From: Bombiscardovia nodaiensis
GTDB lineage: Bacteria; Actinomycetota; Actinomycetes; Actinomycetales; Bifidobacteriaceae
Direction of reading: 5' to 3'
DNA length: 64,000 nt
Assembly: GCA_033127725.1 (NCBI GenBank)
Contig: AP026798.1
Location: 372,001 to 436,000, forward strand
Below the pieces are notes generated by a model that saw nothing but the letters and a program-made list of their open reading frames with translations, had not been told where the DNA came from and did not search any database. Positions 1-64,000 of this stretch are shown piece after piece (the first letter of the stretch is position 1; the number at the start of each line of letters is the position of its first letter). The position numbers were made by a program, and so were the translations under genes.

Positions 1-63
1 GTATCGTGTGTTGTTTGAGAAGGTTTAGAGAGTAGGCCCGATGGGCGGCCGATGGAGGGCTGT

Positions 64-2673
64 ATGTCAAACGAGCAGCGCGAGACTTCTGAAGAAGAAG
101 GTCTCAGTAAGGCTGATGACGCTCCTCACTTATCGAGTGAGTCAACAGGTGCCAAAGCCTTGAAAAGAACTGGCGTAACGCCTGAAAGTTCAGCCCAAAG
201 GCAAGAACCGGCGTCGCTGGCAGGGGCAGCCGCTGAGCAGGAATCGGCGGCGCAGGAAGGCGTGGCAACTTCGACCGAGTCGATTTTGCCCACAGAGTCC
301 ATCACCAAGGCTCCAAAGCTTTCCAAAAAGTCCCGCACCCAAGAGGAAGAGCTTGAGCTCAAGCGCGCCCGCAGGGAGGCACTGAGGCAGGCTAAGCGCA
401 AAAAAAAGCCCGCTCGTAGCCCTCTGGGCCGCTGGTGGCGCAAGGTGCAGGCCTCTCCCGACAAGGTGACGCTGGGCATGTCTATCGTGGCCCTGGGCGT
501 GGTTTACGGCGATATTGGTACCTCACCGCTCTACACCTTGCAGACGTTCGTGTCCGGCCAGGGTGGCATCCAGAATGTGAACCGGCCCGCCGTGCTCGGC
601 ATGCTCTCGCTGGTTTTCTGGTCGCTCACGCTGATCACCACCGTCAAGTACGTGCTGGTGGCCATGCGCATCGACAACAAGGGCGAGGGCGGCATTTTTG
701 CCCTTTACACCCTGGTGCGCAAGTATGGGCGTTGGCTGGCCATTCCTGCCATGCTGGGCGGCGCGGCCTTCTTAGCTGACTCCGTCCTCACCCCCGCCGT
801 CTCCATCTCCTCAGCCGTTGAAGGTCTGCGCACTATCCCTGTGCTGACGCCGGTCTTCAAGGAGTCACCAAATCTGACGATGATCATTACTTTGGTCATT
901 ATCTTGGTACTTTTTGCTGTGCAGTCTCGCGGTACCGAGCGCATCGGCCGCGTTTTCGGCACGGTCGTCATGGTCTGGTTTGCCTTCTTGGCGCTCATTG
1001 GTATTTTCAGCATTCAGGGCGATTGGTCGATTTTCGCGGCCCTGAATCCGGTCTATGGCATTGAATTCCTCTTCAGCCCGCAGAATCCGGTCGGCCTGGC
1101 CATTATGGGCACGGTCTTCCTCTCCACCACCGGTGCTGAGGCCCTCTACTCCGACATGGGCCACGTTGGGCGCGGCAATATTTACGCCACCTGGCCCTTC
1201 ATCAACGTGGCTCTGGTCTTCAATTACTTCGGTCAGGGCGCTTGGCTCCTGCGCAATACCAACAATCCTGACCTGCGCGGGGCCACCGACATGAACCCCT
1301 TCTTCCAGATGATGCCCACCACGGTGCGCTATCCGGCCGTTATCCTCTCGGTCACGGCAGGCGTGATTGCCTCCCAGGCCCTGATTACGGGCGCATTCAC
1401 CATGGTCTCCGAGGCCACCGGCCTCAACTGGATGCCCCACCTGCAGGTGCGCTACCCGGCCCGAACCCGTGGCCAGCTCTACATTCCTACGATTAACTGG
1501 GTGCTGTGCGTGGCTACCTCTGCGGTGCTGTTGATTTTCAAGGATTCCGAGCACATTTCCGCTGCGTACGGCCTGGCGCTGACCATCACTATGATCACGA
1601 CCACTATTCTGCTCATGGTCTACATTTGGTACGACCATAAGCGTGTGTTTGCGGTCGTCTTCGCCATCGTCTTCCTGGCTATCCAGACCCTCTTCTTCCT
1701 GGCGTCGATGGCCAAGTTCATGCACGGCGGCTGGTTCACCATGCTGCTCACGGCGGCCATCCTCTTCATCATGTACACCTGGAAGGAAGGCACCAAGGTC
1801 GAGCGCTCTCAGCGGCGGCACATGACGCCCAAGGAGTGCCTGCCAGCCCTGGAGATGCTCCACAACGACTTCCGCATCCCCTACTTTGCTGACAACTTGG
1901 TTTACCTGACCTCCGACAACGAGATGCGCCGCCTGGATACGGACATCTTCTTCTCCATCTTCGCCGACCACCCCAAGCGGGCGCGCGCCTGGTGGGCTGT
2001 CTCCGTGCAGACGACGGACACCCCCTTTACCCGCGAGTATTCGGTGGAGAACTTTGGCACCAACTATCTCTTCCGCGTGCGTATGCGCCTGGGCTTCAAG
2101 GTGGACCAGAATGTGGCCACTTACTTGCACCAGATTATGCACGAGCTGATTGACTCCGGCGAGCTGCCCAAGCAGACCTCCACCTACCCGAAGGTGGACG
2201 AGGATCCGCAAATCGGCACCATTACGTACGTGCTGATTCACAAGGCCCTGATGCCTGAGTCGAAGATTACGACCCGCGGTGCTATTTCTCTAACGGTTAA
2301 ATACGCCATTCGCCACATGGCCGGCAACCCGGTCAAGTGGTTCGGCTTGGCGCCCTACAACCCACTGGTGGAGGTGCAGCCGCTCTTCGTGACGACCAGG
2401 TCGGTGCCGCGCCTGAACCGCGTGGCTCTGCCCAAGCCCAAGAAATCGAAAAAGGCGAAGGTTGGCAAGAAGTCGGGCCTGCAGCAGGTTGAGCAGGAGG
2501 CTGGGCTCAAGGCTCAGCAGGTCCAGGAAGGCGCTCAGCGGGCCGCGCAGGACGTTGGACAGAAAGTCAAGCAGCAGAGTGAGAAAGCTGTCTCCGCTGT
2601 ATCGGCCGCCACTGAAAAGGTTGAGCATGCGGCCGGGAAACAGAGCAAGAAAAGAAGTGAGAAAAAAAAATGA
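64..2673 (+). CDS. kup: Kup-family potassium uptake transporter
   Basis: This is a low-affinity K+ (probably K+/H+ symport) transporter of the KUP/HAK/KT family in the cytoplasmic membrane. The family signature GVVYGDIGTSPLYT opens the hydrophobic core near residue 145. About 12 membrane segments follow to about residue 600, and then a soluble C-terminal region. The ATG at 64 is preferred over the in-frame ATG at 52 because GGAGGG at 54-59 sits at ribosome-binding distance from 64. The protein is long for the family (869 aa against roughly 620-660). The excess is a hydrophilic Glu/Lys/Ala-rich N-terminal extension of about 130 residues and a Lys/Gln/Ala-rich tail from about residue 780 that could form a coiled coil. 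A strong terminator follows, so it is probably monocistronic. Confidence 0.93.
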   Translation: MSNEQRETSEEEGLSKADDAPHLSSESTGAKALKRTGVTPESSAQRQEPASLAGAAAEQESAAQEGVATSTESILPTESITKAPKLSKKSRTQEEELELKRARREALRQAKRKKKPARSPLGRWWRKVQASPDKVTLGMSIVALGVVYGDIGTSPLYTLQTFVSGQGGIQNVNRPAVLGMLSLVFWSLTLITTVKYVLVAMRIDNKGEGGIFALYTLVRKYGRWLAIPAMLGGAAFLADSVLTPAVSISSAVEGLRTIPVLTPVFKESPNLTMIITLVIILVLFAVQSRGTERIGRVFGTVVMVWFAFLALIGIFSIQGDWSIFAALNPVYGIEFLFSPQNPVGLAIMGTVFLSTTGAEALYSDMGHVGRGNIYATWPFINVALVFNYFGQGAWLLRNTNNPDLRGATDMNPFFQMMPTTVRYPAVILSVTAGVIASQALITGAFTMVSEATGLNWMPHLQVRYPARTRGQLYIPTINWVLCVATSAVLLIFKDSEHISAAYGLALTITMITTTILLMVYIWYDHKRVFAVVFAIVFLAIQTLFFLASMAKFMHGGWFTMLLTAAILFIMYTWKEGTKVERSQRRHMTPKECLPALEMLHNDFRIPYFADNLVYLTSDNEMRRLDTDIFFSIFADHPKRARAWWAVSVQTTDTPFTREYSVENFGTNYLFRVRMRLGFKVDQNVATYLHQIMHELIDSGELPKQTSTYPKVDEDPQIGTITYVLIHKALMPESKITTRGAISLTVKYAIRHMAGNPVKWFGLAPYNPLVEVQPLFVTTRSVPRLNRVALPKPKKSKKAKVGKKSGLQQVEQEAGLKAQQVQEGAQRAAQDVGQKVKQQSEKAVSAVSAATEKVEHAAGKQSKKRSEKKK

Positions 2674-2703
2674 GAAGCTAGCATAGTCTTGCGCTAGTGG
2701 AGA

Positions 2704-2751
2704 ACAGGGTCTGTGGTAGGCGCGCTTGAGTCCTGCCCCAGGCCCTGTTTT
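2704..2751 (+). terminator. Rho-independent terminator after kup
   Basis: The arms 2704-2720 and 2732-2748 form a stem of 17 positions with two G-U pairs and one mismatch around an 11-nt loop. TTTT follows. It lies between kup and gnd and should end the kup transcript. Confidence 0.75.
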
Positions 2752-2832
2752 GGTCATGGATGGGCCATAAACTGGAAGCATTGGGCGAGCTTCGTTTTCG
2801 CGTGCCCGCATAGCCTTCGGAAAGGTGATTTC

Positions 2833-4299
2833 ATGACTCAAGCAGTAGCGAACATCGGCGTAGTTGGCCTGGCAGCAATGGGCGCCAGCCTCTCGCGCAA
2901 CCTGGCCCGTCACGGCAACACTGTGGCCGTTTTTAACCGCCACTATTTGCGTACCCAGACCCTCATCTCCGAGCACGGGTCCGAGGGAAAGTTTGTGCCC
3001 GCACAGACTTTGGAAGAGTTCGTGGGCTCTCTAACCAAGCCGCGCACCGCTATCATCATGGTCAAGGCTGGTGAGCCGACCGACGAGATGATTAACGCTC
3101 TGGCTGATTTGATGGAGCCTGGAGACATCATCGTCGACGCAGGCAACGCTTACTTTAAGGACACCATTAAGCGCGAGAAGGCCATTCGCGCTCGCGGCTT
3201 GCACTATGTGGGCTGCGGTGTTTCCGGCGGCGAAGAGGGCGCTCTGCTTGGGCCTTCGATGATGCCTGGTGGCACCGACGAGTCCTGGCAGACCTTGGGG
3301 CCGATTTTGAAGTCGATTGCTGCCGTAGCTGAGGGCGAGCCTTGCGTGACTCATATAGGCTCCGACGGCGCTGGCCACTTTGTCAAGATGGTTCATAACG
3401 GCATCGAATACGCCGACATGCAGCTCATTGCTGAGTCCTACGACTTGATGCGCCGCGGCTTGGGCCTGACTCCTGAGGAGATTGCCGAAGTCTTTGAGGA
3501 CTGGGATAAGGGCGATTTGAACTCCTACCTAGTGCAGATTACTTCCGAAGTGCTGCACCACACCGATGCCAAGACTGGCAAGCCTTTTATCGACATCGTG
3601 AAGGATCAGGCTGGCATGAAGGGCACCGGCACTTGGACCGTGCAGACGGCTCTGGAACTGGGTGTGCCCGTCACCGGCATCGGTGAGGCAGTCTTTGCCC
3701 GCGGACTCTCCTCCACGGTTGAGCTGCGTCAGGAAGCACAAGTCAAGGGTCTAGGGGGGCCTAAGGTTGAAGGTGCTTTCTCGGCATCCGCTGCCGACCC
3801 CGCAGAGCGCAAGGCCTTCATAGAAGACGTGCGCCAGGCCCTCTACGCTTCAAAGATTGTGGCCTACGCCCAGGGCTTCAACGAGATGGAGGAAGGCGCT
3901 AAGGTCTACAACTGGAAGCTCGATTTGGGCGCAATTGCTCGCATTTGGCGCGGTGGCTGCATTATTCGTGCCAAGTTCTTGAACCGGATTTCCGACGCTT
4001 ACGACTCTGGCGAACAGTTCGGCTCCCTCCTCTTCGACCCCTTCTTCAAGAAGGCTGTAGAAGGTGCTCAGGATTCTTGGCGCCGCGTGGTAGCTAGTGC
4101 AGTAGCGGCTGGCATACCGGTTCCGGTCTTCTCTAGCTCTCTGGCCTACTACGATGCCCTGCGCTCTAAGCGCCTGCCTGCCGCTCTGATTCAGGGCCAG
4201 CGCGATCTCTTCGGCGCTCACACCTATGGCCGCGTCGACGAGCCCGGCATCTTCCACACCCTTTGGGCCGCAGATAAGTCCGAAGTCAAGCAGGACTGA
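2833..4299 (+). CDS. gnd: 6-phosphogluconate dehydrogenase, decarboxylating
   Basis: The enzyme oxidises and decarboxylates 6-phosphogluconate to ribulose 5-phosphate with NADP+ reduction (oxidative pentose phosphate pathway, cytosol). The N-terminal Rossmann segment reads GVVGLAAMGASLSRNLARHG. The substrate-binding motif GVSGGEEGALLGPSMMPGG and the active-site region KMVHNGIEYADMQLIAE follow, then the all-helical C-terminal domain. The ATG at 2833 is chosen because AAAGGTGAT lies just upstream and the protein then begins directly with the Rossmann fold; an upstream ATG would add 40 unrelated residues. The 488-aa length is normal for the family. It lies convergent to gntK-pgl-opcA-zwf, which supply its substrate. 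Confidence 0.97.
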   Translation: MTQAVANIGVVGLAAMGASLSRNLARHGNTVAVFNRHYLRTQTLISEHGSEGKFVPAQTLEEFVGSLTKPRTAIIMVKAGEPTDEMINALADLMEPGDIIVDAGNAYFKDTIKREKAIRARGLHYVGCGVSGGEEGALLGPSMMPGGTDESWQTLGPILKSIAAVAEGEPCVTHIGSDGAGHFVKMVHNGIEYADMQLIAESYDLMRRGLGLTPEEIAEVFEDWDKGDLNSYLVQITSEVLHHTDAKTGKPFIDIVKDQAGMKGTGTWTVQTALELGVPVTGIGEAVFARGLSSTVELRQEAQVKGLGGPKVEGAFSASAADPAERKAFIEDVRQALYASKIVAYAQGFNEMEEGAKVYNWKLDLGAIARIWRGGCIIRAKFLNRISDAYDSGEQFGSLLFDPFFKKAVEGAQDSWRRVVASAVAAGIPVPVFSSSLAYYDALRSKRLPAALIQGQRDLFGAHTYGRVDEPGIFHTLWAADKSEVKQD

Positions 4300-4319
4300 G
4301 CCCGGCTGGTAGTGCTTAC

Positions 4320-4356
4320 AAAAGAGTCCGAAGATTGATAGTCTTCGGACTCTTTT
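4320..4356. terminator. Bidirectional terminator between gnd and gntK
   Basis: A perfect 15-bp stem (4320-4334 with 4342-4356) encloses a 7-nt loop. The arms begin with AAAA and end with TTTT, so it can act on both strands between the convergent gnd and gntK genes. Confidence 0.9.
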
Positions 4357-4423
4357 GTATGTGTGTGCTACTGAGGTAGGTTGGTTGAACGGGCGTTTCA
4401 AGCCGCCAAAGTGGGTGGGCGGA

Positions 4424-4990
4424 TTACTTACTGAGCCCCAAAAGCTCCAGGGCTGTGGCGCAGGTGCTTTCGGGGCTTGTGCTGCTCGAAATATCGACAT
4501 CTATGTAGGGCTCGGGCGGGGTGGGGGGTTCTAGGGTGTCGAATTGGGAGCGGAGCATGTCGGGCTTCATGTAGTGGCCTTTGCGGGCTTGCATGCGGGC
4601 GAGGATGGTGTTGTAGTCGCCCTCAAGGTAGACGAATGCCAGGCCGGGTACGGTCAGCTTGCTGCGGTAGGAGCGCTTCAGGGCTGAGCAGGTCACGATG
4701 GCCGGTTTGCCTGCTTGCTTGTGGTCGTCAATCCAGGAACGAATGCGGTCCAGCCAGGGCCAGCGGTCTTGGTCAGTCAGCGGGATGCCATGGGACATTT
4801 TGTTGATGTTGGCCTGAGAGTGGAAGTCGTCGCCCTCAGCCAGCTCCCAGCCCAGGCGCTTGGCGAGAAGCTGGCTGAGGGTCGTTTTGCCGCAGCCGGA
4901 GACGCCCATGACCACAAGAATGGGCGTTGTGCCTGTAAAATAGCCCTGCGGCAGGTGCCTGCCTGAGCTCGGTGCGGCGGTTTCGCTCAT
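4424..4990 (-). CDS. gntK: Gluconokinase
   Basis: The enzyme phosphorylates D-gluconate to 6-phosphogluconate with ATP and so feeds gnd. The Walker A loop GVSGCGKTT is at residues 29-37. Family features follow: GDDFHSQANINKMSHGIPLTD for substrate binding, and the CSALKRSYRSKL segment. Its length of 188 aa is close to the usual 165-190 for GntK. GAAGAAGGG lies just upstream of the ATG. It lies 49 bp downstream of pgl on the same strand and may be co-transcribed with zwf-opcA-pgl. Confidence 0.93.
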   Translation of the reverse strand: MSETAAPSSGRHLPQGYFTGTTPILVVMGVSGCGKTTLSQLLAKRLGWELAEGDDFHSQANINKMSHGIPLTDQDRWPWLDRIRSWIDDHKQAGKPAIVTCSALKRSYRSKLTVPGLAFVYLEGDYNTILARMQARKGHYMKPDMLRSQFDTLEPPTPPEPYIDVDISSSTSPESTCATALELLGLSK

Positions 4991-5039
4991 GGCCCTTCTT
5001 CCAGTGTTTAGCTCGTCAGATTATCAGCCCTTCAGTCCC

Positions 5040-5828
5040 TTAGAGGAGGGCGGCAGCGTCGCGGTCTATAAGCCACAGTGTCTCTTCGCGGCCTTCGGCG
5101 AAGGATGAGGGCACATGTGGGTTGTTGCGGCCAGCTAGAGCTCTGTGGACGGCGTTCGCCTTTTCCGGAGTGGAGGCGAAGAGCCAGACCTTGTGGGCGT
5201 TGCGAATGCAGGGCACGGTCAGGCTCAGGCGCATGGCCGGTGGCTTGGGGGAGTGGTTCACGCCGACGACCGAAATGTCGGGATTGTCGATTTCGGCCTC
5301 GCCATGGTCGGGGAAGAGGGAGGCGAAGTGGCCGTCGGGGCCAACGCCGAATACGGCCGCGTCAAAGGAGGGATGCTCGCCCAGCTCGTGTATTAATTCG
5401 TGCTCATACTCCTGAGCGGCGGCAGTGAGCGCCTTCTCGTTGTCTTGGTCGCTGGCGCCCGCCACTTGCTCGGGAGTGCGCGGATCGACGGGCATCTCGT
5501 GCACGTTGGACTCCGGCAGCAGCCCCTGGTCAATCAGCCCGCCGAACCAAGCGCGGCGAGCCTGACCGGCGTTACGGTCGCTGTCTTCAAAGGAAACGAA
5601 GCGCTCATCGCTCCACCACAAGTGAACCCGCTTCCAGTCCACGCTCTGCGCCAGAGGACTATTCTTGACGCACTCATAAATATCGTTAGCATCGCGGCCA
5701 CCGGTCAGCGCAATATCGACGCGCGGCTGCTGGGCCAGGCGGTCGCCCAGCTCAAGCAGGATACGTGCTGCAGTGGCCTGGCTCAGCAGGTCGGCGCTTG
5801 GATACGTGATCACCTGACGTTGTGACAT
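5040..5828 (-). CDS. pgl: 6-phosphogluconolactonase (DevB type)
   Basis: The enzyme hydrolyses 6-phosphoglucono-delta-lactone to 6-phosphogluconate, the step between zwf and gnd. Family motifs are visible: ALTGGRDANDIYE near residue 40, HLWWSDERFV near residue 70, and FGVGPDGHFASLFPDH near residue 160, which carries the conserved Gly-His of this isomerase-like fold. At 262 aa it is slightly longer than the typical 230-250. AAGGAG is placed 5-6 nt before the ATG. The gene lies 92 bp downstream of opcA on the same strand. Confidence 0.95.
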   Translation of the reverse strand: MSQRQVITYPSADLLSQATAARILLELGDRLAQQPRVDIALTGGRDANDIYECVKNSPLAQSVDWKRVHLWWSDERFVSFEDSDRNAGQARRAWFGGLIDQGLLPESNVHEMPVDPRTPEQVAGASDQDNEKALTAAAQEYEHELIHELGEHPSFDAAVFGVGPDGHFASLFPDHGEAEIDNPDISVVGVNHSPKPPAMRLSLTVPCIRNAHKVWLFASTPEKANAVHRALAGRNNPHVPSSFAEGREETLWLIDRDAAALL

Positions 5829-5920
5829 CGGGACTCCTTCATACGGTGGGCCGCTGGCTGCTTACCGCAGGATTCACCGGCCCACTCAACTCCTCATTGA
5901 TTGGCTACTCAGCTGTGGTC

Positions 5921-6952
5921 TTATTGATGGGAGACCATGCCCCAGCCTTTGCTCACTACCTCAGCATAGACCTCGTCCGGGTCCAGGCGGCCCAGCTGCT
6001 CGCTCAGGCAGTCTACGGCCGAGCGCAGGGGGAGGGAGACGGTCTGGTCGCTCTGCCCGGGCTGGCGGATGACGGCGTGGTCGCCCTCCAAGCGCTCCAT
6101 GCTTAGGGTGCCGTCTTCGCGCTCAAAATACACGCCGGTGATGGCCTGCGCCTGAGGCTCGCGCTGCACGCGGACGGGCACCTGGAGTTTCAGGGCCAGC
6201 CAGGAGGCCAGGAGCTCCAGCGGCAGGTAGTCGGCCTGGCCGCTCACGGTGACCGACTGGACCGGCAGGTGGGGCGGCTGGGCGATAATCGAAGCCAGCA
6301 TAGCCCGCCAAATGGTGATGCGGGTCCAGGACAGGTCAATGTCGGCCGGCTGGCAGTGCTCGCGCAGGGCCTCGAAAGTGGCGGCCGGGTCGGCGGAGTT
6401 CTGTGCGTCAGTAATGCGGCTGGAGGACTTGGAACCCAGAGGGTCGGCCGAGGGGTCGCTCGGGGCCTGGCTGGGCCACCAGGTGACCACCGGCACATCC
6501 GGCACCAGCAGGGGGATAACCAGCGTATCCAGGTGCTGCAGGAGGCCGTCAACGGGGGCGAGCACGATGACTTCACCTGCGCCAGCGTCCGCGCCGAAGC
6601 GAATCTGCGCGTCCAGTGTGTGGTCGCCCTGCTCACCGGCTGGAATGGCCTTGTAGCACTCGGGTTCAGCGCCCAGATTGGCCTTGTAGCGGGCGCCCTG
6701 GCTCTTGCCTTCGCCCTCGCCGCTGCTCTGGTCGCTGCTGGGCTGAGCGTCGGTCACAATGGCGATAACCCGGCAGGGGTGCTCGCGGCTGGCGGCGTTC
6801 ACCGTCTCCAGCGCCTGCTCTAGGCCCGAGCGCTGGGTGGAGATAATCAGCGTGAGTACGCGGTCCATGGCCGCCTCGCCGCGCTCCACATGCATTTCGT
6901 CAATCTCGTGGGAGATGGCGGCCGTGGTAGTATTTCTCATTCCAACAATCAT
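5921..6952 (-). CDS. opcA: OpcA, glucose-6-phosphate dehydrogenase assembly protein
   Basis: OpcA is needed for assembly or activation of glucose-6-phosphate dehydrogenase in cyanobacteria and actinobacteria and is usually encoded next to zwf, as here. The 343-aa protein shows the expected conserved text, for example VPDVPVVTWWPSQAPSDP near the middle and DLSWTRITIWRAMLAS before the C-terminal domain. The ATG at 6952-6950 overlaps the zwf stop codon (ATGA) and is preceded by GGAGG, so the two genes are translationally coupled. A TTG 12 nt upstream is in frame but overlaps the ribosome-binding site and is less likely. Confidence 0.93.
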   Translation of the reverse strand: MIVGMRNTTTAAISHEIDEMHVERGEAAMDRVLTLIISTQRSGLEQALETVNAASREHPCRVIAIVTDAQPSSDQSSGEGEGKSQGARYKANLGAEPECYKAIPAGEQGDHTLDAQIRFGADAGAGEVIVLAPVDGLLQHLDTLVIPLLVPDVPVVTWWPSQAPSDPSADPLGSKSSSRITDAQNSADPAATFEALREHCQPADIDLSWTRITIWRAMLASIIAQPPHLPVQSVTVSGQADYLPLELLASWLALKLQVPVRVQREPQAQAITGVYFEREDGTLSMERLEGDHAVIRQPGQSDQTVSLPLRSAVDCLSEQLGRLDPDEVYAEVVSKGWGMVSHQ

Positions 6953-8520
6953 GGCATCCTCCAATGGTGTCCGTCAGCGGCTAGCATCCGGTCAGCTTGC
7001 GCCGGACCCCAGGTGCCTGCACGGTAGGGCTCAGGCTGGCCCAGCGTGCTCCAATACTCTTCAATCGGGTCGAGAATCTTCCAGGAGAGCTCCACTTCCT
7101 GCGTGGTGGGGAAGAGGGGTGGATCGCCCAGGAGCACGTCGAGAATTAGGCGTTCGTAGGCCTCCGGCGAGGCTTCGGTGAAGGAGCGTCCGTAAGAGAA
7201 GTCCATATTCACGTCGCGCACTTCCATAGCTGAACCGGGCGTTTTCGCGCCGAAGCGCAGGGTAACGCCCTCGTCTGGCTGCACGCGAATCACTACCGCG
7301 TTGGCACCCAGTTCGCGGGTGGCGGTGGCGTCAAAGGGCAGGTGGGGGGCGCGCTTGAAGACTACGGCAATCTCGCTGGTGCGCTTGCCCAGGCGCTTGC
7401 CGGTGCGCAGGTAGAAGGGAACGCCTGCCCAGCGGCGGGTGTCCACATCCAGGCGGATTGCGGCGTAAGTTTCGGTGGTGGACTTGGGGTCGATGCCCTT
7501 TTCGTCCAAGTAGCCCACGACCGGTTGCGAACCCTGCCAGCCCGCCGCGTACTGCCCGCGAGCGGTGTGCAGGCCCAGATCCTTGGGCACGCGCACGGCG
7601 GAGAGCACCTTCGTCTTTTCGGCGCGCAGGTCGCTGGCGTCGAAGGAAACTGGCTCTTCCATAGCGGTCAGGGCCATGAGCTGAATCAGATGATTCTGGA
7701 TCACGTCGCGTGCAGCACCGATGCCGTCGTAGTAGCCAGCGCGGCCGCCGATGCCCATGTCTTCGGCCATCGTAATCTGCACATGGGAGACGTAGTTGGC
7801 GTTCCAGACTGGCTCAAACATAGTGTTTGCAAAGCGCAGGGCCAAGATGTTCTGCACGGTCTCCTTGCCCAGATAGTGGTCAATGCGGAAGACGGAGTTG
7901 GGCTCAAAGACTTCGCCGACCACCCGGTCCAGCTCCTTGGCGGACTGAAGATCGTGGCCGAAAGGCTTCTCAATAATCACGCGCTTCCAGGCACCGGGCG
8001 CCGACTTGGACAGGCCAGAGGCGGCCAGCTGTTCGGCTACCACCGGGAAGGCCTTGGGCGGGATTGACATGTAGAACGCATGATTGCCGCGGGTGCCCCG
8101 GTCGCGGTCGAGCTCGGAGACGGTCTGTGAGAGCTTGCGGAAGGCCTCGGCGTCGTCGAAGGTGCCCTTGACGAAGCGCATGCCCTCCTTGAGCTGCTTC
8201 CAGGTGGCATCGTTGAAGGGAGTGCGAGAGTGGGCGCGCACGTTTTCCTCGGCGAAGGCGGCGAACTCGTCGGCCGACCAGTCGCGGCGGCCGAAACCAA
8301 TCAGGCCAAAACTCGCGGGCAAGAGTCCACGATTTGCCAGGTCGTACACGGCGGGCAATAGTTTTTTCTTCGCCAAATCGCCGGTTACGCCGAAAATGAC
8401 CAGCGAACTGGGCCCGGCAATGCGCGGCATACGCAAATCTCGCGGGTCAAGTAGGGGATTGGCCCAATGCTCCTGGCCCCTGGCGGCGTCTGTATCAGAC
8501 GATGATTGTGGACTTTCCAT
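6949..8520 (-). CDS. zwf: Glucose-6-phosphate 1-dehydrogenase
   Basis: The enzyme oxidises glucose 6-phosphate to the 6-phosphogluconolactone with NADP+, the entry step of the oxidative pentose phosphate pathway. The nucleotide-binding motif GVTGDLAKKKLLPAVYDLA is near residue 45. The active-site signature RIDHYLGKETVQN is near residue 215, and the C-terminal substrate domain is complete. The length of 523 aa is typical of actinobacterial Zwf. GAGGAG precedes the ATG. The 3' end overlaps opcA by 4 nt. The gene heads the block zwf-opcA-pgl-gntK on the minus strand. Confidence 0.97.
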   Translation of the reverse strand: MESPQSSSDTDAARGQEHWANPLLDPRDLRMPRIAGPSSLVIFGVTGDLAKKKLLPAVYDLANRGLLPASFGLIGFGRRDWSADEFAAFAEENVRAHSRTPFNDATWKQLKEGMRFVKGTFDDAEAFRKLSQTVSELDRDRGTRGNHAFYMSIPPKAFPVVAEQLAASGLSKSAPGAWKRVIIEKPFGHDLQSAKELDRVVGEVFEPNSVFRIDHYLGKETVQNILALRFANTMFEPVWNANYVSHVQITMAEDMGIGGRAGYYDGIGAARDVIQNHLIQLMALTAMEEPVSFDASDLRAEKTKVLSAVRVPKDLGLHTARGQYAAGWQGSQPVVGYLDEKGIDPKSTTETYAAIRLDVDTRRWAGVPFYLRTGKRLGKRTSEIAVVFKRAPHLPFDATATRELGANAVVIRVQPDEGVTLRFGAKTPGSAMEVRDVNMDFSYGRSFTEASPEAYERLILDVLLGDPPLFPTTQEVELSWKILDPIEEYWSTLGQPEPYRAGTWGPAQADRMLAADGHHWRMP

Positions 8521-8622
8521 GGTTTACTCCTCGCAACGGCATCAGCTCTGATTCTAATCCCGCTCGGCCCCAATCAAGCCTATGGCATATCAATCGCCGC
8601 CAACTTGACGGATGCCACCTGC

Positions 8623-10637
8623 TCAGTCTCTCTTCTTGCCTCGCTTGCTCAGCTGGTAGGCCGCATAAGCCAGCGCCCCCACACCGCTAGCGCCCAGCAG
8701 GCCCTCTCCGCTCAAGTGTTCGAGCGGTATGGCACCGGCTGTGGGCAGGGGTTTCTGGTCGAAATAGGTGAAGCGGAAAGTGTGGTCGCTCTGGGGAGTG
8801 GAGTCCAAAGTCCATTGAATGTTGACGTTCACAGGGCCCGCCGCGTGCGCTGGCGTGGTGACCGTCCACTTGCCTGCATCGGGGCCGGTGCCGTGGTAAG
8901 TCAAATTGAGGCCGTTTTGACCCCCGAATTGTACGTTCGTAATGGTCAGCTGCGGTGTGGACACACCATCGCTGGGGTTGGGAGGGGTGATGACAACGCG
9001 CGTGCCGCCAGTACTCAGGCCGCTGTCGGGCGTCATGGAGAAGGTGCTCCAATGGGCTTTGAGCGCCAGATCAGCGGTGACCGGAGAGGAGAAATTATAG
9101 GGGTCGTTGCCCAGGTACCAGCCGTTGAAGATGTAGCCGGGCCGCGTGGGGTTGGGGCTGGGTTGGACCGCTCGCTCTCCCTCTTTGACGGTCTGCTGCT
9201 CGAATCCTGGGCTGGTGCTGCCGCTGCCGCCATCGGGGTCGAAAGTGACCTTGTGAACTACGGCGAAGGTGAACTGTAGGGCGGTGTTAGGCTGGGGCGA
9301 ACCGCCGACTTTCCAGCCAATAGAGACCGTGACGGTGCCTGAAGCGTGCGCTGGGGTTGTGGCGTGCCACATGCCGTCCGAGCTCTTGAGTGCAAAGCCC
9401 GCTGCCGGGGTGCCGCCAAAGGAGACGGAGGTGAGGCTGACTATTGGTACCGCTATCTGTTGTAAGACGCCTTTGACCAGCCGGTATGCGTGGCCGTTGT
9501 CGCACAAAATGGCGTTTCCGCTGGCGATACTGACGGCCCTGCTTCCGGCCGGCAGAGTAACGCGCGAAGCATAGAGATTGCTGCCCCAGCTGTACACGTT
9601 TCCCGAGCTGTCCATGGCTAAGGCGGAGGAAGAACCGGCGCTGATGCTCGTGGCGCTCACTCCGCCGGGCAGGTAGACCGGCACTGGCGACTGGCGTTCC
9701 GGGGTGCCATAGTCCATGCGACCCCAGGCGTATATCTGCCCGCTTGCGCTGAGTGCGAGAGAGCTGTCCTCCAGGGCGCTCACTGCCGTGAAACTGATTC
9801 CCGAGGGCAAATCCACTAGGTGTGGAACGTTGGCAATGCTGTTGGTGGCGTATCCGAGCTGGCCTTCGTCGTTGTTGCCCCAAGAGTACACTTTGCCGTC
9901 GCTCGTAAGACCTAGGCTGTGCTCGAAACCTGAGGCAATGGCTGTCAGCGGGTAGCTCGAAGGAGAGTAGAGCCGCTCGGGAGTGTTGATCATGGTGGGG
10001 GTCCAGCCGTTGATTGGCGGGGGAGAGCCGTTGGCCTTGCCCCAGTTGTTGGCGCCCCAGGTGTACCAGTTGCCGTTGGTGTCGAGCGCGAAAGCGTTGT
10101 CGCCATTGCCTGAGTAGATTTTGGTGATCCTGACCCCCAAGGGCAGGCCCACTTCAACGGGGACTGTGCTTGCCCCACCCACATGGATGTTGCCCAGGCC
10201 GCCGTTGCTGTCGCTGCCCCAGGAGTATACCCGGCCGTTGTTGCCCAGACCGTAGGAGACGAAATGATCCCTGCCCGCGGCGCTGATTTGTACGTATCTG
10301 ACACCTGCTGGCGGCGTCGCTTGGCTCAATTCTTGGGGGTGCCGATGCTGTTGGGGAAGTTGGCGTTGTCGTAGATGTTCCCGTCATCTCCGATGCCCAT
10401 AAAATGGTTGTCGTTGGCGCTCATACTGGTAAATTTGAGGCCTGAGCGGTCGGGTATGCCGATGGTCACATCTGTGCCGCCCAAAGGGGTGCCCATGTCG
10501 GGGGTCAGCCAGAAGCCCTGCGCATTGACGGGCGGATTAGCGTGGGCTGTCGTGGGTTTTGCCAGGCTGCTCCCGCAGGCAAAGACAGCCAGGCACAAAA
10601 CCGCCAGCACAGCACTCATAGCATGTCTTACACGCAT
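8623..10637 (-). pseudogene. RCC1-repeat cell-surface protein, frameshifted
   Basis: A secreted protein read on the minus strand is split by a frameshift. The first segment (10637 to the TGA at 10326) has a signal peptide rich in Ala/Val/Leu and the start of an RCC1-type repeat region. It stops just after TPKN. The same repeat continues in the -1 frame from about 10330, with motifs such as ISAAGRDHFVSYGLGNN and GKVYSWGNNDEGQLG. It then has IPT-like beta domains (LSTGGTRVVITPP), one Listeria-Bacteroides (InlB B) repeat with PGYIFNGWYLG, and a C-terminal LPTAG motif, hydrophobic helix and basic KRGKKRD tail. Adding one C to a run of five C (about 10333-10337) restores one frame. It may be a decayed gene, a phase-variable tract or a sequencing error. 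The surface role is inferred from the domains. The start at 10637 is chosen because GGAGAG lies upstream. Confidence 0.8.
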
Positions 10638-10670
10638 AATACAACGCTCTCCGAGCTGAGGCGACGGCAT

Positions 10671-11080
10671 AGCGCTGCCCCTGCTGATAGTTCCCCTAGT
10701 CCTGAAATTCTTGCGTTTTGCGGCTCCCCATTCGCGAAAGCGCTCGTTCAGTTACCCTTCTTCAGAGAGAACCTACCACCGAAATCTTAAAATTTCCTGA
10801 TACCCGCGCACCCCTCGCAGCGCGCCGAACTCAAGCTCCAAGGGCGCATTTTGCACTCGCTACCGCCATTCCCCCACATTCGACCACATTGCTTGCAAAA
10901 CTTGAACTGCCGCGTTCCGAGCACGTAGCGTGGGATACAACAAAAGGCGGGCGCTTGGGCTCGCGGAGTTTAAGTAGAAAGTGGAAGCTAATGATCACAA
11001 CGAATGCGCTGTCTCCGGTTGGGGTGCATCCCAAAACCTCGCCATCGGCTAGACTAAAGGTACGAGCGAAAGGGGCAAGC
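10671..11080. other. Intergenic region before the toxin-antitoxin pair
   Basis: This is a gap of about 400 bp between the divergent RCC1-protein gene and the antitoxin gene. It must hold both promoters. An open frame runs through part of it into the antitoxin, but its composition (Arg/Pro/Ser-rich, no family resemblance) and the ribosome-binding site at the later ATG argue against coding. I see no convincing hairpin, repeat or RNA gene in it. Confidence 0.4.
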
Positions 11081-11536
11081 ATGAGTCGCAAGAGCGAAAC
11101 TGTAACCTTGAATCTCATCTTGGACGCGGATGAGCTGGCAAATACGGCTGCCGTTGCCGAGCGCTCGGGCATATCCGTGCCTTCCCTGCTGAGTTCTTAC
11201 CTGCACAATCTAGTTGTGGGCGAGCGTGAACCCGAAGAGCTGGTGCGCAATCGTGAGGGCAACAATGCGCTTGCGGAATCCCCTGACCAACGCGCAAACG
11301 GCGGCAGCAGTCCAAATAAGCAAACGCCGTATGCTCTGACTGTAGACGCAGCTGATGCCCACGGCGCACAAGCGTACGCTAGCAAATTGGGCAAAACTGC
11401 CACCGATTTAGTGAGCGATTACGTCCATATTCTGGCCGACAAAGAGTTGGATCATGCTCTAGTTGTATCCCGCAGCGCGCAAGAAACCAACGCTTTCCTG
11501 ACCAGCATCCTCGAAGAGGAACAGGCTCGTGTTTGA
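11081..11536 (+). CDS. Type II antitoxin with two ribbon-helix-helix-like modules
   Basis: The ATG at 11081 is preceded by AAAGGGG and gives 151 aa. Residues about 5-45 (VTLNLILDADELANTAAVAE, then SGISVPSLLSSYLHNLV) look like a RelB/DinJ-type ribbon-helix-helix DNA-binding module. A second, similar strand-helix-helix pattern occurs at about residues 88-125 (YALTVDAADAHGAQAYASKL, then GKTATDLVSDYVHIL). A polar linker joins the two. The gene overlaps the following toxin gene by 8 nt, the normal arrangement for a translationally coupled antitoxin-toxin pair. Autoregulation by the complex is expected for the family. The assignment rests on fold-level resemblance and gene context. Confidence 0.65.
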   Translation: MSRKSETVTLNLILDADELANTAAVAERSGISVPSLLSSYLHNLVVGEREPEELVRNREGNNALAESPDQRANGGSSPNKQTPYALTVDAADAHGAQAYASKLGKTATDLVSDYVHILADKELDHALVVSRSAQETNAFLTSILEEEQARV

Positions 11537-11852
11537 AATCGGTTTTTCAGGTGAATACCTATCCGATTTCAGACGTTTGAGCAGAAGACTTCCCAGTTGT
11601 GCGTACGAGCTCATGGATATCATCTTCAATGAGCTACAGGAGACCGGAACAGTTTCTCAATCTTATGGACCGCACGTGTTAGTCAAAACTGGCGGGGTGT
11701 ACAACGGCTGCATGGAGTTTCATGTGCGCGACGATGTCTTGGTGCTGTACAGTCCTGCTCGCCCCAAGCGTGCCCTCACTATGCGCCGTATTTGCACCCA
11801 CGCCGAGCTAACCTCCGGCCGATTCGGCCGCGAGTGGCCCACTGATATCTAG
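11529..11852 (+). CDS. YafQ/RelE-family mRNA-interferase toxin
   Basis: This small basic protein (107 aa) matches the RelE/YafQ layout. It has an N-terminal helix pair (FSGEYLSDFRRLSRRLP) and a central strand pair (YNGCMEFHVRDDVLVLYSP). The C-terminal segment TMRRICTHAELTSGRFG resembles the GTHxDLF end of YafQ toxins. Such toxins bind the ribosome and cleave mRNA, which would make this a growth-arrest module. The start is GTG at 11529, inside the end of the antitoxin gene, with AGAGGA 8-9 nt upstream. No terminator is obvious downstream. Confidence 0.75.
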   Translation: MFEIGFSGEYLSDFRRLSRRLPSCAYELMDIIFNELQETGTVSQSYGPHVLVKTGGVYNGCMEFHVRDDVLVLYSPARPKRALTMRRICTHAELTSGRFGREWPTDI

Positions 11853-12222
11853 CTCAGATTTGTCCCTTTTACAGATTCAGAGGTTTGGTTCGCATGCCCG
11901 GCGTGGCCGAAAATCCTAAGTGATCGGGGCGCTGTGTTTAGCGGTCGGTGTCGGCTTCATTATCATGTACACTCGATTGCGTTAGAAGCCGCCACTGCCT
12001 CTACTGCCTTTCGGGGTGGAATGCATACTATGGCGGTATTCTTTTTTGCCCGGAGGGCGCGTGGCGACCACAACCGTAACCAAGCTGTCGCCATACCCCA
12101 GTCACCCGTCCCTGCAGCCTATGGACTTGGCTCAGCTCCTTGCCTTTGGCTTCGATATGGTAGTTACTGGTTGATGGGGGAGCGGGCCGGCAACTTGGGG
12201 GTGCTGGGGCGGTTGGGCTTGG
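11853..12222. other. Gene-poor stretch between the toxin gene and the surface-protein relic
   Basis: No supported gene lies here. A 37-codon frame at 12061-12174 (+) starts with GTG four nt after a good GGAGGG but ends at once. It may be the stump of a lost gene or chance. Together with the relic at 12223-12369 the region looks like decayed sequence. Confidence 0.35.
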
Positions 12223-12369
12223 TTAGGCTGTGGGTTGGGAGTGCCTGGGCTTGCGGCTGCGCCTGATGCGGTGGGTGAGCTGGTGGGTTGCGTAGATTGC
12301 TCCTGCTAGGGCGCTGAGGCCTAGGAGCCTGCTGCCACCTATGCGTTGGAGGGGGATGGCTCTCTGACG
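12223..12369 (-). pseudogene. Remnant of a cell-wall sorting signal (C-terminus of a lost surface protein)
   Basis: Read on the minus strand, this frame gives RAIPLQRIGGSRLLGLSALA, then a hydrophobic stretch ending in IYATHQLTHRIRRSRK and a stop at 12225-12223. It parallels the last residues of the RCC1 protein 3.5 kb away, which read AIPLEHLSGEGLLGASGVGA and YAAYQLSKRGKKRD. The pattern is AIPL, a short polar turn, LLG, a hydrophobic helix, YAxxQL and a basic tail. A TAA at 12372-12370 cuts it off upstream and no start or export signal is left. It is best read as the 3' remnant of a paralogous anchored protein. Confidence 0.55.
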
Positions 12370-12543
12370 TTAAGGTAACCACACCGGGGTGATTTCTTGC
12401 GCGGGTTCGGGGGTGGATTTCTGTGTTTTCCTGGTGGGGTAGGGGAGGGTTTGGCAAAAAATGGCAAAGGGGATACTGGCGTAGCCTGGGGTGTCAGCGA
12501 AGCATGAACTGACGGGCAACAGGGCAACAGGAAGGCGAATGCT

Positions 12544-15500
12544 ATGAAGGTCAACCTCAATGGGCGCTGGGATTTTTACCCGGACGGCGGCCCCAGCGCG
12601 CACAGCATCGTCGTGCCCACCTGGTGGGATAGCCTGCCGTGCACCACGGGATACCCCGAAGAGTGGAGTCAGAGCCTCTACCACGGCATCTACCGGCGTA
12701 GCTTCGACCTGAGCGAGGCGGACCTGGCCGACGACCTCTTCGTGCATGTGGGCGCGCTCGCCAGCCTGGGCCAGGTGCGCGTTAACGGGCAATCGGTGGG
12801 TCCGCAGACTACCAAAGGCTACCTGATGACCCTCCTGCCCTACGATTTGGACATCAACAGTACCGCCCGAGCAGGCAGCAACCAGCTGGAGATTGAAGTA
12901 TGGTCGGTCAAGGAGCTGCCCGAAGACGCGCTGGCCCCCGAAGACGGGCCGGACCGCCTGCTCTTCCCCTTTGGCACCGAAAATATTGTGGGGCGCGTGG
13001 GCATTGGCGGCGATGTTTGGGTGGAGAGCCGCCCCAAACTGCGCATTGACGACATCCAGATTATCCCTGATTTGAAGCGCAATGCGGACCCCAGCGACGA
13101 CGAGCTGACCGCAGCCATCACCTTGGTCAACCACACGCCGGAGGCGAGGGCCCTGACACTCACCGCACAGGTGCGTCCTTGGGAGGGCAAGTCGGAGGAG
13201 GGTTCTGGCTCTGACTTGGATTTCAACTCTGGTTTAGGCTCAAGCTTAGGCTCGGACTCCGGCTTCGGCGCTGGTTTAGGTGCCAGCTCTAGTTCTGGTT
13301 CTAGCTTAGGCTCTGACTCAGGCTCAGATCAGGTCCCATCCTTATCGTCCTCTCCATCCTCCTCATCCTCAGCTGCAGCCCTGTCCTTTGAGACCGCGCA
13401 GGTTGAGCTCCCGGCAGGGGCGAGTACGGTCGTCAGGCTCACGGCCAGCTGGCCCGATGCGCGCTACTGGTCACGCAGCGACCCCTTCCTCTACCAACTC
13501 GAAGCCGAGCTCGACAGTAGCTCAAGCAAGAGTTCAGGTACCGAGCTCGCCAGCAGCCCAGATAGCAGCCCGGGCAGCGGTCAAGGCGCCGGGCCGGTCA
13601 GCAGGTCCAGCGAGCGCTTCGGCTTCCGGCAGTTTTGGCGCGAGGGCGACCGGTATCTGCTCAACGGCCTGCCCATCCGCCTGCGCGGCGACTCCCTCTG
13701 CCTACTCAACCAGGGTAATCGGGACCTGATTAACGAAATTGGCGACGCGTATGGCCTGATTTTGGACGACAACCACGCCAGTGACGCGATGGCCGCCGCC
13801 TGGGTGGACGCCTACCAGCACGCGAACGCCAATATTTTGCGCAACCATATCCGCTCCATCCCCTCTCATGCCTTGCATTCCCGTGCGGATGAGACCGGCA
13901 TGCTGATTGAGGAGGAGAGCGCCTTCTGGAACCCTGGCTCGCTCTCCAACGTTTCCCTGAACCCGCCCTACTATATGAACTACAGCGATGAGGCCATCGG
14001 CTACTACTGCGAGTGGGTCCGCCGCTGGGTGCGCGCCTACCGGAACCACCCCTCAATCGTCCTGTGGTCCACCACGAACGAGGCCTGGAATCCCAACGAT
14101 GCTACCGAGCTCATTCCCCCGCTCGAAGCCGCCGCGCTTGGCGAAGACCCCTCCCGGCTGGTCATCAACGACGGTTTCAACAAGCCTATTACGAACGAGG
14201 ATTCCCGTCACTACTTCGGCGGCTACCCCTCCGGCATGACCTCTTCGCCGGACATCTACTCCCTCTACCACATCGACTCCGACCTGCCCCTGGGCGCGGG
14301 CGAGGAATTCTCGGTCTCGACGGCCGGGATTCCCCTTTATAACGATGAAGGAGGGATTCGAGACATCTACCACGGGCGGCTCAACGGCAACCCGGACACC
14401 ATCTCCCGGGCCGATTTTGGCCGAGAAGTCGGGCGGGTGACCAGGGGCGTGCGCACCACGCGCATGGCGGATTGGAAGCCTTTCTGCCTGTCTATGTTCA
14501 TCTACGATAACATTGAGCGATTCGTTGAGCTCGACCAGGCGGCCACCGGGCACGGGCTCAACCCGCGTATGCTCATGCGCCCCCAGTTTGACCCTACGAA
14601 AGCGGGCAGCGACCGCTGGGTTGAGGGCGGGGCTTTTGAGTACTTCGCCAACTCTTACGCCGATGTGGCCGCCTACGACAAGGATTTTGACCAGGAACCG
14701 CGCCTGGGTCAGCCCCACCGGGTCTACGAGCCGGGCTCCACCAGCCTGCGCGCGATTATCGTGTACAACGATGAAGAAACCCGCGGCACCCAGCTAGGAC
14801 TCAAGTGGGAGTTGGGCTACCAGCTGGTTTCGGACGGCAGCACCCACCCCACGTTCTCCGGTAGGCAGGAGCTGAGCGTATCCTACGCCGGGCATGTGGA
14901 GGTGCCGGTGAGCATCCGTGTGCCAGAGGACCCGCAGGCCGTGGGCGCCAAGCTCATTCTCGCCCTGGCTGTGAGCAAGGAGGGGCAGGAGGTCTTTCGT
15001 GAGAACAACTTCCTGGGCTGGATTGGGCAGACAGCCGGGCCCAAGCTGCGCGTGCGGGTGCCTGAGCGCGATCTGGGCAACATTGGCTGGCACTCGCGCA
15101 CAGTCAAGCACAGCATCCACCTCCTGCAAGACGGCGGTGCCATGAGCGAACGCTGGACGGCCCGGGTGGAGTGCGACGCTTCGGGTGCCTTCCAGCTTGA
15201 GCAGACCAGCGGCAACCTCCGCCACGAGCAAGACATCTTCTACACGCTCAATACGGCGGCCCTGGAACCGGGCAGATCTTATGCGGCTGCGGTAACGATT
15301 ACGGGCGAAGCGGGCGAGCAGGCCACTTTCACGGTGCGATTCACGGCTGGCGAGCAGCCCGAAGGCGAGGACAAGCTCAACCTGGCAGCGGGCGCGCGGG
15401 TGTCTGTCTCCTCGCTGAGCGGGCAGCCGGGCTGGACTGCGGGCGCCCTAGTCGACGGGTTGTATGGCGCTGATTACAACCGTTTCGGCTGGTCGAGTGC

Positions 15501-16887
15501 GCTCAATCAGGTCAGCAGGCGCGAGTGGGTGCAGCTTGAGTTTCTCCGGCCGCAGACCGTGACGCAAGTGGCCCTCGTGCCCAGGGCGCAGAATCCGGGA
15601 GGCACTGTCTCCGAGGCTTTCCACGGCAAAGGCGCGGGTGTGGGCGGGGTGCTTGAGTTCGCGGCGGGCCACAAGGCCTCGGACCCCAATCAGGGGCAGG
15701 GTTTTCCGCTAGATTTCACCATCAGCCTGTCTGCAGACGGCGCTAAGTGGGTTCAGGTCGCTCGCTGCCACGATTACCCTCTGCCCAGCAACGGCAAACC
15801 CCAGGCCTTTGACTGTGAGCCGGTTCAGGGGGTCCGTTTCTTGCGAGTCGAGGCCGACCGCCTGAGGTCGAATCCCCATGAAGGCAACGCTTACGCCCTG
15901 CAACTGACGCAGATTGCGGCATATGCTGACCACCACCTGCCCACGCTTCCGGCAGCCCCAAGGAGCTTGACTGCTTCGAAGGAGGGCCACCAGCTGCGCG
16001 TGTCCTGGCCTAATGGCAGCGACGGGCGATCGCCGCTGACGGGCACCAGGCTCGAACTCGCCGACGCCCGCGGCCGAACCATGAGCGCTCTCGTGAGCGG
16101 CAGCCAGCGAGAAGCCTTGCTGCCTGCGGTTCCGTATAGTTCGTGGCGGATTCGCGCGAAAAGTAGCAATGCCATTGGCGACAGCGAGTATTCGCAGGCC
16201 TTCGAGATTCGGCTGGGATCTCAGGAAGCTGGGGAGTTGACGGCGGAGCTCTTGCAGCCCCCGCAGCCCACGGCACGGGTCGATGTGGACACCAGTACCG
16301 TCACCGTATTCTGGAGCGCTGGAGACGGGCTAGACCCTGCTCTTGAGGGTTGGAATGTGCTGTTGGCTCGTGAAAGCGACGACAAGGAGACCTATGTGGC
16401 TTGGACCCCGGCAGCGGTTGAGGCAGTGTCAGCAATGTCGACAGCGGAGTCACCAGGCCAGGAGCAGGGCCGGAAGCAACGCAGTTGGCGCTGCTCATTC
16501 CCGCAGCTGTCAGCAGGCACCTACCGGGCCTGGCTGGAGGCGAGCGACGGGTTCGGCCGCGTTTCCAAGCCCTCCGCGCCCACCGAGCGCCTTATTGTGG
16601 CCCAAGTCCCAGCCCAGCCCCACAAGCCCGGCGTCACTTCGTCCGGCCAAGTCATGCGCGCGACCTGGCAGGCTCCAGCAGACGGCGGCACGCCCATCAC
16701 GGCCTATGTGTTGACTGTGCGCAACCTGACCGAGGGTAAGAGCCAGGTCCTTCGGGTGGGCGCCGGGCAAACTGCTGCCAGCCTGGACGGGCTCGAAGCG
16801 GGCAACTACACGCTTTCGGTCATCGCTGTGAATGCTATCGGCCCGTCAGAGGAATCCAGCCCCTCCCTGCCTTGTATTATTGCCTAA
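12544..16887 (+). CDS. Large multidomain glycoside hydrolase, family GH2
   Basis: The protein has 1447 aa. An N-terminal jelly-roll sugar-binding domain (residues 1-180, opening LNGRWDFYPDGG) and an Ig-like domain precede a GH2 TIM barrel (about 365-760). The likely acid/base is E513 in STTNEAW and the likely nucleophile is E602 in YNDEGG. A discoidin (F5/8 C)-like domain (about 945-1128) and two or three fibronectin III domains follow. GH2 includes beta-galactosidases, beta-glucuronidases and beta-mannosidases; the substrate cannot be told here. There is no signal peptide, so it may act inside the cell, although the accessory domains are typical of exported enzymes. Two Ser/Gly-rich low-complexity inserts (residues about 217-279 and 322-354) interrupt the second domain. 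AGGAAGG precedes the ATG. A LacI-type regulator follows 138 bp downstream and probably controls it. Confidence 0.88.
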   Translation: MKVNLNGRWDFYPDGGPSAHSIVVPTWWDSLPCTTGYPEEWSQSLYHGIYRRSFDLSEADLADDLFVHVGALASLGQVRVNGQSVGPQTTKGYLMTLLPYDLDINSTARAGSNQLEIEVWSVKELPEDALAPEDGPDRLLFPFGTENIVGRVGIGGDVWVESRPKLRIDDIQIIPDLKRNADPSDDELTAAITLVNHTPEARALTLTAQVRPWEGKSEEGSGSDLDFNSGLGSSLGSDSGFGAGLGASSSSGSSLGSDSGSDQVPSLSSSPSSSSSAAALSFETAQVELPAGASTVVRLTASWPDARYWSRSDPFLYQLEAELDSSSSKSSGTELASSPDSSPGSGQGAGPVSRSSERFGFRQFWREGDRYLLNGLPIRLRGDSLCLLNQGNRDLINEIGDAYGLILDDNHASDAMAAAWVDAYQHANANILRNHIRSIPSHALHSRADETGMLIEEESAFWNPGSLSNVSLNPPYYMNYSDEAIGYYCEWVRRWVRAYRNHPSIVLWSTTNEAWNPNDATELIPPLEAAALGEDPSRLVINDGFNKPITNEDSRHYFGGYPSGMTSSPDIYSLYHIDSDLPLGAGEEFSVSTAGIPLYNDEGGIRDIYHGRLNGNPDTISRADFGREVGRVTRGVRTTRMADWKPFCLSMFIYDNIERFVELDQAATGHGLNPRMLMRPQFDPTKAGSDRWVEGGAFEYFANSYADVAAYDKDFDQEPRLGQPHRVYEPGSTSLRAIIVYNDEETRGTQLGLKWELGYQLVSDGSTHPTFSGRQELSVSYAGHVEVPVSIRVPEDPQAVGAKLILALAVSKEGQEVFRENNFLGWIGQTAGPKLRVRVPERDLGNIGWHSRTVKHSIHLLQDGGAMSERWTARVECDASGAFQLEQTSGNLRHEQDIFYTLNTAALEPGRSYAAAVTITGEAGEQATFTVRFTAGEQPEGEDKLNLAAGARVSVSSLSGQPGWTAGALVDGLYGADYNRFGWSSALNQVSRREWVQLEFLRPQTVTQVALVPRAQNPGGTVSEAFHGKGAGVGGVLEFAAGHKASDPNQGQGFPLDFTISLSADGAKWVQVARCHDYPLPSNGKPQAFDCEPVQGVRFLRVEADRLRSNPHEGNAYALQLTQIAAYADHHLPTLPAAPRSLTASKEGHQLRVSWPNGSDGRSPLTGTRLELADARGRTMSALVSGSQREALLPAVPYSSWRIRAKSSNAIGDSEYSQAFEIRLGSQEAGELTAELLQPPQPTARVDVDTSTVTVFWSAGDGLDPALEGWNVLLARESDDKETYVAWTPAAVEAVSAMSTAESPGQEQGRKQRSWRCSFPQLSAGTYRAWLEASDGFGRVSKPSAPTERLIVAQVPAQPHKPGVTSSGQVMRATWQAPADGGTPITAYVLTVRNLTEGKSQVLRVGAGQTAASLDGLEAGNYTLSVIAVNAIGPSEESSPSLPCIIA

Positions 16888-17025
16888 AGAAAGGTATTTC
16901 GCGCGTTTGGCAGAGGAGCCCGCAGTGCTCTTCCGCCAGCGATGGACGAGAGTGTGGCAAGGATATGGCACGGACGTAGCGAAGATAGAGCAAGGACAGA
17001 GCCAAGGATATTGCGAGGACATAGC

Positions 17026-18168
17026 GTGAAAGCACAAGCCCAGAAGCCCCGGTCTGTCGGCGAAGTGCGACCAGCCACAGACCGTGTGCTCCTGGCAGAT
17101 GTGGCGCGTGAAGCGGGCGTTGCCGTGTCCACCGTCTCTCGCACCTTCGCCAAGCCCGGGCGCGTGAACGTCCAGACCGCAGAGCACATCCGGCAAGTGG
17201 CTCTAAAGCTCGGCTACCAGCCCCGACCCAGCAGCGACGAGCCTGCTTCCGCAGCGCAGGAAGGAGAGCAGCAGACCCAGGCCCACGGTCGTCACGGCAT
17301 GCTGGCATTCCTGGCGCAAGACACGGCCGACGGCATTTCTTCGCAGATTTTGAAGGGCGCACAGAGCGAGGCGCTCGCCGCGGGCAGTGCGGTCTGCATC
17401 TTGGAAACTGGACCCAATGCTGCGCGCTCGGAGAGTCTGCTCAACCTGCTCTCCCGGCGGGCTGACGGCATTATTATTGCCAGTGACCAGCTCAAGGCCG
17501 AGTCCATTCGTCGGGTGGCCAGGCGGCTGCCCACCGTAGTGCTCAACCGGCCGGTGGAGGGCGTGCTCAGCATTGTGCCCGACCCGACTGTGGGCCTGGC
17601 GCGGGCCCTGCTCATGCTCAAGCGCTTTCACCTGCGCTCGTTGGTGTATGTGGCCGGGTCGAGCGGCCTGTGGGCCAACCAATCGCGCTGGTCCTGCATA
17701 GAAAAGCTGGGCCTGCGCCTGGGCTTTAGCGTGCGCAAAATCGGCCCTATGCAGCCCAGCGTTGAGGGCGGCGTGCAGGCGGCTGCGGCCTTGGAGGGCC
17801 AGTTGCCCGACGCGATTATTGCCTACAACGATCAGATTGCCGCCGGGCTGGTGCTCCGCCTGAAAGCAGACGGGTTCAGCATTCCGGGCGATCTGTCGAT
17901 TATCGGCTTTGACAACACGCTGGTTGCGCCCGTCGTCTCGCCTGCCATTACCAGCATTCGCATACCACGCGCCCGCATCGGCCAGGCCGCCGTCGATACG
18001 CTGCTGGGCCGCCCGCTTGCACCCATCGTCAGCACCCGCGAAGCCGAGTTCAAGCAGTGGCTAACCTCTCAAGGCATCTTGGGCATAGACCGCTCAGACC
18101 ACCTCATCCCCGTAGACACCTCCCTCATCATCCGCCGCAGCACCGGTGCTCCCAGCCCCCGAACCTAG
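17026..18168 (+). CDS. LacI-family transcriptional regulator
   Basis: A helix-turn-helix near residue 25 (LLADVAREAGVAVSTVSRTF) and the hinge region VALKLGYQPRP are followed by a periplasmic-binding-protein-like effector domain ending in the typical IIGFDNTLVAPVVSPAITSI segment. The GTG at 17026 is taken as start because GAGG precedes it by 7 nt and the HTH then lies near the N-terminus. An ATG at 16942 would add 28 residues without a ribosome-binding site. At 380 aa it is a little longer than usual because of a Gln/Glu-rich linker after the HTH. Its position directly after the GH2 gene suggests that it senses a sugar released by that enzyme. The coding sequence runs into the CCTAGG repeat cluster, and its stop codon is part of the first repeat. 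Confidence 0.92.
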   Translation: MKAQAQKPRSVGEVRPATDRVLLADVAREAGVAVSTVSRTFAKPGRVNVQTAEHIRQVALKLGYQPRPSSDEPASAAQEGEQQTQAHGRHGMLAFLAQDTADGISSQILKGAQSEALAAGSAVCILETGPNAARSESLLNLLSRRADGIIIASDQLKAESIRRVARRLPTVVLNRPVEGVLSIVPDPTVGLARALLMLKRFHLRSLVYVAGSSGLWANQSRWSCIEKLGLRLGFSVRKIGPMQPSVEGGVQAAAALEGQLPDAIIAYNDQIAAGLVLRLKADGFSIPGDLSIIGFDNTLVAPVVSPAITSIRIPRARIGQAAVDTLLGRPLAPIVSTREAEFKQWLTSQGILGIDRSDHLIPVDTSLIIRRSTGAPSPRT

Positions 18169-18288
18169 GAAGTAACCTAGGAAACCTAGGAAGTTACTTA
18201 GGAAGTTTTTGGGCGAACCTAGGAAAAATTGGCTTGAACCTAGGAAGTTTTTGAGGGAAAGGTTCCTAGGTTACTTCCTAGGTTCGGG
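18158..18288. repeat. Cluster of CCTAGG-centred repeats with a long inverted repeat
   Basis: Within 130 bp the unit AACCTAGGAA (core CCTAGG) occurs five times on the + strand plus one variant ACTTAGGAAG, and twice in inverted orientation. The outer parts 18158-18186 and 18261-18288 are nearly perfect inverted complements of about 27 bp, so the transcript could fold into one long stem with further CCTAGG units in the loop. It begins inside the last codons of the LacI gene and ends about 40 bp before the HD-protein gene. It may be an elaborate terminator, a protein-binding array or an expanded repeat. No match to a known element is recognised. Confidence 0.8.
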
Positions 18289-18330
18289 TTCGGGTTGAGG
18301 CTCGGGTGGGGAGGAAACTAGGATGGAAGT

Positions 18331-19077
18331 ATGATTCCTTCTGTTGAGATGGCCCAGGAGCTGCATAAGAAGTATGCGCCCTCGCAGGCGGCGTATGACC
18401 TGATTCACACCCACTGCGTGATTGTGGCGACGATTGGTAAGGAGCTGGCTCAGCGGGCGAATGCGCGCTATCAGGCGGCGCAAATGCGGGGGGCGAGCGT
18501 GCAGGTGGCGCGGGCCCAAGAGCACCCGCAGGCTCAGTCCGGTGCGGTGGGTGAGCAGGTTTGGCAGTCTGGCGATTCCCTGGAGGCTGCGATTCCCCAG
18601 CGGGAGTTGGACGTGGATTTGGTCTACTTAGGCGGGCTCTTGCACGACATTGGCACCTACAAAATTCTGGCTTCGGACGGCGCTGAAGGGCGGCCGCTGG
18701 CCTTCGATGACCACTACATTCAGCACGGCCTTGCGGGCTACGAATTGCTCAAGGCTGAGGGCGTGGATGAGTCTGTCGCCCAGTTCGCTCGAAACCATAC
18801 GGGAGTAGGGCTCACTCGTGCGCAAGTGGAGGCCGAGCACCTGGATCTGCCGGTGGACGACTACCTGCCGCGCAGTCTGGAGCAGGAGCTGGTCATGTAC
18901 GCGGACAACTACCATTCCAAGCATCAGCCGCCCATTTTCGTCTCCGAGCCCACGGCCGCCAAGCGCACGGCCAAGTTTGGTGAGGAGAATCTGCGCCGCT
19001 GGAAGATGCTGGTGGCCAAGTACGGCGTCCCTGACCTCAAGCCTCTGGCCGAGCAGTACGGCATGGAGATTATTTAG
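18331..19077 (+). CDS. HD-domain phosphohydrolase
   Basis: This 248-aa protein belongs to the HD metal-dependent phosphohydrolase superfamily. The first metal-ligand helix carries H28 in LIHTHCVIV, the diagnostic HD pair is H105-D106 in GGLLHDIGTY, and a later histidine lies in ARNHTGVG. A long polar insert between the first helix and the HD pair (about residues 50-88) is unusual. The C-terminal part (DNYHSKHQPPIF) also fits the family. The substrate, probably a nucleotide or another phosphoester, cannot be told. The gene follows the CCTAGG cluster and faces the ATP-grasp gene. Confidence 0.85.
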   Translation: MIPSVEMAQELHKKYAPSQAAYDLIHTHCVIVATIGKELAQRANARYQAAQMRGASVQVARAQEHPQAQSGAVGEQVWQSGDSLEAAIPQRELDVDLVYLGGLLHDIGTYKILASDGAEGRPLAFDDHYIQHGLAGYELLKAEGVDESVAQFARNHTGVGLTRAQVEAEHLDLPVDDYLPRSLEQELVMYADNYHSKHQPPIFVSEPTAAKRTAKFGEENLRRWKMLVAKYGVPDLKPLAEQYGMEII

Positions 19078-19083
19078 CCTGGA

Positions 19084-19104
19084 CCTAGCTGGGATTGAGC
19101 TAGG
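19084..19104. terminator. Hairpin between the convergent HD and ATP-grasp genes
   Basis: A perfect 7-bp stem, CCTAGCT with AGCTAGG, encloses 7 nt. It overlaps the last codons of the ATP-grasp gene. There is no T-run, so factor-independent termination is uncertain. Confidence 0.4.
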
Positions 19105-20149
19105 GGCGGTTCAGGTAACCGGCGTACCGGCGGGAGAACTCAGCGACCATCCAGGTGTCCTGCCGGTAGAGGCCTTCCGCTCCGCCCCCTGCGCCAGCCG
19201 CGCTCGTTGATTGATCAACGCCAACAAGGCCCGCTTCGCTAGCCTTTAAGGCCTGGAGAAAATTACGCATACCTTGGCGGCCGTAGTCGTAAGGCGCAGC
19301 GCACCAGAGCGGGTTGGCCTCGAGCACAACCGGGCCTTCGCTCGCCGCAGCCCCCGGACCTGCCTCCACAAATGCCAAGTCAACAGCTCCAAAATTGAGC
19401 CCGGTGGTGCGCGCAGCCTGGCTAGCCGCTGCCAGGGCCTGCTCCCGGTGGATAGGGTCAAAAGTGGCACCGTCGAAAACCGAGAGAATCTGCTGGCTGC
19501 CGGCGGGGGAGTGGATGCAGTAGCCCGAGGCTGCAGCGGGCTGACCCTGGCTCACGACCACCCGCCACTCTTCGCTGATTCCATCAACCTGCCCGCTGAC
19601 TTGAATGAGCGAATCGGCTGGCGCGCTCGCCAGGTCAGCCTGGAGCTGGGCGAGCGGGCGACGGGCGGCCCGGAAGGCGCTCACGCGTCCTTGGGCCAGC
19701 TGCGACCAGGGGCGCTCTCCCAGGCCTGCGGGCATCTGTCCCCAGGAGCGAATCTCCTGCGTGGAAGCCACTACAACTGCTCGCCTGGCCAGTTCTGGGG
19801 CGCCTTGGGCCAAGTCTGCCAGCCAGTTGGGGGAGGGCGCAGGCAGGCGGATGGGCTCCAAGCCTTGCGCTCGCAGCCAGGCGTTGTGGGCTATGAGCAG
19901 GCCGGGGGCTATCCAGAGAGCGTCGGCGCTGCCGAGACTGGGCAGGGGAGCTAGTCCCGAAGAAGTTTCCAGCTGCCAGTCAGTTTCCGGGCGGGTCGCT
20001 GGTGATTCTGGTGATTCTGGTGATTCTGGAGTTTGTTGGTTGCCTGCCAACGCTTGAAGGATAGTGTCACTTATCCAGCTTTCGTGGGAGACGACCTGGC
20101 AGGTTTTGGCTCTGTTAGTTGCCTGCTGGACCCTAATATTCCGTGACAT
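19100..20149 (-). CDS. ATP-grasp domain protein
   Basis: This 349-aa protein resembles the small ATP-grasp proteins of the R2K/DUF4343 type. In the second half, NFGAVDLAFVEA and PVVLEANPLWCAAPYDYG match the D...E-x-N magnesium-binding pattern of ATP-grasp ligases. RVSAFRAARRPLAQLQADL precedes a substrate-binding region. The family is linked to peptide or amino-acid ligation and is often annotated only as hypothetical. The protein carries a short Ser-Pro-Glu tandem (three 9-nt units near 20003-20029) in a linker around residue 45. The Bacillus-like neighbours of such proteins are absent and the role here is unknown. Confidence 0.7.
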   Translation of the reverse strand: MSRNIRVQQATNRAKTCQVVSHESWISDTILQALAGNQQTPESPESPESPATRPETDWQLETSSGLAPLPSLGSADALWIAPGLLIAHNAWLRAQGLEPIRLPAPSPNWLADLAQGAPELARRAVVVASTQEIRSWGQMPAGLGERPWSQLAQGRVSAFRAARRPLAQLQADLASAPADSLIQVSGQVDGISEEWRVVVSQGQPAAASGYCIHSPAGSQQILSVFDGATFDPIHREQALAAASQAARTTGLNFGAVDLAFVEAGPGAAASEGPVVLEANPLWCAAPYDYGRQGMRNFLQALKASEAGLVGVDQSTSAAGAGGGAEGLYRQDTWMVAEFSRRYAGYLNRP

Positions 20150-20276
20150 AGTTCACCTTTTGTGGCTTTAGTGGCCTTCCTGCCTTGCCCTGTCAAGGGT
20201 TAAGCGCTTTTTGAGCAAGCGCAAGGTGTTGCCCTATAGGCGCAATATGCGCGTCGATATGCTCCAGTTTAGCTAC

Positions 20277-20291
20277 AGTAATGTCATTACT
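20277..20291. promoter_or_regulatory. Palindrome upstream of the flavoprotein gene, candidate operator
   Basis: AGTAATG-T-CATTACT is a perfect inverted repeat with 7-bp arms about 90 bp before the flavoprotein start codon. It resembles operators of MarR/HxlR-type quinone or redox sensors in general form, but the regulator is unknown. Confidence 0.4.
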
Positions 20292-20379
20292 TCACTTCAG
20301 CGCGGCCTAACGCGCCGAGTGTGTATGTATGTGGTACTCAGCTGCATCGGGCAGCTCCCAGCTCTTTAAGGAGATACTT

Positions 20380-20916
20380 ATGACAACAATCGCAGTATTT
20401 GTTGGATCCCTGCGCAAGGAATCGTTCAATCTCAAGCTCGCTAAGGCTATCGAAAATTTCATGCCAGAGGGTGTGAACTTTGAGTACGCCGATATGAATC
20501 TGCCCCTGTACAACCAGGATCTGGACGGCGATTTTCCTGCGAAGGCCACCGAGCTCAAGCAGCTGGTTGAGCGCGCAGACGGTGTGCTCTTTGTGACGCC
20601 TGAGTACAATCGTAGCTTCCCCGGCGTTTTGAAGAATGCCATTGACTGGGCCTCTCGCCCCTGGGGTCAGTCCTCCTTCACTGGCAAGCCTGCCGCTATC
20701 GTGGGGGCCAGCATGGGTGCCCTCGGCGCAACTCAGGCTCAGGCAGCCCTGCGCAACGTGGCTCTCTTCCTCGACATGAAGCTCATGGGCCAGCCCGAGG
20801 TCTACTTCAACGGCACGACCGGCTTTGACGAGCAGGGCAAGTTGGTTGAGGGCTCCGTGGACTTCATCCGTGGATTTGCTCAGGCTTTCGCCAAGCACGT
20901 AGAGGCTAACCGCTGA
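20380..20916 (+). CDS. NAD(P)H-dependent FMN reductase (flavodoxin-like)
   Basis: This 178-aa protein has the NADPH-dependent FMN reductase fold. The phosphate-binding loop GSLRKESFNLKLAKAI starts at residue 9. The family signature TPEYNRSFPGVLKNAIDW, which contacts the flavin, is near residue 75, and GASMGALGATQAQ follows. Such enzymes reduce flavins, quinones, chromate or azo compounds in the cytosol. The ATG at 20380 has AGGAGA 5-6 nt upstream; an earlier in-frame start at 20329 lacks one. It stands alone, with a palindrome upstream and a strong terminator downstream. Confidence 0.93.
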   Translation: MTTIAVFVGSLRKESFNLKLAKAIENFMPEGVNFEYADMNLPLYNQDLDGDFPAKATELKQLVERADGVLFVTPEYNRSFPGVLKNAIDWASRPWGQSSFTGKPAAIVGASMGALGATQAQAALRNVALFLDMKLMGQPEVYFNGTTGFDEQGKLVEGSVDFIRGFAQAFAKHVEANR

Positions 20917-21025
20917 AATTAGTGGCGAAAAGTCACTAAACCCTTCCAGGAAGCGGCCTATCTGCGGCTGCTGAACTCGTCTGAAAACGGCGCATTGCCG
21001 GGGCGGAAGAGTAGCGAGTGCTAAT

Positions 21026-21073
21026 AAGAAGAGGACGGACTGTGAGCTGGTGCTCAGGGTCCGCCCTCTTCTT
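21026..21073. terminator. Bidirectional terminator between flavoprotein and ABC ATPase genes
   Basis: A 15-bp stem with one mismatch (21026-21040 with 21059-21073) surrounds an inner hairpin TGAGC/GCTCA. The outer arms begin AAGAAGAGG and end CTCTTCTT. It separates two convergent genes. Confidence 0.85.
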
Positions 21074-21112
21074 GTATTTACTTGAATTTGTCTACTATAT
21101 GCGTCGACTCCA

Positions 21113-22192
21113 TTACTTCAGCTGGTAGGTCTGGTCGTAATCGCCTTCGCCGGGGGCATCGACGCTGGCCAGGATGACCGCGCAGTCATGGCGGCGGGCC
21201 GTCTTGGCAAGGAGGGCAAGGATGGTGGAGTTCTCCTCGGAATCGAGGCCGGACATGAGCTCTTGGGCCACCAGCACGTCGCACTCGCAGCAGATAGCGC
21301 GGGCCAGGGCGGCGCGCACGTAGTCAATCCGGCTCAGCTCACGCACCGGTCGCTGCTCGAGGCGCTCGGGGAAGTTCATCTCCTCCAGCAGGTCGCGGGC
21401 CAGGGTGTCCATGGGCTTCAAGAACGTGCGGCCCGAAGCGTCCATGGTGTAGACCGCATTCTCAATGGCGCTCATGTCGGTGCGCAGGGCATCTTGGGCG
21501 AAAATGAGCCCAATCTCATGCCCCCGGTAGTCCGAGGATTCAATCTGACGAATGTCGGTGCCCCGGTAGAGCACATTGCCTTCGGAGGGGGCCATGAGCC
21601 CGCTGACCAGGGCCATGAAGGCCGACAAGTGTTCTGCTGACTGGGCTTGCACGTAATGGGTGCGGCGTACGCGGAAGGCCATGTTCACGTCGTCAAGCAA
21701 GAGCTGGGAGACACCCTTGGAGCGCGGCGCGAGGCTGACGTGCCGCAATTCCAAGACTGGGTAGCCGTTGGGAACAGGGAGGTCGAGCTCGTCTATGTCC
21801 GGTTCCAGGCTGGTCAGAGGATCGTCCTCGTCCTCCTCGTCTTCCACGCTCTCGTCCTCAATAACGACCTTAAACTCAGGACCTTCCTCCTCGGCGGAGT
21901 TTGTGTTGGCCGCTTCTTCATCTTCCTCTTCGCTCTGAGTAGTGGATGTCGATTCGGCCTCCTCCTCAACCGCAGGTTTGGCCTCTGCCTGGGCCGAGGA
22001 GCCCGACTTCGACCTGGGAGTTTGGTGGGTCTGCTCGGCTTCGTTTGCGCTCTGCTCGCCTTTCTGCTCGCTCTGAGCGCCGTGCTCAGCCTTTGTATTC
22101 TGCTCAGCCTTCGTGCCCTGCTTGGCCTCGGTCGTGCTTTCTGCTGACTCTAAAGTCTCGTCCTCGGGTGTGGACTTGTCGCTGCTGCTCAT
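21113..22192 (-). CDS. ABC-transporter ATPase homologue with degenerate motifs
   Basis: The C-terminal 220 residues have the sequence layout of MacB/LolD-type ABC ATPases (LELRHVSLAPRSKGVSQLLL at the start, YRGTDIRQIESSDYRGHEIG in the middle). The catalytic motifs are altered. The Walker A position (about residues 178-190) reads VQAQSAEHLSAF with no GxxGxGKS/T. The signature loop reads RELSRIDYVRAALARAI instead of LSGGQ. The Walker B/DE region reads VLVAQELMSGLDS, and no switch histidine follows VILAS. The first 140 residues are an acidic, Glu/Ser/Ala-rich disordered extension. It overlaps the FtsX-like permease gene by 4 nt. It is probably a non-hydrolysing partner, though decay is possible. 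Confidence 0.8.
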   Translation of the reverse strand: MSSSDKSTPEDETLESAESTTEAKQGTKAEQNTKAEHGAQSEQKGEQSANEAEQTHQTPRSKSGSSAQAEAKPAVEEEAESTSTTQSEEEDEEAANTNSAEEEGPEFKVVIEDESVEDEEDEDDPLTSLEPDIDELDLPVPNGYPVLELRHVSLAPRSKGVSQLLLDDVNMAFRVRRTHYVQAQSAEHLSAFMALVSGLMAPSEGNVLYRGTDIRQIESSDYRGHEIGLIFAQDALRTDMSAIENAVYTMDASGRTFLKPMDTLARDLLEEMNFPERLEQRPVRELSRIDYVRAALARAICCECDVLVAQELMSGLDSEENSTILALLAKTARRHDCAVILASVDAPGEGDYDQTYQLK

Positions 22193-23547
22193 GCTTTCTC
22201 CTTCACGTCAGTTTTGGAAGCCTCGGAAGCCTTGGAATCACTAGTAGAGTCTTGCGCTGAATGCTCGCTGGCTTGCTCGCTGTCACTATTGTCTGCTGCC
22301 TGCTTGCTGGCGACCGGAGCGCTGTCGTAGAGGCGGGAGGTCTTGAAGGCGGCCGCATACAGGCTAGCGGCGATGGCGAGTACTAGGCAGACGATGAGGC
22401 CGGTGCCTGCCACGCGCCAGAGGTTCGAGCCGGTGGGCATTTGACGAATACCGGCCAGGCTGGTGGCAGAGCGCACCGCAGGCGGGCACAGAGCCGTGCC
22501 AAGTCCCATGCCGAGCGCCAGGCCGGGAATGGTCAGTAGGAGGGTCTCTAGGGCCAGTTGCCAGCCAATGCGGGCCTTGGTTACGCCAATGGTGATAGCC
22601 ATGCCCAGCTCGTTGGCTCGCGGCATGAGGCCGAAAGCTAGCCAGACCAGTGCGAGTAGGGCTCCAAAGGCCAGAATTGCTATCAGCATGATGCGAATCT
22701 TGCCTACTTCGTCGTGCAGGGGCTGAACCGAGCGATTGTAGGCATCCAAACTCGGGGAAGTGACCTCGTATTTTTTGCTCGAGAGCCCCGCCTTGCTCAA
22801 GGCCTGCTTAAAGGACCTGTAGGCAGCGGGATTTTGCAGTTGGAAGACAACCTTGAGTTCGTGGCCCTTGTCACCGGGGTCGCTGGCCTGGTCGTAGCCA
22901 TTGCTGGAAAAGTCCGAAAAACTGGAGTAAATAGCGTTGGCGGCCGGCCCGGTGGCGTCCTTGCCTTGAGCTTCGAAAATACCCACGACCTTCATGTCGA
23001 CGCTCTTATCAGCTTCTTTCGCGTTCTCCAGCTTGATGGTGGACCCCACCTTGAGCTTGTTGGCTGCGGCGAGGGGCTGGGAGACCATCACTGAATTGGC
23101 GGAGTTGCCGGAAAAATCAATGTTTTTGCCCTCGGTCTTTGTGACCTTGCCATAGGGGCCTTTGGGCAGGGCTGTGGAGTCGGACAGGCCCACGAGCTGT
23201 AAGTCGGAGGCGGATCCTACCGGCTTGAGGTCAGTAAAGTGGGCGTTCGCGGTCTCGTAGTAGTAGACCGTGAACTGGATGTTGCTCGCCTGGACGGTCT
23301 GAGCGTACTGGGAATATTCCTGCCAACCCAAGGGCTTGGCGGCCTTGCTCGAGCCCTGGTTTTTGGGGTTGATGACGGCATCTACGGCTTGCGACTCGTA
23401 AATTGTGGTCTTGGTAGCCTCGTCTGCCTGCACAATCGTTAAACCAACGACGCAGGACGCGCTCACCGCTATACAGACGATAAGAAACGTGATATTGCGC
23501 GCCTTGTTGCGCGTGACGGCTCTCCATGCGTTTTTCAGGACGAACAT
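22189..23547 (-). CDS. FtsX-like ABC transporter permease
   Basis: This 452-aa protein has the MacB/FtsX topology. One membrane helix near residues 17-40 (ITFLIVCIAVSASCVVGLTI) is followed by an extracytoplasmic domain of about 240 residues. Three more helices lie near residues 285-310, 330-355 and 385-405, including the FtsX-type loop ELGMAITIGVTKARIGWQLA. The Ser/Glu/Ala-rich cytoplasmic tail is charged. It is translationally coupled (ATGA) to the degenerate ABC ATPase downstream. MacB-type systems use ATP hydrolysis for mechanotransmission across the membrane. With this partner the energy source is unclear. Confidence 0.85.
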   Translation of the reverse strand: MFVLKNAWRAVTRNKARNITFLIVCIAVSASCVVGLTIVQADEATKTTIYESQAVDAVINPKNQGSSKAAKPLGWQEYSQYAQTVQASNIQFTVYYYETANAHFTDLKPVGSASDLQLVGLSDSTALPKGPYGKVTKTEGKNIDFSGNSANSVMVSQPLAAANKLKVGSTIKLENAKEADKSVDMKVVGIFEAQGKDATGPAANAIYSSFSDFSSNGYDQASDPGDKGHELKVVFQLQNPAAYRSFKQALSKAGLSSKKYEVTSPSLDAYNRSVQPLHDEVGKIRIMLIAILAFGALLALVWLAFGLMPRANELGMAITIGVTKARIGWQLALETLLLTIPGLALGMGLGTALCPPAVRSATSLAGIRQMPTGSNLWRVAGTGLIVCLVLAIAASLYAAAFKTSRLYDSAPVASKQAADNSDSEQASEHSAQDSTSDSKASEASKTDVKEKA

Positions 23548-23783
23548 GGCATCCTTTCCACCTCATGCGCCTGCCTGCGCCTGAATCTCGGGCTTTTCAG
23601 ACGGGCGGCGACTTACCTACTTGCTGCCTCAATAGTACGAGCTTCAGTCTATCTGTTCGTGCTCCCAAAGCTGGTGAACAGCTTATGGCAGCATTCTGGG
23701 ATTTGTCTGAAAGTTCTCTGAACGAGTCTACTGGCCAGCGCGAAATATAGGGGAGTGGGCAGCAGATAGGTGCTGCGCAATAC

Positions 23784-23818
23784 AAGAGCCCAGCACCGAC
23801 TAGCAGTGCTGGGCTCTT
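23784..23818 (-). terminator. Terminator after the DHA2 exporter gene
   Basis: A perfect 13-bp stem (23784-23796 with 23806-23818, arm AAGAGCCCAGCAC) encloses a 9-nt loop, directly downstream of the DHA2 gene on the minus strand. Confidence 0.8.
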
Positions 23819-23842
23819 GGGGTAACTCAACGATTGGCGCTC

Positions 23843-25357
23843 TTACGCCTGGGCTGGCTCGCTGACCGCTTGCTCGGCGGCAGGATGGTCGGCCGCGTGC
23901 GAGAAGTTCTTAATCTTGAGCGAAACCAGGAGTGCCACCACAATCAGCACCACCACGAACCACAGGCCCAAATGCATGCCCGAAGTAAAAGCCTGGGCAG
24001 GAGAGGCACCGGTGGCGTGGGATTCGCCGATAGCCAGCAAGCTGGTCGTGACGGCTGTGGCAACAGCGCCGACGATCTGCTGCATGGTGTTGATAATGGT
24101 GGAGCCATCGCCAGACTGCATAGGGCTTAAGGAGTTGAGCGCGTAAGTCTGGGCGGGCGACATGGCCAGCGGGCAGCCAACCATCATCACAATATGGGCG
24201 GCCACCACGAACCACAGGGGGCTGTGGGAGGTGGTGAAGAGCAGCATGAGCGCGCCGACGAGAGCGATAGCAAAGCCGCAGCGGACCGGCAGTTTAGCGC
24301 CGAAACCGTCGTAGAGCTTGCCAGCGATGGCGGACACACCGGCGTTGACCACGCCGCCGGGCAGCATGAGCACGCCAGTTAAGGCAACTGCCACCAGGAG
24401 CCCGCGCTGGAAGTACTGGGGCAGAAGGTACATGGCCGCTAGGATGACTGCAAAGTCAAGCATGACCAGGATAGCGCCAGAGCGGAAGGCTTCGATGCTG
24501 AAAATGCGCAAGTTGAGCACTGGTTGCTCCAGGTGGAGCTGGCGGCGGGCGTAGAGGACCAGGGCCACGATAGCGACGACCAGAATCACCAGCGTGACCG
24601 GCGAGAGCCAGCCGTACTTCGAGGCCAGGCTGACACCAGCGACTAGGCCACCAAAGCCCACAATTGAGCCCAGAATCGAAAGCAGATCCACATGCGGGCG
24701 CGTAATCTGGCCCACATTCTTCAGGAAGAAAATGGAGAAAATCAGTGCTATTACCAGGAAGGGTGTGAAGAACCAGAAGACCCAGTTCCAGGAGAGCTTG
24801 CCCAGGATGATGCCGGTGAGGGTGGGGCCGATGGCTGGCGCGAACATAATCACGAGCGCGCACATGCCCATGACCGTGCCCAGCTTAGCGGGGGGGAAAA
24901 TCAGCATGGCGACCGTGAACATGAGCGGCAGGACTAGACCGGTGCCGATGCCCTGAATCAGGCGGCCGACCAGCAGAACAGCGAAGCTGGGCGCTAGGGC
25001 CGAGATGACCGAGCCGAGCAAGAAGGCCAGAAGGCCGAAAATCACGGTTTGACGGGTGGTGAACCACTTGCCGATAAGGCTGGAGAAGGGCAGTACTATG
25101 CCGATAACGAGCATGTATCCGGTAACCAGCCACTGGGCGGTGGCGTTGGGGATCTTAAAGAATTCCATTAAATTAGGCAGGGCTATGTTGAGCGAAGTCT
25201 CACTCAGCATCCCTACAAAAGCGCCAATCATCAAAGCTGCAATAGCTAACCAAGGGTGCGCTACGGGCACCGGTGATGGGGCCGCCTTGTGGGCACTCGC
25301 GCCGGACGAACCGGTGGGTACTTTGGTGGAAGCAGGCATACTTGTCTGTTTACTCAC
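23843..25357 (-). CDS. MFS drug exporter, DHA2 (EmrB/QacA) family
   Basis: This 504-aa protein has about 14 membrane helices. Motifs typical of DHA2 are LNIALPNLMEFFKIP at the first helix, WLVTGYMLVIGIVLPFSSLI, GRLIQGIGTGLVLPLMFTV (motif B region) and APAIGPTLTGIIL (motif C). It is expected to expel cationic or hydrophobic compounds with proton antiport. The GTG at 25357 is taken as start because AGGAG lies 7 nt upstream; an ATG 21 nt earlier overlaps that site. A MarR-type regulator gene lies 336 bp upstream on the same strand, with a terminator between, so the exporter probably has its own promoter in that gap. Confidence 0.92.
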   Translation of the reverse strand: MSKQTSMPASTKVPTGSSGASAHKAAPSPVPVAHPWLAIAALMIGAFVGMLSETSLNIALPNLMEFFKIPNATAQWLVTGYMLVIGIVLPFSSLIGKWFTTRQTVIFGLLAFLLGSVISALAPSFAVLLVGRLIQGIGTGLVLPLMFTVAMLIFPPAKLGTVMGMCALVIMFAPAIGPTLTGIILGKLSWNWVFWFFTPFLVIALIFSIFFLKNVGQITRPHVDLLSILGSIVGFGGLVAGVSLASKYGWLSPVTLVILVVAIVALVLYARRQLHLEQPVLNLRIFSIEAFRSGAILVMLDFAVILAAMYLLPQYFQRGLLVAVALTGVLMLPGGVVNAGVSAIAGKLYDGFGAKLPVRCGFAIALVGALMLLFTTSHSPLWFVVAAHIVMMVGCPLAMSPAQTYALNSLSPMQSGDGSTIINTMQQIVGAVATAVTTSLLAIGESHATGASPAQAFTSGMHLGLWFVVVLIVVALLVSLKIKNFSHAADHPAAEQAVSEPAQA

Positions 25358-25623
25358 GATTATTCTCCTCTTCCTCATAACGAGACAGCTTGCTATGTTA
25401 GGGAGAATTTTTCGTTTTCGTAAGTTGGCGAGTCTAAATTGTTGACTTTGTCACGTTTTGCTGGATGGGCAGGCAGTCGCTTGGGGTGCTCAATTTGCTA
25501 GAAAATGCAGGGTGTTAAGACAGGTAAAACTGACTGGGAACGTGCCTTATATGCCGACATCTCCGACGGCTTCATGTGGCTAGTATTGGGCTCCAGCCCT
25601 TCAACTGAGCGCAATAGGGCAGA

Positions 25624-25659
25624 CAAGAGGGGCCCTTCTCTTTGGACGAGCCCCTCTTG
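25624..25659 (-). terminator. Terminator after the MarR-type gene
   Basis: A 10-bp perfect stem (CAAGAGGGGC with GCCCCTCTTG) encloses a 16-nt loop, 35 bp downstream of the MarR-type gene. Confidence 0.7.
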
Positions 25660-25693
25660 CTGGTATGGAAGCTTGCGCTGCGCCGGGCGGAAA

Positions 25694-26533
25694 CTACCGG
25701 CCCCAGCCCCAACGCATGGCCGCACTCAGGTGGTCAACATGGCTGCCGTAGTGGGAGTGGCCGCAGGCATGGCCGCGCTCGCGCATAAAGTCTGCCATGG
25801 CCCGCCGCCGCTCCTCGAAGCGCTCCCGGTAGTCGGGGAAACGTTCCTCCCAAGAGGCTACGAGCCGACCGAGCAGTTCGTTGAATTGGTCAAGTTCTTC
25901 GGGGCTCAGGGCGTCGAAGAGACCGCCGAAGTCACCCTTGTGCTCCTGGATGCGCTCTGCCTCCTGGCGTCCTGCGTCGGTCAGACGGACCACCATCCGC
26001 CGACGGTCGTCTGGGTTGGGTTCGCGGGTAACGAAGCCTGCTCGCTCCAGCTTGGCCAGCAGTTCGCCCAGGGCCTGCTTGCTCATGCCGAGCATATAGC
26101 CCAAATCGCGCTGCTCGATTTCTGGTTTGAGGGCTAAAATGGCTAGGATTCTGCCCTGGCCGCGGTGGGGCATAGGCCAGGGTCTGCGCCCAAAGCTGTC
26201 TGGACCGAAACCGCGGGCTTCATCGGAGCCAGGTCTGGGGCCTTCGTCGCCGATGTGGGGGTGGGGTTCGCCAGGGTGTGGTCCCTCGTGTGGTCCCTCG
26301 TGTGGTCCCTCGTGTGGTCCCTCATGTGGCCCGTCGTGTGGGCCGGGGCCCGCGTCTGGCGATCCCCAAGGTCTGCGCATGAGCCAGAAGAGTTCGTGCA
26401 GGCGTTCCATAATCTGGGCCTTCACTTGTTCGTCTGCTGTCGGCTCTCCGCTGTGCTGCTCGGTCGATTCCTGCTCTTGTGGCTGCTGGTCTGCCGACTC
26501 ACTTGGGGTGAACGAATGAGTGTTATCGTCCAT
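25694..26533 (-). CDS. MarR-family regulator with a His-rich repeat segment
   Basis: The winged helix is typical of MarR: LAILALKPEIEQRDLGYMLG, then MSKQALGELLAKLERAGFVT and the wing REPNPDDRRRMVVRLTDAG. The N-terminal third is unusual: an acidic Gln/Glu-rich stretch and then a Gly-Pro-His-Glu tandem (about residues 70-95) encoded by 12-bp DNA repeats. The C-terminus is His-rich as well (GHACGHSHYGSHVDH). These histidines could bind metal; this is inference. The ATG at 26533 has AAGGAG 7 nt upstream. The promoter carries two palindromic operators, so autorepression is likely. The downstream DHA2 exporter is the probable target. Confidence 0.88.
   Translation of the reverse strand: MDDNTHSFTPSESADQQPQEQESTEQHSGEPTADEQVKAQIMERLHELFWLMRRPWGSPDAGPGPHDGPHEGPHEGPHEGPHEGPHPGEPHPHIGDEGPRPGSDEARGFGPDSFGRRPWPMPHRGQGRILAILALKPEIEQRDLGYMLGMSKQALGELLAKLERAGFVTREPNPDDRRRMVVRLTDAGRQEAERIQEHKGDFGGLFDALSPEELDQFNELLGRLVASWEERFPDYRERFEERRRAMADFMRERGHACGHSHYGSHVDHLSAAMRWGWGR
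26276..26335. repeat. 12-bp tandem repeat inside the MarR-type gene
   Basis: Four exact copies of GTGTGGTCCCTC and a fifth diverged copy encode the Gly-Pro-His-Glu units. A period of 12 keeps the frame, so copy-number change would alter the protein length without disrupting it. Confidence 0.9.
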
Positions 26534-26643
26534 GATGTACTCCTTATTATTAGTTGGTATTTCTAGTGTGTGTTGACGGTGGTGCTTACGGGTTCGCGCA
26601 AGGTGTGTGCCCTCGAGCATCTACGGAAAATCTCAACAGATTC

Positions 26644-26710
26644 AGTTAGTAAGGTACCTTACTAACTACCTATAATAGGCGCATAGGGAGAGAAAGTCAA
26701 GTACCTTACT
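26644..26710 (-). promoter_or_regulatory. Promoter of the MarR-type gene with two operators
   Basis: On the minus strand TTGACT (26700-26695) and TATTAT (26677-26672) are separated by 17 bp, a good sigma-70-type promoter. A perfect 24-bp palindrome (26644-26667, core AGTAAGGTACCTTACT at 26648-26663) covers the start-site region. A second copy of the core with 2 differences (26695-26710) covers the -35 box. The two are 47 bp apart centre to centre. The layout fits autorepression by a dimeric MarR protein. Confidence 0.8.
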
Positions 26711-26829
26711 ATTCCTATTGGTATCCTGCGCAGAATGTCTCACACCACACCCGAGACTTGCGCTTACAGCTGCCAGCAAGCGTGCCGCGGCAAAAGGCGG
26801 TAAGGTAAAAGTTTGCGAGCGAACGAAAG

Positions 26830-29800
26830 GTGGACAATTTGGATTGGCACGCTTCTGTGTACGGAGCCAGAGCTGGGCGGGAGAGCCGATATAGCTTTGA
26901 TGAGGACGAAGACAATCTGGCTTATGCTGGTGACGATACAGAAGGTAAGGCCTACGGACGCTTGGAAATAGTGCCTCAAGCTGAGCTCAAGCGTATGGGC
27001 CGGGCAGCGTACTTCCGCGCCTACGAGGTCATCCAGTCCAAGCGCATCCACCAGCTGAAAAGTCAGGCCCAGGGCCGCGAGTTGGACTTGAGCGCCACCG
27101 TTGAAAATTCGTATGCCTACGCCGATGACTACGTTGCCAGTGCGCATGTCGACCTCGATGCTGGCCGGATTACCGCCTCTTCCTGCACCTGCCCAGCCTA
27201 TGGGCGCTTGGGAGCGGTCTGCAAGCATGTGATTGCACTTGTGATGGCCTACAACGACACGCCCGAGGTCTTTGAACAGTCGGGGCGGGCAGTGCGCTCA
27301 GGCAGGCGGCAGACCACGCCGAGCCTGCAAGAGTTCCTCATCGAGAGCAGCAAGGAGCTGCAGAAGCGGCGGCGGGCCCGGGAAGTAGCGCTCCTGAAAG
27401 AGGTCAACACCAATGCGCAGACTGGCGGAGTCCTATCCGCACAAGCCGGTGGAGGGAACTTGCACCTGGCCATCGGCAGCGTGAATTTGTGTCCGAGTCT
27501 GTCGTATTCGGGCTCAGGCTGGGACCTGCGCCTGCGGGTGGGTCTGCCCTCGCGGCGGGTGTCCTACCTGGTGAAAGACATCGATTCCCTCCTGCAAGCC
27601 GTGGATCATTCGCTCTACTATTCCTACGGACAAAAGCTGGCCTTCGTCCACTCTCGTGACACCTTTGACAAGCTTTCGCAAGGGCTCATCGACATCTTGC
27701 AGCGGGGCGTGCAAATCCGCTCCAGCGGGCAAGAGGGCATGATTGGATACTACCGGCAGCACCGGGGGGCCCTGGGGCAGATGACGCTCTCCGAGGAGGA
27801 AGTCAGCGACCTGCTCGACCTTTACACGGACACCGGCGTGAGCGTGGAATATGCGCCCGCAGGACGGCCCAACGCTCAAGCGCAGCCCGCCGCAGTAGTT
27901 AGTGGAGAACCCGACCTGGGGCTGAGCATCCAGGCGGCTGAGCCCAGTGATTCCAGAGACGGACAGGAAGGTGGCTATGTTATTCGCCACCAGCTGACGG
28001 TCGAGCGCTTCATTGTGGGCCACAAGGTCTGCTTTATGGTGGCTTGGCCCACCGATTCTTCCGATCTGCTGGCCGGACGGGCGCCCACTATCTACCGGTG
28101 CTCACGGGCGCTGGCCGACCACCGCAAGCTGGTAGAAGTACTGTGCGGACCAGGGGTGAGCGACGATGAAGAAGGTCAGGGCATGTACCTGGGCCAAGAC
28201 GACGTCGAGGCCTTCTCTCGCACTATTTTGCCGGCTCTAAGTCCTGAAATCGCGCAGGGCGACCAGGGCGACCAGGGCGACCAGGGCGACAAAGCGGGCC
28301 GGGCCAGTTCGGATGAGACGCAGCCCAGGGGAGCGGGCAAGGAGCTGGAGAGCGCTATAGCCTCCGGTCAGCCTGGTCAGCCCGGTAAGGCAGAGGGTGA
28401 GCGTGCTGGTGGCATTCGCGCTATACTGCCCCCTGAACTCCTGGATCTTCGCCAGCTGCCGTGCGTCATAGAGGTCTATCTGGACCGCGATGCTGACGGG
28501 GTCACCTGCGACCTGCAGGCTCGCTACGGCGACCAGCGCTTCCACGTCTTCTCTGGTATTGGCGCCCACGAGCCTGTGGTGCGCGACAAGGGCACCGAGC
28601 GATTGGCAGTCGAGGCGGTGCGCCACTACTTCCCCGAGCCAGACGGCATTTTTACACGCATTCCCGAGTCGGATGACAAGGCGATTTATCAGCTGCTGAC
28701 CCAGGGCCTGCCGGTCTTGCGCAACCTGGGCGAGATTTACTCCACGCCCGCTTTTGACGGGCTGTCGATGGGCTCTCACACCACGGTCAGGCTCGGGTTG
28801 TCCATCAAATCGGGGCTGGTGGAAATTTCTCCCATCGCTGACGAAATCGACCCCGACGAAGTGCCGGCCCTCCTGGAGAGCTACCGCAAAAAGCAGCGTT
28901 TCCATCGCTTGCGCTCCGGGGCTTTCGTGGACTTGGCGAGCGCGGACATGTCGCAGCTAGACGAGGCTGAGGCCGACATGGGCATCAAGCCCGAGGCCCT
29001 CGAATCTGGGCCCATTATGGTGCCCGCCTACGAAGCCTACTACTGGGACGCGCAGGTGGAGGAGGACCACAAGGACGAGAGTTTCAAGCAGTACGTGCAT
29101 GGGCTGAAAACAGTGGATCCGAGAGCCTACAGCATTCCGGCCGGCCTGCAGGGCACCTTGCGTCCCTACCAGGAGGAGGGATTTCGCTGGCTGAGCGCGG
29201 CCTGTGACAAGGGCTTTGGCGGTATTTTGGCTGACGAGATGGGCTTGGGCAAGACGGTTCAGCTCTTAACCTTCCTTGACGCCCACAAGGACCAGGCGCG
29301 CAAGGTTGGGCCCTCACTCATCGTCTGCCCGGCTTCCCTGGTCTACAACTGGCAGGCTGAGTGTACTAAATTCGTGCCCGAGCTCAAGGCCACTGCCGTA
29401 GCTGGGAGTAAGGGTGAGCGCAGGGCGGTGTTGGCTCGAGCGAGTGAGTACGACATTCTCATTACTTCCTACGACCTTCTCCGGCGCGATTTGGAGGACT
29501 ACAGGGGCTTGCAGCTCTACAACATCACCTTGGACGAGGCGCAGTATATTAAGAACCATTCCACCAAGGCAGCACAGGCCGTGCGCAAGCTCAACGCCCG
29601 CCATCGTTTTGCCCTGACTGGCACGCCTATTGAGAATCGCCTCTCCGAGCTCTGGTCCATTTTTGACTTCCTCATGCCTGGCATCCTGGGCTCCTACCGG
29701 CACTTCCGCGAGCGCTTCGAGCTGCCGATTTTGAGCGGCGACGAGGATGCCCAGGCCAAGCTGCAAGCTTTTGTTGGGCCCTTTATTCTGCGGCGGCGCA

Positions 29801-30693
29801 AGGCGGACGTCTTGCAGGACCTGCCAGACAAGATTGAGAACGTTATCACTGTGCAGCTTGAGGGCGAGCAGCGGCGCATTTACGCGGCTCTGGAGCAGCG
29901 CCTGCGGATGAGCCTCAACAAGCAGAAAGATGTGGAGTTTACCAACGACAAGCTGCAGGTTTTGGCTCAGCTCACCCGACTCCGTCAAGCCTGCTGCGAC
30001 CCTCGTCTCCTCTTTGCAAACGTGGGCGAAGGTGTGCCCGACGCGGCGGCAGCTATTGCCCAGGCTGCGCGCGAACCGAAGATGTTTGCCAAGCCCGATC
30101 AGGTGAGTCAGATAGCCCAAGCCGAGCTCCAGAAAGCGGCCAATGCCTCTGCGGGTAAGCCTACTCAGGTGCCTTCTGCGAAGTTGGACGCGATTGAGGA
30201 GCTCGTCGACACCTGCCGAGATGCCGGGCGCAAGATGCTGATTTTCTCGCAGTTCACTTCCTATTTGGATTTGATTGCGGAGCGCCTGCGGGCTCGCGGT
30301 GTGGAGTACAAGGTCATCACCGGTGCCACGCCCAAGAAGAAGCGGCTGGAGCTCGTGGATTCTTTCAACCAAGACGACACTCCTGTCTTCCTGATTTCCC
30401 TCAAGGCAGGCAATACCGGCCTTAATCTGACGGGCGCCTGCGTAGTGGTGCACGCCGATCCTTGGTGGAATGCGGCGGCCCAGGAGCAGGCCAACGACCG
30501 CGCCCACCGCATTGGGCAGACCCAGGACGTCAACGTCTACCAAATTGTGGCTAAGGACACGATTGAGGAGCGCATCTTGACCCTCCAGCGCACCAAGTCT
30601 GACCTGGCCGCCCGTTTCGTGGACTCAGCTTCCTCCTCATCTCCAACCATAGCCGCCCTCACCAAGGACGACCTCCTCTCCCTCCTGGGCTGA
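26830..30693 (+). CDS. SNF2-family helicase with SWIM zinc finger
   Basis: This 1287-aa protein has an N-terminal SWIM zinc finger (C119-x-C121, then C131-K-H133). A long central domain of unknown fold follows, with a Gly-Asp-Gln tandem near residue 480. A C-terminal SNF2/Rad54-type ATPase covers about residues 770-1287. Motif I is LADEMGLGKTVQLL (K808), motif II is DEAQ (D902), motif III contains LTGTPIENRLSELWSIFDFL, and motifs V/VI read SLKAGNTGLNLTGA and QANDRAHRIGQTQDV. Such proteins translocate on double-stranded DNA and remodel protein-DNA complexes; bacterial roles are mostly unknown. The start is GTG at 26830 with only a weak ribosome-binding site. Confidence 0.92.
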   Translation: MDNLDWHASVYGARAGRESRYSFDEDEDNLAYAGDDTEGKAYGRLEIVPQAELKRMGRAAYFRAYEVIQSKRIHQLKSQAQGRELDLSATVENSYAYADDYVASAHVDLDAGRITASSCTCPAYGRLGAVCKHVIALVMAYNDTPEVFEQSGRAVRSGRRQTTPSLQEFLIESSKELQKRRRAREVALLKEVNTNAQTGGVLSAQAGGGNLHLAIGSVNLCPSLSYSGSGWDLRLRVGLPSRRVSYLVKDIDSLLQAVDHSLYYSYGQKLAFVHSRDTFDKLSQGLIDILQRGVQIRSSGQEGMIGYYRQHRGALGQMTLSEEEVSDLLDLYTDTGVSVEYAPAGRPNAQAQPAAVVSGEPDLGLSIQAAEPSDSRDGQEGGYVIRHQLTVERFIVGHKVCFMVAWPTDSSDLLAGRAPTIYRCSRALADHRKLVEVLCGPGVSDDEEGQGMYLGQDDVEAFSRTILPALSPEIAQGDQGDQGDQGDKAGRASSDETQPRGAGKELESAIASGQPGQPGKAEGERAGGIRAILPPELLDLRQLPCVIEVYLDRDADGVTCDLQARYGDQRFHVFSGIGAHEPVVRDKGTERLAVEAVRHYFPEPDGIFTRIPESDDKAIYQLLTQGLPVLRNLGEIYSTPAFDGLSMGSHTTVRLGLSIKSGLVEISPIADEIDPDEVPALLESYRKKQRFHRLRSGAFVDLASADMSQLDEAEADMGIKPEALESGPIMVPAYEAYYWDAQVEEDHKDESFKQYVHGLKTVDPRAYSIPAGLQGTLRPYQEEGFRWLSAACDKGFGGILADEMGLGKTVQLLTFLDAHKDQARKVGPSLIVCPASLVYNWQAECTKFVPELKATAVAGSKGERRAVLARASEYDILITSYDLLRRDLEDYRGLQLYNITLDEAQYIKNHSTKAAQAVRKLNARHRFALTGTPIENRLSELWSIFDFLMPGILGSYRHFRERFELPILSGDEDAQAKLQAFVGPFILRRRKADVLQDLPDKIENVITVQLEGEQRRIYAALEQRLRMSLNKQKDVEFTNDKLQVLAQLTRLRQACCDPRLLFANVGEGVPDAAAAIAQAAREPKMFAKPDQVSQIAQAELQKAANASAGKPTQVPSAKLDAIEELVDTCRDAGRKMLIFSQFTSYLDLIAERLRARGVEYKVITGATPKKKRLELVDSFNQDDTPVFLISLKAGNTGLNLTGACVVVHADPWWNAAAQEQANDRAHRIGQTQDVNVYQIVAKDTIEERILTLQRTKSDLAARFVDSASSSSPTIAALTKDDLLSLLG

Positions 30694-31061
30694 GATTGTG
30701 TAAGGCAGAGTGAAGTTTCTCAATTTTTTACACATTTTCAGGGCGGTAGGAAAAGACTGGGCTGGGATGTTCGGCGGGTGGCGCGCTATCGGTGTGCTCA
30801 GGCATGTTCGGATTGGTGGCATTATGTCGGAAAGGAATGATCGGGCACAGGGTGCAACATATTGCAACCAATCTGAATAATCCACGAGGAGAGGCTATCC
30901 TTGAAATTGTTGGGTTGTATTCGAAGCCGATTGCAGCCCGACACTGGTTCGATGGCTCTTGTTCGCAGGTGAACTGGAGTTGAATCCTGCGCGTCTCGCA
31001 AGGTTGAAGTGTGCAGGAGAGCAGTGAGAACAAGTGAGAAAAAGACAAGGAAAGTCAAGTT
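30694..31061. other. Intergenic region before the GH59-like gene
   Basis: At 30697-30734 the arms TGTGTAA and TTACACA with an inner AGA/TCT pair and TTTT may end the SNF2 transcript. At 30853-30866 TGCAA-CATA-TTGCA is a small inverted repeat that could be an operator of the downstream glycosidase gene. The remaining sequence shows no gene. AAGGAAAG before 31062 is the ribosome-binding site of the next gene. Confidence 0.4.
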
Positions 31062-34000
31062 ATGTGTGCTCACAGATTGAATGCTCAAGGTGAAAATGGG
31101 CCTCGACGCCCAGGGGTGGTGGCTAAGTCCGCAGTTGTGGTCGCGGCTTCCCTCGCTATGGTAGGTGCTTGCGCCGTGGCTCCACAGCTTTCGGCCTCAG
31201 CCTCGCCAACTGATCCGGTCAGCATTACGGTAGATGGTAATGATATTCAGGCTGCTGCGAGCAATCGCAACGGTTTGACCTATAAAGGGTTTGGCGTGCT
31301 TAGTGGTAACTCGACAAGCGCCCTGCTCATGGACTATAAGGCGAAGCAGCCGGAGCAGTATTGGGAACTCATCCACACCCTCTTCGCGGGCGAGCACCCC
31401 CTCTTCACGGCTGTGAAGATTGAAATGGGCAACGATTTGAACACGTCTACCGGCCCGGAGGCATCGACCATGCGCCGACGGGACGAGTACCCCAACGTGC
31501 AGCGCGAACCCGGCTTCCAGCTGGCGGCAGACGCCAAGAAAGTGGCGGCGAACCCCGACGCAGTGCACGTCAGCATCTTGCGTTGGACCACGCCCGCTTG
31601 GGTCAATGGTGACGATAGTAAACAATATGTCTGGTATAAGAACACGGTGCTGGCCGCATACCGCGAGTACGGGTATATGGTCAACGAAATCAATCCAGAT
31701 ATTAACGAGACACGCAACCCCAACGAGCAGCTCTACAAGGATTTTTCGGCGCACATTCGCACCGATACGATGGGGTACGAAGGCGCAACAGGCGCCGACC
31801 CCAACAACGGCTTCCGCTCAGCTAGGGAGCGGCAGCTCTTCCGGGCTATCCGCACGGTTGCTGGCGACACGGTCGGCAAGCTCAATCAGAGTTTTGCCAA
31901 CGCTCTCACCAATCCCAGCGATGCCTCCCTGCGCGACGCGGTCGACATCGTCGGCACGCACTACAATCCGGGCGATTCCGACGGCAAGTTGACCCAGTAT
32001 GCGCAGACCTACGACAAAGAAATTTGGAATTCGGAGGGGCAGTCCACCTTCGGCGATTCGGCCAACCGGCCCAACAATACGATGGATCCTGCCACGGGCG
32101 AAGGTGGCAACGGCACGTCGAGTGGCACTGGCATGGGCGGCAAAATTTCTGGTCTAGAGATGGCTAACTGGGCGGTGACCGGCTTTGACCATGCCCGGCG
32201 AACCGCCAACATTTGGCAGCCCGCGATTGGCTCCTTCTACGACGGTTTCCAGTACTCGTACAAGCAGCTGCTCAACGCCACCGACCCCTGGAGCGGCTGG
32301 ATTCGCTACGACGGCGGTCTGGCAGTGCTGGCCCAGTTCTCCAAGTTCGCCAAGACCGGCTGGGAGAATCAGCAAGGCCCGGCGGATGCGAACGGTATTT
32401 GGCGAGCCATTCCATCGGCCAGTCATAGCGACTTGGGTGACACGAATCCTCCCTCCGGCGCTCGCGATGGCAATAACTCTTACATGACCCTTGCAGCCCC
32501 GGATAAGTCAGACTTTTCAACCGTGATAGTCAACGATAGCCGGTTTGTTAAGACTTATAAGATTCGTATGGCGAACCTAGGTGCTCTGGCAGGCCATCCG
32601 CTCGAAGTGTGGTCCACGTCGGCGGCGACCAGGGGCAACGCGCAGGCCTACAACAACAACTATATGAAGCCCATCTCGGAGGCGACTGCAGCAGGAGATG
32701 GTACTTACACGATTACCGTGCAGCCTTGGAGTATTGCCACGGCCACGACCTTAGACTACGCGCAAGTTGGGCAGGGCGGTCGCTTGGAGCCCCGGGCCGG
32801 GCACGCCAACCCCATCCCCACAGTGAACGAAAACCAACGCCCTGTGTTGCTCACCGACAAACACGGTCGGTCTGCTACCGCTGTGACGGACGGCTACCTG
32901 TACGCTGACGATTTTAATTACAGCGAACTGGGCAATGAGCAAACTTGGGACCAGGCTAGTGGCCGGATTATCGATTCTGGCAAATCCCTCTTGGACGCGC
33001 GCGGCAACAAGGCTAAGCCAGCGGGCACACCCGGGGTGCAGGCTGAAGATCAAGGTGCTACGCCCTTGTATTCCAACGATACGAATGGTGCTTTTGAATC
33101 GGTCGCTACCAGCGATGCTGCCCACCACCGAGTCCTACGCCAGCAGCGGACCGACAATGTGGGTGGGGCGTGGAATTCGGGAGACCCTATCACCACGATT
33201 GGTGACGTGCGCTGGGCAAACTACCGGGTCAGTGCCGATGTCAAGTACGCCGGTGCCAACGACTATGCGCTGATTGGCGCGCGCGAGAGTGGCGGCACGG
33301 GCAACGGGCAAGACATCGCCTCGCCAGAGTTCCGCGTATCTGCCAACGGTAGTTGGGAGCTGCGCAGGCTTGGCAGGAAAATTGCCTCTGGCAGCGCTTC
33401 GGCCACGCCTGGTACGAACTTCCGCGCGGGCGCCGGTTCCTGGAATACGTTGGCCGTGCAGGCGGCTGGGCAAACCTATACCGCCTATATTAACGGTGCA
33501 GAAGTTGCCCACTATGACGACCCGCAGGCTAAGCTCAACGGGCGCATTCAGCTGGGGAGCAATTTTGCTCCCGTGGAGTTTGACAACTTGCAGATCACCG
33601 CTGTGCCCGGCTACACGCCATATTTGGCCAATTTACTGGACGACGAGCACCTGACCCAGTGGAGCGATGTCTCCCAGCCCTCCCTGCGCTACAGCAGCAA
33701 CAACTGGAACCGCGTCAATACCGATGGTATGTATACCTACGACCGCTCCTCTTCCAAAACCCTGAGCGCAGGCGCTACGTTGACTTACGCCTTCACTGGA
33801 ACGGGCCTGGACCTGATTGGCAGTAACGCTGGATCGGCTAAGCTCGACGTGACGGTTGACAACCAGCCCATAGCCAAGGGTGCCAGCACACATGCGGCCA
33901 GCGCCCTGGGTACCACCTACAGCTTGCGCGGCCTGCCTCAGGGTTCGCACGAGGTGACCTTGCGTGTAGACCGGGCGGGCTTTATGCTGGACGCCGTTGG

Positions 34001-36473
34001 AGTCATCGCCTCCCAGGCCAGCTGGCCCAGCAATATCAACGCTCCAGAGGCCGCCGATAGTTTGCGCGCCCAGCAGGCCCTACAGTCTTCGCTTGCCGAG
34101 GCCAATGTCCTCAACCAGAGCGAATACCAGTCTGCTACTTGGCAGGTAGTCGCCGCAAACGTGGCTCATGCCCAGGCAGCTCTGAGTAATCCCGGCAGCT
34201 ATGGCTTGGATGTAGAGGGTGCCAATGCTCTAGCCGACCGCATTGAGAAGGCTATTCGACTGCTTGAACCCGTTGACATCAGCGGCAACGTTGAGGACCT
34301 GGGGCTTCTCACGCTAGAGCGTGGTCAGGCCCTGCCAGCGAGCCTGAATTTGGGCGGAACGAGCGCGCAGGTGGTCTATAAGGAAGAGGCCCTTGAGCAA
34401 TTAACTAGTGCCCACGAGCTTGATACCGTTGCTGTGACGGGCCGGTCAACGGTCAAGATTGGCGGTTTCTACCAGCGATTTAGTCTCAAGGTATTTGTTA
34501 GCCCCACGGATTTGCGGTACCTGATTAACTCTGGTTCCAACGCTTCCGGCGCTGGCAGCCTCTACGCGAGTGCCAAAGAAGCCTACAACGACTTGCTCAA
34601 CGACAAGGCTGACCAGCAGTGGGACGGGGTCGCAGCCGGGAAGACTTGGGGATACTCCACGCAGGCCACTACGGTTGTGCCTGGCACGGGCGATAACTGG
34701 ACTTCCTCCTACCTGGGAGCGGACTACAATAAGCCCATCACCTACCACCTGAGCCTGCCAGCGGGTTCCTACAAGATTGGTACAGTTCAGTCTCCGCGCG
34801 CTGGCTTGCAGACCAAAATCTACTCAAGTGTCACTGCCCCCGGTCAGGTGGCTACTCGCAAGGCTGCGGTCTCTCAGGGTGAAGGCACTGTGCTTGAGCA
34901 GAACGTTACCTTGAGTGCGCCTGGTATCGTCGCCGTAGAGTTCGGTACCGATGGCACGAGTGGTTACAATGCTCGCCTGGGTCTGGTCTATGTCTGCCAG
35001 ATTCCGCGCGACTTGGGCTACCAGGGGGCTGTGAAGCTCTCGGGCAGCTTGCCAAGCACGGTCAAGGTAGACGGGCAGGATCAGGCTGTCACTTGGAATA
35101 GCCAGGATTTGGCTCAGGTCCGTACCGCTTACGAGCCGCTCACAGTGACCGGCCAGTTGGGTTCACCCCTGACTCGCTCTGGTAATCAGAAGGTCAGCGC
35201 CCGTTACGAGGTAGTGCCAGACGACAACCTGTACTACTACATTGACTCGGGCACCAACGGCATCGATTCTCCGCAGTATTTGGCTGTAAAAGGTCAGTCT
35301 GCCAGCCTGAAGAACGACAAGGTTGACCAGGTTTCCACCGGCATTCAGCAGTGGGGATATTTGTCCGACGGGATGAATCTCAAGGGCGGCACGGACATCA
35401 ACGACAAGTACGCTACCGGCATGTGGCAGTCGAATACGAAGCTCTACTACCGGCTTCCGCTCGAAGCAGGCACCTATGCTCTGACCGCTGGTTTTGCTGA
35501 GTGGTGGGGGATGGGACGCACTATGAACCAGACAGTGAGCCTGAATGGGAGCGAACTGGCCCGGAGCAACGTTCCTCTGTCTGGCTCCAACAGCCCTATC
35601 TCTAGCAGTATGACCTTCCGGTTGGATCAGTCCGGCACCGTTGAATATATGCTGACGAACGAGGGCGCTGGCAGCGAAAAGCCAGTCATCTCCTGGCTGG
35701 CCGTAGCAGGGATGAGTGACGCGGACAAGCCCAAGATTCAGAAGGAGGACCTGCAGGCTGCGATTGCCAACGCTGCCAAACTCAAGCAGGAGAACTACAC
35801 AGCCCAATCCTGGAGCGCCTTCATGAGTGCCCTCAACAGTGCACGGGCGGTCTTCAGCGACGCGAACGCCACGCAAGCGCAGGTCGATGCGGCTACCCAG
35901 GCCCTTCTGCAGGCCCAGCAGGCGCTCGTAGCTGTGCAAAAACCGGGCAATGATGGGGGAGACCACGGTTCCGACGGTTCTGATCCGGGGCATCACGACA
36001 ATGGCGGCGGCTCTGGGCCCAGTAACCCCGGAGGCTCCAACGATGGTGGTAACGATAACGGCGGTTCCCAAGGCGGCTCTGGTAACGGCTCCGGAAACGG
36101 CGCAAGTGGAGACGGCTCTGGGAATGGTCCTGGAAACAGCGGCGATTCACCGCATACAGGTGATTCTGCGACCCAGCCGGGTGATGAAAGTGGCCAGACC
36201 TCAAGCTCGCACGACGGTCAGCCCGCAGCTGGCGCAAACGGTCAACCGGCAGGATCTCAGGGCTCGCCAGTAGCTGGTCAATCGCAGGATCCGAAAGGGC
36301 CCGCTACTCAGGCCCAGCCGAAGGGTAAGAGCAAGAAGGGTTCGCAGCAGCAATCGAGCCAGTCTGAGCAGATTGCCCACACTGGTGTTTCTGTGTCCGC
36401 GGTCGTCGCCCTAGGAATCTGCGCCACTTGCCTAGCGGCGGTCCTAATTGTTGTAAAGCGTCGCGCTCGCTGA
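31062..36473 (+). CDS. Secreted wall-anchored glycosidase, GH59-like (galactocerebrosidase family)
   Basis: The protein has 1803 aa. A signal peptide (hydrophobic 21-42, probable cleavage after SASAS) precedes a catalytic domain resembling GH59: GFGVLSGNSTSALLMDY, VKIEMGNDLNTSTGPEAS and WTTPAWVNGD. E209 (VNEIN) and E325 (IWNSEGQSTFGDS) are probable acid/base and nucleophile by analogy. Two beta-sandwich modules follow to about residue 985, then FIVAR, Ig-like (Big_4) and YxIDSG-type modules. The Ig-like plus YxIDSG block is duplicated (about 1075-1310 and 1315-1555). A second FIVAR, a Gly/Ser/Asn-rich stalk and the sorting signal IAHTG-helix-KRRAR end the protein. It probably acts on galactose-containing glycans at the cell surface; the substrate is not proven. 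Confidence 0.82.
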   Translation: MCAHRLNAQGENGPRRPGVVAKSAVVVAASLAMVGACAVAPQLSASASPTDPVSITVDGNDIQAAASNRNGLTYKGFGVLSGNSTSALLMDYKAKQPEQYWELIHTLFAGEHPLFTAVKIEMGNDLNTSTGPEASTMRRRDEYPNVQREPGFQLAADAKKVAANPDAVHVSILRWTTPAWVNGDDSKQYVWYKNTVLAAYREYGYMVNEINPDINETRNPNEQLYKDFSAHIRTDTMGYEGATGADPNNGFRSARERQLFRAIRTVAGDTVGKLNQSFANALTNPSDASLRDAVDIVGTHYNPGDSDGKLTQYAQTYDKEIWNSEGQSTFGDSANRPNNTMDPATGEGGNGTSSGTGMGGKISGLEMANWAVTGFDHARRTANIWQPAIGSFYDGFQYSYKQLLNATDPWSGWIRYDGGLAVLAQFSKFAKTGWENQQGPADANGIWRAIPSASHSDLGDTNPPSGARDGNNSYMTLAAPDKSDFSTVIVNDSRFVKTYKIRMANLGALAGHPLEVWSTSAATRGNAQAYNNNYMKPISEATAAGDGTYTITVQPWSIATATTLDYAQVGQGGRLEPRAGHANPIPTVNENQRPVLLTDKHGRSATAVTDGYLYADDFNYSELGNEQTWDQASGRIIDSGKSLLDARGNKAKPAGTPGVQAEDQGATPLYSNDTNGAFESVATSDAAHHRVLRQQRTDNVGGAWNSGDPITTIGDVRWANYRVSADVKYAGANDYALIGARESGGTGNGQDIASPEFRVSANGSWELRRLGRKIASGSASATPGTNFRAGAGSWNTLAVQAAGQTYTAYINGAEVAHYDDPQAKLNGRIQLGSNFAPVEFDNLQITAVPGYTPYLANLLDDEHLTQWSDVSQPSLRYSSNNWNRVNTDGMYTYDRSSSKTLSAGATLTYAFTGTGLDLIGSNAGSAKLDVTVDNQPIAKGASTHAASALGTTYSLRGLPQGSHEVTLRVDRAGFMLDAVGVIASQASWPSNINAPEAADSLRAQQALQSSLAEANVLNQSEYQSATWQVVAANVAHAQAALSNPGSYGLDVEGANALADRIEKAIRLLEPVDISGNVEDLGLLTLERGQALPASLNLGGTSAQVVYKEEALEQLTSAHELDTVAVTGRSTVKIGGFYQRFSLKVFVSPTDLRYLINSGSNASGAGSLYASAKEAYNDLLNDKADQQWDGVAAGKTWGYSTQATTVVPGTGDNWTSSYLGADYNKPITYHLSLPAGSYKIGTVQSPRAGLQTKIYSSVTAPGQVATRKAAVSQGEGTVLEQNVTLSAPGIVAVEFGTDGTSGYNARLGLVYVCQIPRDLGYQGAVKLSGSLPSTVKVDGQDQAVTWNSQDLAQVRTAYEPLTVTGQLGSPLTRSGNQKVSARYEVVPDDNLYYYIDSGTNGIDSPQYLAVKGQSASLKNDKVDQVSTGIQQWGYLSDGMNLKGGTDINDKYATGMWQSNTKLYYRLPLEAGTYALTAGFAEWWGMGRTMNQTVSLNGSELARSNVPLSGSNSPISSSMTFRLDQSGTVEYMLTNEGAGSEKPVISWLAVAGMSDADKPKIQKEDLQAAIANAAKLKQENYTAQSWSAFMSALNSARAVFSDANATQAQVDAATQALLQAQQALVAVQKPGNDGGDHGSDGSDPGHHDNGGGSGPSNPGGSNDGGNDNGGSQGGSGNGSGNGASGDGSGNGPGNSGDSPHTGDSATQPGDESGQTSSSHDGQPAAGANGQPAGSQGSPVAGQSQDPKGPATQAQPKGKSKKGSQQQSSQSEQIAHTGVSVSAVVALGICATCLAAVLIVVKRRAR

Positions 36474-36513
36474 GTTGAGCGAGTACTGCGCTGTCGTACG
36501 CGTGAGTGTTGAC

Positions 36514-36553
36514 CAGCGCCTGGCAGAAGGAAATTCGTCTCTGCCAGCCGCTG
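36514..36553 (+). terminator. Hairpin after the GH59-like gene
   Basis: A 14-bp stem with one mismatch (36514-36527 with 36540-36553) encloses a 12-nt loop, 40 bp after the stop codon. Only ATTTG follows, so the T-run is poor. Confidence 0.6.
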
Positions 36554-36561
36554 ATTTGACA

Positions 36562-36599
36562 ATGTAGTTGCAACGTAGTTGCAATGTAACAAACTACAT
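36562..36599. promoter_or_regulatory. Direct and inverted repeats upstream of tRNA-Gly and the cas operon
   Basis: GTAGTTGCAA occurs twice in tandem with an 11-bp period (36564-36573 and 36575-36584). The whole is bracketed by ATGTAGTT and its complement AACTACAT. The helical-turn spacing suggests a protein-binding site, but no regulator or promoter can be assigned. Confidence 0.35.
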
Positions 36600-36760
36600 G
36601 CTCAAGCGGATGGGATTATGAGGCAAAGGCGTGCGCGCGTAAGTGACGGCCCCGAAGCCGTGCCTGTCTCTTGCATGGCGGATAGATTGTCCCCGGTCTG
36701 GCATGGTTGTCAAGCTAGGGGATGACCTTGTGCTAAGCTCTGTAACGAGCTGATTGCTTT

Positions 36761-36831
36761 GCGGGCGTAGCTCAATGGTAGAGCCTCAGTCTTCCAAACT
36801 GATTACGCGGGTTCGATTCCCGTCGCCCGCT
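36761..36831 (+). tRNA. tRNA-Gly (anticodon UCC)
   Basis: The acceptor stem GCGGGCG/CGCCCGC, D-loop AGCTCAATGGTAGAGC, anticodon stem CAGT/ACTG with loop CTTCCAA (anticodon TCC at 36793-36795) and T-arm GCGGG-TTCGATT-CCCGT make a complete 71-nt cloverleaf with discriminator T. CCA is not encoded. It stands 72 bp before cas3. Confidence 0.96.
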
Positions 36832-36903
36832 CTCAGGCTTCGCCTAGCAGTAGCGGGGTAGGAAGAAATGGACATAGCCGTTCTATGGTAGGAGGATGGT
36901 GAA

Positions 36904-39900
36904 GTGTCTGATTTAGATTCGCTGTTATATCCTCTTTCTTCTCAGGCGGCATCAATATGGGGGAAATCAGATTATGGGAAGAACCAGGAGTGGTTGCCAC
37001 TTGTCCTGCATATGTCGGATTCGCTGGAAGTGGCGGGTAAACTGTGGGATTGTTGGCTGCCGCAGGGCACGCGAGATATTGTTTCCCGTGGGGTGTGTGG
37101 AGACCAGCAGCTGGCGAAGAAGCTGTATCTCTTTCTCGCCGGAGTCCACGATATAGGCAAAGCCACCCCAAATTTTCAGGTTCAGACTTGGGGCTTTCCC
37201 TCTGGTGATGACAGCGGTCTAGCATGGAAACCAGAGCAAGCTGGCTTGCGGATTCGCGCTGAGCTGCGCGGCCAGTCGCACCTGAGTCACCCTATCGCTG
37301 GCCAAGTTATCCTCAACTCTTACTTGGGCCAAACCTTTCAGTGGGAAAGTGCGCTCGCGGATTCATATTCATGTGTTGTGGGAGGTCACCATGGCAAGCC
37401 TCCAGTGGCCAGCAAAGTGAAGGAAGCGGCTGAGGCAAGACTTCCGGAGCTTGGCTGGGACCAACAGGCTGAGGGTAAATGGAGTCAAGTTCAAAATGAG
37501 CTGATTCGCTTTGTGCAAGAGCGTTCAGGCATGGGATCTGCAGAGTTTGCAGCACTTGGCCACACTATGCTCCCACCTATGGCAGAAAGCATACTGACTG
37601 GCTTGGTGATTATGGCTGACTGGATTGCTAGCAATACAGATTTTTTCCCACTACTTGCCCTTTACCCTGAGGAGGGGGAGGAGCGCATTATTGCTAACGG
37701 CCAAGTTCGTTTGGATATGCTCAAGCAAAGGGTCGAGTGCGGATGGGATGAGCTCAATATCACGCCCTCGTGGAGGCAGTCTAAGCAATATAACATCCTC
37801 GCTGCTAGTCCAGATGACGTGTACGGTAGGCGGTTTGACCTTCCTCCGACTGCTACGGTTCGTCCTGTGCAAGCTGCTGCTGTTCGCATTGCTCAAGAAG
37901 TGCCGGATCCGGGCTTGATGATTATAGAGGCACCGATGGGGGAAGGTAAGACTGAGGCGGCTTTGGTAGCGGCGGAAGTACTGGCGACTAGGACAAGCAG
38001 GGGCGGAGTCTGCTTAGCTTTACCTACTATGGCTACAACCGATGCCATGTTCGCTAGAGTTCATTCCTGGCTCAGACATGTTTCTCAAGATTGTAGTGAT
38101 GAGCGTGAGAGTTTGTATTTAGCCCATGGCAAGGCCCAACTGAACGATGAGTTTCAAGGGTTGATGGGGCGCTCTGGAGCTCATGGAGCAGCTGGTGTGG
38201 GAATCGACGTGGATAGAGGCGGGCATACTTCTCTCAGTATGGCAGTTGATGAGGCGACTATCGTTGACGAATGGATGCGCGGTCGCAAAAAGGGCGTTCT
38301 CGCTAATTTCTTAGTCTGCACTGTTGACCAAGTGTTGATGGGTGCGCTAGATATGAAGCATGTGGCCCTCCGGCAGTTGGCTTTAGCTAACAAAGTTGTT
38401 CTTATTGACGAATGTCACGCATACGATGTCTATATGCAGCAGTACCTCCTGCGCCTTTTAGAATGGTTGGCTGCCTTCGATGTGCCTGTGGTTTTGCTTT
38501 CTGCCACACTTCCCCAGGAGTTGAGAGAACAGTTGACTCAGGCCTATGTTAAGGGAAGACAGGCGGAGCTTAGCCCTCCTCGACCATATATGTCTGCGGT
38601 CCCGCAGCGGCATAGGAGGCGCCGAAAGCCCGTAGAGAGTGCGAATGGGGAAGGAGTAACACAGGAGGACAGGGGCCACAAGCAGATGAAACAAGGCAGT
38701 CAAGCCTACCCCCTCATCACCTATACCAGCGGGCAGCAAGTGGGCCAAGAGGATGTACCTGCTTCGGGACGCAAATCTGAAGTTGAAACATACTGTATGG
38801 GAGACGACGACAGCTCTCTGCTGACTTTGCTTCAAGACGTTCTGGTTGAAGGGGGCTGTGTTGGTCTTATTTGCAATACCGTGGGCCGAGCCCAGCATGC
38901 TGCAGAAGTGCTGACTGATGCATTTGGCTCTGATGTCGTTACTTTAACTCATTCACGTTTTATTGATGTTGACAGGATGAGTAATGAGACGGTGCTGCGC
39001 TCGCAGCTTGGTCCTGATGCCACGGCGACCAACTGTCAACGGCCCAAGAAGGCGATTGTCGTCGGCACACAGGTTCTAGAGCAGTCTTTAGATATTGACT
39101 TCGATCTCTTGATTACAGATGTAGCTCCGACCGATTTGGTCATGCAACGTCTGGGGCGTGTCCACAGACACCAGCGAGGTGTAGAGGAGTGTGACCGCCC
39201 AAGACAGCTGCGCAAGGTGCGCTGTTATATACGCGGTATTGAGTCTTGGTCGGATACTGGACCTGTGTTTGCGCGGGGAATAGAGAGCGTCTACTTTCGG
39301 GCGACACTGTTGGAGTTTCTGGCGGTCAGCGGTTTGACTATGGAAAATGCTTCGGCACATTTCCGTCTGCCGTACGATATTGCCTCTTGCGTACGTAAGG
39401 CATATTCGTCTGAGATTGTGGAAGATATCCCCCAGGCTTGGATGGAAGACTATAAGACTGCTGGAGACAAGCGTGCGGCAGAAATGTGCAGCAAAATCAG
39501 TCGGGCGGAATGCCACCTCTTGCATTCGGTCTCAGATATGTGCCAGCAGGGGCAGACTCTGGTGAACTGGTTCGCTCAACCTCTGGAGATTACTGGCAAG
39601 GATGAGGATAAGGGGCAGCGAGCGGTCCGCGATACCCAAGAGAGTGTCGAAGTCATTCTCTTGGCTAACGCTGAGGACGGTCAGGCTCGTCTCTTGCCTT
39701 GGGTGGGTTCGGATGCCTACCATATTCAGCCCGGAGAGCTCGTGGAGACGCAGAGCGTACCTTCTATTGAGCTTGCAAAGCTGGTCGCCGAGTGTACGGT
39801 GCGCCTTCCGCTAATTATGGGACAGGGCCTGGCGCTCGACAAACTGATTGAGGAGCTGGAGGATCACTGCGGCGATAGGACTGCTGCTTGGCAGAAGTCG

Positions 39901-40032
39901 GATTGGCTGTCTGGCCAGTTGGTGCTGTTTTTAGATCAGGAATCGCAGCATGTTTGGAGCACAGAGATTCACGGGTACAAGCTGTCGTATTCTCAAGATA
40001 CAGGGCTTCTTGCTGAAAGGCTGGCGGAATAA
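36904..40032 (+). CDS. cas3: CRISPR-associated helicase/nuclease Cas3 (type I-E)
   Basis: Cas3 is recruited by Cascade to unwind and degrade target DNA. The 1042-aa protein has an N-terminal HD nuclease domain: LHMSDSLEVAGKLWD supplies the first histidine, AGVHDIGKATPNFQ the HD pair, and VGGHHGKPP a further metal ligand. The superfamily 2 helicase follows, with Walker A in MGEGKTEAALVAAEVLA (K349), the DExH box DECHAYD (D502), LLSATLP (motif III) and QRLGRVHRHQRG (motif VI). GTG at 36904 has AGGAGG 8 nt upstream. It is separated from casA by 236 bp that carry CRISPR-repeat-like hairpins. A 5-bp inverted repeat, CATAG/CTATG, lies at 36873-36887 upstream of the ribosome-binding site. Confidence 0.96.
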   Translation: MSDLDSLLYPLSSQAASIWGKSDYGKNQEWLPLVLHMSDSLEVAGKLWDCWLPQGTRDIVSRGVCGDQQLAKKLYLFLAGVHDIGKATPNFQVQTWGFPSGDDSGLAWKPEQAGLRIRAELRGQSHLSHPIAGQVILNSYLGQTFQWESALADSYSCVVGGHHGKPPVASKVKEAAEARLPELGWDQQAEGKWSQVQNELIRFVQERSGMGSAEFAALGHTMLPPMAESILTGLVIMADWIASNTDFFPLLALYPEEGEERIIANGQVRLDMLKQRVECGWDELNITPSWRQSKQYNILAASPDDVYGRRFDLPPTATVRPVQAAAVRIAQEVPDPGLMIIEAPMGEGKTEAALVAAEVLATRTSRGGVCLALPTMATTDAMFARVHSWLRHVSQDCSDERESLYLAHGKAQLNDEFQGLMGRSGAHGAAGVGIDVDRGGHTSLSMAVDEATIVDEWMRGRKKGVLANFLVCTVDQVLMGALDMKHVALRQLALANKVVLIDECHAYDVYMQQYLLRLLEWLAAFDVPVVLLSATLPQELREQLTQAYVKGRQAELSPPRPYMSAVPQRHRRRRKPVESANGEGVTQEDRGHKQMKQGSQAYPLITYTSGQQVGQEDVPASGRKSEVETYCMGDDDSSLLTLLQDVLVEGGCVGLICNTVGRAQHAAEVLTDAFGSDVVTLTHSRFIDVDRMSNETVLRSQLGPDATATNCQRPKKAIVVGTQVLEQSLDIDFDLLITDVAPTDLVMQRLGRVHRHQRGVEECDRPRQLRKVRCYIRGIESWSDTGPVFARGIESVYFRATLLEFLAVSGLTMENASAHFRLPYDIASCVRKAYSSEIVEDIPQAWMEDYKTAGDKRAAEMCSKISRAECHLLHSVSDMCQQGQTLVNWFAQPLEITGKDEDKGQRAVRDTQESVEVILLANAEDGQARLLPWVGSDAYHIQPGELVETQSVPSIELAKLVAECTVRLPLIMGQGLALDKLIEELEDHCGDRTAAWQKSDWLSGQLVLFLDQESQHVWSTEIHGYKLSYSQDTGLLAERLAE

Positions 40033-40126
40033 ACTGACCTTACACAACTATCGATTAGCGGAAATCGGGCTGGTGTCACTGCTTGAAGAAGTGTGGTATG
40101 ATAATTCACATAATCCAACTAGTTAG

Positions 40127-40227
40127 ATTATCCCCTTTAGAGAGGGGGATGCTCCGTAGTCAGATTACGGAAGAGAGTTTGTTCCCCGCTCCTGCGGGGC
40201 GGTTGAGATACGGTGGGGATGCCGTAT
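40127..40227 (+). ncRNA. CRISPR-repeat-like mini-array between cas3 and casA
   Basis: Two sequences in the cas3-casA gap resemble the array repeat. The first (about 40127-40156) keeps TCCCC, a 9-nt loop, then GGGGATG and CTCC, so its 3' handle ATGCTCCG is close to the real ATGATCCC. The second (40179-40207) begins GTTCCCCGC and has the same CCCCGC/GCGGGG stem as the true repeat with loop TCCT, but a changed 3' part. They are 22 nt apart (true spacers are 32-33 nt). A third hairpin ATACGG/CCGTAT (40208-40227) follows directly. This could be a crRNA-like RNA bound by Cas6e, or a Cas6e cleavage site within the cas mRNA. It is not a normal array. Function is inferred. Confidence 0.55.
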
Positions 40228-40268
40228 TTAGGGTTTGGACAATAAAGCAAAAGACTAGGGAGTCTAAT

Positions 40269-41957
40269 ATGAAAGAGCTTCAGAGTTCCTTCAATTTAGT
40301 GGATGAGCCGTGGATTTCTGTAGTGTATACAGATGGGTCTGCGAAGCCTGTCTCGTTGACTACCTTATTTGAGCAGGCCTCGCAAATACGCGAAATCGCA
40401 GGGGATATTCCTCAGCAAACGTTGCCGATTCTGCGACTTGCTTTAGCTATTTTGTACCGGGCCTACTACCGAGATGTGGAGCAGATGTCAGACCAGGAAT
40501 GGCGCGAAGATTGGGCACAAACCTGGGCTGATGGCAAGTTCGATATGGCTGATATTCGGGAATATCTGCAAGAATTTCATGACCGCTTTAATCTCCTAGA
40601 CCCACAGTTTCCCTTCTTCCAGACCCCAGGCCTGGAATACACGACTGATAAGGATTACGATCCTGTAAGTGAGATCATCGCTGATGTGCCCAAACCAGAA
40701 AAGTACTTATTCTCACTGAGGGCCAAGGGCACTGTCCATGATTTGTCGCTTGCAGAGGCGGCGCGTTGGCTTGTTTTTCTCCAGTCCTACGATACGGCAG
40801 GTATTAAAACTCCGGTTGCAGGTAATACCCATGTCAATAAGGGCAAGGTTTATCCGCCTAAAGGTGCAGTAGGCACTGGCTGGCTTGGGGCTTTGGGTGG
40901 GGTCTACCTAGAAGGACAGAACCTTTTCCAAACCCTGATGCTCAACTGGTGCTTGCTCGACAGCAGCGGCAGGGGAGATGGTCTTCCTCTCGCGGGCAGG
41001 CAGAGCGATAAGCCTGTTTGGGAGCAGCAGCCAGCAGGCACTGATATGCGGATGTGCGACGGTGCCCAAGGTTCAGCTTCGCTCTTCACCTGGCAAGATC
41101 GCAGGATCCGATTGATAGCCAATGAGGACCAGAATCGTGTGACCGGTATGGTTATCTGCTATGGTGACAGCCTCACAGCGGTCAACAAGCATGATTTTGA
41201 GAGTATGACGGCCTGGAGAGAAAACGAAAAACTCGGTAAAGAGCTAGGTCTGCCTCAGGCCCCCCTCCTACCGCGCTCCTTAGACTCCAGCAAAGCCTTG
41301 TGGAGAGGTCTAGAGCCGCTCTTGAAATACTCAACAGACATGGGCAGAGATTTACGCCCAGGAGTAATTGAGTGGATTGAATCTGTTCAGAATCTCACCG
41401 CTTCAAGCTTGAGTCCTTTGAACTCTGTGACGATCCATGCACAAGGTATGTCGTACGGGACGCAGAACAGCGTGTTCGAAGATGCGATGGATGATCGGGT
41501 CGATATTCATGCTTTCTTGCTCCGTCATGATGCGCCTGCTGTAGCCACAATCCTCGATATAGTGCAGGTCACCGATAAAGCTGTATATGAGTTATCGAGG
41601 TTTGTACACCTAGTAGAACAGACTGCCGGAGATAAAAGCAAAGACGCCAAGGCTAAGGCAACCAGTACTGATGTTAAAGAGCGAGCATATGACGAGTTGG
41701 ATCCGCTCTTCCGTCGGCGTATTGCAGATTTTGCCCCGACTCAGGACCCGGGCGTGTATGGACAAACCTGGAAAAACCAGATTCATAGATTGTTGCTGGA
41801 TATAGGTAGAGAATATCTCCTTGACTCTTCAGTTAGTCCTTTCACTATGCGGGATGCAGGAACAATGAAACACATTTCTGCCGCTGATAGTGAGGTGAAA
41901 TATGCTAGTGCGCTTAACAAGTTACTAGGCGAATTGAATGCAGAAAAGCAACAATAG
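40269..41957 (+). CDS. casA: Type I-E Cascade large subunit Cas8e (Cse1/CasA)
   Basis: Cas8e recognises the PAM and helps recruit Cas3. The protein of 562 aa begins FNLVDEPWISVVYTDGSAKP, the usual Cse1 opening. YPPKGAVGTGWLGALGGVYL near residue 200 and the C-terminal helical bundle fit the family. The ATG at 40269 is preferred because GGGAG lies 7 nt upstream and the Cse1 opening follows immediately; an ATG at 40083 would run through the repeat-like hairpins and add 62 unrelated residues. casB follows after 38 bp. Confidence 0.95.
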   Translation: MKELQSSFNLVDEPWISVVYTDGSAKPVSLTTLFEQASQIREIAGDIPQQTLPILRLALAILYRAYYRDVEQMSDQEWREDWAQTWADGKFDMADIREYLQEFHDRFNLLDPQFPFFQTPGLEYTTDKDYDPVSEIIADVPKPEKYLFSLRAKGTVHDLSLAEAARWLVFLQSYDTAGIKTPVAGNTHVNKGKVYPPKGAVGTGWLGALGGVYLEGQNLFQTLMLNWCLLDSSGRGDGLPLAGRQSDKPVWEQQPAGTDMRMCDGAQGSASLFTWQDRRIRLIANEDQNRVTGMVICYGDSLTAVNKHDFESMTAWRENEKLGKELGLPQAPLLPRSLDSSKALWRGLEPLLKYSTDMGRDLRPGVIEWIESVQNLTASSLSPLNSVTIHAQGMSYGTQNSVFEDAMDDRVDIHAFLLRHDAPAVATILDIVQVTDKAVYELSRFVHLVEQTAGDKSKDAKAKATSTDVKERAYDELDPLFRRRIADFAPTQDPGVYGQTWKNQIHRLLLDIGREYLLDSSVSPFTMRDAGTMKHISAADSEVKYASALNKLLGELNAEKQQ

Positions 41958-41995
41958 ACGATTAAATCATTGACTTAGACAGAAGGGAAGTTTCT

Positions 41996-42691
41996 ATGTG
42001 TAAAAGCATATCGCATGTGAACGCCTTGATGGTTGGCGCATACGCGAATTCAATAATAAAAGATATTCAGAAAAACTATACTGGGAAAAATCCCCGTGCT
42101 AAAGCTGATGCTAGGGCAACTCTTGCGCGCCTAAGAAGAAGCGGCACGTCTGCATATTCTCCGTGGATGGATATTGGCCAGCAGATGTTCAGCAACTGGC
42201 CTGAAGATAAGCTCGGAGATCCTCGAGAAGACTCTTATGCGATTCGAGCAATACAAGCTACTCTGCAGCTGTATGCTTTCCACCAGCAATCGCAGTCGAG
42301 TCCTATGGCTGCTGTTATTGATAAGGGAAGTGCAGAAGAGCAGCGGCAGAAATATCGATATGCGACGTTCGGCGCTGCCTGTCGGAGAGTTAATTTAGAG
42401 CTTGATTCGTCTCAGGGGATTCGCAGGCGGCTAGAATCTGTATATGCTGCCAGCGACTTTGACGGAATAGTTAGAAATATTCGTGCTCTGATTGCTTTGA
42501 TTAAATCTGGTAAGCAAAGCGATGTTGATAAGCAAATTGACTACGGTCAACTTGGACTCGATCTTTTTCTGATGCAGTTTGAAGATGATCGTAAAAAAGT
42601 CTTCTTTAGGTGGGGAAGAGACTATTTTTACCTTCCTACAGGTAGCAAGTCTCTCACCTCAAAGCCCTCTCAGAACAAAGACGCGAAGTAA
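41996..42691 (+). CDS. casB: Type I-E Cascade small subunit Cas11/Cse2 (CasB)
   Basis: Cse2 dimers stabilise the crRNA-target duplex in Cascade. The 231-aa protein shows ADARATLARLRRSG near residue 37 and the YATFGAACRRVNLELDSS segment near residue 122, both typical of Cse2, and a mainly helical composition. AAGGGAAG precedes the ATG. The local base composition is A+T-richer than in the neighbouring cas genes. casC follows after 34 bp. Confidence 0.93.
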   Translation: MCKSISHVNALMVGAYANSIIKDIQKNYTGKNPRAKADARATLARLRRSGTSAYSPWMDIGQQMFSNWPEDKLGDPREDSYAIRAIQATLQLYAFHQQSQSSPMAAVIDKGSAEEQRQKYRYATFGAACRRVNLELDSSQGIRRRLESVYAASDFDGIVRNIRALIALIKSGKQSDVDKQIDYGQLGLDLFLMQFEDDRKKVFFRWGRDYFYLPTGSKSLTSKPSQNKDAK

Positions 42692-42725
42692 TTAGATTTC
42701 ACCATTGCATTGAAAGGTAAGTACT

Positions 42726-43862
42726 ATGTTTGTTGATTTATATGCCATCCAAGCCGTTCCTCCGAGCAATATCAACCGTGACGATACCGGCAGTCCAAAG
42801 ACCGCATATTACGGGGGCACTTTGCGCTCCCGCGTGTCTAGCCAGGCCTGGAAGAAAGCTATCCGGCATGAATTCGAGCACACTGTGCCCAAGAATGAGA
42901 TTGGATATCGAACGAAGGTGGCTGTTTCTCTCATTCAGAGGGAGATTGACGCTGAGCGTCCAGATCTGGTTGAGCAGTCTGAAGAGCTGGCAACTGCAGC
43001 TATTGAAGCATCAGGTCTAAAAGTTGAGGCATCCACACGAGCTGGAGAGCAAAGTGGTGCTCCAGTTACGCAATACCTCATTTTTATTGGGGCTCGTGAA
43101 ATACAAGGCCTGGCTGCTGTGGCTATCAGCTGGGCCGACCAGGGCGAAAATCTGAAGAAGCCTTCGGCGGCTATGAAGAAAGAAGTGCTCTCTGTCTTCC
43201 ATGGTCCGAAGGCGCTCGACATTGCCCTCTTCGGCCGTATGCTTGCAGATATCCCTCAGCTTAACGAAGATGCATCAGCGCAGGTGGCCCACGCTATCTC
43301 AGTCGATAAGGTGGCTCAAGAGTACGATTACTTTACTGCTGTGGACGACTGTGCGCAGGATGACAATGCTGGTGCTGCGATGATCGACACGGTAGGATTC
43401 AACTCTTCTACACTCTATCGCTATGCCACTGTAAATGTTGATTCATTGGCTGAGCAGCTGGGCGATGCTGATGCTGCAGCAAAGGGTCTGGTGGCTTTTA
43501 CAGAGGCGTTCATTCGTTCGATGCCAACCGGGAAGCAGAATAGCTTTGCGAATAGGACCCTGCCTTCGACAGTAGTTATCGCCTTGCGCGACGAACAACC
43601 AGTCAACGTGGTAGACGCCTTCCAAGATGCTATTCGTCCCGAAGAAGGGGAGTCAGTAGCGCGTAAGGCGGCACAGGCGTTAGGTAGAAAGCTGAAAGAA
43701 GTAGGGCAAGCCTATGATGCTGTGCCCATCAAGGCCTGGAATATTGTGGCTGACAAGCCCGTTGAGCAGCTCAATGCTATCAGTAAGACGGTCGACTTGG
43801 CGCAGGCTAAGGCAGAGCTTGGTGAGACGGTCCTGGCTTCCCTAACTAAGGGGCAAGAGTGA
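42726..43862 (+). CDS. casC: Type I-E Cascade backbone subunit Cas7e (CasC)
   Basis: Six copies of Cas7e form the crRNA-binding backbone of Cascade. The 378-aa protein opens with the family pattern LYAIQAVPPSNINRDDTGSP and continues with KTAYYGGTLRSRVSSQAWKK, which matches the RNA-binding start of Cas7e. TGKQNSFANRTLPSTVVIAL near residue 260 is also characteristic. GAAAGGTAAG precedes the ATG. The stop codon overlaps the casD start. Confidence 0.96.
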   Translation: MFVDLYAIQAVPPSNINRDDTGSPKTAYYGGTLRSRVSSQAWKKAIRHEFEHTVPKNEIGYRTKVAVSLIQREIDAERPDLVEQSEELATAAIEASGLKVEASTRAGEQSGAPVTQYLIFIGAREIQGLAAVAISWADQGENLKKPSAAMKKEVLSVFHGPKALDIALFGRMLADIPQLNEDASAQVAHAISVDKVAQEYDYFTAVDDCAQDDNAGAAMIDTVGFNSSTLYRYATVNVDSLAEQLGDADAAAKGLVAFTEAFIRSMPTGKQNSFANRTLPSTVVIALRDEQPVNVVDAFQDAIRPEEGESVARKAAQALGRKLKEVGQAYDAVPIKAWNIVADKPVEQLNAISKTVDLAQAKAELGETVLASLTKGQE

Positions 43863-44578
43863 GCGTCCTGCTCCTGCGGCTTGCTGGACCCCTGCAAGCC
43901 TGGGGGGATTCCTCCAGGTTTACCCGGCGCAACACCCGCAAGGAGCCAACGAAAAGCGGCGTTATAGGACTCTTGGCCTCGGCCCAAGGCCGCAGCCGAG
44001 AGGACGATATTGAGGACCTAGTTAAGTTGGAGTACGGTGTGCGGACCGAACAGCCAGGGCGCATTATTCGTGATTTTCAAACTGAGCGGCGAGAAGACAC
44101 TAATACGATAATGCCTTTGAGTAACCGTTACTATCTGTCTGATGCGGTATTTCTGGTTGCACTGAGCGCTTCTGAAGAGGTGCTCACATCTTTAGAAGCG
44201 GCGCTTCGGATGCCTAAGTGGCCGCTTTACTTGGGCAGGCGGGCTTGCCCAGCTACGTTGCCCATAACCTTGGGCCTTCGCCAGGAGTACGAGACTGTGC
44301 GGCAAGCCTTGTCAAGTGAACCTTGGCAGGCCGATCCTTGGTATCGCAAGCGGTATCAGCCGCTACATCTGGCAGTTGCCTGCGATGGTCAAGAGGGTGA
44401 GGCGTTTGAAAGCCAGACGGATATTCCGCTGACGTTTAGCATTGAACATCGCCGTTACGCCAGCAGGCCTGTATTCCACTTCGAAGTGGCGAATCCGAGC
44501 GTCTCTCTAGGTGATGCAGAACAATCTGAGCCAAGTGCTTTCAGCGATGCTGATGGCTTTGACCCCATGAGTTTTTAG
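43859..44578 (+). CDS. casD: Type I-E Cascade subunit Cas5e (CasD)
   Basis: Cas5e caps the 5' handle of the crRNA. The 239-aa protein begins VLLLRLAGPLQAWGDSSRF, the glycine-containing RAMP opening of Cas5e, followed by RNTRKEPTKSGVIGLLASAQ. GRRACPATLPI in the middle is typical too. The GTG start overlaps the casC stop codon (GTGA), indicating translational coupling. casE follows 8 bp after the stop. Confidence 0.95.
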   Translation: MSVLLLRLAGPLQAWGDSSRFTRRNTRKEPTKSGVIGLLASAQGRSREDDIEDLVKLEYGVRTEQPGRIIRDFQTERREDTNTIMPLSNRYYLSDAVFLVALSASEEVLTSLEAALRMPKWPLYLGRRACPATLPITLGLRQEYETVRQALSSEPWQADPWYRKRYQPLHLAVACDGQEGEAFESQTDIPLTFSIEHRRYASRPVFHFEVANPSVSLGDAEQSEPSAFSDADGFDPMSF

Positions 44579-44586
44579 GAGGAGAC

Positions 44587-45288
44587 ATGTATATTTCCAG
44601 GATTCCCCTGAATGCAGCCAGATATGAGGCTCGTCAGCTCCTTTCTTCTCCCTACAAATTGCACTCCGCTGTGGAACATTCATTTCCTCCAGAGTCGGGG
44701 GTAACACCGCATGAGGGTAGAATTTTGTGGCGGGTAGATGTAACGCAGGAGCGTAAGGCTGTCTGGCTCTATGTTGTAAGTCCAATGAAGCCAGATTTTA
44801 CACATATTATCGAGCAAGCTGGCTGGCCCCTCTACCAGGACTGGGAATGCAAAGATTACACTCCTTTGCTCACTTCGTTGGCCAAAGGGCAACATTGGCG
44901 TTTCCGTTTACGGGCGAACCCAGTCCACAAGGTTTCGTCTAAGCATAAGGACAGCAAAGAAGATTCTCTTGCAGGAAGTATACAAGGGCATGTGACAGTT
45001 GCTCAACAGGAGCAATGGCTTCTAACGCGAGCAGAGCAGCATGGTTTCCGAGTCCTCGCTGATCAAGATGTTCCACAGCTAGCGGTCACTCAAAGGCAGA
45101 AGCAGCGCTTCCTGCGCCAAGGTAAGACTGTCACTCTTAACACGGCCCAGTTCGATGGAGGACTGGAAATATGCGATGTGGCCGCCTTTAAGAATGCTCT
45201 ATGCAACGGAATTGGTAGGGCGAAGGGGTTTGGATGTGGGCTGCTTACTATTAGCCAAGTTTTGAACTGCAATGCAGATGTGGCGTGA
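44587..45288 (+). CDS. casE: crRNA-processing endoribonuclease Cas6e (CasE)
   Basis: Cas6e cuts pre-crRNA at the base of the repeat stem and stays bound to the 3' hairpin. The 233-aa protein has the RAMP fold with Y23 and H26 in SSPYKLHSAVEHSFP, positions that match the catalytic Tyr/His described for Cas6e. The glycine-rich loop GIGRAKGFGCGLLT is at the C-terminus. AGGAGG lies 5-7 nt before the ATG. The gene ends in a GTGA overlap with cas1. The CRISPR repeat stem, and the identical stem upstream of casA, are its expected ligands. Confidence 0.95.
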   Translation: MYISRIPLNAARYEARQLLSSPYKLHSAVEHSFPPESGVTPHEGRILWRVDVTQERKAVWLYVVSPMKPDFTHIIEQAGWPLYQDWECKDYTPLLTSLAKGQHWRFRLRANPVHKVSSKHKDSKEDSLAGSIQGHVTVAQQEQWLLTRAEQHGFRVLADQDVPQLAVTQRQKQRFLRQGKTVTLNTAQFDGGLEICDVAAFKNALCNGIGRAKGFGCGLLTISQVLNCNADVA

Positions 45289-46355
45289 ATGTGAGCGGAG
45301 AAAAACATACAGACCCAGCGTCCAGCTCAGTAAGCCAAGCCTCTGGAGAAGCCTTAAACGGTAGATCCAAAGTCGCTGAGGAAGGTGAGGGCAGTGCTCC
45401 TCACCGGCAAGCACGGGCAAAATCATTGGGAACACCGCCTCCCGAATTAGGTGAGCTTGTCAGAGTTGAGGATCGACTGTCTTTTCTCTACTTTGAGCAT
45501 TGCATTGTCAAGCGGGACGACAATGCAATTACCGTGACCGATAGCGAGGGCACAATTCACGTACCTGCGGCGAATCTGAGCGTGCTTATGCTTGGGCCAG
45601 GCACGGATGTAACTCATCAAGCGATGACGGTAATCGGAGAGAATGGTGCAACCGTCATTTGGGTAGGGGAGCGGGGTGTGCGAATGTATGCGTTCGGTAA
45701 GCCCCTTACTCACTCTTCTGCCCTCTTGCAGAGGCAGGCTGCAATGGTGTCGAATACTCGGCTCAGACTCTCTGTGGCGAGAAAAATGTACCAGATGCGC
45801 TTCGCCAATGAAGATGTCAACCGGTTGACCATGCAGCAGCTGCGTGGCAGAGAGGGGGCGCGTGTCCGTCAGGTCTACCGTGAGTACTCGCATAAGACTG
45901 GGGTTGAGTGGGATAAGCGAACATACGATCATGAGAATTTCGATGACGGAAGCGAAATTAATAAAGCTCTTTCCGCAGCTCATACCTGCTTATACGGTAT
46001 TGCGCACTCGGTTATTGTGGCGCTTGGCTGTTCTCCAGGTTTGGGGTTCGTACATGTAGGCCATGAGCGTTCCTTTGTCTACGACATTGCGGACTTGTAC
46101 AAGGCAGAATTGTCCATTCCAGTGGCGTTTGAAACAGCAGCGCAGGAACCAGAGGATATTGGATCGGCTGTTCGCCACAATATGCGAGATGCGGTTTACG
46201 ATTTAACACTGATGTCGCGTATGACAAAGGATATCAAAGACCTCTTAGGCGAAGATGCTGAAACCGGTGATGATGTAGACGCTGATCATGTGGGTCTGTG
46301 GGACGACAAACTTGGCGAAGTCGCTGCCGGCAGGTCGTACGCGGCCGAAGAATAA
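45285..46355 (+). CDS. cas1: CRISPR adaptation integrase Cas1 (type I-E)
   Basis: Cas1, with Cas2, integrates new spacers at the leader end of the array. The conserved core starts at about residue 55 (RVEDRLSFLYFEHCIVKRDD). The active-site region reads SAAHTCLYGIAHSVIVALG and GFVHVGHERSFVYDIADLYK. The His and Asp of the usual E-H-D set are present, while the position of the E. coli Glu141 appears to be His241. I believe this also occurs in other actinobacterial I-E Cas1 proteins. An N-terminal extension of about 50 Ser/Ala/Glu-rich residues precedes the core. The GTG start overlaps the casE stop codon; a GTG at 45291 is also possible. The 356-aa length exceeds the usual 300-320. Confidence 0.94.
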   Translation: MNVSGEKHTDPASSSVSQASGEALNGRSKVAEEGEGSAPHRQARAKSLGTPPPELGELVRVEDRLSFLYFEHCIVKRDDNAITVTDSEGTIHVPAANLSVLMLGPGTDVTHQAMTVIGENGATVIWVGERGVRMYAFGKPLTHSSALLQRQAAMVSNTRLRLSVARKMYQMRFANEDVNRLTMQQLRGREGARVRQVYREYSHKTGVEWDKRTYDHENFDDGSEINKALSAAHTCLYGIAHSVIVALGCSPGLGFVHVGHERSFVYDIADLYKAELSIPVAFETAAQEPEDIGSAVRHNMRDAVYDLTLMSRMTKDIKDLLGEDAETGDDVDADHVGLWDDKLGEVAAGRSYAAEE

Positions 46356-46372
46356 ATGAGGGGAATAATGAC

Positions 46373-46735
46373 ATGGTTGTGATTGTGCTCACGGCTTGTC
46401 CCGTTGGTTTGCGGGGAGATCTCACCAGATGGTTACTTGAAATTTCGCCTGGTGTGTTTGTGGGGCATATCAGTGCTCGGGTTCGGGATCGTCTATGGGA
46501 ACGAGTTTTAGGCTTAGTTCGTGATGGGCGTGCCATTATGGTGTACTCCGCTCGTAATGAGCAGCATCTCGCTTTCAAGGTGCACAGGGCAGACTGGACA
46601 CCGGAAGACCATGAAGGTATCGAGCTTGTTAAGCGTCCGTTCGGAACTGAGAAAGCCTCGGTGGTAGGGCATGCGGAACATGGTTGGAGTAAGGCTAGCA
46701 AGTATAGGAAAGCGCGTAAGTTCGCACGTCGCTAA
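46373..46735 (+). CDS. cas2: CRISPR-associated Cas2 (type I-E)
   Basis: Cas2 is the structural core of the Cas1-Cas2 integrase. The 120-aa protein begins MVVIVLTACPVGLRGDLTRW with LLEISPGVFVGHISARVRD next, the standard Cas2e N-terminus, and has a C-terminal basic tail (SKASKYRKARKFARR). GAGGGG is 9 nt before the ATG at 46373. It is 17 bp after cas1 and is the last cas gene before the array leader. Confidence 0.95.
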   Translation: MVVIVLTACPVGLRGDLTRWLLEISPGVFVGHISARVRDRLWERVLGLVRDGRAIMVYSARNEQHLAFKVHRADWTPEDHEGIELVKRPFGTEKASVVGHAEHGWSKASKYRKARKFARR

Positions 46736-46903
46736 AGCAGATATGCTTGTCTACAGCGGTAGAAGGCAGGCTGCGCCGCGCTTATACAGTCTTTTTGTCA
46801 ACCATAGAGCATTACAGCAATATGGCATCGTGTCCAAAGACAAACTAAAGGAAAAAGTTCACTATCACAATGTAAACCCCCAGTTCTAAGCTGTTTCCCA
46901 AGT
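46736..46903 (+). promoter_or_regulatory. CRISPR leader
   Basis: This 168-bp non-coding stretch lies between cas2 and the first repeat and is A+T-richer than the flanking genes. A TTGTCA box at 46795-46800 might be a -35 element, but no good -10 follows at standard spacing. The polarity is supported by the degenerate repeats being at the opposite end of the array. Confidence 0.7.
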
Positions 46904-49739
46904 GTGTTCCCCGCACCCGCGGGGATGATCCTCAGCCAAATACCCGCGAGCATCATAGCAATGGGTGTTCCCCGCACCCGCGGGGATGATCCCATGACCG
47001 CGTGCTTCTCTCGCCCACCGGCTTGGTGTTCCCCGCACCCGCGGGGATGATCCCACTGCAAATGCCTTGACTTTTATGAGGTCGGGGTGTTCCCCGCACC
47101 CGCGGGGATGATCCCTGACAATCAATAGCCTGCAAGGAAAATTCGGCGTGTTCCCCGCACCCGCGGGGATGATCCCCCAGAAACACTGTATACCGTACAA
47201 ACAGGAGAGTGTTCCCCGCACCCGCGGGGATGATCCCTAGGGGAGAAGCTGCTAGCAGTGACATGGATGGTGTTCCCCGCACCCGCGGGGATGATCCCGA
47301 CGTCCCTTACCGGACTTCTGCTCCACAACTGTGTTCCCCGCACCCGCGGGGATGATCCCATCAGAATGCCTGCAAGTCAACTTCATCAGCAGTGTTCCCC
47401 GCACCCGCGGGGATGATCCCTTTCGTGGGCTTCATGGCCGCCAAATACTTCGGTGTTCCCCGCACCCGCGGGGATGATCCCTCGACTCCGCCTTCTCACG
47501 ACTGCAGGCCTCAGTGTTCCCCGCACCCGCGGGGATGATCCTTGCTTATTGAGCGCCCATGTTTTGACTGGTACGTGTTCCCCGCACCCGCGGGGATGAT
47601 CCCTGATTATCAGCGTCGAAGGTAAACGTTGTAGGGTGTTCCCCGCACCCGCGGGGATGATCCCTCTGGCCAGAAATTAAATCCACGGTAAATGCGGTGT
47701 TCCCCGCACCCGCGGGGATGATCCCCAGCTCCCAGATGTCCCGCACATCGTTAGCAAGTGTTCCCCGCACCCGCGGGGATGATCCCCTGAGCAGCACCAA
47801 AATGCGCGAAGGGCTCGGGTGTTCCCCGCACCCGCGGGGATGATCCCCCGCAGCCTAATGGCGACTACAGCATAAGCCTGTGTTCCCCGCACCCGCGGGG
47901 ATGATCCACCCAGAGGCCACGGGCCACACGGATTGCTCTGGGTGTTCCCCGCACCCGCGGGGATGATCCCGACACGCCGAATATCAGTACACACTCGACT
48001 ACGTGTTCCCCGCACCCGCGGGGATGATCCCATTAACGCCAGTCACGTCCATGTACGCTCGCCGTGTTCCCCGCACCCGCGGGGATGATCCCCTTGACCG
48101 TAGGCCCTGATATGCAAGTACTTGGTGTTCCCCGCACCCGCGGGGATGATCCCCTACGGTTCCTACCGGGCGAGGTTACGTTATTGTGTTCCCCGCACCC
48201 GCGGGGATGATCCCCGTATCGACCCCAAGGGCAATATTGCACCCGAGTGTTCCCCGCACCCGCGGGGATGATCCCTTAACGCCAAAGCTATTAGTGACCC
48301 ATGGCCTGTGTTCCCCGCACCCGCGGGGATGATCCCTTACAAACGCAGTTATCAGCATTGACCCAGCGGTGTTCCCCGCACCCGCGGGGATGATCCCCCG
48401 ATGGTGTTTGACTGGTTGTCGGCGGTGCCGTGTTCCCCGCACCCGCGGGGATGATCCCTAATGATGAGGAAGATGATATGAAAGCAATTAGTGTTCCCCG
48501 CACCCGCGGGGATGATCCCTGCACGCTATTGCCACAATGACCGACGGGCACGTGTTCCCCGCACCCGCGGGGATGATCCTGACATTGCAGCAGCACAGCA
48601 GTCGACAGATTAGTGTTCCCCGCACCCGCGGGGATGATCCCGGGTCGCTGAGCAGACCGGGGCCAGGATTATTGTGTTCCCCGCACCCGCGGGGATGATC
48701 CCCAGGTCGAAATCTTCTTGGGTGAGCTGCGGGTGTGTTCCCCGCACCCGCAGGGATGATCCCGAAGAGCATGTGCAAATTCGTTGTTGTCGTCAGTGTT
48801 CCCCGCACCCGCGGGGATGATCCCTAGTTGAACAGTATGTCCGTGACGCTAGCCAAGTGTTCCCCGCACCCGCGGGGATGATCCCTCGTCCGAGGAAGGG
48901 GTCTGTCGGCCTTGGAAGTGTTCCCCGCACCCGCGGGGATGATCCATTATCCGCCAACAGCAGACCCACAGCTACTGCGTGTTCCCCGCACCCGCGGGGA
49001 TGATCCTGTCAGCCTGGCGTATTTCCCCGCAAGCTCATGGTGTTCCCCGCACCCGCGGGGATGATCCCCATGAAAGCATTTGCACGGAAAGACCAAGTTG
49101 GTGTTCCCCGCACCCGCGGGGATGATCCCTTGCTGATGAAGAACGCTTGTCCCTTGCCCGTGTGTTCCCCGCACCCGCGGGGATGATCCCGTTCTGGGCG
49201 ATTATTGTTCGATTTGGTCGAAGTGTTCCCCGCACCCGCGGGGATGATCCCTGAAGCAGCGGACCACCTGATAGCCATCGGCGGTGTTCCCCGCACCCGC
49301 GGGGATGATCCCCAATGGAAAGGGTCTAAGCAATCCTGGGGACGGTGTTCCCCGCACCCGCGGGGATGATCCCGAGCCCTCGATACCTTTTATGAGACCC
49401 TGGATGTGTTCCCCGCACCCGCGGGGATGATCCTTGGTCCTCACCTGCGGTCGGCTATCCAGAGGGGTGTTCCCCGCACCCGCGGGGATGATCCCTCATA
49501 TGGTGTCGAAATAGCCGCTGTCGGGGAGTGTTCCCCGCACCCGCGGGGATGATCCCCGAGACCGAGCAGCCCTAGCCTGCTGCTGAGCGTGTTCCCCGCA
49601 CCCGCGGGGATGATCCCTAAAACTAAAAAACCGATCTATAAGCGCATCGGTGTTCCCCGCACCCGCGGGGATGACCCCGTGTGTATGTCGGAGCGAGCCG
49701 CTTTCAGCGCGTGTTCCCCGCACCCGCGGGGATGACCCT
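46904..49739 (+). CRISPR. Type I-E CRISPR array, 47 repeats and 46 spacers
   Basis: The 28-29-bp repeat begins GTGTTCCCCGC, has the stem CCCCGC/GCGGGG with loop ACCC, and ends GATGATCC plus a variable base (C in 39 of 47, T in 6, A in 2). The period is 61 bp throughout except for one 62-bp unit (47880-47941). Spacers are therefore 32 bp, one being 33 bp. One internal repeat (48735) has a G-to-A change in the stem. The last two repeats (49650, 49711) have GATGACC instead of GATGATC, marking the leader-distal end. All 46 spacers look different from each other. By eye I saw no spacer matching another part of this window. Confidence 0.98.
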
Positions 49740-49824
49740 ACAACTTGCAAAGCCATGTTTATCTCCATCTGGTGTTTTTTCCTCCCTCATTCGCGGCATC
49801 TAAATCCCGATAGCCATGCTGGGC

Positions 49825-49852
49825 GTGTTCTCTGCCTATGCAGGGACTGGTT
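49825..49852 (+). repeat. Degenerate relic repeat beyond the array
   Basis: The sequence starting GTGTTCTCTGCCTATGCAGG resembles the array repeat and keeps its stem through compensating changes (CTCTGC pairs with GCAGGG). It lies 114 bp after the start of the last good repeat. It is probably an old terminal repeat left after spacer loss. Confidence 0.5.
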
Positions 49853-50090
49853 CTTTGGTTGCGTGCCGCCTTTACTTGCTTTGGCAAGTTCATTATTACA
49901 ATAATTGCTAGCAAGATAGGAGGTCAATGTGGATAACATCTGGGTGGTTGTAACCTCCGGCGTATTCGTGGCAGTAGCACTCTAGTTGCAGTCATTGCCA
50001 TCTGACAGAACAGAACAATGATGGCAAAAGAATTCAAATTAGTCATAGAAACTGGAACCTTGACCCCCAGCCTATCCATAAGATAATACT
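49853..50090. other. Non-coding trailer of the CRISPR array
   Basis: A 6-bp hairpin, ACTTGC-TTTG-GCAAGT (49874-49889), may end array transcription. A 17-codon frame starting with GTG at 49929, after GGAGG, encodes a short hydrophobic peptide that is not supported otherwise. The region is A+T-richer than the genes around it. Confidence 0.35.
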
Positions 50091-50234
50091 ATGAATAAGT
50101 TCAATATATACGGATGGGCAGCTTTCGCCTGTGGAGCTTGTAGTCTAGCTCTAGCCTTCTCGAACCCAATACCAGCAGGGCTATTTGGTATCTCCGCTGG
50201 CCTACTCGGTCTGACGGCAGGACATCACATATGA
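50091..50234 (+). CDS. Putative small hydrophobic protein
   Basis: This 47-codon frame starting with ATG encodes MNKFNIYGWAAFACGACSLA and then a second hydrophobic run rich in Gly and Leu ending GLTAGHHI. The composition would allow two short membrane helices. The ribosome-binding site is weak. I do not recognise a family. It lies between the array and the MFS gene, in an accessory-looking, A+T-rich stretch. It may be an authentic small membrane protein or chance. Confidence 0.4.
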   Translation: MNKFNIYGWAAFACGACSLALAFSNPIPAGLFGISAGLLGLTAGHHI

Positions 50235-50526
50235 GTGTATTAACCATCTATGACGCAAGGAACAGAGTGTTTAAGCATCACTCTCAGTGCGCTTGTTTAT
50301 TGCAAATTCCTCCGAATTTGACGCCCAGGCAGGACGCACTCGCGGCTGGAAACTAAAATCATAAAGCAGACAACACAGCCTTGGCTTATTCATAATGCTC
50401 TCACATACGTGCATCAGTCGTAACGGTACGTCGATTTTTGCCCGCGGCCAGCGTAGAAGTCGTAGAGTCATACCAGCTCAATTCGTAAGAGCAAAGCTAG
50501 GAGGCCCCAAGATTTCTGCTTCATCA
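50235..50526. other. Intergenic region upstream of the MFS gene
   Basis: A perfect 7-bp stem CAAATTC-CTCC-GAATTTG lies at 50303-50320. AGGAGG at about 50500 is too far from the ATG at 50527 (about 20 nt) to serve it clearly. Nothing else is recognised. Confidence 0.35.
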
Positions 50527-51834
50527 ATGCAAAGTGTGCAACCAACACCGTCGAACCCGTCCCCTTCTCCCTCATCGTGGAGGCCTTGGCTCATTTTCGT
50601 GGGCTGCTGCCTGCTCTCGTTTGTGGGCTACGGTCTGGTGGTGAACACTCCCGGGCTCTATTACGCCATTCTCTCGAAGCAGCTCGGGGTTTCCCGCACG
50701 CAAATTGCTCTGACGTCAACGATTATGAACTTGGCAGGCGCGGCCACCATGCTCTTCTCCGGCAAGCTGATGAAGCGGGTGGACTCGCGCTTCCTGCTGA
50801 GCCTGTGCATCGGCGTTTGCGCGCTAATTTTCTTTGGCCAGTCCTTTTTCACCCAGCTTTGGCAGTTCTATATCTCCTTCGCGCTCATCGGCGTGGCCTA
50901 TGTCATCCCCATTACGCTCGCCCCCTCCGTCCTACTCTCCAACTGGTTTGAGCGCCAACTGGGCCTGGTGATGGGAATTGCTCTGGGCTTGTCCGGCTTG
51001 GGCGGCATGGTCTTCAACCCGGTGGTGTCCTCGTGGATTACGAACCTAGGTTGGCGCCCAGCCTACCGCCTGACGGCCTTGCTTCTGGCCGTATGCATCC
51101 TGCCTTTCTCCATCTTCGTGCTCCGTTTTATGCCCAACGAGTCGAAGGGCGAGCGCATGTATGGCGCCAGCACCGCTCAGGAGCCTGCGACCGACGAGTC
51201 CGCCTCTACCCAGGGCCAGACAACTGCTTCTCGGCCAGGTATTGCCGCCAAAAAGGCCTATCGCACGCCCACTTTCCTTTTGCTGATTGCCTGCTACGTG
51301 CTCCTCCAGTGGGCTACGGGCATGGTTCAGCATGTTTCCGGCTACGAGGTTTCGCGCGGCTTAAGCCTGCAAGACGGCGCTTTCGTGGTTTCCGGCATCA
51401 TGCTGGGCGCTGCGATTGGCAAGGCGACTATCGGCATTTTCTTGGATCGTCTCAAGACCGAGCTGGTCCTTGTGGTCTACTCAGCTTTGGGCTTAGCGGG
51501 TTGGGCGCTGATGATTTTCCTGGTATCTCCCACTCCCGCTTCTGTGGCGGGCTTCTTGGCAGGTTTGGGCCAGGGCGTGCTCCTGGTGGCCCTTCCATGG
51601 CTGGCTCGGCAATCTTTCGGTCAGCGTGATTACGCCGAGATTCTGAGTATTTTGACCATGTCGGGCGTGCTTTCCGTGGCTCTGGCGAACACCGTGAACG
51701 GCACTATTTTCGACCTGGCTGGTTCCTATATTCCTTCGCTCATTGTGAATTTGGCCTGCTACGTGCTGGCTTTGATTGCAGCGATTGTCGCTTATCGCCT
51801 GCGGCCGCTGAAGTCTGCGACTGAGATTGCGTAA
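50527..51834 (+). CDS. MFS transporter (OFA-like)
   Basis: This 435-aa protein has about 12 membrane helices split by a polar Ala/Thr/Ser-rich central loop (about residues 215-245). GLYYAILSKQLGVSRTQIAL at the first loop and LFSGKLMKRVDSRFLL (motif A-like) place it in the major facilitator superfamily, in the oxalate/formate antiporter-like group. GIFLDRLKTEL is the second motif A copy. The substrate is unknown. The start is uncertain: ATG at 50527 is chosen because the first helix begins about 17 residues later, whereas starts further upstream add basic residues with no family resemblance. Confidence 0.82.
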   Translation: MQSVQPTPSNPSPSPSSWRPWLIFVGCCLLSFVGYGLVVNTPGLYYAILSKQLGVSRTQIALTSTIMNLAGAATMLFSGKLMKRVDSRFLLSLCIGVCALIFFGQSFFTQLWQFYISFALIGVAYVIPITLAPSVLLSNWFERQLGLVMGIALGLSGLGGMVFNPVVSSWITNLGWRPAYRLTALLLAVCILPFSIFVLRFMPNESKGERMYGASTAQEPATDESASTQGQTTASRPGIAAKKAYRTPTFLLLIACYVLLQWATGMVQHVSGYEVSRGLSLQDGAFVVSGIMLGAAIGKATIGIFLDRLKTELVLVVYSALGLAGWALMIFLVSPTPASVAGFLAGLGQGVLLVALPWLARQSFGQRDYAEILSILTMSGVLSVALANTVNGTIFDLAGSYIPSLIVNLACYVLALIAAIVAYRLRPLKSATEIA

Positions 51835-51976
51835 GTAGTCCACCAATCCTCTGCCCGCTTGCTGGTAGGTATGGCGGGGGAGGCGTGTACAATGAAACTT
51901 GGCGTGAGTTCGCCCGCGGATTGAGAGCGCTTCAGCATTGGGCTGGTGCACCGCGCAACGGATATAAGGAGAGACC

Positions 51977-52246
51977 GTGGCACTGACAACGGAAGATAAG
52001 AACAAGATTGTTGCCGAGTATGCAACGCACGAAGGCGACACGGGTTCCCCTGAGGTTCAGGTTGCCCTGCTGAGCAAGCGCATCACCGATTTGACTGACC
52101 ACCTGAAGTCGCACCAGCACGACCATCATTCTCGTCGTGGCTTGCTGCTCATGGTTGGCCGTCGTCGTCGCCTGCTTGACTATTTGAAGAAGGTAGACAT
52201 TGAGCGTTACCGCTCTCTGGTTGAGCGCCTTGGACTGCGCCACTAA
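51977..52246 (+). CDS. rpsO: 30S ribosomal protein S15
   Basis: This 89-aa protein binds 16S rRNA and nucleates the platform of the small subunit. The conserved text [20 protein letters not shown], the [21 protein letters not shown] segment and the final [13 protein letters not shown] are standard S15. The start is GTG with AAGGAG 5-6 nt upstream. It precedes pnp, the common gene order in bacteria. TACAAT at 51886-51891 may be the -10 box, but no good -35 is seen. Confidence 0.99.
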
Positions 52247-52255
52247 ATAGACTTC

Positions 52256-52284
52256 CGCCCGGGCCAATTGTGCTCGGGCGCTTT
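52256..52284 (+). terminator. Terminator after rpsO
   Basis: A 9-bp GC-rich stem with one G-U pair (52256-52264 with 52272-52280) and a 7-nt loop is followed by CTTTT. Confidence 0.85.
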
Positions 52285-52400
52285 TGCATGCCGACTATAG
52301 AACATAATTAAACAGTGAGCTAAGAGGGTGTCGTAGCATTCGTCAGACGAGAACGCGGCACTGCTTGGTATGAGGATTACTAGCGAAGGACTAGCAAGGT

Positions 52401-52421
52401 GCGCAATCAGGTATATTGCGC
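52401..52421 (+). promoter_or_regulatory. Hairpin in the pnp leader
   Basis: GCGCAAT and ATTGCGC form a perfect 7-bp stem around 7 nt, about 70 bp before the pnp start. In other bacteria pnp leader hairpins mediate autoregulation after RNase III cleavage; whether this one does is unknown. Confidence 0.35.
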
Positions 52422-52488
52422 CCGGCGTGCATTAGGATGAATGAAGTAGTAGGTATTAGGTAAATAGAAGTAACAAAGGAGGAACCCT

Positions 52489-55215
52489 ATGGAGGGTCCC
52501 GAAATCAAGGCTGTTGAAGCCACGATTGACAATGGTTCATTTGGCAAGCGCACGGTGCGCTTCGAGACAGGTCGTCTCGCCCAGCAGGCGGATGGGGCAG
52601 TAGCCGCTTATTTAGATGATGATTCGATGGTCTTGTCGACCACTACCGCCGGTTCCAGCCCCAAGGAGAATTACGACTTCTTCCCGCTGACTGTCGACGT
52701 TGAAGAGAAGATGTATGCCGCGGGTAAGATCCCTGGCTCCTTCTTCCGCCGCGAAGGCCGTCCTTCAACTGAAGCCATCTTGGCTTGCCGCTTGATTGAC
52801 CGTCCTCTGCGCCCCCTCTTCCCCCACACCTTCCGCAATGAGGTGCAGGTTGTGGAGACTGTTCTGGCTCTCGATCCAGATGACACTTACGATGTGCTAG
52901 CGCTCAACGCTGCCTCCGCTTCGACCATGATTTCTGGCCTGCCTTTCGAGGGCCCGGTCTCCGGTCTGCGCCTGGCTCTGATTGACGGCCAGTGGGTTGC
53001 TTTCCCGCGTTGGAGCGAGCGCGAGCGCGCCGTCTTCGAGCTGGTTGTAGCCGGCCGTGAGATTGAGGGTGGCGACGTTGCTATCGCCATGATTGAAGCA
53101 GGCGCTGGCAAGAACGCCTGGACCTTGATTTACGACGAGGGCCAGATGAAGCCCGACGAAGCTGTTGTAGCTGAAGGTTTGGAAGCTGCTAAGCCTTTCA
53201 TTAAGGTGCTCTGCCAGGCCCAGAATGAGCTCAAGGCCCAAGCTGCCAAGCCCACCAAGGAGTTCCAGCTCTTCCCCGAGTACACCGACGAGCTCTATGC
53301 CCGTATCGACCAGATTGCCCACGCTGACTTGGACGAGGCGCTCTCCATTGCGGAGAAGCTGCCCCGCCAGGACCGCATCCACGACATTAAGGAGCAGGTG
53401 CGCGAGCAACTGTCCACCGAGTTCATGGATATGGACGAGGCCGAGAAGGAAAAGGAGCTGGGCAATGCCTTTAAGGAGCTCCAGCGCCAGATCGTTCGCC
53501 GCCGCATCTTGACTCAGGACTACCGCATTGACGGCCGTGGCCTGCGCGACATCCGTACCCTGTCTGCCGAGGTAGACATTGTGCCTCGTGTGCACGGTTC
53601 TGCCCTCTTCCAGCGCGGTGAGACCCAGGTATTGGGTATCACTACCCTGAACATGCTCAAGATGGAGCAGACGGTTGACGCCCTCTCCGGCCCTGCAACC
53701 CGTCGCTACATGCACAACTACGAGATGCCCCCATATTCGACCGGCGAGACGGGCCGCATGGGCTCTCCCAAGCGCCGCGAAATTGGCCACGGCAACCTGG
53801 CAGAGCGCGCTCTGATTCCCGTGCTGCCTAGCCGCGAGGACTTCCCCTACGCTATCCGTCAGGTCTCTGAGGCCATCGGTTCCAACGGTTCCACCTCCAT
53901 GGGTTCGGTCTGCGCTTCCACGCTCTCCCTGCTCGCTGCTGGCGTGCCAATTAAGGCTCCTGTCGCTGGTATCGCCATGGGCCTGGTCACCGGCGAGGTA
54001 GACGGCAAGCCTACCTACAAGACCCTGACTGACATCTTGGGTGCCGAGGATGCCTTCGGCGACATGGACTTCAAGGTGGCTGGCACCTCTGAGTTCATCA
54101 CCGCCCTCCAGCTGGACACCAAGCTCGACGGCATTCCTGCTGACATCTTGGCTGGCGCCCTGCAGCAGGCTAAGGAAGCTCGTACCACGATTCTCGAAGT
54201 GCTCGACGAGTGCATCGACGAACCTGCTGAGATGAGCCCATACGCTCCTCGCATCATCACCACCACGGTGCCTGTCGACAAGATTGGTGCAGTCATTGGC
54301 CCCAAGGGCAAGATGATCAACCAGATTCAGGAAGACACTGGTGCTGAGGTTTCTATTGAGGACGACGGCACGGTCTACATCTCCTCCGAGGGCGGCGAAG
54401 CTGCTCAGAAGGCCAAGGAGACTATCGATCAGCTGGTCAATCCTCATCTGCCTGAGACTGGCGAAACCTACAACGGTAAGGTTGTGAAGACCACGAGCTT
54501 CGGCGCTTTCGTCAACTTGACCCCCGGCACCGACGGTCTGCTGCACATTTCGCAGATTCGCAACCTGGCCAACGGTGAGCGTATCGATGCTGTGGAAGAC
54601 GTGCTCCAGGAAGGTGACGAAGTTCAGGTCATCGTCCAGGGTGTGGACGATCGCGGCAAGATTTCGCTGGCGATTCCCGGCTTTGAAGACCAAGAGTCGA
54701 ACCGCGGTGGGCATGATCGCTCCGAGCGTTCGGGCCGTCGCGACCACGACCGTGGTGGCCGCTATGAGCACCGTGACCGTGACCACGATCGTGACCGTGA
54801 TCATTCTCGCTCCCGCCACGCCGCTCGCCCCTCGCACTTTGAGGATGACGATGTGGTCGAGGTTGAAGAGAGTTTCGACGAGCCTGAGGTTTCGAGCCGC
54901 CCCCGTCACCGCCGTGAAGACCGTGACTATGAGCGCGATGAGCGTGGTGGGCATGATCGTTCTGAGCGTTCCGGTCGTCGTGAGCACGATCACTCCAGCC
55001 GTTACGAGCATCATGACCGTTCCGACCACCGTGACGGTGACCGCCGTCATGAGCGTTCGACAGGCCGCTCCGGTGGCTATCGTGGCCGTCGTGAGAACCC
55101 CCGTTATGCTGCCGATGAGCACTATGACGAGTACGAGGCTGGCCGCGAAGAGCGCACTGAGCGCCCCCGTCGTCGTGTCCGTCGTGACTTCGACCCCTTC
55201 GACGATGAGGACTGA
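52489..55215 (+). CDS. pnp: Polynucleotide phosphorylase with long charged C-terminal tail
   Basis: PNPase degrades RNA from the 3' end with phosphate; actinobacterial enzymes can also make guanosine pentaphosphate. Two RNase PH domains (about 15-230 and 340-560) flank a helical linker. A KH domain ([19 protein letters not shown], near residue 604) and an S1 domain ([17 protein letters not shown], near residue 657) follow. From about residue 734 to 908 the protein is almost only Arg, Asp, His, Glu, Gly and Ser. It contains two near-identical [12 protein letters not shown] blocks and ends DFDPFDDED. The core is normal for the family; the tail is an extra, probably disordered, RNA-binding region. 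AAAGGAGG precedes the ATG. Confidence 0.97.
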
Positions 55216-55254
55216 GCGACTGCTGTGAAGCAATAGTCGGTTCTTGAGCCAACA

Positions 55255-55291
55255 AGCGGACGGTTCCTAGCATAAGCTGGGGCCGTCCGCT
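55255..55291 (+). terminator. Hairpin after pnp
   Basis: AGCGGACGG (55255-55263) pairs perfectly with CCGTCCGCT (55283-55291) around 19 nt that contain an inner AGC/GCT pair. No clear T-run follows. Confidence 0.6.
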
Positions 55292-55379
55292 CTGCATATA
55301 TGAGTGGAATGCCGGGGAATTCTCGCCAGACACCGGCGATTGCTATAGGCCGAAATAATTCTATGTGATAATGGGAACT

Positions 55380-55976
55380 ATGAAAACTATACTTATCGTT
55401 GTCATCGCCATCCTGGTGATTGTCGTCTTGCTGGTCCTCTGGGGCATCAGCGTCTACAACGGCCTGGTGGGCTTGCGTAACCGCGTCAAGAATGGTTGGT
55501 CGCAGATTGATGTGTTCTTGAAGCAGCGCTCCGACCTGGTGCCCAACCTGGTGGAGACGGTCAAGGGTTATGCCAGCCACGAGTCTGGCACGCTTGCCGC
55601 TGTGACCCAGGCGCGAGCTGGTGCTGTGCAGGCTGCAAGTTCAGCTTCCCAGTCCCCCTCGCAGGCTATAGCCCAGCGAGCTCAGGCTGAGGGGCAGCTG
55701 AGCCGGGCCCTGGTCAATTTGATGGCTACGGTCGAGGCTTACCCTGACCTGAAAGCCAATCAGAACTTTATGGATTTGCAGGGTCAGCTCTCGGACTTGG
55801 AGCAGAAGATTGCCTACGCCCGTCAGTTCTACAATGACGTAACGCAAAAGTACAACACGCGCATCCAGACCGTGCCCAGCAACATCATCGCCGGCATGTT
55901 CCACTTCGAGCAAGCCCAATTCTTCGAGGCTGAGCCTGAGTCCAGGCAAGCGCCGAAGGTGGACTTTAGCAAGTAA
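55380..55976 (+). CDS. lemA: LemA family protein
   Basis: One N-terminal membrane helix (MKTILIVVIAILVIVVLLVL) is followed by YNGLVGLRNRVKNGWSQIDV and LKQRSDLVPNLVETVKGYAS, the LemA signature, and a long helical domain. Family members are membrane-tethered helical-bundle proteins with poorly known function. The length of 198 aa fits. The ATG at 55380 is the likely start; in-frame starts 9 and 15 nt upstream cannot be excluded. TGTGATAAT at 55364-55372 could be an extended -10 box so close to the ATG that the mRNA might be leaderless. A DUF2207 protein follows, a common pairing. Confidence 0.93.
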   Translation: MKTILIVVIAILVIVVLLVLWGISVYNGLVGLRNRVKNGWSQIDVFLKQRSDLVPNLVETVKGYASHESGTLAAVTQARAGAVQAASSASQSPSQAIAQRAQAEGQLSRALVNLMATVEAYPDLKANQNFMDLQGQLSDLEQKIAYARQFYNDVTQKYNTRIQTVPSNIIAGMFHFEQAQFFEAEPESRQAPKVDFSK

Positions 55977-56067
55977 CTGCTCGAGGGTACTAGTGATCTG
56001 CGGGGGAGTCGCGGCAGAAGGGCGCAAGAGCAGAGCGGTTCGCTCCAGTAGCGGAAGGTGAGCAGTG

Positions 56068-58563
56068 ATGGATGCAGACAATCAGACACCGTTTGACAGC
56101 CAGCCGGAGTCGGCAGCTCAGCCCAACAGTGCTGCCGCTCCTCCTGATGCGGGCCTTGGCGTACCTCCTTCTCAGGCCCAGCCGCAGCCTCAGGCGCAGC
56201 CGCAAGCTCAGCCCCAGTCTCAGGCATTTGTCAGTAGCGCTGCCAGTACTCCGGCTCCTTCGCAGCTTCCATATGTTCCGGTAGCTGCTCCCAGCCCGAG
56301 CCCGGTGCCTCCCGATTCGACCGCTTCCCAAGGCGGGCACGGCGGTTTTTGGTCCTTCAAGCGGTTCAACATCTCCCTCTTGGTGGCCTTAGTCGTTACG
56401 CTCGTCTTGATGTTCGTTTTTGAAATCCTCACCTCCGCTGCGAGTACGCCAGATTTGTCATACAACAGCCAGAATTACGATGTGACGGTGCTGCCCAACG
56501 GCGATCTGCGGCTCAAAGAGCGCTACGACATGAGCCTGCTGCCCAGGGAAGACGACAACGGTAGCAGGCCTTGGCGGCAGCTCTATCAAACCTATCAGAT
56601 CAACCCCAAGAATCTGACGGGCATCTCCGACGTGTCGGTGCGCAATGTGAACGACAACCAGACTTACCGCCGCGCCGACGCCATGCCCCCGGACAACATT
56701 AAATATATGAGTGGCTGGAACGAGAAGTATGCCGGCAGCTGGTATATGGGCGTGGTTGATTCCTACAATTCCCAGACCTACCTCAACTACGATTACGATC
56801 CTTCTGCCAGCGCGAACCCGCAAGACAGGAATGTGCCAGCGGGTTGTGACTCTGGCAAAGATTCCTGCACGGTCGAGTTCGGCTGGAACATTCCCGAAAC
56901 CGACAAGAACTACAATCTGGTTTTCGAGATTGAGCTGACCTTGCACGGGGTGTCAACGGCTTACGACGACGTGACCGACTTCCAGTGGGAGCCTATCGGC
57001 CTTGACAATCAGGCGCAAGTGGGCAAGTTGACGGGCGACATTCACCTGCCGCGCGGTGCCAACAAAGACAACAGCAAGGCCTGGTTCCACTACACGGGGC
57101 CTTCGAGCAGCAGCTGGGGTGACAACAGCACCCTCCACTTCGAGGCCGACCGCGTAGCTCCCGGCACGAATGTGGACATTCGGGCCATGATAGACAACTC
57201 CCTCATGAAGGGGGTCGTGCGAACGCAATCGGGCACTGCAGCTAGCAGGATCGCCGACGAGGAAAACGGCCAGGAGCGTAGCTGGCGCGACGCGCAGACG
57301 AGCAAGGCCAGAACAGTCTTAACTGCCTGGATTATTGTGGGTCTGCTCATTCTCGCAGCGGTGGTCTGGCTTGTCTACGCGGCTTTCTCCACCTTCGGCC
57401 AGTCGCGCTACCGGGGGGAGGTCAGTTACTGGCGGCAGGCACCCGGCATGTCTCCTGCAGCGGCAGCGGCCCTGAGCACGGTCATCTATGGGGGCAAGAA
57501 AAAGTTGCGTTCCCGGCAGATGGCTTCCTCAGTGCTCTCGTTGGCCAATAAGCGGGCGATTGCCATTTATCCTGGTCCTGCTCAGCGCTATCAGGGCATC
57601 GATTTCTCTCACACCGACCTGCACGCGCTCAGCCAAGCTATGGCCACCAAGCCCGGAATGCTGGAGCGTTTTGACCAAACGTCGACCATCGTCATCTACC
57701 AGGTCAGCACCGACAATGTGGACTCCCTCGGTCTATGCGCGAGCGAGAGCGCGGCTCTGGACATACTGCTCAAGGCTTCAGAGAGCTTGCAGACGCGCGT
57801 CTTTGACTTAAAACAGATGCAGACCGCTTTTGGCAAGGACAGCGAGGCCTACCAGGCGCAAGAGGACTTCAACAATGCTGTAGCGGTCGAGTTTGGCTCC
57901 CTGGCAGCCACCCGTTCGCGTGAAGGCACGGTCATGCTGGAAGTGCTGGCTCTGGTTGCAGCTTTCGGGGTTTGGGCCCTGGGTAAGTTTACCAATCAGA
58001 TGTTCTTGGGTTGGTCAACGGGCGGGCTGCTCATGCTCTGCTCAGTGTTCGCCCTCTGCTACGGCACTTCCGCCGTTTTGACGCAAGAGGGGCAGGGCTG
58101 GGCTGGGCAGGTTGTGGGCTTGAGAAACTACCTCACCGACTTCTCCTCCTTCGCTGATCGGGGGGCCAATGACCTGGTGCTCTGGGGCACTTACTTGGTG
58201 TATGCCGCGGCTCTGGGCATCAGCAAGGAAGCTATGAAGGAACTTGCTCAAGCCTACCCGCAGGTGACGGACTCGGCCTGGCTGGACAGCAATGCCGACT
58301 ATCCGTTGATTTACATGTCCTACCGGCCCTACGGCATGAGCGGCGGCTGGGCCAATGGCACTGGCGTGGGCGCTGCTGGTTTCGATCAGAGCTTTGTGCC
58401 TGACTTCTCCGACCTGGGCGGACAGCTCTCCTCAAGCTTCTCGGATTTGCAGTCGACCATTACCGCAGCTTCCAGTTCTGGCGGCTCTGGTGGTGGCTTC
58501 TCTGGCGGCGGTTTCGGCGGCTCTTCCGGCGGCTCAGGCGGCAGTTCCTTCGGCGGGCGCTGA
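56068..58563 (+). CDS. DUF2207 membrane protein
   Basis: The 831-aa protein has a Pro/Gln/Ala-rich N-terminal tail (about 95 residues) and a membrane helix near residue 105. An extracytoplasmic beta-rich DUF2207 domain follows (YDVTVLPNGDLRLKERYDMS at its start). A helix near residue 425, a cytoplasmic domain, two helices near residues 630-675 and a Gly/Ser-rich C-terminus (GGGFSGGGFGGSSGGSGG) complete it. The family is found throughout Gram-positive bacteria, often beside lemA as here, and has no defined biochemical function. The ATG at 56068 is chosen because AGGTGA ends 6 nt before it; a GTG one codon earlier is possible. Confidence 0.88.
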   Translation: MDADNQTPFDSQPESAAQPNSAAAPPDAGLGVPPSQAQPQPQAQPQAQPQSQAFVSSAASTPAPSQLPYVPVAAPSPSPVPPDSTASQGGHGGFWSFKRFNISLLVALVVTLVLMFVFEILTSAASTPDLSYNSQNYDVTVLPNGDLRLKERYDMSLLPREDDNGSRPWRQLYQTYQINPKNLTGISDVSVRNVNDNQTYRRADAMPPDNIKYMSGWNEKYAGSWYMGVVDSYNSQTYLNYDYDPSASANPQDRNVPAGCDSGKDSCTVEFGWNIPETDKNYNLVFEIELTLHGVSTAYDDVTDFQWEPIGLDNQAQVGKLTGDIHLPRGANKDNSKAWFHYTGPSSSSWGDNSTLHFEADRVAPGTNVDIRAMIDNSLMKGVVRTQSGTAASRIADEENGQERSWRDAQTSKARTVLTAWIIVGLLILAAVVWLVYAAFSTFGQSRYRGEVSYWRQAPGMSPAAAAALSTVIYGGKKKLRSRQMASSVLSLANKRAIAIYPGPAQRYQGIDFSHTDLHALSQAMATKPGMLERFDQTSTIVIYQVSTDNVDSLGLCASESAALDILLKASESLQTRVFDLKQMQTAFGKDSEAYQAQEDFNNAVAVEFGSLAATRSREGTVMLEVLALVAAFGVWALGKFTNQMFLGWSTGGLLMLCSVFALCYGTSAVLTQEGQGWAGQVVGLRNYLTDFSSFADRGANDLVLWGTYLVYAAALGISKEAMKELAQAYPQVTDSAWLDSNADYPLIYMSYRPYGMSGGWANGTGVGAAGFDQSFVPDFSDLGGQLSSSFSDLQSTITAASSSGGSGGGFSGGGFGGSSGGSGGSSFGGR

Positions 58564-58679
58564 CGCTCTAGAAGCGCTGGCAGCAATCGGCCCAGAGCGC
58601 AAGGGAGATGTTTTCGCAGCGCGGGGCCAGGGCAGATGTGCATGATAGATACATCAGTAGGTAGTGAAAGGAAAAGACG

Positions 58680-59549
58680 ATGACACTCACCACAAGGACA
58701 TTGGGGTCCTTTGAAACCACGGCCGTAGGCTTAGGCTGCATGGGGCTTTCGATCGAGGGCAAGCCGAGTCGGCAGCAGGCGGTGGAGACAATTCACGCTG
58801 CTCTCGACGCTGGCTGCCGCCACTTGGACACGGCTTGGTCTTATTACGAGTCAGGTGGCACCGAGCAGACCAACGAGAACTTGGTGCGCGAAGCTCTCGC
58901 CTCTTGGAAGGGGCCAAAAGACGAGGTTTTGGTCGCTACCAAAGTGGGCCACTACCGCAATTTCACGGATGGCAAGCCCAGCTGGGGCACCGACGCGCGG
59001 CCTGAAAACTTGATTCGTAGGGCCAAGGAGTCAGCCATGGCTCTGGGCGTGGACACCATTGATCTGCTCTACTTGCATCGGCCCGACCCTCAGGTGCCCT
59101 ACCAGGAGTCCGTGCAAGCCATGGCCCAGCTGGTGGAGGACGGGATTGCTCGAGAGGTCGGCATTTCCAACGTGTCAGTGGAGCAGCTCGACATGGCTCG
59201 GGGCGTTTTGGGCCAGAAGCTCGTGGCTGTGCAAAACCAATTTTCGCCCGTCTTCCTTGACTCGCGCGAAGTCTTGCGGCGCACCCAGCAGATGGGCATA
59301 GCGTTTGTGGCCTGGAGTCCCTTGGGAGGTTTCCGCAAGGCTTTGGACCAGTCTAAGTTCGAGCCCTTCCGCCAGCTGGCCCAGGCCAAGGGCGTCTCCT
59401 ACCAGCAGGTGGTGCTGGCTTGGGAGCTGGCCTTGGGAGAACAAGTCTTCGTGCTGCCAGGTGCCCACCGGCCGCAGACCATCCTCGACTCCCTCCAGGC
59501 AGGTCAGTTGGAACTCAGCCAAGACGAGTTAGCTGCTTTGAACCAGTAG
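58680..59549 (+). CDS. Aldo/keto reductase
   Basis: This NADP(H)-dependent oxidoreductase of 289 aa has the AKR barrel. DTAWSYYESGG carries the catalytic Asp and Tyr, ATKVGHYRN the Lys, and LLYLHRPDPQVPY the His. EVGISNVSVEQLD and the C-terminal VLPGAHRPQTILDSL bind the cofactor. The substrate is unknown. GTGAAAGGAAAAG lies before the ATG. The next gene follows after 54 bp with no terminator, so the two may be co-transcribed. Confidence 0.94.
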   Translation: MTLTTRTLGSFETTAVGLGCMGLSIEGKPSRQQAVETIHAALDAGCRHLDTAWSYYESGGTEQTNENLVREALASWKGPKDEVLVATKVGHYRNFTDGKPSWGTDARPENLIRRAKESAMALGVDTIDLLYLHRPDPQVPYQESVQAMAQLVEDGIAREVGISNVSVEQLDMARGVLGQKLVAVQNQFSPVFLDSREVLRRTQQMGIAFVAWSPLGGFRKALDQSKFEPFRQLAQAKGVSYQQVVLAWELALGEQVFVLPGAHRPQTILDSLQAGQLELSQDELAALNQ

Positions 59550-59603
59550 TGCTGGGTGGGGTGCAAGCAGTTCGAGTAGCGATTGAAGGGATAGAGGACG
59601 ACA

Positions 59604-60566
59604 GTGGCTGGTGACGTGACCTTGCAGGAGTGGACGCGCGAATATGAGCTGGTAGACAGTGCGGCTGCTCCTCGTACAACCCAGGAGGGTCGGCCTATCC
59701 CCGTGACCGTACCGATTGAGCTGGCAGCGGGCGTGCGTGTGGTCTACACCAGCCGCCTGGGCGGCAGTTCCCAAGGGGATTTCGCCTCGCTCAACCTCGG
59801 CGGTAAGGGTGGCGATGACCCCAGCGCAGTCCTAGCAAACCGGTCGGCGCTGGCTGCTGTCATCGGCGCTCCTCTGGCCCTGGTTAGCCAGGTGCATTCA
59901 GGGCGGGCTCTCGACGCTGATCAGGTGGGTCCTGACGACTTGGCTGACTTGGGAGTTATCGAGGCGGACGGACTCGTCTGCGCTCGTCCGGGCATTGCCT
60001 TGGGCATGTTCGCTGCCGACTGCCTGCCGGTGCTGCTGGCTGACCCACAGGCAGGCGTGATTGGGGCGGCCCACTGCGGGCGGCGAGGCTTGGAACGGGG
60101 TATTATTGCTGCCACAGTTGAGCTCATGCTCTCCAAGGGCGCGCAAGTTTCGGCTATCGTGGCCACGCTCGGCCCTTCCATCTGTGGCGACTGCTACGAA
60201 GTGGGGGAGTCCTTGAGTGCGGCTTTCAACCAGCAATTCGCCGGTACTGCCACGAGCACTCGTTTCGGGGGTCCGGGCATTGACCTGGCTCAGGCTGCCT
60301 GCCAGGAGCTACGGGCCGCGGGTGTCGAGCACATCGTGGACTCTGCTGGGCGCGTGGCAGCTGCCAGCCAGTATCTGCAGGAGGATGAGGAGCTCGCCCG
60401 CCTGTGCGACCAAGATGGGGAGGGGCCGAGCCTGCAGGAGCGTATGCAAGGCCTGCGCAACCCGCTGTGTACCCTAGAAAATCCCCTCTGGTATTCCCAC
60501 CGGCGGGCCGCACTCGCTGGCAAGAGCCACGAAGGGCGTATGCTGGCGCTCATTGTGCGCTCCTAG
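59604..60566 (+). CDS. pgeF: PgeF/YfiH-family multicopper-like (purine nucleoside) enzyme
   Basis: The family (YfiH, LACC1, formerly 'polyphenol oxidase') contains zinc-dependent enzymes with purine nucleoside phosphorylase and adenosine deaminase activity; a peptidoglycan-editing role is also described for PgeF. The metal-binding set is visible: H98 in SQVHSG, C140 in FAADCLPVLLAD and H157 in GAAHCGRRGLERG. The length of 320 aa is above the usual 240-270 because of an N-terminal extension and an insert near residue 260. GTG at 59604 has GAGG 8 nt upstream. Neighbouring lemA and DivIVA-like genes suggest an envelope setting, but that is only context. Confidence 0.88.
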   Translation: MAGDVTLQEWTREYELVDSAAAPRTTQEGRPIPVTVPIELAAGVRVVYTSRLGGSSQGDFASLNLGGKGGDDPSAVLANRSALAAVIGAPLALVSQVHSGRALDADQVGPDDLADLGVIEADGLVCARPGIALGMFAADCLPVLLADPQAGVIGAAHCGRRGLERGIIAATVELMLSKGAQVSAIVATLGPSICGDCYEVGESLSAAFNQQFAGTATSTRFGGPGIDLAQAACQELRAAGVEHIVDSAGRVAAASQYLQEDEELARLCDQDGEGPSLQERMQGLRNPLCTLENPLWYSHRRAALAGKSHEGRMLALIVRS

Positions 60567-60746
60567 ATAGGGCAGAGCAGCCGGGCGAAAGAAGCCGGGC
60601 GTAGGGCAGTCCGCAATGCACTTGACTGCACCCTCGCTGGCAGCCTGGTTAGCCTGATGGGCTCAGCTGCCTGCGTCTGTGCGGTCTGCGTGTCATCGGC
60701 GGTGTTTTCAATTCCTTCCGCAAGCAAAACGGGCTAGACTAGCACT

Positions 60747-61451
60747 ATGGATCAGCTCAAACTCATCGTCTCGGGATACGACCACTATGAGGGCATTGAT
60801 GTGAATCCCTCTCAAATAGTGGCGCAAACGCTTGCCCAAGCAGGGCTCCCGCCGGCCGATAGCAGCCAGGAGCAGGACGACCCTCTTGAGGGCTTAGACC
60901 TGAACATTCGGGCAGTTTCGCTGCCTATATCGTTCGGCAAGGCTTGGCCTATCCTGCACGAGGCGATTGAAGATTTTCAGCCTAATATTGTGATTTCAAC
61001 GGGCTTGAAGCGTACGGCTCGAGGGGTGGCGATGGAGCGGTGCGCAGTGAATTTGAAAGATGCCAACCAGGCGGCGCAGTCATCGGAAGATCGGCCCGCT
61101 ACCCACCGGGAGCCTATCGACCCGCAGGGCCCTGCTGCTTATTGGACACGCTTGCCCTTGCGCGCTATTTTGCAAGCTTTTGCTCACCACAATATTGCAG
61201 CTACGTTAAGTTCGGATGCGGGCACGTATGTGTGCAATGCTGTGTTTTATTCGTTGCTCAATTGGACTACGGACCACCCCAATGTGTTGGCGGGGTTTGT
61301 TAGTCTGCCGCCGGTGGTGGAGGCTAAGGCTAATAGTACCGAGAACCACGGCCTGCCGATAGCCCAGCAAATTCAAGCGGGAGAGGATGTTGTGCGGGAG
61401 GCGGTGCGCTACTATCGGCGTCCATCTTCGGGCGACATGCTCATTGCGTAA
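60747..61451 (+). CDS. Pyrrolidone-carboxylate peptidase homologue without the catalytic histidine
   Basis: The protein (234 aa) matches the C15 peptidase fold: VSGYDHYEGIDVNPSQIVAQ at the N-terminus (usually TGFxPFG), AMERCAVNLKDA with E97, PAAYWTRLPLRAI, and DAGTYVCNAVFYSLL with the nucleophile position C163. In active enzymes the catalytic His lies in GFIHxP. Here the corresponding text is GFVSLPPV, with S186 in its place. Activity on pyroglutamyl peptides is therefore doubtful. The family assignment is firm, but the function is not. There is no obvious operon partner. Confidence 0.85.
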   Translation: MDQLKLIVSGYDHYEGIDVNPSQIVAQTLAQAGLPPADSSQEQDDPLEGLDLNIRAVSLPISFGKAWPILHEAIEDFQPNIVISTGLKRTARGVAMERCAVNLKDANQAAQSSEDRPATHREPIDPQGPAAYWTRLPLRAILQAFAHHNIAATLSSDAGTYVCNAVFYSLLNWTTDHPNVLAGFVSLPPVVEAKANSTENHGLPIAQQIQAGEDVVREAVRYYRRPSSGDMLIA

Positions 61452-61629
61452 ATTGTAGGGACTCTAGGCTTAGAGTGGACTATAGCTTACTGCGAGGCCG
61501 AAGTCGAGATTATAAGTCTTTTCTTCAGTTCCTTGTAGGGTAGAATGACATTTAGGTCATTTGTATGGACGCTAAGCCCGCCAGATGGCACGGGAGATCA
61601 TCAAGTGGATGACGAAGAGGAGTAAGAGC

Positions 61630-63168
61630 ATGGCGGACGATCAGTTCCCAATCGTGTTGCGCGGTTATGACAAAGACAAGGTCGATGAAGCCTTGAGCGC
61701 GCTGCAAGACAATCTGGCGCGGTTACGCCAGCAGATTAAGAGTGACGACAGCCGTATTCTCAAGCTCGAAGCACAGCTACAAGAGGAGCGGACGAAGAAG
61801 TCTGCCAGCGGTCAGCAGGGCACTTTTGCCTCCCTGGGCGCTAACGCTCAGCAGTTGCTGGCATCGGCTGAGCAGACTTCGACTGAGTTGCTCAATCGAG
61901 CTAAGCAAGACGCAGCAGCTACGAGGACTTCGGCCCAAGAAAAGGCCACAACCCTGGTGAAGGATGCGCAGATTGATGCCCAGCGCATCTTGGATGAGGC
62001 TAAGGCGAAGGCTGCTTCCATCCTGGAGACAGCGGATGACCAGTCGCGTACCCTGACCACCACAGCCCGGCAGCAGGCGGACCAGCTCAAGGAGTCGGCA
62101 CAAAAGCAGGCTCAGGAGCAGCGTCAGGCCCTCCAGCTTGAGCTGAAAAACACGCGCGAAGAGCATGAGAAAAAGCTTGCCGCTGAGCGCGCAGCCCAAG
62201 AGCGTGAAATCGCCGATTCGAAGGCACAGACCACCCAGCAGATAGCCGAGCAGCGGCAAAAGGCTAACGACGAAGTGGTCAAGCTCAAGAATGAGTCGAA
62301 TGACCAGATTCAGCAGGCTCTGGGCGAGGCCAACAAGAAGCTCTCAGATGTGCGCGAACAAGTTTCTAAGATGTTGACCAAGGCCCAGCGTCAGGCGGGT
62401 GAAATTACCGACAAGGCCAAGACCCAGGCGCAAAAGATTATCGACGATGCCAACGTCTCCAGCGCGCAGACCAAGGCTCAGGTCTCAGCCGAGGCTCAGC
62501 AGGTGCGTGAGCAGATTTCAACTCAGCAGGATGAAGCCACCACAAAGGTCAACGACCTCTTGAAGGGCTTGGAGGAGCGCCGCAAGCAGACTGAGCAGGA
62601 GAGCAACCAGCTCCTGGAGCAGGCCAAGAAGACCCGTAAAGAAGCCGATGACTTCGCTGCTACTAAGCGCAAGGAAGCTGAAGACAAGGCTGCTCAAATC
62701 TTGGAGGACAGCCGCAGGCAGGCCAAGGAAGAGATTGAGGATCGTCGCAAGGCCGCCCAGAGCGAGCTCAATAATTTGAAGGAGCAGATTGCCAAGCTCC
62801 AGCAGCGCGAGGCAGATATTACCTCTCGTGTTGACGAGCTGCGTTCTATTTTCACCACCTCTTTCGGTGCTTTCGGCCAGGCAGTCGAGAGCCCAGTGGA
62901 GTCCAAGCCGGCTCCGTCGGTTCACTCCGACCAGTCGGACCAGCCCACCGGTGATATTCCCAAGCCTGCTTCTATGGATCACATGCCTGCCCAGGTACCA
63001 GCGGCTCCGGCCGAGCATGAGTCGCAGCAAGCTGCTGAGCCTGCTGCGAAGGCTTCCACGCCAGTGCCGCCACCTCAACAGGCGTCCAAACATGCTGACT
63101 CCCAGCAGGCGTCGTCCAATTTTACGGCACCAACTGAGGTGATTGAGCGCAGCAAGCTCGCCCGCTGA
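61630..63168 (+). CDS. DivIVA/Wag31-like long coiled-coil protein
   Basis: The N-terminus (FPIVLRGYDKDKVDEALSAL) matches the DivIVA lipid-binding domain, which sits at curved membranes in Gram-positive bacteria. From residue 30 to about 420 the sequence is an almost unbroken coiled coil rich in Ala, Gln, Lys and Glu (for example KAKAAASILETADDQSRT). The C-terminal 90 residues are Pro/Ala/Ser-rich and end in ERSKLAR. It probably organises polar growth or division; 512 aa is long compared with about 250-300 for Wag31. The ATG at 61630 is chosen because GAGGAG lies 7 nt upstream; an earlier in-frame ATG at 61585 is not supported. Confidence 0.85.
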   Translation: MADDQFPIVLRGYDKDKVDEALSALQDNLARLRQQIKSDDSRILKLEAQLQEERTKKSASGQQGTFASLGANAQQLLASAEQTSTELLNRAKQDAAATRTSAQEKATTLVKDAQIDAQRILDEAKAKAASILETADDQSRTLTTTARQQADQLKESAQKQAQEQRQALQLELKNTREEHEKKLAAERAAQEREIADSKAQTTQQIAEQRQKANDEVVKLKNESNDQIQQALGEANKKLSDVREQVSKMLTKAQRQAGEITDKAKTQAQKIIDDANVSSAQTKAQVSAEAQQVREQISTQQDEATTKVNDLLKGLEERRKQTEQESNQLLEQAKKTRKEADDFAATKRKEAEDKAAQILEDSRRQAKEEIEDRRKAAQSELNNLKEQIAKLQQREADITSRVDELRSIFTTSFGAFGQAVESPVESKPAPSVHSDQSDQPTGDIPKPASMDHMPAQVPAAPAEHESQQAAEPAAKASTPVPPPQQASKHADSQQASSNFTAPTEVIERSKLAR

Positions 63169-63325
63169 GGGTGACCGGCGGGTAGGCGGACGGTAAACCA
63201 GATGTCGAGCCCAAAAGGCTCCTGTTTCAAGTGTGGGTGACTGGGGCGCATCGAATACCAACGTGCTCCAGCCGCCCACAGAGCCATCAGAAGTAATTAG
63301 CTATCAAGTAAGAGGAAGTCTGTAC

Positions 63326-64000
63326 ATGACGACAGCATTGAATCCCTTGTCCCCATCAGCTCTTGAGCAGCTGACCGAAAGCTTTGAGCAGAGCTCGGCC
63401 AACCGCTTAGCCATGAACGCTGTTACCAGCTCTGGCATTGACCCCGTGGCTCACAATTACGATCGCGCCCGTCTCCTCCAGCACCGCTTCTCGGTGAGCG
63501 TGGACAACGGTCAGGTCACTTCGCAGGCTCACTCCGGCCGCTGCTGGCTCTTCAGCTCGCTCAACGTGGCCCGTTTCGTGGCACGTCGTGCCCTCAACAT
63601 CGACACTGACAGCCCCTCTAACCCAGCTGGTGACTTCGAGTTTTCGCAGAACTACGCCATGTACTACGACAAGCTGGAGCGGGTGAACTACTTCCTGCAA
63701 GATGTGGCAGCACTGGTGCGCGCTGGCGAGCCAGTTGACTCCCAGCTTATGCAGTTCCTGCTCTCAGATGTGATGGGTGACGGCGGCCAGTGGATTATGG
63801 CCATGAACCTATACAAAAAGTATGGCGCAGTGCCCAAGCAGTACTTCCCCGAGACAGCTTCTTCGCAGAACACCAGCCAGATGAACTCTCAGCTGCGCTC
63901 CCTGCTCCATCAGGCTGTGGCTCACATGGTGGAAGACCCCAGTGCTATTGATCAGATTGTCAAGGATTACACGGCCGCTGGCCACCGGATTTTGACGATT
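63326..64000 (+). CDS. pepC: Aminopeptidase C / bleomycin hydrolase family (5' part)
   Basis: This C1-family cysteine aminopeptidase is cut off by the window end; 225 codons are present. VTSQAHSGRCWLFSSLNVAR contains the oxyanion Gln and catalytic Cys in the expected Q-x5-C-W arrangement. FEFSQNYAMYYDKLERVNYF and MGDGGQWIMAMNLYKKYG are typical of PepC. These intracellular enzymes form hexamers and remove N-terminal residues from peptides. AGAGGAAG precedes the ATG. The catalytic His and Asn lie outside the window. Confidence 0.95.
   Translation, partial: MTTALNPLSPSALEQLTESFEQSSANRLAMNAVTSSGIDPVAHNYDRARLLQHRFSVSVDNGQVTSQAHSGRCWLFSSLNVARFVARRALNIDTDSPSNPAGDFEFSQNYAMYYDKLERVNYFLQDVAALVRAGEPVDSQLMQFLLSDVMGDGGQWIMAMNLYKKYGAVPKQYFPETASSQNTSQMNSQLRSLLHQAVAHMVEDPSAIDQIVKDYTAAGHRILTI

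Follow-up and report, generated by a model that had tools for sequence, protein, structure and literature searches.

The question raised by this locus is why sequences resembling CRISPR repeats should stand inside a cas operon, outside the array itself. The window, by which we mean the whole stretch of 64,000 nucleotides of Bombiscardovia nodaiensis DNA analysed here, carries an operon with a complete type I-E gene set and an array (Table 1). The 236 nt between the cas3 stop codon at 40032 and the casA ATG at 40269 hold, in this order, a promoter-like site, a hairpin with a handle, a 22 nt spacer, a hairpin with the genuine repeat stem and a third hairpin. A sequence-only reading of this DNA had offered two options, a crRNA-like RNA that guides Cascade to a cas promoter, or a site at which Cas6e cuts the cas messenger. 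Because a partial match to the spacer stands next to a PAM at the promoter predicted for the Cascade genes, the mini-array is likely to encode a guide RNA that would turn these genes down; we consider it very probable that this mini-CRISPR yields a CreR-type guide by which Cascade would repress its own operon.

Table 1. Features of the cas operon and of the cas3–casA gap, in window positions
Feature	Position	Strand	Remarks
cas3 (helicase/nuclease)	36904–40032	+	NCBIfam cas3_core and cas3_HD
Predicted promoter, casA and mini-array	40073–40102	+	GTGTCA-18-TATGAT, TG before −10; 9/12 consensus
Guide target (protospacer)	40102–40121	−	nt 1 at 40121; orientation as in L005
Alternative target	40117–40130	+	PAM AAC 40117–40119, seed TAGTTAGATTA 40120–40130, mismatch at 5 only
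PAM AAC (GTT on +)	40122–40124	−	adjoins minus-strand target
First degenerate repeat (psiR1)	40128–40156	+	hairpin plus 5′ handle ATGCTCCG at 40149–40156
Predicted mature guide RNA	40149–40199	+	51 nt; would comprise handle, spacer and 3′ hairpin if Cas6e cuts at both stem bases
Spacer (guide)	40157–40178	+	22 nt, begins TAGTCAGATTACGG
Second degenerate repeat (psiR2)	40179–40199	+	genuine stem, handle lost, CGGTTGAG next
Third hairpin	40206–40229	+	10 bp; z −4.5; 0/200 shuffles equally stable
casA (cse1), first Cascade gene	40269–41957	+	TIGR02547; homologue matches begin at 40269
casB, casC, casD	41996–44578	+	
cas6e, presumed processing enzyme	44587–45288	+	TIGR01907
cas1e, cas2e	45285–46735	+	
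CRISPR array	46904–49775	+	repeat GTGTTCCCCGCACCCGCGGGGATGATCC(C), 61-nt period

In a mature type I-E crRNA the 5′ handle comes from one repeat and the 3′ hairpin from the next. The two degenerate repeats of the gap each retain only the half that a putative guide RNA of this kind would need. The handle of psiR1, ATGCTCCG, compares with ATGATCCC in the array (the 3′ end of psiR1 reads GGGGGATGCTCCG, its array counterpart GGGGATGATCCC), and the psiR1 stem is altered. The stem of psiR2 is that of the array with a different loop (CCCCGC at 40184–40189, loop TCCT, GCGGGG at 40194–40199); psiR2 retains this stem and the bases upstream of it (TTGTTCCCCGC..GCGGGG), and where the handle would follow it has CGGTTGAG. 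In the 2.29-Mb genome TTCCCCGCNNNNGCGGGG occurs 47 times, 46 of them in the array and one in the cas3–casA gap. With repeats that differ from those of the array in loop, stem and handle, and with a spacer of 22 nt, not ∼32 nt, the element is not a canonical array; it is a mini-CRISPR of degenerate repeats that lies outside the array and is linked to the cas operon. The description given by the sequence-only reading, namely one hairpin with the exact array stem CCCCGC/GCGGGG and another loop (40184–40199), a second with GGGGATG and a near-identical 5′ handle, 22 nt between them and a third hairpin, holds at the positions of Table 1.

The handle motif GG[AG]TGN[CT]CC was found at four sites of the 64-kb window outside the array: psiR1, 61279 (minus strand), 1430 and 8091. 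At 61279 it is followed by CCGTAGTCC, which resembles the start of the guide; this candidate was rejected, as it lies inside an ORF of the other strand. The segment 40109–40270 folds more stably than 200 of 200 shuffles (z −3.4), and the psiR1 and psiR2 hairpins, taken singly, are each equalled by 6 of 200. When psiR1 is folded alone its pairing runs three bases into the handle, past the expected cut site, which counts against processing. The third hairpin, between the mini-array and the start of casA, is not a hairpin in the window's nearest relative (L005, CasA 76% identical), though CGGTGGGG is conserved there. At the far end of the main array (49660–49850) handles are altered (GATGACCC), and degenerate repeat-like stretches lie past the last clear repeat. 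Directly 5′ of cas3 there is a tRNA gene (Rfam tRNA, 36761–36831), the sole match of the Rfam search, which thus revealed no known riboswitch. The PAM of the array was not derivable from its spacers, the phage search having matched two enterobacterial phage records at ∼69% identity, presumably via the repeats.

The site at 40073–40102 is the only promoter-like site in 40020–40290; since shuffles average 0.4 such sites, it could have arisen by chance. Its −10 element and the downstream ACATAATCCAA are conserved in L005, and the inferred start of casA transcription lies near 40109. No terminator-like site was found in the gap. The sequence-only reading had suggested scanning the 22 nt segment against the cas3 and casA promoters, and the scan finds, next to a PAM, a seed match that falls at the predicted casA promoter and is interrupted at position 5. 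Found with positions 6, 12 and 18 unscored, the minus-strand target matches the guide at 10 of the first 13 positions (1–4, 7–11 and 13, with mismatches at 5, 6 and 12) and spans the end of the −10 element and the presumed transcription start. The plus-strand target, whose nt 1 is at 40120, matches at 1–4 and 6–11 and is found with or without scoring of positions 6, 12 and 18. Common to both is the palindrome AACTAGTT (40117–40124).

AAN-PAM sites scoring at least 7 in the 64-kb window all lie in the gap (two with positions 6, 12 and 18 unscored, one with all scored). Genome-wide, the PAM-plus-seed pattern AANTAGTNNGATTA occurs at two sites only, both here and one per strand, where we estimate about one to be expected by chance; read backwards, the pattern is absent from the genome. 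When positions 6, 12 and 18 were left unscored, an equally good site in the gap was obtained with 8 of 5000 shuffled spacers and with 9 of 5000 20-mers drawn from the window; when all positions were scored, the numbers were 2 and 3 of 5000. The guide is thus partly complementary to the predicted cas promoter beside a PAM, with a true seed mismatch at position 5, and the putative match is weaker than in most relatives. With a 22 nt spacer and a match that thins after position 13, the pairing would be too short for interference.

Genomes were sampled at one per species. The family search covered 189 genomes, 50 of them with a CasA match (30 loci, and 20 more), and the order search 396 genomes, 56 with a match, from which 30 loci were taken; a CasA alignment scan of named genomes gave 41 loci, of which 40 were used (L094 is partial), a single-sequence CasA scan of the same genomes giving no match. 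These searches provided 120 casA-upstream regions, 94 of them distinct. A strict handle-plus-hairpin motif detected psiR1 in 11 of the 94, the window included, and in all 11 the best PAM-blind target was a minus-strand site, in 10 of them beside AAN (AGC in L005). When L007, L010 and L027 were added by eye, giving 14 loci, own-locus scores with 6/12/18 unscored averaged 11.9 as compared with 4.8 across loci, no cross-locus score out of 180 reached 11, and the PAM was AAN in 12 of 14 (in L007 the best PAM-blind site is another, beside TGG). With all positions scored the means were 11.3 and 4.8, two of 180 cross-locus scores were at least 11, and AAN was found in 13 of 14.

A handle-and-PAM scan with a score cut, below which the window's own pair falls, matched 15 of the 94 regions, as compared with 0 of 600 in the cross-locus control and 3 of 222 when control windows were taken inside the same loci. 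The matches comprise 13 of the 20 regions whose cas3–casA gap measures 130 nt or more, together with 2 of the 72 (out of 94) in which it is shorter. Among the long-gap regions that the scan left unmatched (L004, L005, L007, L011, L043, L070 and L093), L004, L005, L007 and L070 have a pair in a separate pair table and L011 has one further upstream, where the locus is numbered L056; in L043 and L093 no guide–target pair was found.

The set was enlarged to 181 regions (148 distinct), including 20 longer stretches upstream of cas3; one of the 148, L056_x, was put in because of its earlier match. Pairs had to show an exact seed (positions 1–5, 7 and 8), AAN and a handle, and were called strong if at least three of positions 9, 10, 11 and 13 matched as well. 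There were 39 pairs in 36 loci, and 33 strong pairs in 32 loci, against 9 in 1480 cross-locus pairings and one in reversed regions. Two of the 33 look false by eye (one of two pairs in L130, and L139; neither has a psiR2). Six further pairs have the seed but are not strong; five of them seem to be due to chance and one, L138, is borderline. The window is absent from the strong pairs because of its mismatch at position 5; the seed is likewise mismatched in L016 and L070, and AGC in L005 is a non-consensus PAM. A PAM-blind count on the enlarged set was discarded, as genuine arrays in the stretches 5′ of cas3 had presumably overwhelmed it. In the strong pairs, where AA was demanded, the PAM was AAC in 24, AAT in five, AAG in three and AAA in one; PAM predictions for bifidobacterial type I-E systems give AAC, and also GAAG (PMC7284854).

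Candidate guide–target pairs thus stand at the same operon in about thirty related species, mostly with other sequences. Relatives had been named by the sequence-only reading as a place to check, and there the pairs are both conserved and covarying. The alignment with the L005 gap illustrates this: the −10 element, ACATAATCCAA, the handle, GATTA and the second stem are largely conserved, and positions 2–3 of both spacer and minus-strand target read AG in the window and GA in L005, having changed together. The L005 seed is perfect outside position 6, with PAM AGC; the window has PAM AAC and the position-5 mismatch. The plus-strand target is not kept in L005.

The mismatches are not spread evenly. 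In the 33 strong pairs a mismatch stands at position 6 in 21 cases and at position 12 in 25, as compared with 7, 2, 2 and 5 at positions 9, 10, 11 and 13, which were used to select strong pairs, whereas 6 and 12 were not. In the 39 pairs chosen by seed, PAM and handle, the counts are 27 and 30 at positions 6 and 12, and 11, 5, 6 and 10 at positions 9, 10, 11 and 13. Cascade-bound DNA is reported to have every sixth crRNA base flipped out (PMC5904413, PMC13122317), and positions 6 and 12, where mismatches pile up in these predicted targets, are the bases that Cascade flips out.

A place between cas3 and casA is kept by the mini-array in distant genera. In the Bifidobacterium asteroides group (L127–L130) the cas3–casA gap is below 130 nt and the mini-array precedes cas3; its target, a plus-strand site beside PAM AAC, follows 54 nt downstream. 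A mini-array and target upstream of cas3, with PAM AAG, were also observed in L142–L144, whose CasA is distant (33–36% identical); the L142 pair appeared only in a looser scan. The order of genome G772, a group of Coriobacteriia that includes the Collinsella and Olsenella genomes of the named set, was searched in 297 genomes, 29 of them with a match. The window's layout, with the target upstream and the guide in the casA leader, was assigned by hand to 18 of the 24 loci of that order in the tree. In this tree of 54 CasA proteins the window and L005 group with other Bifidobacteriaceae, support for these branches not being strong. Three changes are required on the tree to account for the leader layout, which may therefore not share one origin with that of Coriobacteriia. 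A further casA-like match, a partial one, lies elsewhere in the genome of the relative G001 (C1:970898-971782).

In loci with the guide upstream, the −35 hexamer of the best promoter-like site starts with a TT that complements the AA of the PAM in 9 of 12, at a 17 nt spacer from the −10 element (L015 counts among the nine despite a poor −35). TT-hexamers with at least five matches to TTGACA were found at 13 of 32 targets, against 79 of 972 TT sites in the same regions. In an uncontrolled count, overlap with the best nearby promoter-like site was seen for 27 of 32 minus-strand targets. The window differs from the guide-upstream loci in that its target is at the presumed transcription start.

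We propose that transcription from the predicted promoter would run through the mini-array into casABCDE-cas1-cas2, which would place the guide in the 5′ leader of the mRNA. Cas6e would cut at the base of both hairpins and free a guide of ∼51 nt, and Cascade loaded with it would occupy the site at the predicted transcription start, blocking RNA polymerase. The base pairs would be too few to trigger Cas3, and hence the chromosome would stay uncut. Since crRNAs from the array would compete for Cascade, repression would ease whenever Cascade is scarce or blocked. Two features are less expected: the position of the guide, inside the predicted leader of the very mRNA that it would repress, and the −35 box serving as PAM in 9 of 12 relatives with an upstream guide. 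What can be read from the DNA itself is the anatomy, the PAM-adjacent match to a predicted promoter and an arrangement that is conserved while its sequence changes. Of the two options offered at the outset, the crRNA-like RNA that guides Cascade to a cas promoter is the one favoured by the seed match, its conservation and its covariation. Cas6e cutting of the cas mRNA at the hairpins is compatible with such a guide, and would follow if the hairpins are cut.

The rival explanations account for parts of this evidence. A functionless remnant of a decayed CRISPR array might look much like the mini-array, given that its repeats are degenerate and just two in number and that the far end of the main array is also altered. 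Decay would hardly leave each repeat with exactly the half that a guide RNA needs, nor PAM-adjacent matches to promoter regions in many species with mismatches at the sixth and twelfth base, nor a cas3–casA location kept in distant genera, and we regard a remnant as improbable. That the hairpins merely form a Cas6e processing site, separating cas3 from the Cascade messenger, with an incidental spacer match, is very unlikely in our judgement: two repeat-like hairpins in an operon with a cas6e gene fit this role, but cutting is also expected of a guide, and it explains neither the PAM-adjacent matches and their covariation nor why the B. asteroides group has its copies 5′ of cas3. Spacer and target could instead pair in the transcript, as an attenuator or terminator and not through a guide, since 25 of the 33 strong pairs have spacer and target on opposite strands, which would make the two complementary within one transcript, and the gap folds strongly. 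The other 8 of 33 are, however, direct repeats (two of the eight look false by eye; four are from the B. asteroides group); a stem gives no reason to expect AAN beside the target or mismatches at positions 6 and 12; species vary in whether spacer or target comes first; and the gap lacks a terminator-like site. To this inverted repeat we give little credence.

A guide need not act on cas genes. In an addiction module like CreTA it would repress a hidden toxin RNA beside casA, and the anatomy is as in CreA; such an RNA could escape notice by its small size. Yet the predicted promoter under the target leads into casA, the first gene seen after it, and the gap shows no second promoter-like site, though a tiny RNA gene could escape the scan; a toxin here seems highly doubtful to us. 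The stretch might also encode an N-terminal extension of CasA, as the handle ATG at 40149 shares the casA frame and no stop codon intervenes, within an open frame of 40083–41957, and the L005 open frame (610 aa) likewise exceeds its CasA match. Against this, the L005 alignment requires gaps of 2 and 1 nt inside the stretch, conservation tracks the repeats and the −10 element and not codons, and homologue matches begin at 40269. The open frame of 40149–40268 is likely to be due to chance, because that of L005, which also seems open, has compensating indels, and a coding role can practically be dismissed.

A CreR-type guide therefore remains our preferred reading. If it is right, many bifidobacterial and Coriobacteriia type I-E systems meter their own Cascade by a built-in guide, with a bearing on how strongly such systems are expressed and on their use in genome editing. 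The natural guide–target pairs would be an evolutionary record of how Cascade reads DNA, with PAM AAN and the seed kept and positions 6 and 12 drifting, and they give predictions for about thirty species at once. A bolder version, which we offer tentatively and consider somewhat less likely to hold than to fail, is that the Cascade operon carries its own off-switch in its mRNA. Each Cascade transcript would release one guide, directed to the palindromic AACTAGTT on either strand, in a self-metering loop that sets one guide per message against the supply of crRNA; the layout would recur in Coriobacteriia, and in many other bifidobacteria the guide would lie upstream and use the −35 box as PAM, a rule tying promoter to CRISPR recognition.

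Among known systems, the Racr RNA anti-CRISPRs (PMC10651486) are likewise repeat-like elements outside an array; as described there they are solitary repeats in viral genomes, phage or prophage, whereas the window has two repeats within a host cas operon. An ordinary type I-E crRNA of the same array shares the repeat stem and handle type, but has a spacer of ∼32 nt; the spacer of the window's guide has 22 nt, partially matches a target in its own genome and is flanked by repeats outside the array. Closer is CreA of the haloarchaeal type I-B module CreTA, for whose repeats the same split of handle and stem is described (PMC9458426): psiR1 keeps the Cas5-binding handle, psiR2 loses it, and a short seed matches a promoter. 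It differs from the window in that the target promoter there drives a toxin RNA, here casA, and in that the window's repeats form hairpins and the haloarchaeal ones do not. In type I-B, an 11-bp seed match is reported to suffice for CreA repression, and spacers of at most 24 nt to give repression without interference (PMC10989794). In the Escherichia coli type I-E system short, seed-only binding of Cascade is reported to be transcriptionally inert, which counts against a guide in the window; promoter occlusion there is weakened by PAM-distal mismatches, and interference needs more than 18 bp (PMC5904413).

The nearest likeness is CreR itself, described in general terms in PMC12737573 and PMC12948488; according to PMC13131331, CreRs autorepress types I-B, I-E and V-A via partial promoter complementarity. 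The sequence-only reading knew of no such element in bifidobacterial type I-E systems. Our literature search likewise found no paper joining CreR and Bifidobacterium, a search too limited to show absence from print, but the class as such has been reported for type I-E (PMC13131331), and the element most likely belongs to this known kind. It shares with CreR the mini-CRISPR, the guide partly complementary to a cas promoter and the inferred autorepression; it differs in being known from sequence alone and in the place of its guide, inside the predicted leader of the very operon at which it would be aimed.
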